From contig DYKH01000044.1 in the NCBI GenBank assembly GCA_020722685.1, forward strand, positions 1-39,357: a DNA stretch of 39,357 bases. The letters are read 5' to 3'. How positions within the stretch are numbered: the stretch's first letter is position 1; each line of letters starts with the position of its first letter. Below, piece after piece: positions 1 to 39,357 of the stretch. The notes under the pieces are model-generated. The model ran no database searches. It was not told where the DNA came from and saw nothing but the letters and a program-made list of their open reading frames with translations. The DNA comes from Caldithrix sp. Its GTDB lineage: Bacteria > KSB1 > UBA2214 > DYKH01. The translations under genes were made by a program, and so were the position numbers.

Positions 1-349
1 AGGCGACGACCTCGGTCCATGAGGTGCCATTATCGGCGGAGTACTCGATCTTGACGTTGCCGGAGGTATTGACGGAAGTCCAGGTGATGTCGTGCACGGA
101 GCCGACCTGCCAGGTTTCCCCGCCGTTGGGACTGGTCACGGTAATAGCCGGAACCGCAGAGATGGTAAAGACGGCATCGCTGACATCGGAGGGTGAGCCG
201 TCCACGTCGGTCACTCTCACCAGAGCAGTGGTCGTGGGCGTATTGGGAACGGTCCACGAATAACTGCCATCATCGGTGGTGGAGGCGACGACCTCGGTCC
301 ATGAGGTGCCATTATCGGCGGAGTACTCGATCTTGACGTTGCCGGAGGT
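1..349. repeat. 282-bp tandem Ig-repeat unit with near-identical 67-bp blocks
   Basis: Bases 1-67 reappear essentially unchanged at 283-349, a period of 282 bp or exactly 94 codons. Sequence after the block (68 onward versus 350 onward) is clearly diverged. The block encodes the VKIEYSADNGTSWTEVVA core of the Ig-like repeat. A related, less similar copy lies in the gene at 4260-6320. Confidence 0.8.
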
Positions 350-961
350 CCCGATAGAAGTCCACGTAATATTCTGGCTCGTGCCGACCGTCCAGTTTTC
401 GCCACCATTTGGTGAAGTAACGGTGATGCCGGGAGCATGAACCGTAACCGACCCGTCATTGACGGTTAGAATCGTAAGCAAATTCTTAAAGGTCGAGGCA
501 GAAGACATGGCTGAGTAGGCCAAGTCAAGGACACTTGTTCCAGGGGCAAAAGCCTTTAGTCTGATATTGATAATATTGATGGCCCCAGTAGTGCCTGTAG
601 GATTGGCATCACTAAATCTTATGATACCGGTGGCGGAGTCTGCATCATTGACAGTTGGGCTATCCCATCCAGTGGTGGAACCGCCGCTCCAACTGACAAA
701 TTTCAACACTGCCGGATCCCAGGTCAAGCTACCGGTGTAGCTGCCAAGCTTGTTATCCGGAGGATCGACATTTGTCATGTCAATATTAATTGCCACATCA
801 ATCTGCTCGCCAACCAGCGGGTCCGAGTTAGAAGGGACCGCCTCCGAAGTTACTGATCCCGTCTGCGCAAACATTGGAGTGCTGCCCAGCAAAACGCCGC
901 CGAGCAGGGAAAATAGCAGAATATGCAAATATCGTTGCCAGAACGTGTGCGACAGTTTCAT
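1..961 (-). CDS. Exported cohesin-domain protein with Ig-like repeats (partial, 3' end off window)
   Basis: The reading frame opens at an ATG (959-961, minus strand) with a GGAGGT ribosome binding site at 968-973 and runs off the left edge after 320 codons, so the C-terminus is unseen. Residues 1-32 form a signal peptide ending in MFAQ. Residues about 35-170 resemble a cohesin domain (VGEQIDVAINID, GSYTGSLTWDPAVLKF, GIIRFSDANP). From about residue 178, Ig-like repeats start with ITVTSPNGGENW and contain GNVKIEYSADNGTSW, as in the Kre9/Knh1-type family PF10342. Two repeats of 94 residues are visible. It is the last gene in the window of a minus-strand run of four exported proteins. A cohesin would be expected to bind dockerins, and two upstream genes encode them. 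The missing end could carry a T9SS sorting domain as the neighbour at 1048-1839 does, but this cannot be seen. Confidence 0.85.
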   Translation of the reverse strand, partial: MKLSHTFWQRYLHILLFSLLGGVLLGSTPMFAQTGSVTSEAVPSNSDPLVGEQIDVAINIDMTNVDPPDNKLGSYTGSLTWDPAVLKFVSWSGGSTTGWDSPTVNDADSATGIIRFSDANPTGTTGAINIINIRLKAFAPGTSVLDLAYSAMSSASTFKNLLTILTVNDGSVTVHAPGITVTSPNGGENWTVGTSQNITWTSIGTSGNVKIEYSADNGTSWTEVVASTTDDGSYSWTVPNTPTTTALVRVTDVDGSPSDVSDAVFTISAVPAITVTSPNGGETWQVGSVHDITWTSVNTSGNVKIEYSADNGTSWTEVVA

Positions 962-1047
962 TGTCTGACCTCCAAGTCAATGGTTATTGCTTCTCCAGAC
1001 TTTGCAAAAACCAGTCTCTTAAGAGAAGGCTGGATTTTGGTGAAAAT

Positions 1048-1839
1048 CTATTTTACCAACATCATCTTGATGCTTTCTCTAAAAGTACCAGCTTCAAACG
1101 AACAGAGGTAGATGCCGGCTGGTACCGTTTTACTGGAATCATCCTTGCCATCCCAGGAAACGGTATAGGTTCCAGCGGCTTTTTGTTCATTGACGAGCGT
1201 TCTTATTTTTTGGCCAACGGAATTAAAAATTTCCAAGCGCACGCGGTGATTGCCCGGAAGTTGATAGGTAATTTCGGTGCTAGGGTTAAAGGGATTCGGA
1301 TGATTCTGAAAAATGGAAAAATCTTTAGGGATTTCGCCAACCCTTATTCCTTGCTCAACGCCCGTAACGGATTCTGCGAGATAGGGCAGAAGGTCGTGAA
1401 ATGTAAGCGCGGCGGCCATGGCTGAAATATTCAGTTTTACGGCACTGCGTGATCCCCGCGAACCAATAACTTCAAATGTCACGTTCAATACATTTACCTT
1501 TCCCTCTGCGCCCCGGGGATTGGCGGCTGCAAAAATCAGTTTGCCTTCGGATGCCTTGGCGGCATTGACAACTGGGCTGTTGAAGCCTTCAGCACTTCCT
1601 GGACTATGATGGAGATACCGTAGTATTTGGTTATCCCAATTTAGCGCCGCCGTAAAACTGCCCAGTTTTTCCGGCAGCCCGCTCAGGTCAATAATAACCG
1701 GCACGACGATTTGCTGTCCTGTCGCTGCCATGTCGTTGGTGGGTTGCGCGGTTGCAGTAATAAGCCCTGACGAAATTGCTCGCTGCGAAAAGAGGGCCAA
1801 AATGAGCAATGGCACAGGCGTCCATTTCAATGTTTTCAT
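1048..1839 (-). CDS. Secreted cohesin-domain protein with T9SS C-terminal sorting domain
   Basis: 263 aa. Start ATG at 1837-1839 with a strong AAAGGAGGT site at 1848-1856. Residues 1-25 form a signal peptide. Residues about 28-150 resemble a cohesin domain (GQQIVVPVIIDLSGL, GSFTAALNWDNQILRYL, GKLIFAAANPRG). After a linker, residues about 174-263 are a FlgD-like T9SS type A sorting domain. It contains the typical FQNHPNPFNPSTEITYQL, followed by VRLEIFNSVGQKIRTLV and SWDGKD, and ends in VPAGIYLCSFEAG. The protein is therefore expected to cross the outer membrane by type IX secretion and stay at the surface or be released. It starts 31 bp after the dockerin-subtilase ends and precedes a second cohesin gene, so it could be a surface receptor for the two dockerin proteins. 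Family calls are firm; the binding partner is inferred. Confidence 0.88.
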   Translation of the reverse strand: MKTLKWTPVPLLILALFSQRAISSGLITATAQPTNDMAATGQQIVVPVIIDLSGLPEKLGSFTAALNWDNQILRYLHHSPGSAEGFNSPVVNAAKASEGKLIFAAANPRGAEGKVNVLNVTFEVIGSRGSRSAVKLNISAMAAALTFHDLLPYLAESVTGVEQGIRVGEIPKDFSIFQNHPNPFNPSTEITYQLPGNHRVRLEIFNSVGQKIRTLVNEQKAAGTYTVSWDGKDDSSKTVPAGIYLCSFEAGTFRESIKMMLVK

Positions 1840-1870
1840 GATCTATTACCTCCTTTGAATTCTGCATGAA

Positions 1871-4183
1871 TTAAGGATTGCATCCGGGACACGGACTGAC
1901 GTTTGCCGGACATCCAGGTTGTCCCACTGGATAAGGAACTGACATTCCGACGTCGTAGGATAAGATGATCAGCGCGTCGGTTGAGTTTACCAACCCATCA
2001 CTATTAACATCACCGCAATTCATAGGGCAAAACTGTGAGACGTCAATGCCCACGTCACAGGAAAGGATGATTAAAGCATCCGTGGAGTTGGCGACGCCAT
2101 CATCGTTGACATCGCCGAGAATGCCGCAATCAACGTGGATGTAGGCTGCTTGGGTCAGGGTATCGGCGCCGCAGGAATTGCTGACCTGCAAGGTGACATC
2201 AAAATCCCCACCGTTGTTGTAAACAACTTGATGTGGGCCTTGTCCAATGGCGGTCGCGGGATCACCGCCGGGGAAATTCCATTGCCAACTGGTGGGATTT
2301 CCAGTCGATTGATCGGTAAAAGTGACGGTTAACGGGCAGTTTCCACTGGTTGGGTCGGCTGTGAAAGCTGCGGTTGGCGAGCCGGAGGTGGTGATATAAT
2401 CGACTTTGGTTTCGGTGTCCGCGCCGCCTGGCCCGGTGACTGTTAGCGAAACGGTGTATGTTCCAACAGAAGTATATTCATGGGAGGGATTTTGCAAAGT
2501 GGAAGTGCCGCCATCACCAAAATCCCACGACCAAGAGGTTATGCTCCCAGTGGAAAGATCGGTAAAGACAACCGTCAAAGGCGTGCAGCCGGAGGTCGGG
2601 GAAGCGCTAAAGTCAGCAACTGGAGCTGCAACACCAGTATTGACGGCGTTAAACGCATTCACGCGTCCTGCGCCCAGTTTGCCCGCGTAAGAGGAATTGC
2701 AGGCGAGAGCGTCAATGTCATCGGCGCTGTCGTAGAGCTGCTGGACGACTTGACTCGCCGTCCAAGTGAGATTCCTAGACCAGATTAAGGCGGCGACGCT
2801 GGCAGCAATGGGAGTGGACATCGAAGTGCCGCTGACACTGGCGATATAGTCGTTTTCCGGATCGCTATGCACGTGATAGAGGCTCCAGATATTGGTGCCA
2901 GGAGCAGAAATATCCACATGCGTGCCATAATTGGAGAAATCGGCTTTGCAATCGTTGGAATCGGTAGCGGCGACGGTAACGATGTCGCTGCGTGCGGACA
3001 TGTAATCGCTGCTTTCAGTACCGTCATTACCAGCGGACTTAAAAATGATGCCACCATTGGCAAGAAAATAGTCTATGGCATCGCCAATGCCGCCGCTCTC
3101 CGAGGATCCCCAGCTACAGGAGGCGATTTTGGCCCCATTATTGGCAGCATAATAAAAAGCTTGGGCGGCAAAATCCATGCTGACAAATCCCAGCTCGAAT
3201 TGGCCTACGCCCGCCGAATAGCCGATGCGGCAGGCCATCACTTTCACCCCATTGGCGGTCGGCTGCAGCGTGCCGTCGCCCCAGCCGCCGGAGGCCGCCG
3301 CCGTGGCATAGGCATTGTTATTGATGGCGCCAACGTTGCCGGCGCAGTGGGTTCCATGGCCATTAAAATCGCGCGGATCGTTATCTGGCACATTGCAGTC
3401 TTCGCCGGTATAGCAGGTAGTAATTCCATCCACAAAATCCCAGCCAATCCAGTCATCAACAAAGCCATTGCCATCGTCATCGACGCCGGCCGCGCCATTC
3501 TTCTCTGTCCAGTTGACCCACATGTTGCCATCCACGTTGGTGGGATCGGAGTATGAGGCATTTGCCCCGCCCAAATCTTTGTGGAAATAACGCACACCCG
3601 TATCAAGAATGGCTACAATTACATTGCTATCACCGGTCTCAATATCCCAAGCCTCCGGCGCATCCATATCAGCGTCGTTAGCTTGGTTCAGATGCCATTG
3701 CCGGCTAAAGTTAGTATCATTGGGAATCGCATCAACCGTGTGAATGCCAATGGGCTGGGCATCTATGACGCCGGCAATGTTCTTATATTCATCGGCCACG
3801 GCTACGGGATCAATCTGTTCAGCAAATTTTATTTTGTACCAGCCAGAGAGATCAATTTCCCTTCCGTTGTAGTACTTTTTCTTTGCTCCGACGAATTGCT
3901 GTCGAATGTGCATGGACCCATAGCGTTGGCCAAGGTTATCCAAGGCGAAGATGCCCGTCGCGCCTTGAGCGAGCGCCGTTTCTTGGAAGCTTGCTACAAC
4001 GGCAGCAGTAAATTTTACCACAATTTCATCGCCAACGTAACCAACAAAGCTTGGCGCATTCCGTCGCTCTATTTTAATAACTTGTGGGTCAGCAGCAAAA
4101 GTCAGAGTCGTAACAAATAGCGAAACCAACAAAGCGTGAAGTGTAAGGTACTTCATTGTGGCCCTCCTCGAATACTTTCGCAT
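1871..4183 (-). CDS. Exported subtilisin-like (S8) serine protease with two PKD domains and C-terminal dockerin
   Basis: 770 aa. The catalytic triad is complete: Asp194 in AILDTG, His276 in NGHGTH and Ser454 in SGTSMSTP, with oxyanion Asn386 in SAGND. An N-terminal prodomain-like stretch (about 35-150) follows a signal peptide. Two PKD beta-sandwich domains lie at about 520-597 (WSWDFGDGG) and 602-685. A type I dockerin spans about 688-748 with two DVNxDGxxNSTDALIIL calcium-binding repeats, followed by a Cys/Pro tail ending CPGCNP. Two starts are possible: 4183, or 4156 (Met10, MKYLTLHALL). Both have GGAGG sites 6 nt upstream, and both keep the signal peptide. The dockerin nearly matches that of the gene at 4260-6320, and the next gene downstream is a cohesin, suggesting display through cohesin-dockerin contact. 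The cleavage target is unknown. Confidence 0.93.
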   Translation of the reverse strand: MRKYSRRATMKYLTLHALLVSLFVTTLTFAADPQVIKIERRNAPSFVGYVGDEIVVKFTAAVVASFQETALAQGATGIFALDNLGQRYGSMHIRQQFVGAKKKYYNGREIDLSGWYKIKFAEQIDPVAVADEYKNIAGVIDAQPIGIHTVDAIPNDTNFSRQWHLNQANDADMDAPEAWDIETGDSNVIVAILDTGVRYFHKDLGGANASYSDPTNVDGNMWVNWTEKNGAAGVDDDGNGFVDDWIGWDFVDGITTCYTGEDCNVPDNDPRDFNGHGTHCAGNVGAINNNAYATAAASGGWGDGTLQPTANGVKVMACRIGYSAGVGQFELGFVSMDFAAQAFYYAANNGAKIASCSWGSSESGGIGDAIDYFLANGGIIFKSAGNDGTESSDYMSARSDIVTVAATDSNDCKADFSNYGTHVDISAPGTNIWSLYHVHSDPENDYIASVSGTSMSTPIAASVAALIWSRNLTWTASQVVQQLYDSADDIDALACNSSYAGKLGAGRVNAFNAVNTGVAAPVADFSASPTSGCTPLTVVFTDLSTGSITSWSWDFGDGGTSTLQNPSHEYTSVGTYTVSLTVTGPGGADTETKVDYITTSGSPTAAFTADPTSGNCPLTVTFTDQSTGNPTSWQWNFPGGDPATAIGQGPHQVVYNNGGDFDVTLQVSNSCGADTLTQAAYIHVDCGILGDVNDDGVANSTDALIILSCDVGIDVSQFCPMNCGDVNSDGLVNSTDALIILSYDVGMSVPYPVGQPGCPANVSPCPGCNP

Positions 4184-4259
4184 CCTTTGCCTCCTTTGTT
4201 GTCAAGAACAGTTAAAGGGGAAAAAAGTCCATCCAACTTTACCAACGATTATTATAGAA

Positions 4260-6320
4260 TCAGGGATTGCATCCCGGACAAGGCGTTACCCCCGCCGGAC
4301 AACCCGGTTGACCCACTGGATAGGGGACCTCGATGCCGACATCATACGATAATATGATCAAGGCATCAGTCGAGTTTACCAAACCGTCGCTGTTAGTATC
4401 GCCGCAATCCATCGGACAGAATTGGGACACATCGATGCCTACATCACAGGATAATATGATCAGTGCATCGGTAGAGTTGGCAAAAGTATCTTGGTTGACA
4501 TCTCCTAACAGTCCCGCCGCTGAGATGGTGAATACAGCGTCGCTTTGGTCGGATGGGCTGCCGTCGACATCGGTGATCCTCACCAAGCAGGTGGTGGATG
4601 GAGTATCGGGTACCGTCCAAGGAAAGTTGCCATCATCGGTAGTGCTGGCAACGACCTCGGTCCAGCTTGTGCCATTGTCGCTCGAGTATTCGATCTTGAC
4701 ATTGCCGCTTGTGCCCGAAGAAGTCCAAGTGATGTCGTGGGAACTGCCCACTTGCCAATTTTCTTCGCCATTGGGGGAAGTGACACTCAAGTTCTCTGTT
4801 GTTGCAGCTTCTGTGATCGTCAAAAACTGGTCGATTGATATATTTGTTAATGTTTGCACAATTCCCGAAGGCCATTCGACCTTTATCTCGCTTATGAGCG
4901 TTGCATCTCCCAAACCAAAATGTGCTCTCAGATCATTATGACTGGCATAGCCGGTCTGTGCAGAAATATCGCGCGTCTGCCAGACTACACTACCATTGAT
5001 CGTGGCTTTGGCTCGTACAACGGCGCCGATGCCAGCTCTGTTGGAGGTAGTTCCTACGCATGTTATAATGATCCAATGATTGGTGTTGCCATTGGTCGGA
5101 CCGTTATTCTTGTAGAGATAATTGGTGTCGCTTCGCGCCGTAAATAAGTCTAAAAAGCCATCATTATTATAATCCGCAAAAGCGGCTCCATAGACCCAAG
5201 TGCAGTCTGTAACGACGCTGGTGCTATTTTTCCCAAATGTCCCATCACCGTTATTAATGTACAAAAAGTTGGTCCAGCCGCTGTCAGGAGGGCCACAATT
5301 GCCAACAAACATGTCCAGATCGGCATCGTTATCAATGTCGCCCCAGCAACTTCCGGTAGAAAAGGCGGCGTCATCAACAATGGGTCCAGCGGTGGTCACT
5401 CGGGTGAAAACGTCTCCGCCGTCGTTCCGATAAAGATAGTTTTGCTCTGGCGCGGGCTCCGATTCGCCATAGTTGGTGATGTATAGGTCAAGGTCGCCAT
5501 CATTGTCGTAATCGCCCCAACTGCAGGCTTGAGAATCCCCGCCGTCAAATATGGCGAGTTTTGTAAAGGTATTGCCTCCATCGTTGCGCCACAAAAAATT
5601 ATTTGCGCCGCTGCCACTTGGTCTAAATAAATCCAAGTCACCATCCTGATCATAATCGGCCCAGGCGAAATCGGCAATAAAACCAGCCCCCTCATCGCCC
5701 ACCAAAGGGATGCCGGTTATATCGGTAAAAGTGCCATCGCCATCGTTGGAATAGAGGGAATTCCTTTCCTTACCGTAGAAACCATTTGTTACAAATAAAT
5801 CCAGAAAGCTATCGTTATTATAATCTCCCCAGCCGCAGCCAACCGAATATTCTTCATCAGTCACTGGCGGTCCTGCAGTGGTGTTCTTAGTAAAAGTGCC
5901 ATCGCCATTGTTTACATATAAGCAATTTTCTTTTGCGGTATCAAAAGGATTATCCGTATTCGTTGTGACATACAAATCCACATCACTATCATTGTCAAAA
6001 TCGCCCCAGGAACAGCTACCTGAAATGAACTCGTCGTTGACAATTGCGCCAGTGGTGATTTTAGTGAATGTGCCATCCCCATTATTCCGATATAAAAAGT
6101 TTTTTTGCTTGGAGCCCGATGCGCCGTTGGTGACATACAAGTCCACGTAGCCATCATTATCATAATCTGCCCAGCCTACTCCTTTGGACATGCCTCTATC
6201 GGCGCCAAATATATGGTGCAATTGGGTAAAAGGGTCTTGAGCATGAAGTTCAGGTAGGCTTGGCCAGCTCAGAAGTGCTAAGGCAAGTAGAGAGACCAAA
6301 GGATGTTTTTGTTGGCTCAT
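4260..6320 (-). CDS. Exported FG-GAP/VCBS repeat protein with ASPIC/UnbV region, Ig-like domain and dockerin
   Basis: 686 aa. Start ATG at 6318-6320 preceded by an AGGAAAGGG site. A signal peptide ends in ELHAQ. Residues about 35-415 hold seven FG-GAP/VCBS repeats, each with WGDYDNDGDLDLYITN-type calcium loops, predicting a beta-propeller. An ASPIC/UnbV segment follows (about 425-505; NRAGIGAVVRAKA, DLRAHFGLGDA, VEWPSG). An Ig-like PF10342 repeat (about 511-596) comes next, then a dockerin (about 603-665) and the same CPGCNP tail as the subtilase. In the first dockerin repeat the usual DxNxDG reads DVNQDTF, so one calcium loop is weaker. Such proteins are usually surface adhesins or carbohydrate-binding scaffolds; no enzyme active site is visible. 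It is the first gene of the minus-strand run, 76 bp ahead of the subtilase and about 560 nt downstream of a strong promoter. Confidence 0.9.
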   Translation of the reverse strand: MSQQKHPLVSLLALALLSWPSLPELHAQDPFTQLHHIFGADRGMSKGVGWADYDNDGYVDLYVTNGASGSKQKNFLYRNNGDGTFTKITTGAIVNDEFISGSCSWGDFDNDSDVDLYVTTNTDNPFDTAKENCLYVNNGDGTFTKNTTAGPPVTDEEYSVGCGWGDYNNDSFLDLFVTNGFYGKERNSLYSNDGDGTFTDITGIPLVGDEGAGFIADFAWADYDQDGDLDLFRPSGSGANNFLWRNDGGNTFTKLAIFDGGDSQACSWGDYDNDGDLDLYITNYGESEPAPEQNYLYRNDGGDVFTRVTTAGPIVDDAAFSTGSCWGDIDNDADLDMFVGNCGPPDSGWTNFLYINNGDGTFGKNSTSVVTDCTWVYGAAFADYNNDGFLDLFTARSDTNYLYKNNGPTNGNTNHWIIITCVGTTSNRAGIGAVVRAKATINGSVVWQTRDISAQTGYASHNDLRAHFGLGDATLISEIKVEWPSGIVQTLTNISIDQFLTITEAATTENLSVTSPNGEENWQVGSSHDITWTSSGTSGNVKIEYSSDNGTSWTEVVASTTDDGNFPWTVPDTPSTTCLVRITDVDGSPSDQSDAVFTISAAGLLGDVNQDTFANSTDALIILSCDVGIDVSQFCPMDCGDTNSDGLVNSTDALIILSYDVGIEVPYPVGQPGCPAGVTPCPGCNP

Positions 6321-6753
6321 GTCACGCCCTTTCCTAAAAAGTGGAATTAGCGATGATATTGTGCAGAAAGACTTTCACGGCTAATGATCTGTCTGGCAAT
6401 GCCAGCATCTAACCATTTAGTGTCCCAAAAGGCCCACCGCACCCCGGTTGAAGAAAGGCGATAGGAGCTTGGCCTTGCCTAACAGTTGTGATTAATTTAG
6501 GAAATACGACAGTCTGCTTTTCGCTGACAATGCATTCTGTTTGCAGCATTGCTCGGAGAAAAGATTCAGGTAATTAGCAGAAGACCACCCAGGAAACACC
6601 AACACGACCCAATCTGCGAATTGATACCCTTAATGTGCTGACGAAAAGATCTTGGTAAACGGCTTGCACTCTATGTGCCTGGTAAGATCATGCTAGACTA
6701 AAGCAGCAGTCCCATTGACGAAGCTGGCAAGTACCCTTCGTGCGAAATCGTTG

Positions 6754-6804
6754 CCAAAACAAAAAGCCGCTTTAAAAGCGCTGTTGGCACTTTGAGGGCG
6801 GCTT
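6754..6804 (-). terminator. Intrinsic terminator (minus strand) in the leader of the dockerin operon
   Basis: The outer stem pairs 6764-6770 (AAGCCGC) with 6798-6804 (GCGGCTT). An inner stem pairs AAAGCGC with GCACTTT around a TGTTG loop with one mismatch. Read on the minus strand, the hairpin is followed at once by TTTTTGTTTT (complement of 6754-6763). Confidence 0.65.
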
Positions 6805-6878
6805 GGAAATTTTCAGCAAATAAACCCCGCTACTTGGCCTGCTAGTGAGTTGTGCAAGATGTTAGACCATTTTTTTCG
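6755..6878 (-). ncRNA. Candidate leader or small RNA between a strong promoter and a terminator
   Basis: On the minus strand, transcription from the promoter at 6885-6913 should start near 6878 and meet an intrinsic terminator at about 6754-6804. This would give an RNA of roughly 120 nt. The dockerin/FG-GAP gene starts only at 6320, so the segment is either an attenuator leader or a separate small RNA. I recognise no known riboswitch or RNA family in it. No credible open reading frame lies between 6321 and 6878. Confidence 0.35.
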
Positions 6879-6895
6879 CGGTCTAATATAACATC
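6858..6895. promoter_or_regulatory. Palindrome over the -10 box, possible operator
   Basis: GATGTTAGACC at 6858-6868 faces GGTCTAATATAACATC at 6880-6895. The arms pair as TTAGACC/GGTCTAA and GATGT/ACATC. The right arm contains the -10 box of the minus-strand promoter, and the left arm lies in the first transcribed bases. It could be a repressor site or the first hairpin of the transcript. Confidence 0.4.
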
Positions 6896-6913
6896 TGTCG
6901 CTCAGAATGTCAA
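6885..6913 (-). promoter_or_regulatory. Near-consensus sigma-70-type promoter for the minus-strand cohesin/dockerin operon
   Basis: On the minus strand the sequence reads TTGACA (6913-6908), a 17-nt spacer, then TATATT (6890-6885). The -35 is perfect and the -10 differs by one base from TATAAT. Predicted start is near 6878. The next coding start on that strand is at 6320. Confidence 0.65.
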
Positions 6914-6950
6914 GAGGAAATTTGGAAAATTTGTGGCAAATTTGGCAATA

Positions 6951-7014
6951 GCTCACTTACAGGGCGCAAGTGAGGCAATTTCCTTCCCAAACTGAGTCTG
7001 GGAAGGAGGTTGCC
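6951..7014 (+). repeat. Double-hairpin repeat element, copy 1
   Basis: Stem 1 pairs CTCACTT (6952-6958) with AAGTGAG (6968-6974) around ACAGGGCGC. Stem 2 pairs 6974-6989 with 6999-7014 over 16 positions, two of them G-U if the plus strand is RNA. A second copy lies at 35795-35859, and the first 29 bases are identical in both. It sits between the two divergent promoters of this intergenic region. Confidence 0.65.
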
Positions 7015-7113
7015 CATCCATGAGTAAGGTATTTCCAAATTTGTGCGAGATTTTGCTCCGCATTGATCAAAGCCGGTCTTCGTGAGTTGGTCTCTTTAAT
7101 TCGACCCTCATGA

Positions 7114-7143
7114 CGAGGTAGCTATCAGCAGCTTCCTACCTCG
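7114..7143. repeat. Inverted repeat upstream of the plus-strand promoter
   Basis: CGAGGTAG (7114-7121) is perfectly inverted as CTACCTCG (7136-7143) across 14 bases, ending 32 bp before the -35 box at 7176. It could be an operator for the now broken downstream gene. Confidence 0.3.
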
Positions 7144-7175
7144 AAATAGGAACAGGATTTGATAAGAAAAAGTCC

Positions 7176-7204
7176 TTGACCTGGGAACAATAATTCGCTA
7201 TGAT
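7176..7204 (+). promoter_or_regulatory. Sigma-70-type promoter facing the glycoside-hydrolase pseudogene
   Basis: TTGACC (7176-7181), a 17-nt spacer, then TATGAT (7199-7204), one mismatch from consensus in each box. A start near 7211 would leave a leader of about 135 nt before the ATG at 7346. Confidence 0.55.
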
Positions 7205-7345
7205 ATGCCAGCATGAGAAAAGCGTACCTGCTTCAGCTTGAAGATATCGAACGCCATGAAAACCTCTTGCCCGCATGAAGGCAGGAAAAATTGCCGGGCG
7301 GAGGGACCTCATCGTTGGTGCAGGAAGGAAAACTGAGGATGGGCC

Positions 7346-9318
7346 ATGACAACGAGTTGCTGTATTGTATTGCTGATGGCGTCAATCTCCATAGTCCACG
7401 CTCAACAAAATGAATCCAAGATACTCCAATTGCCGGAGCCCTGGCAAAACGCATGGAGCGATCCTCCCGGCGCCGACCGTCCCTTGAAAATTGTTCACGA
7501 GCTGGGGGATGAAGCAAAAGCGCGTGATCTGCTGACCTGACTCCACGAGCGCGGCCTGGGCGGAATGGTCACCAATGTTTCCTTTTCGGACTATTTGCGT
7601 TCAGAGCAGAGCTGGGTCACTTTGGAATCCGCCGTGAAGACCTGCAAAGAAATGGGCATGGTAGTTTGGATTTATGACGAGCAGGGGTACCCCAGTGCCG
7701 CTGCCGGCGGAGAAGTGCTCAAAGCCAAGCCGGACTTGGAAGCGCTGGAGCTGGCGTACGATCCCTCTCAGGCGGAGCCATTTATCGTGCGCCCCGCATT
7801 TGAGTACACCCACGCCAGCAACAATTACTAGGCGTGCCGGCGCTATGCGAATATCATCGACCCTCGAGCGGTGGAAAGCTTCATCGAGAAGGCCCGCGTT
7901 GCATATTGGAACAGATTGCAGCCGTTTTCTGGTAGTCCTATTCAGGCCTTTTTCACCGATGAGCCGTCGCTCATGGCGCTCAATCGGGGACAAATTCCCG
8001 AACCGGCGCGCGGAAAGGTCCCGGTGGTTGACTCGATTGAGGTGAACAAGGCCATGCTTCCGGTGGTTCCTTGGAGCCATGACTTACCACAGCAATACCA
8101 TGCGAGACACCGTGAGGACCTGATGGCACGGCGTTCCAGTCTGTTTAGCGGCAACTCAAATCAGGATCGGCGAACCCGGCGGCAATTTTGGAGTCTCATT
8201 GCCGATTTGGTTGCGGAGCGCTATTTTGGCAGCCTGCAAAGCTGGTGCGGCAAGCATTATGTGGCTTCCTCCGGCCATACATTGTCCGAGGAGTCGTTGA
8301 TCAGGCACGTCGCTCTGGAAGGCAATGCCCTCCAGGCGCTTATGGCGATGGATATTCGAGGATTGGACCTGCTCTCCTCCGCCCCTGTATCGGTCTTGAA
8401 TGGCAATTGGCTGACTGCTGCGTTGCCGAGCTCTGCGGCGCAATTCAACGGCCACCGCCGCGTCATGACTGAAGTCAGCGATTTTGTGCAAACCCTCAAC
8501 GGGAAGCCACCCTCTTCCTTGACGGAAATGCAAGCCACTGCCGCCTGGCAAGCCGCCTGGGGCGTGACGGATTTCACTCTGTATTATGACATTGATAAAA
8601 GGTCCCTTGCGAACGTTAGAGCATATGGGGATTTCATCGGGCGGCTAAACGCCCTACTCAAACCCAGCCGATTTGATCGCAGCGTGTTGCTGTATTATCC
8701 CATTTATGGCTTGTGGCAAGAATACCTGCCCGTTGTCGCTCCCATCGCCATTGAATCCCAGTCACAGAGGGCGCAGAAAATCGTGGAATCGTTTCAACGT
8801 TTGGGCCGGCTATTGCAGGAAAATCAGATTCCCTTTATGTTGGTGGATCACGAGCTATTGTCCGGCGCACGCATGAAAGGATCGGGCAAGTTTCAAATCC
8901 GCGCCCAGGAATACTCTGCGCTTTTGCTGCCGGAGCTGGTGGCGCCGCCTCCGGAATTACAGCGACGATTGGACGCCTGGCAAAGCAAAGGCTTTACCAT
9001 CCTCCGTGACGGCGGCGAAGGGGAGGAACCGAATTCGGTGATATTGAGGAAGCAACTGAAACCTTTGCTGCGGCTTGAGCCGGCATGCGACCACATTGTC
9101 GCCGGTACTTTTGTTCGCGAAAACCGTTCCATTGCCCCCTGGTAAACGTCGGTAGGGAGCCTTACGATGGGCTGCTGATCGCCGGAATGGGAAATCGACT
9201 CTTGTTACTCGATCCCTCGACGGGAAAATCTTTCGCAGCGCCCGCTCTTGGCAAGGATGGCTTCGCGTTATCGCTAAGATCCCATCAAACTCTGCTTTTG
9301 GTTTTTGCGGAACGGTAA
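7346..9318 (+). pseudogene. Broken exported glycoside hydrolase-like gene (GH106-like)
   Basis: One coding frame runs from ATG 7346 with a signal peptide (MTTSCCIVLLMASISIVHAQ). It is interrupted by TGA at 7538-7540 and TAG at 7829-7831, both in the same frame. The frame is then lost near a run of five C at 9135-9139: adding one C restores reading into VNVGREPYDGLLIAGMGN, which continues to TAA at 9316-9318. The product would be about 650 aa. Recognisable pieces are MVVWIYDEQGYPSAAAGG, near the N-terminus, and IQAFFTDEPSLMAL. These resemble motifs of large GH106-type rhamnosidase-like proteins, where a YDE-x-x-(W/Y)PSG segment and a TDEP motif recur; the exact family is uncertain. The sequence between lesions still looks fully protein-like, so loss is recent, or some lesions are assembly errors. 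A promoter at 7176-7204 remains. Confidence 0.75.
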
Positions 9319-9582
9319 CTTCGCCGGGGGTAGGTGATCGAAGGTGTAGAACCGTATCGACCGCCGACAACTGCTCGCTTGCTGGAGGAATTCTAAGGCA
9401 TCGCGCGAACCGGTTTCTACCTGCTCCATCCTGTCCCCGTTTTTGTGCTGGTTGGTCTGAATTCGTCTCGGCAGGTAGGGTATCACGCTTGAAATAGGCC
9501 GGCTTGCCTCTGCTCCATCGCGCTAACTGGAACTCTAAACTGAAAAACCCGTTGAGAGTTCGACCCGCGCCACACAACAAAA

Positions 9583-9707
9583 GTGACCGATCACAGGACA
9601 CTGTCACATCTGCGCATGCAGGTGTCTCCTTCTGCCATGCAATGAAAAGGAGATTCCTGCATCCACAGGAATGACCGCACCGGAAGAACACTCCGTTGAT
9701 TGGTTAC
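9583..9707 (-). mobile_element. Palindromic MITE, copy A (inverted)
   Basis: Ends are GTGACCGATCACAGG on the left and the inverse of GTAACCAATCA on the right. Inside are inverted arms CATGCAGGTGTCTCCTT and AAGGAGATTCCTGCAT. The 7-bp AACAAAA flanks both sides (9576-9582 and 9708-9714), or 9 bp if the terminal AC is counted, consistent with a target-site duplication. It is the reverse complement of the copies at 22360 and 31554. No transposase gene is present. The nearby stretches 9319-9574 and 9715-9838 hold no gene that I can see. Confidence 0.75.
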
Positions 9708-9838
9708 AACAAAACGGTTGAAAGGTCAGATAAGATTTGGCCTTTTTCGCGTCTTCGGCGGGCATAAGGATTTCCCGTCATTGTGATATGGCTCATTTTA
9801 GAAATACAAAAGACAAAAGAAATCCCGGAGTCATGACC

Positions 9839-10621
9839 ATGCATCGTATTCGACTCATCCATTGGAATGCCGCTGAAGCGAAAGAAAAGGCGGCTCAGCT
9901 TCGCGCCATGAAGTATCAGGTAGATGGTGAGCCGCCGCAAGGATTGGCTTTTTTGCGTGAGGCTAAAGAGCATCCCTGGGATGCTATAGTCATCGATTTG
10001 GGCCGGCTGCCGGCTCAAGGGCGCGACATTGCGCTGGCCATCCGGCAGTACAAGAGCACGCGATTCCTGCCGTTGATATTTGTCGGCGGAGAGAAGGAAA
10101 AGGCGGAGCGTGTCAAGACGCATTTGCCGGATGCCGTTTTTTCGCAGTGGGACGAGATTGGCAGGGCGATTGAAAATGCTATTGCACATCCGCCGGCCGC
10201 GCCCGTGGTGCCGGCCTCTGTCTTGGCGGGATATTCCGGCACTCCTTTGGTCAAGAAACTCGGCATCAAGGCTGATATGGTAGTCACGTTGCTCAATGCG
10301 CCGGCTGACTTTGCCGAGGAGCTGAAAGCATTATCTAAGAACGTGACGTTCATTTCTCAAGTTTTCGACCAATGCCAATTAGTGATTTGGTTCGTGTACT
10401 CCGCCAAGGGGCTGGACGAGCAGATTGCACCTATTGTGGCTGCCATGAAGCAGGCAAAGCTGTGGATTGCTTGGCCGAAAAAGGCGTCCGGCGCGCGTGC
10501 GGATTTATCTCAACAGCGCGTGCGCCAAGCCGGGCTTGACGCCGGTTTGGTTGACTATAAGGTCTGCGCCATCGATGAATTCTGGTCCGGACTGCTTTTT
10601 GCGCACAGAAAGGCGAAATAG
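9839..10621 (+). CDS. Degenerate response-regulator receiver fused to DUF3052
   Basis: 260 aa. The frame is open from 9737, but the start is placed at ATG 9839 (MHRIRLIHWN) because GGAG at 9826-9829 gives 9-nt spacing; ATG 9833 is an alternative. Residues 1-118 fold like a CheY receiver, with beta strands RIRLIHW, AIVIDLGRLP and LPLIFVGG. The aspartate of IVIDLGRLP fits the phospho-acceptor position, but the acidic pair normally at the end of the first strand is HWN here, and the usual Ser/Thr after strand 4 is Gly. Magnesium-dependent phosphorylation therefore looks doubtful. Residues about 125-260 match DUF3052 (GYSGTPLVKKLGIKADMVV, LNAP, IWFVYS, IAWPKKASG), a family of unknown role. It lies 226 bp ahead of the VWA/MoxR group with no clear promoter between. 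Confidence 0.8.
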   Translation: MHRIRLIHWNAAEAKEKAAQLRAMKYQVDGEPPQGLAFLREAKEHPWDAIVIDLGRLPAQGRDIALAIRQYKSTRFLPLIFVGGEKEKAERVKTHLPDAVFSQWDEIGRAIENAIAHPPAAPVVPASVLAGYSGTPLVKKLGIKADMVVTLLNAPADFAEELKALSKNVTFISQVFDQCQLVIWFVYSAKGLDEQIAPIVAAMKQAKLWIAWPKKASGARADLSQQRVRQAGLDAGLVDYKVCAIDEFWSGLLFAHRKAK

Positions 10622-10847
10622 CTGCTGATGAGTTGAGTTGTTAGCCAAAAGCTGCGGAGGTTCTGACCCTTCGACAGGTTGAGTTCCACTGACTTCCCAC
10701 CCTCGTTCTCTTCCTCTGTTGACCTTGGCTTATTTTGCGCCAATGCCTTGTATCATTCCCCAAAACAAAGAGGAATTGCGAATAAATGATCCGGTTTCTT
10801 GGTTACTATTCTGCAAAAGATAAAACCGAAAAACCGCGGTCAGGCTT

Positions 10848-11948
10848 ATGATTGGCTATAGATTTACCGAATTTTTTCCGCATCCCCAAAGGGACAATCC
10901 TTTCGGCTCGCTGTTGAATCTGTTCATGCAGTTGCTGGTGCACACCTCCGGAGATGTTCAGGAAGCTTTGAGCTGGCTGAGCACCCTGGATCAGGAATAC
11001 AACATGACCAATGATTCCTATGGGATGGGTGATTTTATCGAGGATTTGAAAAGGGAGGGATACATCCGGGAAGAAGAGGACGGCGAGCTTTTCTACGTGC
11101 TCACGGCCAAGTCGGAGCAGTCGATTCGGCGCAGGTCGTTAGAAGAGATTTTCGGCAAGCTGAAAAGGTCGCGGCATGGGAACCACCGAACCTCGCATGC
11201 CGGCTTGGGGGATGAGCCGACCACCGACCGCAGAGAATTCGAATTCGGCGATACGCTGGAGCAAATCGCGGCGACAGAATCCATCCGCAACGCACAGATC
11301 AATCACGGCATCAAGGATTTTTGGCTGACTGAAGACGATATCGAAGTGGTGGAGCGCGAGTATCACACCTTGACCTCCACGGTGCTCATGATCGACATCT
11401 CCCATTCGATGATCCTCTATGGCGAGGACCGAATCACTCCCGCAAAAAAGGTTGCCATGGCCCTAGCCGAGCTGATTACTACCCGCTACCCCAAGGACAC
11501 TCTGGACATTATCGCTTTTGGTGATGATGCCTGGCGTATCGAGCTGAAAGACATTCCCTATCTAAAAGTCGGGCCTTTCCATACAAACACTGTTGCCGGG
11601 CTGGAGCTCGCGTTGGATATTTTGCGCCGGCGGAAAACTCACAACAAGCAGATTTTCATGATCACCGACGGCAAGCCGACCTGTTTGAAAGAGGGCTTGA
11701 AATATTACAAGAATAGCTTTGGATTGGACCGAAAGATCGTCAACAAGACTCTGGATCAAGCGGCCAAATGCCGCCGGTTGAAAATACCGGTCACGACTTT
11801 TATGGTGGCGCGCGATCCTTACTTGCAGCAGTTCGTACGCGAGTTCACCAAAACAAATCAAGGCCGCGCCTTCTATACTAGCCTCAAGGGGCTGGGCGAA
11901 TACGTCTTTGAAGATTACATCCGCAATCGGCGCAAGAGAGTGAGATGA
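10848..11948 (+). CDS. VWA-domain protein, partner of MoxR-type ATPase
   Basis: 366 aa, no signal peptide, so cytoplasmic. The C-terminal half (about 175-350) is a von Willebrand factor A domain with an intact metal-binding MIDAS: D183, S185 and S187 in DISHSM, a Thr in NTVAGL, and the Asp of MITDGKPT. The N-terminal half is charged and helical with a winged-helix-like stretch (MGDFIEDLKREGYIREEEDGELFYV) and no family I can name. VWA proteins encoded beside MoxR AAA+ ATPases, as at 12563-14095, act together as metal-dependent chaperones or metal inserters, like RavA-ViaA or the BchI/BchD chelatase subunits. Its stop overlaps the start of the VOC gene by four bases (ATGA), so the genes are translationally coupled. 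The target is unknown. Confidence 0.88.
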   Translation: MIGYRFTEFFPHPQRDNPFGSLLNLFMQLLVHTSGDVQEALSWLSTLDQEYNMTNDSYGMGDFIEDLKREGYIREEEDGELFYVLTAKSEQSIRRRSLEEIFGKLKRSRHGNHRTSHAGLGDEPTTDRREFEFGDTLEQIAATESIRNAQINHGIKDFWLTEDDIEVVEREYHTLTSTVLMIDISHSMILYGEDRITPAKKVAMALAELITTRYPKDTLDIIAFGDDAWRIELKDIPYLKVGPFHTNTVAGLELALDILRRRKTHNKQIFMITDGKPTCLKEGLKYYKNSFGLDRKIVNKTLDQAAKCRRLKIPVTTFMVARDPYLQQFVREFTKTNQGRAFYTSLKGLGEYVFEDYIRNRRKRVR

Positions 11949-12469
11949 GTCGCAACGCCGATTGGCAGAAAACCGGGAGTCAGATGCGCGATGTCATTGA
12001 TCCGCGCGTGAGCATCGGTCACATTCACCTTAAGGTAGCGGATATTGAGCGCTCGCTCGAATTCTATTGCGGTGTGCTCGGATTCGAGCTGGTTCAGCGA
12101 ATGGGTGCCTCCGCAGCCTTTATTAGCGCGGGCGGCTATCATCATCACATTGGGCTGAATACCTGGGAGAGTCGGGGCGGAACGCCGCCTCCGCCGGGAA
12201 CGACCGGCCTATACCATTTTGCGATTCGCTATCCGGATCGCAGAGCGCTCGCCGATGCCTTGCGCCGTCTGCAACGGGCAAACATTTCCCTAGAGGGAGC
12301 AAGTGATCACGGCGTAAGTGAGGCGCTGTATCTGCGCGACCCGGACGATAATGGACTGGAGCTTTACTGTGATCGTCCGGAAAAAGAATGGCCCCGCACA
12401 GCAGAAGGAAAATTGGCTATGGTCACCGCGCCTCTTGACCTGCAATCGCTGTTAAGAGAGCTTGAATAG
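11945..12469 (+). CDS. VOC-family (glyoxalase/extradiol dioxygenase-like) protein
   Basis: 174 aa, one vicinal-oxygen-chelate domain. Expected metal ligands are visible: His in GHIHLKVADIERSLEFY (H26 or H28), H91 in GLYHFAIR and E139 in NGLELYCD. The run PDDNGLELY and the length resemble the N-terminal half of CatE-type catechol 2,3-dioxygenases, but this group also includes lactoylglutathione lyases and resistance proteins, so substrate is open. The start at 11945 overlaps the VWA stop and has a weak Shine-Dalgarno site. ATG 11984 (MRDVIDPRVSIGH) has a better GGGAG site and still keeps the whole domain. Its place between VWA and MoxR genes is unusual and could mark it as a client of that pair. 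Confidence 0.82.
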   Translation: MSRNADWQKTGSQMRDVIDPRVSIGHIHLKVADIERSLEFYCGVLGFELVQRMGASAAFISAGGYHHHIGLNTWESRGGTPPPPGTTGLYHFAIRYPDRRALADALRRLQRANISLEGASDHGVSEALYLRDPDDNGLELYCDRPEKEWPRTAEGKLAMVTAPLDLQSLLRELE

Positions 12470-12562
12470 GCAGGACAATCATCAATTTTGGCTTATTGAT
12501 TTTCAATGGTCATCCATCAAAGGTCATGATGCAGCCGCCAAAATGAGTGGAGAAAAGAATAC

Positions 12563-14095
12563 ATGTTTTCGAAAGACATCACCCAGATTAGAACATTGGG
12601 ACAATTAACGTCATCCGGCTATCGCCCGCGCAGCGTCAAAGAAGAGTTGCGAGAGAATCTGATTGCCAAGCTCAAAAACAAAGAGGCTATTTTCCAAGGC
12701 ATCTTGGGATTTGATCAATCGGTCATCCCGGACATTCAGCGAGCAATTCTTTCCCGGCACAACATCATTTTGCTCGGCCTGCGCGGCCAAGCTAAGACTC
12801 GCATCGCCCGCTTGATGGTGGATCTGCTGGATGAGTACGTGCCGGTCGTCGCCGGGTCGGAGCTGAACGACGATCCTTTGCATCCCCTTTCGCGATTTGC
12901 CAAGGATACGATTGCGGAAAAGGGCAATGATACGTGCATCGAATGGGTGCATCGTTCCGAGCGGTATACGGAAAAGCTGGCGACGCCGGACGTTTCCGTT
13001 GCCGATTTGATCGGCGACGTCGATCCCATCAAAGCGGCTTCTCTCAAACTTCCCTATTCCGATGAACGTGTCATTCATTTTGGCTTGATTCCTCGTTCCC
13101 ATCGCGGCATATTCGTCATCAACGAGCTGCCTGACTTGCAGGCGCGGATTCAGGTGGCTTTGTTCAACATCCTGCAAGAAAGGGACATCCAAATTCGCGG
13201 TTTCAAGCTACGCTTGCCATTGGACATTCAATTTGTCTTTACCGCCAATCCGGAGGACTATACCAATCGCGGCGCAATCGTGACTCCGCTGAAGGACCGC
13301 ATCGAGAGCCAAATTCTCACGCACTACCCCAAGTCCATCGAGACTGCCAAGCAAATCACCCAGCAGGAAGCTAAAATCGTACCGGCACAAAAAGCTGTGG
13401 TCAAGGTGCCGGATTTGGTCTGCACCCTCATCGAGCAAATCGCATTCGAGGCGCGGGCCAGCGAATACATCGACGCCAAGAGCGGCGTGTCTGCCCGACT
13501 CTCTATTTCCGCTTACGAAAATTTGATCAGTGCCGCCGAGCGGCGAAGCATCATCAACGATGAGAAAGAAACCACCGTGCGGATTTCCGATTTCGTCGGC
13601 GTCATTCCCGCCATTACCGGCAAGGTCGAGTTGGTCTATGAAGGCGAACAAGAAGGCCCGGCCAAAGTGGCCCAATACCTGATGGGAAAAGCGGTACGAA
13701 CCATGTTCACCCAGTATTTCCCCGACCCGGAAAAATTCAAGCGTCGGCCGGATGAAAGCCCTTACAAAAAAGTCTCCGATTGGTTCAAACGCGGTAATGC
13801 GGTGGATTTGTATAGCGACCTGTCTGACAGGAAATACGAAGAGACTTTGATGAACGTCCCCGGCTTGCAGGATTTGATCAAAAAGTACCATCGTGATGTC
13901 GAGCGTGACATGAAGCTTCTGCTCATGGAATTTGCGCTGCACGGTCTGGCCGAATATTCTGTACTGAGCAAATATGTGCTCGATATTGGCTTTCAGTTCA
14001 AAGATTTGTTGAGCAGCATGTTTACCACCTCCGATGACGATGAGGGCGAGGGTGGGGACGAAAGCGATCTTCTGCGTGCGGACATGTTCCGGTAG
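12563..14095 (+). CDS. MoxR/magnesium-chelatase-like AAA+ ATPase
   Basis: 510 aa. The Walker A segment is GLRGQAKT (72-79), with catalytic Lys78 and Thr79 kept. The Walker B strand is IFVINELPDL, so Asn187 stands where Asp is usual while the catalytic Glu188 is kept; this is also seen in many homologues annotated as magnesium chelatase-like. Sensor 1 lies in FVFTANPEDYTNRG, and KDRIESQI carries an arginine finger candidate. Residues 310-510 form a long C-terminal region with an acidic end (SDDDEGEGGDESD). It follows the VWA gene and most likely powers it by ATP hydrolysis as a chaperone or metal-insertion complex. GTGGAG lies upstream of the ATG. The cellular target cannot be read from the sequence. 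Confidence 0.88.
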   Translation: MFSKDITQIRTLGQLTSSGYRPRSVKEELRENLIAKLKNKEAIFQGILGFDQSVIPDIQRAILSRHNIILLGLRGQAKTRIARLMVDLLDEYVPVVAGSELNDDPLHPLSRFAKDTIAEKGNDTCIEWVHRSERYTEKLATPDVSVADLIGDVDPIKAASLKLPYSDERVIHFGLIPRSHRGIFVINELPDLQARIQVALFNILQERDIQIRGFKLRLPLDIQFVFTANPEDYTNRGAIVTPLKDRIESQILTHYPKSIETAKQITQQEAKIVPAQKAVVKVPDLVCTLIEQIAFEARASEYIDAKSGVSARLSISAYENLISAAERRSIINDEKETTVRISDFVGVIPAITGKVELVYEGEQEGPAKVAQYLMGKAVRTMFTQYFPDPEKFKRRPDESPYKKVSDWFKRGNAVDLYSDLSDRKYEETLMNVPGLQDLIKKYHRDVERDMKLLLMEFALHGLAEYSVLSKYVLDIGFQFKDLLSSMFTTSDDDEGEGGDESDLLRADMFR

Positions 14096-14227
14096 GGGTG
14101 TTTTTCCAAGAGGTGATACTGCCAATCCTTTTTACCTATTCAATAGGTGCACTTACGAAAAACTGGAAAGGCGGGCGGCTTAGAAATTAGTTGGGTGGCT
14201 GGTTGCATCCTGCTGAACGGTGCAAAG

Positions 14228-14332
14228 ATGGACGACACGAAACGCAAACTGCTTAAATTGGTACTGGTCTGCCTGATCTGCATTGGGCTGGTCACTGGGC
14301 TGGCCCTGCTCATTCAATCCGTCATCCGATAA
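14228..14332 (+). CDS. Small single-pass membrane protein (34 aa)
   Basis: MDDTKRK is followed by one hydrophobic helix (LLKLVLVCLICIGLVTGLAL) and a short tail. There is no strong ribosome binding site, and the open frame extends upstream to a GTG at 14147 without protein-like character. It lies 22 bp before the DUF2892 gene, and the two look like a pair of small membrane proteins. Confidence 0.4.
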   Translation: MDDTKRKLLKLVLVCLICIGLVTGLALLIQSVIR

Positions 14333-14354
14333 ACAAACAAGAAGGAGTGAATCA

Positions 14355-14561
14355 ATGAAACTCAACAAGAACATGGGAGCGCTGGACCGCATCATCCGGC
14401 TGGTGATTGCCGCCGTGATCGTTGTTCTGTACTTCACTGGCAATCTTTCTGGGCTGGCGGCTATCATCCTGGGTATTCTGGCCGTCATCTTCGTCGTCAC
14501 TAGCCTCGTTAGCTTTTGCCCATTGTATTTACCGTTCGGGCTTTTCACCCGCAAGCGATAA
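14355..14561 (+). CDS. DUF2892 (YgaP-like) small membrane protein
   Basis: 68 aa. ATG 14355 has an AAGGAG site at 14342-14347. The sequence MKLNKNMGALDRIIRLVIA, followed by two close transmembrane helices and an SFCPLYLPFG loop, is typical of DUF2892, the domain at the C-terminus of YgaP-type rhodaneses. It is predicted in the inner membrane. The conserved Cys in SFCPLY is present. Stand-alone members have no proven function. Confidence 0.85.
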   Translation: MKLNKNMGALDRIIRLVIAAVIVVLYFTGNLSGLAAIILGILAVIFVVTSLVSFCPLYLPFGLFTRKR

Positions 14562-14784
14562 CCACTTAGGGTGGGCAAGACGAAAGCAGATTAGGCGACC
14601 TGCGCAGGCTGGCTATGAGTTGCGTCGGTCGCGGTTGCCGTCCAACACCGCGTGCAGCCGACGTTGCTGCCGCGCCGCCCCAGGGAATGTTCGTGTACTT
14701 CCAGCGGGTCTGGCCCGCGCAGGACTCTTCGACACCCGCAACGCGACTGACACTGGCCGTTGTGAATGATCGAAATGACGTGGA

Positions 14785-15057
14785 TTGCCGCTGATTGGGT
14801 GGAACTCGAATCAAATCGATCAGGCTGCTGGTAGCGTTGAGAATCTACAGAACCAAGCTTTGCAGACCAAGGCCAACGTCGAGAACACCGTACAGAACAT
14901 GAAAGATTTCGCTGACAGCTTGGAAGATGCCAGCAAGAGCATTCTGGAGATGAGCAAAAGCGGATTATTTCCCATGATCCCGGTGCTGGTGCTGGGCAAC
15001 TTTGGACTCATCCATTTGGCTTTTGCTCTGACAGGGTTTGCTTTGTTGATAAGATAA
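14785..15057 (+). CDS. Small protein with amphipathic helix and C-terminal membrane segment
   Basis: 90 aa from a TTG start; two TGA codons lie in the same frame at 14767 and 14776, so the frame cannot extend further up. GTGGA just before the TTG is a poor Shine-Dalgarno site. Residues 10-57 are helical and heptad-like (ENLQNQALQTKANVENTVQ), suggesting a coiled coil. Residues 62-90 are hydrophobic (FPMIPVLVLGNFGLIHLAFA). Composition is clearly protein-like. I recognise no family. A frameshift near 14770 that removed a longer N-terminus is possible. Confidence 0.45.
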   Translation: MPLIGWNSNQIDQAAGSVENLQNQALQTKANVENTVQNMKDFADSLEDASKSILEMSKSGLFPMIPVLVLGNFGLIHLAFALTGFALLIR

Positions 15058-15176
15058 TTCGAGCCATGCGCTCCGGACCTGTTCGAGGCTGGCTTCAAAG
15101 CCTAATGTGACTTGTGATGGCCTTTTCGATCCTTTGGAAAACCTCTCCGCGGGTTTTGAGTCATTGACCATGAAAA

Positions 15177-15214
15177 ATTGATCGTTGGCCATTGAGTATT
15201 GGCAAACGATCAAT
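15177..15214. repeat. Imperfect hairpin in the 15.06-15.39 kb intergenic stretch
   Basis: ATTGATCGTT-GCCA arms with one mismatch are separated by a 7-nt loop (TTGAGTA). No T-run follows, so it is not a good terminator. Otherwise 15058-15391 holds only the weak small frame at 15220-15345. Confidence 0.35.
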
Positions 15215-15219
15215 GGCCA

Positions 15220-15345
15220 ATGTTCGATTGTCGACGTTCAATTGAATTTAATTGCGGGAGGTCGCCCTTAGGGACTAAAGAGAACCGAGGAGATGAGCAG
15301 CCTTCGGAGGAGTTGAAAAAGCGTGCTGCCGCCGCGATGAAATAA
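15220..15345 (+). CDS. Possible 41-aa charged peptide
   Basis: ATG 15220 to TAA 15345, a frame ending GDEQPSEELKKRAAAAMK. The C-terminal half looks protein-like, while the start has no good ribosome binding site. It may be a small gene or the tail of a lost gene. Confidence 0.2.
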   Translation: MFDCRRSIEFNCGRSPLGTKENRGDEQPSEELKKRAAAAMK

Positions 15346-15391
15346 GGATACCGAAGCAATACAAGTAAGACGAAAGCTGGAGAAACAAAAG

Positions 15392-16039
15392 ATGAAAATC
15401 GGAATCTTAGGAACCGGCATGGTCGGACAAGCTATAGGAACCAAGCTGGTTCAATTGGGTCACCAAGTCAGTTTAGGTTCTCGTTCAGCCAATAATGAAA
15501 AAGCGACCGAATGGGTAAAAGCAAACGGCAAAAACGCCGCGCAAGGTACTTTTGCTGAGGCGGCTGCCTTTGGTCAATTGATATTCAACTGCACGGCCGG
15601 AGTTGGCTCCTTGGCGGCCCTGAATCTGGCGGGTGCAGAAAACCTTAATGGCAAGATTCTGATCGATATTGCCAATCCTCTCGATTTTTCCAAGGGGATG
15701 CCGCCCACCTTGACCGTGTGCAATACGGATTCTCTGGCCGAACAAATTCAAAGAGCTTTTCCGAAAGTCAAGGTCATCAAAACCTTGAACACGGTGAATT
15801 GCAACATCATGGTGAATCCTTCTCTGCTGAAGGATGATCATGTCGTCTTTATGAGCGGCAACGATCCGGAGGCAAAGCTAAGAGTCGTCTCTATTCTTAA
15901 GGAATGGTTTGGCTGGAAGTCAGTTGTCGATTTGGGTGACATCACCACCGCGAGGGGAACCGAGATGCTTCTTCCCATTTGGGTTAGGCTTTGGGGCGTG
16001 CTGCAGACACCCAATTTCAATTTTAAGATTGTCAGGTGA
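15392..16039 (+). CDS. F420-dependent NADP oxidoreductase-like Rossmann protein
   Basis: 215 aa. The N-terminus is a dinucleotide-binding fold: MKIGILGTGMVGQAIGTKL carries the GxGxxG loop, and GSRSANNEKA suggests NADP preference. VIKTLNTVNCNIM and DLGDITTARGTEMLLPIWVRLWG match the NADPH:F420 reductase-like family (NpdG/PF03807). Many bacterial members do not use F420 and act as general NADP oxidoreductases, so substrate is unassigned. A GGAG lies about 11 nt before the ATG. It stands alone between intergenic gaps of 46 bp (to the weak frame at 15220) and 180 bp. Confidence 0.85.
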   Translation: MKIGILGTGMVGQAIGTKLVQLGHQVSLGSRSANNEKATEWVKANGKNAAQGTFAEAAAFGQLIFNCTAGVGSLAALNLAGAENLNGKILIDIANPLDFSKGMPPTLTVCNTDSLAEQIQRAFPKVKVIKTLNTVNCNIMVNPSLLKDDHVVFMSGNDPEAKLRVVSILKEWFGWKSVVDLGDITTARGTEMLLPIWVRLWGVLQTPNFNFKIVR

Positions 16040-16219
16040 CCCGTTGAGATGGCAATTTGTTCCTGCCTTATGAAACCATAAAAGGCATGAAAACGGCGAG
16101 GAGGCTTCGGATCGAGAGATTTTCCTCTACCAATCTCTGCATGAGATTCGGCCAACTTGCCTTGAAAGTCTGTTTGATAGAATGTCAACCAAGTTTCCCC
16201 CTCAAACTGAGGCTGCGAC

Positions 16220-16846
16220 ATGGGTGAAGGGACATATCGGCCCAAGACGCTGACCACAGGCTGCGTTCGAGCTATTCTTGCAGGGGGCAAAAACCAATTG
16301 CGTCAAGCTGTGGAGCCGCAGCCGCCTGACGGTGCAATCGTGAAAGGGGTCGACGAAGATCTCCGCCTCATCTGGCTTTATGACGGGCGAACTTTTGGCA
16401 GCCATCCCTGTCCGATGGGAAAGGCCGGGGACCTGCTGTGGGTCAGAGAGCCGTGGATGACTTCCGTCGACCTGGATACCATTACAGAACCAGAGTCCGC
16501 CCGCGCGTACGTTCGCTATCAAGCCGATGGTTTTTTGAACGGCTTTACCATTGAAGAAGAGCAGCACAGATTTGCTTGGCGCTCTCCACGAGAAATGCCC
16601 CGCTGGGCATCACGGCTCACCTTGCAGGTAACGAACGTCCGCGTGGAGCACATTCAAGAAATCAGTTCTGAGGACCTCATTGCCGAAGGCGGGATGTGGC
16701 GCAACGCTTGGAGGGAATTGACCCTGGAGGAAGATCGCGCCGGGTTTGCACGATGGTGGACCGAGGTTAACGTTAAGCCGGAAAACCATTGGGAGCGCAA
16801 TCCTTGGGTTTGGGTGATCCGCTTCCGGCGCCTGTTGGGAGGATAA
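16220..16846 (+). CDS. Phage-type ASCH-like protein
   Basis: 208 aa, cytoplasmic. The order GKAGDLLWVREPWM, YVRYQADG, WRSPREMPRWASRLTLQVTNVRVEHIQEISSEDLIAEG, then WERNPWVWVIRFRRL, is that of small proteins carried by many tailed phages and their hosts (sometimes named morphogenetic protein) with an ASCH-like RNA-binding fold. The WVRE and NPWVWV blocks mark this family. GAGG precedes the ATG by 8 nt. No other phage gene is near, so it is a single cargo gene or relic of transfer. The molecular function is not established; RNA or modified nucleoside binding is the usual guess for ASCH folds. Confidence 0.7.
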   Translation: MGEGTYRPKTLTTGCVRAILAGGKNQLRQAVEPQPPDGAIVKGVDEDLRLIWLYDGRTFGSHPCPMGKAGDLLWVREPWMTSVDLDTITEPESARAYVRYQADGFLNGFTIEEEQHRFAWRSPREMPRWASRLTLQVTNVRVEHIQEISSEDLIAEGGMWRNAWRELTLEEDRAGFARWWTEVNVKPENHWERNPWVWVIRFRRLLGG

Positions 16847-17197
16847 CCCACCTGACCTCCTCTGCCGCAATGATGATTGCCGGCTCAAAGCGGAACGTCA
16901 CCTGAAGCTGACTTGGCCCTATGAGCGACAGCCGCCGTCAGGCTGCTTACGTCCTTGCCTGAGAATTCATTCTCAAGCTCCGCGGTTCGGACGTTCTTGT
17001 CACGGTATTCGAATTTTCTCTCCTTGCACTCTCCCTTCTGATCATCATTATCTCGACAATTCCCCCTTTGATCCCAATCAAGCCAACAATTACAAAGACG
17101 GTGAGAAAACAATTGCGACAAAGAGAAATGCTTCTTACCTTTTGATGTAGAGATAATCTACCAACTTCATTCCCCGTACAGATCGAAAGGAGAGAGG
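16847..17197. other. Intergenic stretch without a supported gene
   Basis: Open frames on the minus strand here (about 16885-17121 and 16947-17327) have no ribosome binding site or recognisable family. A small CAGCC/GGCTG hairpin lies near 16930. Nothing else is evident. Confidence 0.4.
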
Positions 17198-18676
17198 ATG
17201 AGTAACCAAAGCCGCTTCGAGATGAGCCGTCGGGCCTTCTTAGGCTCGTGTTTGACGGCCGGTGCTTCCGCCTTAGCCGGAATCGGTACTGCGCAGAAGC
17301 AGTCGCCGGCTGGCCCGGCAAATTCACCTCGCCATCGTAACGTGCTCCTGCTCATTTCTGATGACCAGGGTTTGGATCAATTAGGCTGCTTTGGCAATGC
17401 GACGATCAAGACCCCCCATTTGGATGCGTTGGCCGCTGCGGGAGTACGGTTTACCAATGCTTTCACCGCCGCAGCTTCCTGCAGCCCCAGCCGGGCTACG
17501 ATTCTGACCGGACTGTTCCCTCACCAAAGCGGGCAATACGGACTTCAACATGCCCGGCATCATTTCAGCCTGTTTGACTGGGTGCAAACCTTACCCTCTC
17601 TGCTAAAGAAGAACGGGTATCGAACGGGACTCGTCGGCAAGCTGCACGTGGGTCCTGCCGAGCAGGTTCCTTTCGACGTGATGGTTACGGGAAATGAGAT
17701 TATGGGAGGGCGTGATGTCCAAACGATGGCGGTAAAAGCCGGGGAGTTTTTCCGGCAGGATGCGACCGCACCCTTCTTCTTGCTGATCGGCTACACCGAT
17801 CCGCATCGAATTCGGGACGGGTTTGGCAATGATAAAGAATATCCGGGACTTTTGCCCGCCACTTATCATGCGGAGGAAATCATGCTGCCTCCGTTTTTGC
17901 CGGATTTCCCGGAAGCGCGGGCGGAGCTTGCCGACATGTACCAAGCCGTCACCCGAATGGACGCCGGCGTCGGCCTGGTTTTGGAACAGCTTCGGCTCTC
18001 CGGCCGCTTCGATGAGACCCTGATCATTTTTGTGAGTGACAACGGTATACCCTTCCCGGGCGCCAAAACCACTTTGTACGATGCCGGAGTTCACCTGCCC
18101 ATGATTGTTCGGGACCCTCATTCAGGAACTCCGGGAAGCGAAAACGCTGCTTTGGTAAGCTTTGTCGACATCGTACCGACCATTCTCGCCTGGACCAGCA
18201 GCGCCGCTCCCAATTACGAACTGCCGGGCCGATCTTTTTTGCCGGATGCAAACGGCAAGGGACCATTGCCCTCAGATGCTGTCTATCTTTCACACACTTT
18301 CCACGAAGTGACCATGTACTATCCCATGCGTGGCGTGCGCACCCGGCAGTACAAATACATCACCAATTTGTTCCCCGAGTTGGAGTTTCCTTTTAGCACC
18401 GATCTCTTCGCTTCCAAGACTTGGCAGGCGGTCTTGCAGCGCAAGCCACAAAAGATGGGTCAGCGCAAAATTCACGACTATCTGCACCGCCCGCCTGAGG
18501 AGTTGTACGATTTGGCGAAAGATGCCAATGAGATAAGAAATCTTGCGCGAGAATCCCGCTACCAGAATGTACTCCAAGAATTGCGGAGCAACCTTCACAC
18601 TCTGCGGGAAAAGACCAACGATCCCTGGCTGGTGTGGGAAAAGTATCGGGTGAATCGTCAGTGGGAGGGTAGGTGA
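17198..18676 (+). CDS. Tat-exported sulfatase (heparan N-sulfatase-like)
   Basis: 492 aa. The N-terminus has a twin-arginine signal (MSRRAFLGSCLTAGASALAG). The sulfatase signature CSPSRATILTG places the formylglycine cysteine at C95, and metal ligands D55-D56 are in LLISDDQG. Further conserved points are GLVGKLHVG, GYTDPH, and FVSDNGIPFPGAKTTLYDAG, which supplies the late Asp-Asn metal ligands. Overall layout resembles N-sulphoglucosamine sulfohydrolases. The enzyme would act outside the inner membrane on sulfated polysaccharide, but substrate cannot be fixed. Maturation needs a formylglycine-generating enzyme, not present in the window. AAAGGAGAGAGG precedes the ATG. A glycerophosphodiesterase follows after 54 bp. 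Confidence 0.92.
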   Translation: MSNQSRFEMSRRAFLGSCLTAGASALAGIGTAQKQSPAGPANSPRHRNVLLLISDDQGLDQLGCFGNATIKTPHLDALAAAGVRFTNAFTAAASCSPSRATILTGLFPHQSGQYGLQHARHHFSLFDWVQTLPSLLKKNGYRTGLVGKLHVGPAEQVPFDVMVTGNEIMGGRDVQTMAVKAGEFFRQDATAPFFLLIGYTDPHRIRDGFGNDKEYPGLLPATYHAEEIMLPPFLPDFPEARAELADMYQAVTRMDAGVGLVLEQLRLSGRFDETLIIFVSDNGIPFPGAKTTLYDAGVHLPMIVRDPHSGTPGSENAALVSFVDIVPTILAWTSSAAPNYELPGRSFLPDANGKGPLPSDAVYLSHTFHEVTMYYPMRGVRTRQYKYITNLFPELEFPFSTDLFASKTWQAVLQRKPQKMGQRKIHDYLHRPPEELYDLAKDANEIRNLARESRYQNVLQELRSNLHTLREKTNDPWLVWEKYRVNRQWEGR

Positions 18677-18730
18677 GTACCGGACGAGGCAGTGACAGGC
18701 CATTCCCGATTGGCCATGCTCTGAGTACCT

Positions 18731-19627
18731 ATGAGAGCCGTTAGAAGAGTCCCGGCAATCATCGCCATTTCCCTGTTGCTCTTAGCCATCGGCGCGTTCG
18801 TCTACCGCGTGTCCACCGTCGAGCCTTTGACGGAGCGCCCCTTTCCACTAGCGAGGCGGCCTTTTAACATTGCCCATCGCGGCGGAGCGGGCGTTTGGCC
18901 GGAAAACACTCTTTACGCATTTCGCCATGCGTACGAGCTGGGCGTGGATGTCTTGGAACTGGACGTGCATTCTACCGCAGATGGCCAAATCGTGGTCATC
19001 CATGATGACTCGGTCGATCGCACCAGCAATGGTAGCGGGAAGGTGGAAGACATGACGCTGGCAGATCTGCGCAAATTGGACTTTTCTACCAAATTTCTGC
19101 CTGCGGCCAACCGGGCATCCGTGCAAAACGGAAGAGTCGGCATTCTCACCTTGCAGGAAGTTTTTGCTCAGTTCCCAGACTGCTACATCAACATCGAAAT
19201 TAAAACCGACTCCCCGCAATTTGCTTCGCGTGTTATCGATTTGATTAACTGGAGCGGTATGATTGATAGAGTGCTGCTCAATAGCTTTCATCCGCGTATT
19301 GCCAAAATAATCGAACAGCAAGCTGAGGGCATCGCCAAAGGCGCATCTAAAGCGGAGATACGCCAAATGGTCATCCTAAGCCGCTTGGGACTCGCCAAGC
19401 TGCATCGCCCGGCGGCCAACGCTTATCAAGTGCCGGTAAGCCGAAATGGTGTGGAAATCGTGACGCCCGCTTTTGTACGCGCTGCTCATGACTTGGGTCA
19501 GGAGGTACACGTGTGGACCATTGATGATTCCACCGAAATGCGCCGTCTGCTCAAGATGGGTGTAGATGGGATCATGACGGATCGACCGGATATTTTGGCA
19601 GAGGTATTGAAGGAATTTAAGAGATAG
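18731..19627 (+). CDS. Membrane-anchored glycerophosphodiester phosphodiesterase
   Basis: 298 aa. Residues 7-27 are a single hydrophobic helix, so the enzyme is anchored or exported. The GDPD core is complete: HRGG with H49 and R50, WPENT with E58, ELDVH with E76 and D78, and [14 protein letters not shown] with catalytic H91. It ends in [28 protein letters not shown], as in the family. It hydrolyses glycerophosphodiesters to glycerol 3-phosphate and an alcohol. It lies 54 bp after the sulfatase and 8 bp before the ABC exporter, so the three are probably co-transcribed. Confidence 0.92.
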
Positions 19628-19635
19628 GACGGCCT

Positions 19636-21429
19636 TTGTCTTCGACTGGTGAGAGACAATTTGTCGATAGGATAATCAGCCCGGCGCTGAGAAGATTCCT
19701 TTCTTACGTCAAACCTTATCGGTCCTTGATCATTGCTGCGACGGTTTGCGGCTTGCTCAAGTACAACCTGCCGCTGGTTTTCCCCTGGGTTCTGAAAGAT
19801 TTGATCGATCACCTGCTGACTCCCGCCGCCTACGAGTCCGCCAAGCTGCATTACACCATGCTGGGGCTGATCGCCCTGTATTTGTTTTGGGCGGGCGCGA
19901 CCTACTTGCGTTCCTACTTTGCCGACCAGGCGGGCCAGCGTTTGATCTTTGATTTGCGCCATGAGCTGTACATGCACCTACAGCGCATGTCGCTCAGCTT
20001 TTACGAAAAGCGGCAGGTCGGCTCCGTCGCTTCCCGCCTGCTTGGGGACATTGCAGTGGCGCAAAATTTTGTTGGCGCCGCCTTTACCAATACCATCATG
20101 GACGCCAGTGCACTTTTTCTGATCGCCTTTTTGCTTTTCCGCATGAATAGGCAACTGGCGCTCATCTCCATTTCTATTTTCCCCTTTTACGTCGTCATCA
20201 ACAAATTCTTCAAAAAACGCATCCGCAGCACCAGCAAGCTGGCCCAGCAAAAGATGGAAGAGATTTCCGGCAACGTGCACGAAAAGCTGAGCGGCATCAG
20301 CATCATTCAATCCTACACCCGCGAAAAGGCCGAGGAGCGGCTGTTCTTCCAGGACAACCGGGAATACCTCTCCTATCAACTGGAGAAAATCAAGCAGAAT
20401 GCTGCGGCTGCTGCCTTGGTCGGCCTTTTGACTTCTGTCGCTCCGGTACTGGTGATCTGGTTCGGCGCACTGCAGGTCATCCATGGCCGGTTGACGGTGG
20501 GTCAGCTCACCGCTTTCTATGCCTATCTGGGGATGTTCTATGGGCCGCTCAATCGACTGACGGAGCTCAATATCCTGTTGGCAAACTCGCAGGCGGCAAT
20601 TGATCGAATTTTCGAGGTCTTTAACACCTCACCGGAAATCGTCGACCGCCCGCAAGCCAAAGACCTAACTCCCATACGGGGAGAGATTGAATTCGTCGGC
20701 ACTTGTTTTGCCTATGAGGCCGGCAAGAACGTCTTGCAGGACATTAACGTGCGTATACCGGCGGGAAGCATCGCAGCCTTGGTGGGCCCCAGCGGCGCCG
20801 GCAAGTCCACCTTTGTCAAGCTCATTCCGAGATTCTATGACGTGTCCGCAGGGCAGGTGACCATCGACGGCCAGGACGTTCGCGATTTTACCCTCCAGCA
20901 TCTGCGCCGGCACATCGCCACCGTTCCGCAGGAACCAATTCTGTTCTCAGGAACGATAGCGGAAAACATCCTCTTTGGCAATCGGGATGCAGATGAGGCA
21001 CAGGTGCGCGCTTCTGCTTTGGCCGCCAATGCCGATGAGTTTATCAGCAAATTGAGAGACGGTTATGAGACGGAAATCGGCGAGGGCGGCGTCAAGCTTT
21101 CCGGCGGGCAGAGGCAGCGCATCGCCTTAGCGCGCGCGTTTTTGAAGGATGCGCCCATCCTGATCTTGGACGAAGCCACCTCGTCCCTCGATTCCCAATC
21201 CGAAAACCTCATCCAGCAAGCGTTGAAGCGATTGATGCAAGGGAGAACCACGGTGATCATCGCCCACCGGCTTTCCACCATTCAGGCAGCGGACATGATC
21301 GTGGTTTTTGACGCCGGACGAATTGTGGAGATTGGTAAGCATCAGGAACTGCTGCATCGGTCCAGCGGATTATATCGCCGGCTATATGAGGAGCAGTTTC
21401 AGAAGATGTTGGCAGAGTCATCGAATTGA
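19636..21429 (+). CDS. MsbA-like ABC exporter (fused membrane and ATPase domains)
   Basis: 597 aa. The start is TTG 19636, 8 nt after the preceding stop, with AGGA in the stop region of the upstream gene as a possible site; the first in-frame ATG comes far inside the first helices. Residues about 20-310 form the six-helix exporter domain with YSREKAEE-like coupling (SYTREKAEERLF). The ATPase has Walker A GPSGAGKST, Q-loop, signature LSGGQRQR, Walker B ILILDEATSSLD and the H-loop AHRLST. It is a homodimeric half-transporter of the lipid or drug export type (MsbA family). Translational coupling to the phosphodiesterase suggests a lipid-related role, which is inference. Confidence 0.92.
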   Translation: MSSTGERQFVDRIISPALRRFLSYVKPYRSLIIAATVCGLLKYNLPLVFPWVLKDLIDHLLTPAAYESAKLHYTMLGLIALYLFWAGATYLRSYFADQAGQRLIFDLRHELYMHLQRMSLSFYEKRQVGSVASRLLGDIAVAQNFVGAAFTNTIMDASALFLIAFLLFRMNRQLALISISIFPFYVVINKFFKKRIRSTSKLAQQKMEEISGNVHEKLSGISIIQSYTREKAEERLFFQDNREYLSYQLEKIKQNAAAAALVGLLTSVAPVLVIWFGALQVIHGRLTVGQLTAFYAYLGMFYGPLNRLTELNILLANSQAAIDRIFEVFNTSPEIVDRPQAKDLTPIRGEIEFVGTCFAYEAGKNVLQDINVRIPAGSIAALVGPSGAGKSTFVKLIPRFYDVSAGQVTIDGQDVRDFTLQHLRRHIATVPQEPILFSGTIAENILFGNRDADEAQVRASALAANADEFISKLRDGYETEIGEGGVKLSGGQRQRIALARAFLKDAPILILDEATSSLDSQSENLIQQALKRLMQGRTTVIIAHRLSTIQAADMIVVFDAGRIVEIGKHQELLHRSSGLYRRLYEEQFQKMLAESSN

Positions 21430-21491
21430 ATCCCCGCGCCTTTTAGAAAGATTGAGGTTTTGTTCGTCCATAGGTAACCGTTTACTCAATG

Positions 21492-21570
21492 GCACTCCCA
21501 CTCCCACTCCCAATCCTAATCCCAATCCTAATCTTACTCGTACTCGTACTCGTACTCGCTCTTGCTCTTC
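21492..21570. repeat. Hexanucleotide microsatellite (CACTCC/CAATCC/TACTCG)
   Basis: A 6-nt period runs without break through CACTCC, CAATCC/TAATCC and TACTCG units, ending in CTCTTG. It opens the decayed stretch after the ABC exporter. The interval 21430-21942 contains no supported gene. Confidence 0.8.
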
Positions 21571-21782
21571 CTTTATCATGCCAAAGTTGGAAAATGCCCA
21601 CTAAACGCGCACCCGAGAAGCTTGGAAGCGCAGGGTAAGGACCGTCCTTGCGCCCGTCTGGGAAGAGATCGTGATAGCGCCCCGGTGCAGCCGTATGATC
21701 TACCGGCAAATGCTCAGTCCGACGCCGCTACCTTTTTTGTCCGTGGTGAAAAAGGGGACAAAGATCGTTCATTCACAGAACA

Positions 21783-21915
21783 CAAGGCGCATAGGGCATG
21801 GGCATGGAGCATAGCGCATAGCGAGAAGCGAGTTAGAGCCGTAATCCTCTCCGCTGTTCGCTTTGCTCTACGCTCTATGCGCTATGCCCTATGCGCCATG
21901 CGCTCCGCTCTACGC
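21783..21915. repeat. Inverted repeat built of GCATAG(C/G)GCAT units
   Basis: GGCGCATAGGGCAT near 21787 is inverted as ATGCCCTATGCGCC near 21884-21897. Both arms contain further GCATAGCGCATAG heptad-like units. A 22-nt centre (about 21839-21860) separates the arms, so a long hairpin can form. Confidence 0.7.
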
Positions 21916-21942
21916 TGAGTTACAAGTCGTCGCCAAATCAAC

Positions 21943-22170
21943 CTACGGTGAAAGTGCTCTCAGGAAGACATCAGACGGAATGCATAGGACGTTGTTGATC
22001 AGAAGTTTTTCTTTTCCCCGGTAAAGCGGAGCGACTTGGCTATCCGGGTAGTCCTTGCGGAATTCGGTCAGGAAGCGCAGATATTCCGGACGAATGCGGT
22101 TGGTGTTTTTCACTTCCGTGGCATGGATGCCGTCTTTGCCGTAGAGAAAAGTCAACTTTGAGTCTGCCAT
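21943..22170 (-). pseudogene. C-terminal remnant of a DUF4143 ATPase
   Basis: 75 aa. FLYGKDGIHATEVKNTNRIRPEYLRFLTEFRKDYPDSQVAPLYRG resembles the last part of AAA ATPases with DUF4143, a common mobile family: the usual ending has an EVK core followed by a strand and a tyrosine-glycine pair. The ATPase domain and the start of DUF4143 are absent, so the gene is a 5'-truncated relic. Start and product as expressed today are doubtful. Confidence 0.6.
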
Positions 22171-22359
22171 ACGTTGGGATGATGATGCCTAACTAAGTTG
22201 TTTTGCTGATTCTTCGATGGACGATTGAGAAAGACTGCGGGAAAGTCACCCAAGGAATTTTGGAAGGCCAAGTTCCATTTTGCTACCCTTTTTGGAATTG
22301 CCGATTCCAAAATGAGGATTGGCAATGCTTTTGTTAAGCCAATTCTTGATAAAATGTTT

Positions 22360-22480
22360 GTAGCCCATCACGGGGTGTCCTGCCAGTGCTGTCATTCTTT
22401 AGGATGCAGGAATCTCCTTGCCATTACACGGCAGAAGAAGACCACTGCATGCGCAGGGGTGACCGCATCCTGTGATCGGA
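22360..22480 (+). mobile_element. Palindromic MITE, copy B (worn)
   Basis: The left end GTAGCCCATCAC and right end TGTGATCGG match copy C at 31554-31677, as does the GCAGGAATCTCCTT core. The right terminus has lost the GGTTAC motif and no target duplication can be seen, so this copy is older. It lies in the 425-bp gap before the gene at 22597, which is otherwise empty. Confidence 0.7.
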
Positions 22481-22596
22481 TTTTTCTCTTTGGAAAAACC
22501 ATTTTGTCTTCTTGGAAGAATTCATTAATATTGCCACGCTGTGTGTCGAGTCTACGATCGCGAACAGGGGGACGGTCTCTGAAAGGAACAACTGTG

Positions 22597-23424
22597 ATGC
22601 CACTTTGCAAACTCGTCGTCGATGGGCACGTTCACATCTATCCGAAATTTGACCTTGCCTTGGCGATTAACAAAGGTCTGCAAAACATGAATCGAATGTC
22701 GGAACCGCGACAGGATGGTCCCGAGACCGTGAAAATTTGGCTGCTTGCAGAGAGGCATGATTGTGATTTCTTTCGGCAGGCCGAGAATTTTTCCGTACTT
22801 CTCGCCAACAAGAAAATGGTCATCGAATGTGGTGCTGACGGCGAATCGTTATTGGTTCGTAAGCCCGGTGACAACGATCCTATGTTGTTCATATTGCCCG
22901 GCAGACAAGTCCTCAGCTCGGATGGCTTGGAGATTTGTGCTCTGCTTACGAAGGGCATCCTTGCCAATCGACAGTATCGAGCAGAGGATCTCACAGAAAG
23001 CGTGCTGGAAAGTGGTGGCGTACCCGCATTGAACTGGGCGCCGGGCAAATGGTTTTTTTCGCGCGGCAAGATTGTCAGAAAATTGTTGGAAAAGGGTGGG
23101 AGGAACACGATGCTCATCGGCGATACCTCCATGCGGCCTACTTTTTGGCCGATGCCGCGCTTGATGCAGAAGGCAAAGGAAGCGGGGCACAAAATTATTG
23201 CCGGCTCCGATCCATTGCCGTTTCCCGGCGAAGAAAGCAATATCGGAACCTACGGATTTTGGTTGAAGGGGATGTTCGATCCGGCAAAACCGGCCGCGTC
23301 GGTACGGGCGTTGTTGCTGGACGCTAACACCGAAATCGTGCTGCGCGGTCGAAGAAGCGGTCCTTTTAGTTTTGTTAAGAGGCAAAGCAGAATTATGTTC
23401 GAGAAAAAAACCAGATCGCAATAG
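22597..23424 (+). CDS. Uncharacterised protein with amidohydrolase/PHP-like DGHVHIY motif
   Basis: 275 aa. ATG 22597 is chosen because AAAGGA lies 9 nt upstream and the open frame above it reads through the MITE. DGHVHIYPKFDL near the N-terminus looks like the HxH metal motif of amidohydrolase or PHP proteins, and IAGSDPLPFPGEESNIGTYGF near the end could supply a late Asp ligand. Between them are WLLAERHDCDFFR and FILPGRQVLSSDGLEICALLT. I do not recognise a named family. Role is unknown. It is intact although both neighbours are broken, and is followed after 51 bp by the split DUF1638 gene in the same direction. Confidence 0.7.
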   Translation: MPLCKLVVDGHVHIYPKFDLALAINKGLQNMNRMSEPRQDGPETVKIWLLAERHDCDFFRQAENFSVLLANKKMVIECGADGESLLVRKPGDNDPMLFILPGRQVLSSDGLEICALLTKGILANRQYRAEDLTESVLESGGVPALNWAPGKWFFSRGKIVRKLLEKGGRNTMLIGDTSMRPTFWPMPRLMQKAKEAGHKIIAGSDPLPFPGEESNIGTYGFWLKGMFDPAKPAASVRALLLDANTEIVLRGRRSGPFSFVKRQSRIMFEKKTRSQ

Positions 23425-23475
23425 AGTAATGAACAAAAATCTTCCCAGACTCGGCTAAACTAAGAGGAATGCCTC

Positions 23476-24225
23476 ATGCATCTAAAGCTCATCGCCTGCG
23501 AAGTGCTGTTGCGCGAGATTTGCCATTGCGTGGCTCAGTCGCCTCATGTAATCGATCTTGATTTTACGGAAAAAGGTGATCATGATCGAAGCGACTACCT
23601 GCGCGGATTCATCCAATCAAAAATTGACGCCGCTGAACAGAGTGGCCGGAAGTACGACGCCATCTTATTAGGCTATGGGCTATGCGGCAATTCGACAGCG
23701 GATATATTTGCCCGGGAAACGTCTGTTGTCCTTCCCAGGGCGCATGATTGCTGCACACTTTTCCTGGGCTCAAAACTACGCTTCAAGGAGTATTTCGCCG
23801 GTAATCCCAGCATGCCCTTCACCTCGACCGGTTATATGGAACGCGGTGACTCCTATTTGCGGGAGTCCAGCATCCAAGGTCTGCCGGGATGTGACAAAAG
23901 CTTGGACGAATAGGTCCGACTCTATGGCGAAGAAAATGCCCGCTACATTTTCGAGACTCTCGATCTCGGCAAAAGCGACAAACACTTTGGCAAGGTTTGT
24001 TTCATCACCTCACCGCAAATACCGCAGTTGGGGCACGCGGACCAGTGTAAAGCAAAAGCATCATCGGAGGGCAAAGAATATGTGGAGATTCCCGGCGATC
24101 TGGATTTGGTGAAGCGGCTGGTTTTTGGTGAATGGAATGCCGAGGATTTTCTGATTGTGCGTCCCCACCAGAAGGTTAAGGGAGTTTATGACTGGGATGA
24201 GATAATGCGGGCGGAAGATGTCTGA
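23476..24225 (+). pseudogene. DUF1638 gene split by an in-frame amber codon
   Basis: ATG 23476 has AGAGGA upstream. The frame reads LKLIACEVLLREICH and LLGYGLCGNSTADIFA, followed by LPRAHDCCTLFLGSK, all typical of DUF1638. TAG at 23911-23913 interrupts it after SLDE, yet the same frame continues VRLYGEENARYIFETLD through to TGA at 24223-24225. Total length with the stop ignored is 249 codons, normal for the family. DUF1638 proteins often occur with corrinoid methyltransferases, none of which is here. One base change would restore the gene, so this is a fresh mutation or a sequencing error. Confidence 0.75.
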
Positions 24226-24257
24226 CGGTTTGTTTTGAAAGTTGTCGAGGCGGGAGT

Positions 24258-24353
24258 CGAGCAGGAGCAGGAGCAGGGGCAGGAGCAGGAGCAGGAGCAG
24301 TAGCAGTAGCAGGAGCAGGAGCAGAAGCAGGAGCAGAAGCAGGGCGCAGGAGC
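24258..24353. repeat. GAGCAG hexanucleotide microsatellite
   Basis: About 16 units of GAGCAG with variants TAGCAG, AAGCAG and GGGCAG. The rest of 24226-24708 has no supported gene; it holds a possible sigma-54 site at 24576. Confidence 0.85.
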
Positions 24354-24575
24354 GGGAAAACGGGCAAGGAACGTGCTAAGCTTGATAGCGGTACTGGGCC
24401 GATAGTTTATCATTTCACAGCAATAGGTCACCGTGAGTAAGAATTCCGCATTTTACAGCAACACGCGGGCAAAAAGGTTTTCGCTTTCCATTCAGCGTGA
24501 GGCATAGATATTGCAAACGGTACGACGATTTCGTGCATTCGTGCGTAATCGGCGCGGGAATTGTTGTCTTTTCTG

Positions 24576-24591
24576 TGGCACGTGATGGGCA
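24576..24591 (+). promoter_or_regulatory. Possible sigma-54 promoter before the NtrC-type gene
   Basis: TGGCACG at 24576-24582, then TGAT and GGGCA, matches the -24 element fully and keeps the essential GC of the -12 element (consensus TTGCA), giving GG-N10-GC. It lies about 118 bp upstream of the start at 24709. The -12 box is not a strong match. Confidence 0.3.
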
Positions 24592-24708
24592 GAGTGTGTA
24601 GCCGCAGGGACAACCGGGGAGTGTGCGCCTTCCCGATCCCAGCAGTAGGGAAAGCGCGGAAAAGCTAAGGAAAAAACGGTTGTACGGAGCGTAGTTCGGG
24701 AGGTGTAG

Positions 24709-26067
24709 ATGCGGGTTAATGGGAATGTTTTGGTCGTAGAAGACGATCCGGTGATCAGGCAGTTTCTGGAAACCGCCATTCAGAAAAGAGCTTGCAACAT
24801 CACCAGCGTTGCCGATGGGCGTTCTGCTCTCAAAGCCATAGAGGAAAAAGAATACGATCTGGTCTTTGCCGATCTCAAGATCCCTGAAGTAAGCGGGATG
24901 AAGGTGCTTGAGTACGCCAAGAGAACCAGACCGGACACCAGCGTTGTCATCAGCACAGCCTATGGGTCTATAGAAAACGCGGTGGAAGCCATGCGCAAAG
25001 GGGCCTTTGACTATTTGACAAAACCATTTTCCATCCAAGATGTATTTGATGTCATAGATCGAGTTCTTCAAGACCGCGGCGGCGAAGTAGTCTATCCGCC
25101 CCCAGTCCCGGCGCCGGGAAGCGCTGGTCTCTTGGGAGAATCCGATGCCATACGAAGCATTAGAGAGCGGATCAATAGAATTGCTCCGACTCGGACGACG
25201 GTGTTAATCGAGGGACAGACCGGCGTAGGGAAAGAGGTGGTGGCCGACGCTGTGCATCAGGCAAGCGATAGACGCGACAAGCCGTTCATCAAAGTGAACT
25301 GTGCGGCTTTGCCGGACGCTTTGATTGAAAGCGAATTATTCGGCTACGAAAAGGGTGCCTTTACTGGGGCCTATATGCGCAATCGGGGACGTTTCGAGTT
25401 AGCCGATCACGGCACCATTCTGCTGGACGAAATAGGGGAGCTGCCGCTGTCCATGCAAGCCAAGCTGCTGCGCGTCGTGCAATATAATAGGTTTGAGCGC
25501 TTGGGTAGCGGTAAGTCGGTAGGTGTGGACGTTCGGATCATTGCTACCACCAATCGCAACTTGAGGCAGGAGGTCAAGGCCGGACGATTCCGCGCGGACC
25601 TGTACTACCGGCTTAACGTCGTTCCCATTGTTGTGCCTCCACTGCGGGCGCGCAAAGAAGACATTCCGTTACTGGCCAACCATTTCGTCGCATTGTTTGC
25701 CAAGGAGAACAGGATTTTTAAGCGCCTCTCGACCAAAGCCATGGAGCGGTTGTGTCAATATGATTGGCCGGGAAACGTGCGCGAGCTGCAGAACGTCATC
25801 GAGAAGGCTATGCTCACCGCCAATGGAAATGTCATTCAAGCGGAGGACTTGGAGCTTGGCGAGGATCATAACGACCTTTTGGAGTACTTTATTGATAACC
25901 AAGAGAATGTCACCATTTACGAAGCAGAAAAGGAGCTCATCCTAAAGACGCTGAAGAAGAACGGCAACAACAAGACCAAGGCCGCCGAGGCGCTTGGTAT
26001 CACCCCCAAGACATTGCGCAATAAGCTTGCCGAGTACGGGATGCAATCGGCCGACAGCGTCTCATGA
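24709..26067 (+). CDS. NtrC-family sigma-54-dependent response regulator
   Basis: 452 aa. GGGAGGT sits 5 nt before the ATG. The receiver (1-120) has the acidic pair E11-D12-D13, phospho-acceptor D55 in VFADLKIPE and Lys in LTKPF. The AAA+ domain (about 140-375) carries Walker A GQTGVGKE (169-176), the sigma-54 contact loop GAFTGA, Walker B TILLDEIGELP and an arginine-rich sensor region. The C-terminal Fis-type helix-turn-helix (KNGNNKTKAAEALGITPKTL) binds DNA. It activates sigma-54 promoters when phosphorylated. No histidine kinase is adjacent; the nearest is the GAF kinase at 34336-35763, about 8 kb downstream on the same strand, and pairing is a guess. Confidence 0.95.
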   Translation: MRVNGNVLVVEDDPVIRQFLETAIQKRACNITSVADGRSALKAIEEKEYDLVFADLKIPEVSGMKVLEYAKRTRPDTSVVISTAYGSIENAVEAMRKGAFDYLTKPFSIQDVFDVIDRVLQDRGGEVVYPPPVPAPGSAGLLGESDAIRSIRERINRIAPTRTTVLIEGQTGVGKEVVADAVHQASDRRDKPFIKVNCAALPDALIESELFGYEKGAFTGAYMRNRGRFELADHGTILLDEIGELPLSMQAKLLRVVQYNRFERLGSGKSVGVDVRIIATTNRNLRQEVKAGRFRADLYYRLNVVPIVVPPLRARKEDIPLLANHFVALFAKENRIFKRLSTKAMERLCQYDWPGNVRELQNVIEKAMLTANGNVIQAEDLELGEDHNDLLEYFIDNQENVTIYEAEKELILKTLKKNGNNKTKAAEALGITPKTLRNKLAEYGMQSADSVS

Positions 26068-26567
26068 AATAGAACGATGCTTCTTAATTTCATCCGAGGA
26101 AAGTTGCCTGCGGGTAAAAGCAGTCCTTTGAGACTAGAAGACAAGCAAAGGAAGCTGATCGATTCGAGCTTGCATTCGCGGATGAGAGATTCAGTCCGCT
26201 TATTATCCGGAAGTTTACCAAGAACCATCGATTCCGTTTGGCCCAGCCCTGAGCGACAATGAAAAGTTCTCCCGCAGACAGGTTGCTCTGCAAACAATGA
26301 CCACGGAAATAGTCAAAACCTGAAAGGTCCCCCTCAACGACCAAACAGAACCAAGGATGCGCCGTTTTTGCTACTGGCAATCTCCACAGGTTTCAGGCAT
26401 TTCCACTGCTATCGAGCGGCCTGGCGGTCAGGGAAATTCCTGCGAAACGAGGTGCTTGAACCATGTTTGCTTTGCCGCAATTATTGGGTAAACCATGGAA
26501 CAAGCCACTTGCTGCGGATTTTTGAAAAGCATTTGACGATATAAGCTGTCGAAGGGCGTTGCAAAGG
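26068..26567. other. Intergenic stretch without a supported gene
   Basis: A 61-codon frame from ATG 26077 has no ribosome binding site or recognisable family, and minus-strand frames here also match nothing. No clear promoter or terminator is visible. Confidence 0.4.
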
Positions 26568-27401
26568 ATGGCAATAACAGTTGAAACGAAGGACAACATC
26601 GCTCTATCCGTCAAAGGTCTGAGCAAGTATTATCCTGCCAATGAAGCTTTCTCACTGCGAAGATCACGAATTGCCGCGGTCGATAACGTCAGTTTCTCCA
26701 TAAGAACTCATGAGACGTTTGCCTTAGTAGGCTCGTCGGGCGCCGGCAAGTCTACCATCGGGCGAATCGTCTTGGGCTTGGTCGAAGCCGACTCCGGCTC
26801 GATTTCCTTCTTTGGCCAACCGGTTGACCTTATTCTTAAAAAGAATCCAGCATGGTTCCGTCAGCGCTGCCAGGCAATTTTTCAGGATGCCAAGGCGGCC
26901 CTGAGCCCGCGAATGAAGGTGGGTGAATTGATGCGAGAGTCTTTGCTGCTCGACAAAGCGATGAGTCCGGCAGCCAGGCAAAATAGTATCAATGAATGCT
27001 TCGCCCAGGTTGGACTGCGGGAGGAGCATCTGGATCGCTACCCCCACCAGCTTAGTGGTGGAGAGGCGCAACGGGTGTGCATTGCACGCGCAATCATTCG
27101 CAAACCTCTTTTTATTGTCTGCGACGAGCCTACCTCGAATCTCGACCTGGCAACAGAGTGGGAAATCATCGAGCTGCTCAGAAAGTTGAAGATGGAGACA
27201 AACCTCACCCTGTTGTTTATTACCCATAACCTTTCGGTCGTCCATCGCTTGGCAGATACGGTTGCCACCATGGATCGAGGCAAATTGCTTGGGGTGATGT
27301 CCGCGGACGATTTTGCCAACAAATCCCATTACCAGAGCAATCCGTCCCGGAAGAAGAGGGCAGCCGGCGATTTGTCATCTGTGTACCTGTATGATAATTG
27401 A
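26568..27401 (+). CDS. Orphan Opp/Dpp-type ABC transporter ATPase
   Basis: 277 aa from ATG 26568 (GAAGGG 11 nt upstream; TTG 26559 is an alternative). It has Walker A GSSGAGKST, signature LSGGEAQRVCIARAI, Walker B IVCDEPTSNLD and the H-loop ITHNLSVV. FQDAKAALSPRMKVGELM is the OppF/DppF-style Q-loop segment (normally FQDP-x-x-SLNPR). In peptide importers this subunit works with a second ATPase, two permeases and a binding protein, none of which is in the window. The last bases overlap the kinase start by 11 bp. It may serve permeases encoded elsewhere or have moved into a signalling role. Sequence motifs for ATP hydrolysis are intact. Confidence 0.88.
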   Translation: MAITVETKDNIALSVKGLSKYYPANEAFSLRRSRIAAVDNVSFSIRTHETFALVGSSGAGKSTIGRIVLGLVEADSGSISFFGQPVDLILKKNPAWFRQRCQAIFQDAKAALSPRMKVGELMRESLLLDKAMSPAARQNSINECFAQVGLREEHLDRYPHQLSGGEAQRVCIARAIIRKPLFIVCDEPTSNLDLATEWEIIELLRKLKMETNLTLLFITHNLSVVHRLADTVATMDRGKLLGVMSADDFANKSHYQSNPSRKKRAAGDLSSVYLYDN

Positions 27402-30400
27402 GAATGTACAAACTTCACAGGAACCCACGGTGCGGGATCATCCGATTGTCAATGGCCGCTATCACCTTGTACGCGAGCTGGGGCGAGGCGGCATGGGAAA
27501 GGTCTATCTTGTCGAAGATCAAATCCGCAACCGCCAAAAGGTCGTTCTTAAGGTCCTTCTCTCCGTCGTTGACGCTCCTGAGATTGACGCGCTGAAACGC
27601 GAATTTGCTACCTTGGCAAAGCTGCGCCATCCCAACCTGGTGCAGGTCTTCGATCTCGGCAAGCTGAGTGATTCGACCGGCTATTTCTACACCATGGAGT
27701 TTGTCGACGGACTGCCCTTTTTGACGGCCGTCCGCGATCTTTCCGTTCAAGAACTAACTGCTCTATTTGCACAAATATTACGTGCGCTGGATTATGTTCA
27801 CGCCTCGGGAATTTTCCATGGCGATCTCAAAAGTGAGAATATTCTAGTCACCGGCGACGGCAAGGGTTCCAAGACCATCAAGTTGGTGGATTTCGGATTG
27901 GCTGCCGGACGTCACAGGGGCGAGGAAACACAAGTAGGGGGAACTCTGGAATACTCTGCTCCCGAGTTGTTTCGCGGCGCCCCGCTTTCCGTCCAAACGG
28001 ATTTGTATGCTGTGGGCATATTGATGTACTGGGCGATCACCGGTCGTCCGCCCTTTTCCGGCTCGCCCGAAGAAATCAAGCAGGGCCATCTTGCGTCTCA
28101 TCCGCCGGGATTGTCCGGCGCGGATGCGGCAGTGCCGGAATACATAGCCGCCATTTTGCGGCGAATGCTGGCCAAAGACCCCGTGGAACGATACGCCTCG
28201 GCAGAAGAGGTGCTGACGGCCTTGCGAGAGGGCGAAACCCATACCGCAAACGACAGCGAGTACATTGCCGCGAGAATCTGGGACGCGTTTTTTCAAATCA
28301 AGTCGGAGCAGATCGCCGCTTTGGTCGAAACACTGTCCCTTCCTGCGGCCAGGGAGGGCATGAAAGCCAAGGCAGCTTCGCCGAACATGGTGGTCATCTC
28401 CGGCAATGAGGGGTGCGGTCATGCTTTGATACTTGACCGGATAAAGCATCATTTACAGATGCGGGACGTTCGCATAATCGAAGCATGGTGCAACACCGGT
28501 TTCACCGTCCCATTTCAACCGATTACGGACGCTTTTAAGGGCCATCTCTTGCTCCCCGGCAGCATCGATGATGATGACACGGATTTCAGTCTCAGCAGCC
28601 CCGGGCAGACTGCAAGCGACTCCGGCAACAAAGAAAGCAAAGTGAAAGACCCCGAGTTGTGGCGCTACCAGTTCATGGAGGCATTCACAAACCGTGTTGC
28701 GGCTGCCAGCCGGAAGGAGCCCTTTGTGTTGATCGTTCATAACCTCGAACAGGCCGATGAAGGAACGATCGCTCTTGTCCATTACCTGGCGCGCGCGCTT
28801 GAACACCATGACTGTTCGATTTGTGTCAGCATAACTTTTGACAGGCTCTCCGCGGAGGCTGCGACCATCATTCGACGACAACAGGAGTCGGTCAGGGACG
28901 TGATGGAGCAAGTCATTCAACCGCTTTCGGACGGAGAGATGCCAGATCTGTTGCAAAAAGCTTTCGACCAGGCGTCATTTCCCAACGGCTTTTGTCACGA
29001 GCTGATGGAAAAGAGCGGCGGAATCCCACTTATCATTGCAGATATTTTAGCCGAGCTAAATATTCGCGGCGTCTTTCACCGATTTGGCTCGGAATGGACG
29101 GTCAGCGACAACTACGATCTTGCCAATGTCGTCCGTGACGGTATCCGCAATTTGTACGAAAAGCTGTTTCAGAATCTTTCCGCGGCCGAGCAAGAGGTTG
29201 CCCAGCACATCGCCGTGTTCGGTGCCGCTGTCGAGCATGCAATTTTGGCGGATTGGCTTGGCCGGGAGGACCTTGATCTTGAACAGATTCTCGCCGACCT
29301 GATCCACAAACGCGTACTGACGACGCGAACAATCGGCAAACAAGTCCTTTACAGTTTTCTATCCGATAGTCTTAGAGAGGCCGTGTATGCGCGCCTCCCT
29401 GAATCGGAGTGTCGTCGTTATCACCAGTCGATTGTTCAATTGCTGCAAAGAAAGACTTATCCCGGCCTTTCCGTGGAGTTGCAGGCCCACCATTATCTCA
29501 AAGCGGGGTGTCAGAGCAAAGCCCCCGTCATAGCCGCTCAGGCTTTTAATTGGCTGAAACGAGCCTATGCGAATCGCAAAGCGCTGAACCTTGCCAGATT
29601 AGCCTTAGAAGCTTGCGATTCGAGCAACGTGCGCTTTCGCCGCGCCTTTTTGCGGCGAGCGGCAGAAATGGAAGAAATTCTCGGCGAAACAGAATCTGCC
29701 CTTGACCATTTTAACCGTGTGCTGTTTTTATATTACAGACCAGTCGGCAAGGCGGCCATCTTGCGCCGCATCGCCTCGCTTTATCAAAAGATGGGCAAGA
29801 TCGAAGCGGCCAGAGGCGCATTGAAGCAAGCCAATGAGAGTCTGACCATGAATGCCAAAGTGGAAAAGGCTCTCCTGTTGCGAGAGCTTTCCTGGTTGGA
29901 AATCGTAGGAGGTAAACCCGTGGAGGCGCTGGCGCTCTCTCGGAAGTCGCTCGAGAATCTCAATGGGTCTACTGCCAGCCGTCCGCTGGCGCTGGCGCTC
30001 AATACGCTTGCGTTGGCCAGCTTTTATGTGGGCAAAACGAATGACGCCATCGAATACATGGTGCAGAGTGCCAGCGCGCGGCGGGCGATAGGGGATGAAA
30101 GAGGAGAGGCAGGCATACTCAACAATCTGGGGGTACTGCACAACATCGCTGGAAGCAGCCAGCGTGCCTTGGACGATTGGCAAAAGAGTCTGGAGATGCG
30201 CGAGCGCATTGGTGATTTACTGGGACTGGGTGAAACCCTCAACAACATGGGCATCTTGCTCATGGAAAAGGGACAATACGTTCGTTCCATGAATTGCTAT
30301 CGTAGGAGCAAAGAGCTTTATCAACGCGTTGGCGATATCAATGGATTGTTGCTGGTGCACTGCAATTTGGGCGAGTTGGCCTATATGCGTGAAGATTTCT

Positions 30401-31158
30401 CCTCGGCCTTGCAGGCGCTGGATGAAGGGTTGCTATATGCCGAAAGAGTGCAGACGCATCGCGACGAAGCAGAGCTGCTCTATCAAAAGGCAAGAGTTTT
30501 CCTCACCTTGAATCAGGGGCTGCGCGCCGCTCAGTGCCTTGATCGTTGCCTGAATCTGGCAAATTCTTATAGCAAGAAAAGCAGATTGGGAGCATATCTG
30601 GTTCTCAAGAGCCGGGAAAGGCATCTTGCCGGAGATCTAGGGGCTAGCGAGTTCTTGGCGCAGGCCGAGGAAATCAGCCAGATGGAACAAGAGCAGATAT
30701 TGCAGATCGAGATCAAAATGGAGCGCTTGAGCCAACTGCTCGATAGAAACCAAACCGATACTCTCCAAGATGACCTGGCATATCTGGTACAGGAATTGGA
30801 AAGGAGCAATTATCGCCGCTATCAAGTGCAAATTTGGCTGCTGCAGGCCAGGGCGCTAATGAACCGGAACGGCGACGCGGCCACCATACTCGGCATTCTC
30901 AACAAGGCGGAGAGTCTGGCAGAATCCATGACGCTGCTGCTGCAGGTTAAGAGCATCAACCTGCTCAAGGGAAGGCTTTATCGATTGTCCGGACGGCTTG
31001 CGGATGCGTTCAATTGTTATCGTAAGGCGTACAAGGCCCTGAAGGCTATTCTGACTGCTATCCGGGAAGACGAATATAAAAAGTCCTTCTTGGCCGCGCC
31101 GGAAAACCAGACCCTTGTAGAGGCCATCAAATCGCTGCAAATGGAGATGCGCAAGTGA
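27391..31158 (+). CDS. Ser/Thr protein kinase-STAND-TPR regulator
   Basis: 1255 aa. The frame is open from 27313, but ATG 27391 (MIIENVQTSQEP) begins just before the kinase and overlaps the ABC stop. Residues 20-285 form a Hanks-type kinase: glycine loop LGRGGMGKVY, K54, H143-G144-D145 in HGDLKSEN (a non-RD kinase), D167 in DFGLA and SAPELF. Residues about 330-640 resemble an AAA_16/STAND ATPase, but the P-loop reads GNEGCGHA with His344 for Lys, and the Walker B strand is FVLIVHNLEQAD with His450-Asn451 for Asp-Asp. Nucleotide hydrolysis there is doubtful. Residues about 720-1250 are TPR repeats (for example GEAGILNNLGVLHNIAG). Cytoplasmic; no transmembrane segment. The design resembles PknK-type regulators, without their DNA-binding end. 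Confidence 0.92.
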   Translation: MIIENVQTSQEPTVRDHPIVNGRYHLVRELGRGGMGKVYLVEDQIRNRQKVVLKVLLSVVDAPEIDALKREFATLAKLRHPNLVQVFDLGKLSDSTGYFYTMEFVDGLPFLTAVRDLSVQELTALFAQILRALDYVHASGIFHGDLKSENILVTGDGKGSKTIKLVDFGLAAGRHRGEETQVGGTLEYSAPELFRGAPLSVQTDLYAVGILMYWAITGRPPFSGSPEEIKQGHLASHPPGLSGADAAVPEYIAAILRRMLAKDPVERYASAEEVLTALREGETHTANDSEYIAARIWDAFFQIKSEQIAALVETLSLPAAREGMKAKAASPNMVVISGNEGCGHALILDRIKHHLQMRDVRIIEAWCNTGFTVPFQPITDAFKGHLLLPGSIDDDDTDFSLSSPGQTASDSGNKESKVKDPELWRYQFMEAFTNRVAAASRKEPFVLIVHNLEQADEGTIALVHYLARALEHHDCSICVSITFDRLSAEAATIIRRQQESVRDVMEQVIQPLSDGEMPDLLQKAFDQASFPNGFCHELMEKSGGIPLIIADILAELNIRGVFHRFGSEWTVSDNYDLANVVRDGIRNLYEKLFQNLSAAEQEVAQHIAVFGAAVEHAILADWLGREDLDLEQILADLIHKRVLTTRTIGKQVLYSFLSDSLREAVYARLPESECRRYHQSIVQLLQRKTYPGLSVELQAHHYLKAGCQSKAPVIAAQAFNWLKRAYANRKALNLARLALEACDSSNVRFRRAFLRRAAEMEEILGETESALDHFNRVLFLYYRPVGKAAILRRIASLYQKMGKIEAARGALKQANESLTMNAKVEKALLLRELSWLEIVGGKPVEALALSRKSLENLNGSTASRPLALALNTLALASFYVGKTNDAIEYMVQSASARRAIGDERGEAGILNNLGVLHNIAGSSQRALDDWQKSLEMRERIGDLLGLGETLNNMGILLMEKGQYVRSMNCYRRSKELYQRVGDINGLLLVHCNLGELAYMREDFSSALQALDEGLLYAERVQTHRDEAELLYQKARVFLTLNQGLRAAQCLDRCLNLANSYSKKSRLGAYLVLKSRERHLAGDLGASEFLAQAEEISQMEQEQILQIEIKMERLSQLLDRNQTDTLQDDLAYLVQELERSNYRRYQVQIWLLQARALMNRNGDAATILGILNKAESLAESMTLLLQVKSINLLKGRLYRLSGRLADAFNCYRKAYKALKAILTAIREDEYKKSFLAAPENQTLVEAIKSLQMEMRK

Positions 31159-31340
31159 GGAGGCCATTCGGACCATCCGCGCGCCCCGCGCACATGCGGC
31201 CGGGCTTAACGCCGACTCCAGAAGACTCTTGTAACCGATTTGTGACGCCCGCCCAATTGGGCGTAACAATTCTTTGCCAGTCTCGGAATTTCTTCGGTTT
31301 GACAGCCGTCCTAACGTGCGGTAATATATGGCGAGGACGG

Positions 31341-31360
31341 GATCGAAGGAGGATTCGATC
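31341..31360. repeat. Perfect short hairpin with GGAGGA loop
   Basis: GATCGAA (31341-31347) and TTCGATC (31354-31360) flank a GGAGGA loop. No reading frame is obviously controlled by it. Confidence 0.3.
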
Positions 31361-31553
31361 GTGGCATAGCCATTGCATGTTTTCCGAATGAGTGAGACCA
31401 ATGCGATGCGAGATACGCGCGCATTATCTATTTTTGCGGGGGTCGGTGCAAGTCTGGGCGGACGGAGGCCGACCTCCGCAATAGAGGCCCGTAAATCGCG
31501 AGCCATAGGCGACGAAAGCTAATTCCATTACAGGAGGTTGACAACGAGCTTTT

Positions 31554-31677
31554 GTAACCAATCACAGGGTATCCTGCCGGTGCCGTCATTCCTGCGGATG
31601 CAGGAATCTCCTTTCCATTACACGGCAGAAGGAGACTCCTGCATACGCAGGGGCGGCCGCATCCTGTGATCGGTTAC
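31554..31677 (+). mobile_element. Palindromic MITE, copy C (best preserved)
   Basis: The 15-bp terminal inverted repeats are GTAACCAATCACAGG and, at the right end inverted, GTAACCGATCACAGG. GAGCTTTT flanks it directly on both sides (31546-31553 and 31678-31685), an 8-bp target-site duplication. Internal arms GATGCAGGAATCTCCTT and AAGGAGACTCCTGCAT extend the fold into a near-full-length hairpin. A GTAA terminus with 8-bp duplication recalls IS66-family transposons, but no transposase is present to confirm this. Confidence 0.85.
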
Positions 31678-32082
31678 GAGCTTTTGCTGTCAAGCTTCTC
31701 ATAGTTTCGTCGTTGGTAGATTTTATCAGTACCAGATCAGGGGTGTAACTGCTTTTGCGAGCATCAAATGACTCAATAGTCAATATCACCGGATTCAGGG
31801 CTTGAGCCCGGCAGATCGGCAGAATAACGCTCCGGTTTCCAGGCTATTATGCCGGATGCCATCGTACAGATCTGCCACAAATTGTGTCGCAAACCCGCAC
31901 CGCATCCCTAACGGGGATTCGATTAACAGCACTCCGGCAAGCTGCGGATCCCCGTGGGGTGCTTTTTCATCATAGCAAAAATCAAAAGGCAACATTTCAG
32001 TACCAATCAGCAGAATGGAAGTTTGCTCTCCCGTGAGGGCGCTTTCAATCAGTAGGGCAATAGGGAGAAGGAGGAAAATAGG

Positions 32083-32649
32083 ATGAGAAAATGGTTACTG
32101 TTTGCAGTTGCGATAGCAATGGCCTTCGCCTATTGGGGTTGCGGCAAGATGGGGCAGGTTTTGGAGCCGAACGAATCCGTTTTCAAGGACGGTGATGACG
32201 CGGCCGTCATTACCTCCTGGGGTGATTCCAAAGGGCGCTCTCACTGGGATGCAAAAAAGGTCATTTCTTATGAACGCGGCGGCAACCTCGAAGTCGATGG
32301 GGTGTTCCAGTTGCAAGTTGCCCCCTATTCCATGAGCACGCGGGAGAACACCAAAATATTCGGTGAGGTCGATGGTGACACCCAAGACGGAAAAATGATA
32401 CTGCAATTTCACTTCGCGCCCGAAGGCCTTGAATTCAGTCCGGCGGCAGAATTGGTGCTAAATTGGAGCAAACTGGAGATAAGCGGCCATGAATCCTTGA
32501 ATCTGCTGTATTGGAATCCGCAGACGGGCGACTGGGAAAAGGTTTCCGATTGGAACGATTCTTCCAGATTCTACAAGTGGAACAAGAAGGGGAAGAAAAT
32601 CAGCTTCCCAATTTATCATTTTTCCATCTATGCTCTTTCGAAAGACTGA
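32083..32649 (+). CDS. Predicted lipoprotein of unknown function
   Basis: 188 aa. An AAGGAGG site precedes the ATG. Residues 1-20 are a signal peptide with a lipobox-like FAYWGC, so Cys20 is probably lipidated. The mature part contains MILQFHFAPEGLEFSPAAELVLNWSKLEI and LNLLYWNPQTGDWEKVSDW, the pattern of a beta-sandwich resembling ZU5-type domains. This match is weak. No enzyme motif is visible. It sits between the kinase-STAND gene and the TPR gene, so a sensing role at the envelope is possible but not shown. Confidence 0.75.
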   Translation: MRKWLLFAVAIAMAFAYWGCGKMGQVLEPNESVFKDGDDAAVITSWGDSKGRSHWDAKKVISYERGGNLEVDGVFQLQVAPYSMSTRENTKIFGEVDGDTQDGKMILQFHFAPEGLEFSPAAELVLNWSKLEISGHESLNLLYWNPQTGDWEKVSDWNDSSRFYKWNKKGKKISFPIYHFSIYALSKD

Positions 32650-32850
32650 CCAAACAGTGCTTCCATAGCCGCTTTGGCCATGAAGAATGCGCCTTATCGT
32701 GAGCGGACTTTTTGGTGAGGCACGTAGCAGAATCGTCTCTCACTACGCAAGCCATTTCTTGGGCAGTGATATTCAGTACAATTTTGTCGAGTTGCATACT
32801 GATTTGATACCGACAGCTTTGAAAAATGCTACAGAGAACTTGAAAATACA

Positions 32851-34140
32851 ATGGCGGACAAAAACACAATCGATCAACTCGCACCCATTCTGGACAATAT
32901 CCAAGAAATTTGTCATGCGGTCGGTCAAACGGTATTCACTCCGGAAACCTCCGTTATACTGAGTGAGGTGGAACGAGCCACCGCAGCCATGCGTATGGGG
33001 CAAGGAGGGTTCGCCTTTCTTCCCGGCGTCGATGTGCGACACCCGGAGTCTTACTTTGAGCTGGCAGTCAGGAGCATCGAGCAAATTCCCAAAATTCAAT
33101 TCAGTCAAGAGCAGCGCGGCTATCTGAACATCGAATTGGGGAAGGCGTACTTTCTGCTCGGCGACCTTGAGGCAGCCAAGCTGAAACTGAACTCTGCCTT
33201 AACCGTCGCGCTGCAGCTTAATTTGACTGATCTTCGAGCTGAGGCCCTCAAGCGTCTGGGAGACGTAGATTTTCGGAGAAACAATTACAGCGAAGCTGAA
33301 AAACTGTATAAAGAGAGCCTCGAGCAGTATCAAAAGGCCGAAAACTTGGAGGGGCAAGGAACCATTTATAATGATCTGGGCACCATAGCCTTCTACGCCG
33401 GCGATTGGCCGGTCGCTGAAGGCTATTTTAGTCAATCCAGGGAGATCGCCGAGCAATTGGACCACACCAGGCTTCTGGCCAAGGTGAACAACAATTTGGG
33501 TGCATCGCATAACGTTCGGGGTCAATACGAAGCCGCGATCTCGTGCTTCGAGGCAGCATTGCCGAAATTCGAACAGATGGGCGACTTTAATGGCGTAGCC
33601 GAGGTCTACCACAACATTGGGCTTTGCTACGCCCGGCAAAACAATTGGCTAAAAGCAGGTGAATGCTACGAGCGCTCGACTCATTTTTCCAAACGAGCCC
33701 ATAACGTATACCTTACTGCCACCACCTTTATGCATCGAGCCGAGTTGTGCATTGAGATTTGCGATTTCAGTGTCGCGCGGCACTATTGCTCTCAGGCGCT
33801 GGACATTTTTATCAAGATCGGCAACAAAGAAGGATTGGCGGACGGCTACAAGTTGCTCGCTTCCGTTCATCGCCGTTTTGGCCAGTTTGAGGTGGCGAAG
33901 ATTTATTTGGGCAAGGCTTTAGGAATTTGTTTAGAGATAAAGAATAGATTGAACGAGGCCGAGACTTTGGCCGAGTACGCGCGTGTTGCCAGAGACCAGG
34001 GCGACGAGGAAGATGCGAACAAAAAGTTCGACTTGGCCATTTCCATATTTCAATCCATCGAGGCCAAAGATGCGTGCAAGAAATTGTTAGAGGAAAAAGA
34101 CCGGTCAAAAGCTCCTTCGATTTTCAGTCGAGATTTGTAA
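32851..34140 (+). CDS. TPR-repeat protein
   Basis: 429 aa, no signal peptide. Residues about 85-405 consist of roughly eight TPR units of the NB-ARC/kinesin-light-chain kind, such as GTIYNDLGTIAFYAGDWPVA and EVYHNIGLCYARQNNWLKAG. The N-terminal 80 residues are helical and unassigned. The TPR style is close to that of the kinase at 27391-31158, suggesting a shared origin or docking between the two, which is inference. The site before ATG 32851 is weak; an overlapping upstream frame from 32687 (MRLIVSGLFGEAR) is protein-like for about 55 codons and may be a small gene. No catalytic domain is present. Confidence 0.85.
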   Translation: MADKNTIDQLAPILDNIQEICHAVGQTVFTPETSVILSEVERATAAMRMGQGGFAFLPGVDVRHPESYFELAVRSIEQIPKIQFSQEQRGYLNIELGKAYFLLGDLEAAKLKLNSALTVALQLNLTDLRAEALKRLGDVDFRRNNYSEAEKLYKESLEQYQKAENLEGQGTIYNDLGTIAFYAGDWPVAEGYFSQSREIAEQLDHTRLLAKVNNNLGASHNVRGQYEAAISCFEAALPKFEQMGDFNGVAEVYHNIGLCYARQNNWLKAGECYERSTHFSKRAHNVYLTATTFMHRAELCIEICDFSVARHYCSQALDIFIKIGNKEGLADGYKLLASVHRRFGQFEVAKIYLGKALGICLEIKNRLNEAETLAEYARVARDQGDEEDANKKFDLAISIFQSIEAKDACKKLLEEKDRSKAPSIFSRDL

Positions 34141-34335
34141 TGATTTTCAAATTGTGCTCCGCTGTAAGCTTGTAACTCTGCCTTCGGATGCGGCAGAAAA
34201 GAAAGTCAGCTTACCGGCGTGCAATGCAACCCGGCGCAGAGAAAATCGAAGGCGTCGGCCCAGGATTTGGCTTTCGGGGCGCGAAAAATTGCATCTTATC
34301 ATAGTACGGTACAGGTTAAGTAGGAGGAGGAAGGG

Positions 34336-35763
34336 ATGTTGGAACGGGCAGCAAAGACGAATACGGATGACAGGCAAGGTGGCACCCCCAACGGCGATAA
34401 TTTATTAGACGTCTTCAAAGATCTTGACCACGACATAGACAGCATGGGTGTTGAGCTCTCAGCGCAAGAGGAGGACAAGAAATTCGGGGATTGGGCATTT
34501 GTGACGGAGCTGTTGGAAACGTTTCGCTTGATGAACAGCTCTCTGAATCTCAAATCCGTGCTCGAACACGTCATTGACTCCGCCATTTCGGTTATCCAAG
34601 CTGAACGCGGATTGTTGGCCCTGCACAATTCAAAAAGTCAGTTGGAGTTCAAGATTCTTCGGGACTCGGCTCGAAACACATTAGTTGAAAGCGATTTCAA
34701 GGTAAGTTGGAGTTTTCTGCATCAGGCAATCGAGACCAAAGAAATCGCTTATGTGGAGGATGCTTTAGCCGATCAAAACTACCTGCCCAGCATGAGCGTG
34801 CAACAGTTACAGTTGCGAAGCATCGTCTGCTGTCCGATGCTCATCAAAGGCGAATTGGTTGGAGTCATTTACGCCGACAGCTCCAAGCCTCTCATTGGCC
34901 GATCCAAGATCAAGAAACAGCTCTTTCAGCTTTTTGCCGATCAGGCTGCGGTGGCGATTCGCAACGCCCAATTGTATCAGAAAGTCAAGAGCTCTTACGA
35001 ACAGTTGGAAAAGGCCCATGATCATTTGATCTATACAGAAAAGATGGCATCCCGGGGCAAAATGGCCGCACGAATCGGCCATGAATTGAACAACCTCCTT
35101 TCGGGCATCTACGGCAACTTGGAGTTGGCGACCAATTTCCTTCGCGATCGAGAATCTCCTGCCAAAATCGAAGAACGGCTGCGTCGTGTAACCACCATGA
35201 TTGAAACCATGACGCGGTTCTCTCAAGGACTCATGGCTAATTCACACATGGACACCAAGCTGGTTCGCACCAACTTGAACGCCTTAGCGGACGAATTTCT
35301 CGAATTCATAGAACCGGTTTATAAAAAGACCGGAGCGACCTTTAGCAAGGAGTACGACTCTGAGCTGCCCGAAGTGAATGTCGACCGGGGGCAAATCCAG
35401 CAAGTGCTCTATAACCTGGTCACCAACGCTATCCAGATCAGAGCTGATACACACATTACCATCAAGACTCGTTATTGTCCGGAAGAGGGGCGGGTGAAAA
35501 TAAGCGTCAGCGACACCGGGCCGGGCATCGAGAAGGAAAAGCTGAAACAGATTTTTGTGCCGCTGTTTACTGACAAAGCCGAGGGGCATGGCTTTGGCCT
35601 CAGTATTTGCAAGGAAATCGCCAAAAAACATGGCGGTTCCATAACGGTTGAGAGCGAGTTGGGGCAGGGATCAGAATTCACCGTTAGTTTGCCGGAGATC
35701 AAAAGAGCGCAGGGAGAGCATCTGGTGATAAAGGGAGGTGCTTTGGTCAACGAAAGCAATTAG
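34336..35763 (+). CDS. Soluble GAF-domain histidine kinase
   Basis: 475 aa without transmembrane helices. AGGAGGAAGGG lies just upstream. Residues about 55-220 form a GAF domain (MNSSLNLKSVLEHVIDSA, VIQAERGLLAL, CCPMLIKGELVGVIYAD). A short coiled linker leads to the H-box MAARIGHELNNLLSG with phospho-acceptor H249. The ATPase part has the N-box VLYNLVTNAIQ, G1 DTGPGIE and G2 GHGFGLSICKEI, all intact. It lacks a receiver, so it needs a separate regulator; the NtrC-type protein at 24709 is the only one in the window. It closes the plus-strand signalling group and is followed by a terminator at 35897-35927. Confidence 0.93.
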   Translation: MLERAAKTNTDDRQGGTPNGDNLLDVFKDLDHDIDSMGVELSAQEEDKKFGDWAFVTELLETFRLMNSSLNLKSVLEHVIDSAISVIQAERGLLALHNSKSQLEFKILRDSARNTLVESDFKVSWSFLHQAIETKEIAYVEDALADQNYLPSMSVQQLQLRSIVCCPMLIKGELVGVIYADSSKPLIGRSKIKKQLFQLFADQAAVAIRNAQLYQKVKSSYEQLEKAHDHLIYTEKMASRGKMAARIGHELNNLLSGIYGNLELATNFLRDRESPAKIEERLRRVTTMIETMTRFSQGLMANSHMDTKLVRTNLNALADEFLEFIEPVYKKTGATFSKEYDSELPEVNVDRGQIQQVLYNLVTNAIQIRADTHITIKTRYCPEEGRVKISVSDTGPGIEKEKLKQIFVPLFTDKAEGHGFGLSICKEIAKKHGGSITVESELGQGSEFTVSLPEIKRAQGEHLVIKGGALVNESN

Positions 35764-35794
35764 AGGCAAATCGAAAAAAAGGGGCGAAGTCATG

Positions 35795-35859
35795 GCTCAC
35801 TTACAGGGCGCAAGTGAGGCAATCTCCTTTTCAAACTTGGTTTGGGAAGGAGATAGTCC
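35795..35859 (+). repeat. Double-hairpin repeat element, copy 2
   Basis: It begins 31 bp after the histidine kinase stop. Stem 1 pairs 35796-35802 with 35812-35818. Stem 2 pairs 35822-35836 with 35840-35854 over 15 positions with two G-U pairs on the plus strand. The first 29 bases equal copy 1 at 6951. Confidence 0.65.
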
Positions 35860-35896
35860 TTACCCGTGAGGGAGGCTTTACCGGGCGAATTCACTT

Positions 35897-35927
35897 GGCA
35901 GATTGCTTTATCAAATCTGCCTTTTTT
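35897..35927 (+). terminator. Intrinsic terminator of the histidine kinase transcript
   Basis: GGCAGATT (35897-35904) pairs perfectly with AATCTGCC (35914-35921) around a 9-nt loop, followed at once by six T. It works only on the plus strand and ends before the converging gene at 35946. Confidence 0.85.
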
Positions 35928-35945
35928 ATTTCGAACACTGGAAAG

Positions 35946-38906
35946 TCAGGAGCGGAAGGGCTTGAAGGAGACAAACCATTCCCAGGAATCTTGGTAACGA
36001 TTCCATGCTTTGGCGCAGCCGAAGGAAATGGTGGACTCTATATTGAACCAATGCTTCAGATGAAGGTTAACTTGGGTACCGACGTCCAGCCAGAGGCCTC
36101 GCCAATTGCGCTCGATAGCCAAGCTTTGGCTAAACAGAGTTGCATCCACGTGGGTGAGACAGTGATGGCCGAGATAGGCGTTTCCAAACCGAAGGGGAGG
36201 GAGTTTGTTCTCGATGCTGATCTTGGCAAAACGATCCGTTACCAAATTGTAGATTTGCACGCCCGGGAAGCGGAACACCTTGCGGTATTGCTCGACCGGC
36301 TCGTTTTCGAAAAAACGATTGCCAAAGCCGCCAAAATAGAATTTCCCCTGCGCCAGATGCTTTTCAGTGTACCTGGCCCCCGCAGCAAGACTCAGCATGA
36401 ATACGTTGTGCGGCCAACCCCAAGTGGAGTATCGCTCCCATTCCAAGTGAAGCCCGCCAACGTGTTGGAATTGCTTTGGATTGACGTGAAAGGTCATCAA
36501 CGTAGCCGTCCATTTGGTTCCTTCCTCATTGTCCACACTGCCTATGGATCGGCGGAGATCCGCCGACTCCAAAACACTCTGGTAGACAATAAAGTCCGGC
36601 CTGGTAAGCTTGGTCATGTTATCGTTGATGGTCTGGGCGTCGAGATAGACTGCCACTTCGTTGACGTGCTTGATCTTGTGCGGAAGGTCATACTTCCAAT
36701 AGTGGGTGTTGTTCGCCAGAATTTTCTTTTGCATCGTGGTTCGCTTGCGCGAATTGACAAGGTCGTAAAAGTTAGAAGCGTTATTCTGGTACCGGAGCGT
36801 CCAGGCTTTTTTGTATTCGTATTTGACATCCAGATGCACTCGCGGCATCAGCCGGTTGCTTGGCCAGGGTGAATAGGCCAGCTCGAATTTGAGATCATGA
36901 ACCAGAAGCGGATCGGAAAACTGACCGTAATAGCCAAGAGCGATCTGATCCATGAAAGACGTCACGACCGGGATAAGAGCATTGGTTCGCAAATGAGCAA
37001 AGCTACGATAGGTTTTCTCTGGGCTAGGTTGGTGGACGTATTCTGCCTCCGGCCTCGTTGTCGGCACCGCCCATTGAGCAAGCTGCGGCTCTTTCGCGAT
37101 TAACTGCTGTCCCAAGTAGGCGATCGCCGGAAGACGCTCGGCCTGGTTGTTTTCGATGAGGACCGGTGTAAAACCGTCGCTGGAAAATTCAAAAGCAAAG
37201 AGCGAGTCCGTGTTGATGCAGATAGGCCGGAACAGGCCGCGGGGAGTGTGGCTGATGGCGCAAATCTGCCTAGTGCTCAAATCGCACCGGTAGATATTGG
37301 AAACTCCATTGACGTACGCATTCCAGAACAACACCCTTTCATCCGGGCCCCATGAAGGGTGCTCCGGTGAGCCGCTATCGGCGATAATTTCATAGATCAA
37401 CTCACCATTCTGTTTGAGTTTGCGCAAATCCACGACAATAATTTTCTGTTCGCCAGAGGATTGGTGCAGCGTTGCTGCGAGCCACCTTCCCGACGGACTG
37501 ATGGACAAATGCTGCAAAGAATTATCGTATGCGAACTCCGTGATGGGCACGAAACCGGTGTATGGAAAGCGGGAATAAACCAGAGTCGCTTTGCCGGCGG
37601 CGTGGCGAATTCCCCACAGTTCTCTGGTTGACGAGCAGGCGGTCAAGTCTCCTAACCGGATGTCCTCGAACAGGCACTTTTTAATTTTCGTCGCCGGGTC
37701 CAGCAGCCAGAGATCGCGATGCAAATAGTTGTTGTTGGTGGTGTAGAAAACCAAGCCGGCGTCTGGATCGATGGTGACCGCCGCCACCTGTACCATACGC
37801 GGCGTGGGAAGAGTGGCGACCTCGCTGACCTTCTTCGTCCTCAAGTCGATCTCGACAATTGTGGCCAAGCTGTGGGCATTGTGGCTGCCAAACAGAATTC
37901 GCTCGCCAGTGGAATTGAGCATCGGCTGAGTGACCCAACCGTAAGCTTTGTCGGAAAGGGGGTTGACGGCTGTGTAAGGAAATGTCGCCAGTTTGGCTAG
38001 ATTCGCTTTTTGAAATTGGGTTTCCGACTCAGCAAAGTCCCACCAGGCCGAGTCTAAGCTCACCCCAAAGGTATGCCGAAACTTTTCGTCGTACCAGTCA
38101 AGGCCGGCGTCCGGGCGGCTTTTGAACCAATCGATGAATGCCTGCGAGCCATACTTGTATGCCAAATGGGCGGAAAAGCGGGCTCCGTATAGATAATATT
38201 GCATCTGCAAAAGATAGGAGGTCGCCGCAACCTTTGCGTCCAACTCGTTCAGAGAAGGAAAAGGCCTGTCCTCATAAACCATCGAGCGGAAGAACATCTC
38301 GTCGAAATTGCCCTGTAATCTGCCAAAGCCGTGATTCAGCCATGTCTCCATGAACATGGCAATGCTTTCCTGATGCCAGTCAGGACTGAAGCGGTCGAAA
38401 TTGGTCAACAGGCTAAAGAAAACAGAGAGCGGCTGCTCGCGTTCGGGAGCGACTTTGGAAAACAGGCTGCGGCTGAACGAGTCGCCTGCGTAAACGCCAT
38501 CGCTGATGATAACGTGAACAAGCTCGTGGGACAGCAGCCATTGAATCCGGTCGTCGAATGGAATATTCTCATAATCCAGCTCAAATGGAGCAATATCCAA
38601 GCGAATGAAATTATGCGGCACGCTGGTTGTCCCTGCAGCGCCGAAATCGTGATAGTCGTTGGTGCTGATGATGATTTTTTCCGTGGGGCGATAGTTGAAG
38701 ATCGGCATCAGAGTGCTAAGGGCGCTCTCTGCGCATTTCAGAATGTGAGGGACCAAATATTCGTGGGACTTCCAGTAGAGAACGGTAAAATGCTCACTAT
38801 CGCGCTCCAGCCGAGTAGAATTGGCTTGCGCATCAAGGCACATCGATGAGAAAAGGGGGATGACGGCTAACAGGATCAAAATGGATTGACGAGGGGAAAG
38901 CTTCAT
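35946..38906 (-). CDS. Exported gluzincin-type metallopeptidase with propeller and outer-membrane beta-barrel
   Basis: 986 aa from ATG 38906 (MKLSPRQSILILLAVIPLF), the start that exposes the signal peptide; the open frame extends 49 codons further up without protein-like character. Residues 30-330 hold a peptidase MA-like domain with HELVH (H127, E128, H131) and a downstream Glu in WHQESIAMFME (E180) as third zinc ligand. Residues about 370-650 form TolB/PD40-like propeller blades (GWVTQPMLNSTGERILFGS, HLSISPSGRWLAATL, HPSWGPDERVLFWNA). The last 280 residues alternate as beta strands of a surface-antigen-type barrel, ending WEWFVSFKPF. The product should sit in the outer membrane with its protease domain and propeller in the periplasm or outside. 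It converges with the histidine kinase operon. Substrate is unknown. Confidence 0.88.
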   Translation of the reverse strand: MKLSPRQSILILLAVIPLFSSMCLDAQANSTRLERDSEHFTVLYWKSHEYLVPHILKCAESALSTLMPIFNYRPTEKIIISTNDYHDFGAAGTTSVPHNFIRLDIAPFELDYENIPFDDRIQWLLSHELVHVIISDGVYAGDSFSRSLFSKVAPEREQPLSVFFSLLTNFDRFSPDWHQESIAMFMETWLNHGFGRLQGNFDEMFFRSMVYEDRPFPSLNELDAKVAATSYLLQMQYYLYGARFSAHLAYKYGSQAFIDWFKSRPDAGLDWYDEKFRHTFGVSLDSAWWDFAESETQFQKANLAKLATFPYTAVNPLSDKAYGWVTQPMLNSTGERILFGSHNAHSLATIVEIDLRTKKVSEVATLPTPRMVQVAAVTIDPDAGLVFYTTNNNYLHRDLWLLDPATKIKKCLFEDIRLGDLTACSSTRELWGIRHAAGKATLVYSRFPYTGFVPITEFAYDNSLQHLSISPSGRWLAATLHQSSGEQKIIVVDLRKLKQNGELIYEIIADSGSPEHPSWGPDERVLFWNAYVNGVSNIYRCDLSTRQICAISHTPRGLFRPICINTDSLFAFEFSSDGFTPVLIENNQAERLPAIAYLGQQLIAKEPQLAQWAVPTTRPEAEYVHQPSPEKTYRSFAHLRTNALIPVVTSFMDQIALGYYGQFSDPLLVHDLKFELAYSPWPSNRLMPRVHLDVKYEYKKAWTLRYQNNASNFYDLVNSRKRTTMQKKILANNTHYWKYDLPHKIKHVNEVAVYLDAQTINDNMTKLTRPDFIVYQSVLESADLRRSIGSVDNEEGTKWTATLMTFHVNPKQFQHVGGLHLEWERYSTWGWPHNVFMLSLAAGARYTEKHLAQGKFYFGGFGNRFFENEPVEQYRKVFRFPGVQIYNLVTDRFAKISIENKLPPLRFGNAYLGHHCLTHVDATLFSQSLAIERNWRGLWLDVGTQVNLHLKHWFNIESTISFGCAKAWNRYQDSWEWFVSFKPFRS

Positions 38907-39357
38907 TACAATTCCGCTTGGCTTCCTTGATGTCCGATCACTACCAGACAAGCTGTAACTGACTCGATTTGTTACTACGGTCTTGCGTGGACTGCAATGT
39001 GGTGATAAAGAAGGGATCCCTTGCGGGATCCCTTTGTCAACCTCCACACCCACGCGTCTGTCGTGGACTGGTGAAATAGCGATTAGATCAGTTTTTTGTG
39101 GCCAAATGATCTACTCTTTCACCTCTCAGAAGAGCATTCCTCCAATCACCTAACAGGTTGCTGAAAGATATTTCAGTCTGAATGAAGGAAATTTCATCGC
39201 TGAGTGCTGCAGGCGCGGTGCCTTTACCTTAGAGGCTAATTACATGATCTAAGGCTAAACAGCCGCACTGCAAGGTCCTAATTCACGCAACTACCTTAGT
39301 CCTTCGAGAAGGCATAGATGCTGCCCAATTCATGTAACTGAACGGCATTGTCTTTCG
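38907..39357. other. Right-end intergenic stretch
   Basis: Apart from the hairpin at 39011-39034 I see no gene, promoter or repeat that I can defend. A coding region entering from the right cannot be excluded in the last 200 bases. Confidence 0.4.
39011..39034 (-). terminator. Strong hairpin, possible terminator for a gene to the right
   Basis: AAGGGATCCC and GGGATCCCTT form a perfect 10-bp stem around TTGC. On the minus strand it is followed by CTTTATC, a modest T-rich tail. It stands 105 bp upstream of the metallopeptidase start. Confidence 0.4.

Follow-up and report, generated by a model that had tools for sequence, protein, structure and literature searches.

Dockerin-ended cargo genes followed by a cohesin gene with a type IX sorting tail: a candidate surface-assembly module in KSB1/Calditrichota and related phyla

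The stretch of DNA analysed here (the window; 39,357 nucleotides of Caldithrix sp. contig DYKH01000044.1) was shown to contain a run of four minus-strand genes (4260..6320, 1871..4183, 1048..1839 and 2..961), which, with a probability of roughly three in four, encodes a small cohesin-dockerin surface-assembly module in which dockerin-bearing cargo is held by a cohesin-tail adaptor. The cohesin-dockerin joint is a plug-and-socket connection known mainly from cellulose-degrading complexes. Cargo of the type IX secretion system (T9SS) is generally regarded as bearing its own sorting tail. In the proposed mechanism, a subtilase-PKD cargo and an FG-GAP/UnbV propeller cargo, each ending in a type I-like calcium dockerin and not in a T9SS tail, would be exported, and the next gene would supply a minimal adaptor composed of one cohesin and a T9SS tail. 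Following Sec export the dockerin would grip the cohesin, and the adaptor's tail would steer the assembled complex to the outer surface or hold it there. The features of the run are as follows:

4260..6320, minus strand: cargo gene 1, with FG-GAP repeats (PF13517, 151.9 bits), UnbV/ASPIC (PF07593, 72.1 bits), an Ig-like module and a dockerin
4517..4784, minus strand: Ig-like module (SPNGEENW...) of cargo gene 1, common to the truncated cohesin protein at 2-961
4293..4520, minus strand: C-terminal dockerin in the product of cargo gene 1 (residues 601-676), NSTDAL present in each of the two loops
1871..4183, minus strand: cargo gene 2, with an S8 N-terminal domain, a subtilase domain, two PKD domains and a C-terminal dockerin
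2711..3628, minus strand: subtilase (Peptidase_S8) domain, residues 186-491
1904..2131, minus strand: subtilase dockerin, residues 685-760, two complete D-x-N-x-D...NSTD loops
1048..1839, minus strand: anchor gene for a 263-aa protein made up of one cohesin and a T9SS sorting tail of the FlgD-like kind
1336..1767, minus strand: cohesin domain of the anchor gene, residues 25-168
1051..1323, minus strand: T9SS C-terminal sorting domain (FlgD_ig / Por_Secre_tail; TIGR04183 25.8 bits, cut-off 23; PF13860 40.4 bits)
2..961, minus strand: second cohesin gene, cohesin at about 443-865, then SPNGGE-type Ig-like repeats; cut by the contig end

The analysis confirmed the two cohesins and two dockerins that the initial annotation had placed in one minus-strand run, as well as the T9SS tail it had assigned to one cohesin protein (1048-1839), which carries the C-terminal sorting domain of type A T9SS cargo. 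In the product of cargo gene 1, the FG-GAP repeats are followed by UnbV/ASPIC, a single SPNGGE-type Ig-like module and the C-terminal dockerin. Cargo gene 2 matches PF00082 (136.5 bits), PF18911 (two stretches) and PF00404 (27.6 bits). Both begin with a hydrophobic N-terminus that is likely a signal peptide, and profile searches found no T9SS tail in either (4260..6320 and 1871..4183).

The subtilase dockerin scores above the PF00404 cut-off of 22.9 bits, placing it among the type I dockerins, and was found to comprise two F-hand calcium loops with the ligand positions, in the conventional loop numbering, kept in both (alignment A3). The dockerin profile A3 matches the C. thermocellum CelS dockerin (2mte) with an E value of 4.1e-8. 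The dockerin of cargo gene 1, likewise aligned in A3, falls below the PF00404 cut-off (19.9 bits) and is classed only as dockerin-like, through its 87% identity to the subtilase dockerin; its E value of 3e-42 was obtained with a profile built including the same sequence. A PCxGC-like end follows many split dockerins and reads PCPGCNP in both window proteins (1871-1910 and 4260-4300), and the dockerins carry further cysteines besides this end, possibly forming disulfides.

The first window cohesin, that of the anchor gene, has the cohesin jelly-roll fold, and the second gene matches a cohesin profile (which includes the same sequence) with an E value of 3e-51. PF00963 did not match either window cohesin protein, while 29 of 40 aligned relatives match it (best E 1.8e-9). 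As single proteins searched against PDB sequences, 1048-1839 matched no chains but three of FlgD and an L-glutamate oxidase at chance level, and 2-961 matched none. An identical 263-aa protein is encoded on another contig, of 62,027 bases. Complete longer cohesin proteins with a terminal tail occur elsewhere (L016:10761-13823 and L099:5770-8496), and locus L003 has the same order as the second cohesin gene and is likewise cut off; by comparison with the complete counterparts, the protein encoded at 2..961 probably ends in a T9SS tail and probably represents another anchor with Ig-like spacer repeats. Within 2-432, its Ig-like repeat at 154-421 and the module of the FG-GAP cargo at 4517-4784 share 73.7% DNA identity over 270 alignment columns, indicative of duplication or exchange between anchor and cargo, and two Ig-like copies within the second cohesin gene share 80.8% over 151 columns. 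We infer that dockerin and cohesin bind, that the complex lies at the surface, and which cohesin serves which dockerin.

The strongest single result is the comparison of C-termini among homologs of the two cargo proteins. Among the best 120 of 6850 subtilase homologs above threshold (window included), 108 end in a tail, three in a dockerin and nine in neither; the 120 FG-GAP homologs listed comprise 46 tail-ended, five dockerin-ended and one cohesin-tail protein, and 68 with none of these. A tail and a dockerin together were found in none of the 240 homologs listed (0 of 120 in either family). In the window, the dockerin sits at the position of the T9SS tail in most of the protease's close homologs, which the initial annotation had missed, and since subtilase homologs may end in either, the same protease family provides both direct T9SS cargo and dockerin cargo. 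Among the homologs listed, dockerin-ended subtilases beside a separate cohesin-tail gene were found in the window and in L002 (P0144).

This exchange of tail for dockerin, seen in the protease and propeller families alike, favours sorting in trans over capture outside the cell: the cohesin-tail protein would bind dockerin cargo in the periplasm and carry it through the T9SS, the sorting signal being split non-covalently over two proteins. The 75 distinct dockerin open reading frames (ORFs) of the window and the loci, near-identical genes from different genomes being retained, are consistent with such a split, as the dockerin forms the C-terminal end in 44 of them, and 22 run on as cohesin-tail, presenting the same triad in a single chain. 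Eight more reach a contig end (three as cohesin, five open at the dockerin), and in the remaining one (L098) a weak dockerin (3e-05) is followed directly by a tail. However, identical genomics would be expected if the cargo were periplasmic or left by another exit route and was caught by the cohesin-tail protein at the cell surface, and this is the known logic of cellulosomes, in which clostridial anchoring scaffoldins capture secreted enzymes (PMC9012536). Against such capture stands the second outer-membrane route that it would require for the subtilase, 108 of whose 120 listed homologs bear a tail themselves.

To follow the gene order in related genomes, a survey that the initial annotation had suggested, GTDB species genomes were scanned with the cohesin alignment A2 (one peptide pattern), by which 161 stretches were retrieved and 28 confirmed, corresponding to 28 loci in 15 genomes. 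In all 28 of these cohesin-found loci, a same-type dockerin is found just upstream of a cohesin gene (17) or fused N-terminally to a cohesin (11). The dockerin-linked cohesin is the scan-matched one in 27; in the exception, L015, the scan-matched cohesin is N-terminal to the dockerin within the cargo, and another cohesin gene, itself truncated, lies 20 nt downstream. L001, L002 and L027 repeat the window's order of a subtilase-dockerin gene and then cohesin-tail, and L003 repeats that of FG-GAP/UnbV-dockerin, cohesin-tail and another cohesin bearing SPNGGE repeats.

In total, the 15 whole genomes yielded 75 matches to dockerin and 87 to cohesin. A same-strand cohesin lies at most 1.5 kb downstream of 44 of the 75 dockerins, compared with 0.19 expected from genome sizes and counts, within the same ORF in 25 cases and in the next one in 19. 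The initial annotation had named dockerin genes that always lack a cohesin neighbour as what would refute the pairing, and these counts show the opposite for more than half of the dockerins. No cohesin was found on the opposite strand within 5 kb of any of the 75. The 19 split pairs show a median stop-to-start gap of 45 nt, and in the window the anchor gene starts 31 nt past the subtilase stop. The other 31 dockerins lack a cohesin in the 1.5 kb downstream of them (seven of them lie at most 160 nt from a contig end), and for 17 of the 87 cohesins no dockerin lies on the same strand within 3 kb. These unaccompanied dockerins, and the very numerous FlgD-like tails in the surveyed genomes, would suit common modules that do not interact and have come together by chance in an operon for surface proteins; such an origin is highly improbable given the 44 links against 0.19, the same-strand downstream position of the cohesin, the fusions and the co-occurrence of both domains at genome level. 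The pairing proposed in the initial annotation is thus supported by gene order, fusion and co-occurrence; physical binding is a prediction, and the adhesin role that the same annotation gave to the FG-GAP protein is putative.

Cargo in the scanned dockerin proteins was shown to include S8, papain-like C1, C39 and M14 peptidases, FG-GAP, CBM9 and BNR/sortilin-like propellers, with metallophosphatase cargo in Chloroflexota; CBM9 and CBM56 occur once each. Cellulase families were absent from the 30 relatives' dockerin proteins covered by this census (out of 73 outside the window), and the cargo of the window itself, a subtilase and a propeller, is non-cellulolytic, as originally annotated.

The distribution of fusions bears on whether the two domains, instead of serving as cargo and anchor, act mainly in cis or like with like, bracing the fold or building a surface polymer. 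Of the 46 dockerins in genomes G006 and G008, 25 share a polypeptide with their downstream cohesin, and some cargo ends in cohesin-dockerin (L004, L007 and L015), which, together with the cohesin-dockerin-cohesin-tail order in single proteins of L019 and L023, means that proteins could be chained head to tail. AF2 also places both domains confidently in one chain: for L012, a naturally fused dockerin-cohesin of 239 residues modelled with 32 aligned rows, the mean pLDDT is 89.6 and the pTM 0.86, compared with a pTM of 0.61 for cohesin plus tail, although the linker is poor, residues 87-94 falling below 50 pLDDT. This suggests a fixed mutual placement of dockerin and cohesin, a predicted cis contact being no proof of binding in trans. 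A cis role is nevertheless unlikely as the general one, as none of the 29 dockerins in the other 13 genomes has its downstream cohesin in the same ORF, and 16 of the 29 have it in the next gene. Moreover, the fused rows of the cohesin tree, on which three changes are needed, come from G006 and G008 only, with two fused proteins (P0039 and P0041) known from other sources. When the fusion model was used in a fold search, the matches listed were cohesin chains plus a single Ig-like one; none of them, in a library searched chain by chain, covers both domains.

Mirror-tree comparison of 40 dockerin-cohesin pairs gave a correlation of 0.63, reached in none of 5000 within-genome permutations; this is weak evidence, because fusion already links 22 of the 40 pairs, and because in G006 alone the distance matrices agree with an r of only 0.09 (858 of 5000 permutations as high). 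For G008 alone, r was 0.54 (7 of 5000).

Because the 15 genomes had been picked through cohesin, a panel of 82 genomes for the phylum of G001 was also searched. With strong matches defined as E<1e-20 for dockerin and E<1e-15 for cohesin, thresholds set after the tables had been seen and with profiles containing sequences from some panel genomes, all eight dockerin-strong genomes fall within the 13 cohesin-strong ones (Fisher 3.6e-8), six of the eight being already known from cohesin loci; five cohesin-strong genomes have no strong dockerin. At a loose threshold (E<=0.001) the association is weaker: 15 genomes have both, out of 26 with cohesin and 25 with dockerin (P 5.8e-4). The two genomes new in the panel are informative on co-occurrence: in G059 the gene for a 700-aa dockerin protein precedes that for a cohesin...tail protein of 908 aa, and G076 has dockerin and cohesin on separate contigs, each near a contig end.

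SprA (TIGR04189) and PorU (NF033707) were detected over their cut-offs in the same 11 of the 15 genomes. The other four, titled Anaerolineae, Chloroflexota, Chloroflexi or Leptolinea, have neither over cut-off (G012 has a PorU-like match below it), which is no proof of absence, since the genomes are drafts. The dockerin-cohesin order is kept in these four genomes, which lack any SprA match and have no PorU over cut-off, so the pairing itself appears independent of T9SS and the joint not made for it. This counts against sorting in trans, which we regard as tentative and somewhat short of an even chance, and agrees with capture after export, a serious candidate if still below even odds. The reading best supported overall is that, in T9SS hosts, the cohesin-tail adaptor holds dockerin cargo at the cell surface. 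A further candidate, that Chloroflexota cohesins are broadly tail-less, was dropped, as only one of five genes is complete (L024); that one is without a tail. Its protein (L024:5010-5894) has a VFLPFITKG stretch near its end, which may resemble C-terminal motifs of secreted Anaerolineae proteins.

A surface T9SS-anchored cohesin scaffold with dockerin peptidases has been proposed for Cloacimonadota (Ca. Stygibacter; PMC8542988). The interpretation in the initial annotation is partly supported, in its pairing, tail and non-cellulolytic cargo, but the surface complex that it envisaged had a published forerunner. The Ca. Stygibacter complex resembles the present one in placing dockerins on an S8 peptidase and other enzymes and in not being aimed at cellulose, but its scaffoldin has 3,755 aa and combines CBMs with cohesins in tandem, in contrast to the 263-aa single-cohesin adaptor encoded directly behind its cargo. 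Furthermore, dockerin and tail alternate on the same cargo families in the present case. Clostridial type I systems (1ohz, 2ccl and 5nrm) share the cohesin fold, and the dockerin loops, with their NSTD motif, resemble those of CelS and xylanase Y; unlike the clostridial cellulosome, the window encodes neither a multi-cohesin scaffoldin nor a cellulase, each cohesin gene having one cohesin (the second being incomplete). Clostridial anchors are of the SLH or sortase type (PMC9012536 and PMC12484212), in place of which the window has a T9SS tail. The non-cellulosomal cohesin of Archaeoglobus fulgidus (2xdh) is archaeal and lacks such a tail. Non-cellulosomal dockerin and cohesin proteins of ANME archaea, proposed in PMC9012536 to attach proteins to the cell exterior, likewise act outside cellulose breakdown, but differ in their cargo (including ABC-transporter binding proteins), in the proposed attachment by S-layer domains and in the archaeal envelope. 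A literature search covering listings and passages, among them those of PMC11557425 and PMC9251779, found no minimal adaptor of one cohesin and a tail that recurs as a partner gene, no fusion series, no dockerin/T9SS-tail exchange and no precedent for sorting in trans.

With this module, cohesin-dockerin assembly would extend beyond cellulose degradation to the display of proteases in KSB1/Calditrichota and related phyla; the module may also offer a small outer-membrane display system. It is conceivable, at somewhat less than an even chance, that type IX sorting uses a two-part signal here, in which the tail is separated from its cargo and carried by a small cohesin adaptor able to collect any protein with a matching dockerin at its end. 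If so, export and anchoring would be plug-in functions, a single adaptor could serve several cargos, and some lineages would hold all three parts in one chain. Sorting in trans is open to direct test through this recurrent module, in which members of one protease family carry at their end either a tail or a dockerin, the latter with a cohesin-tail gene alongside.

Elsewhere in the window, one plus-strand frame at 7346-9145 is broken at two points by in-frame stops (TGA at 7538-7540 and TAG at 7829-7831); Pfam matched none of its three pieces, and the region looks like one decayed gene or the result of sequencing errors. Among the loci, L002 (OTbin.62) and L008/L009 (PRO9) are titled Actinomycetota and Deltaproteobacteria, respectively, and their cohesins are very close to those of the Calditrichota-titled L001 and MAG_33 loci; these titles look wrong. 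Genome G002 was grouped in the phylum of G001.
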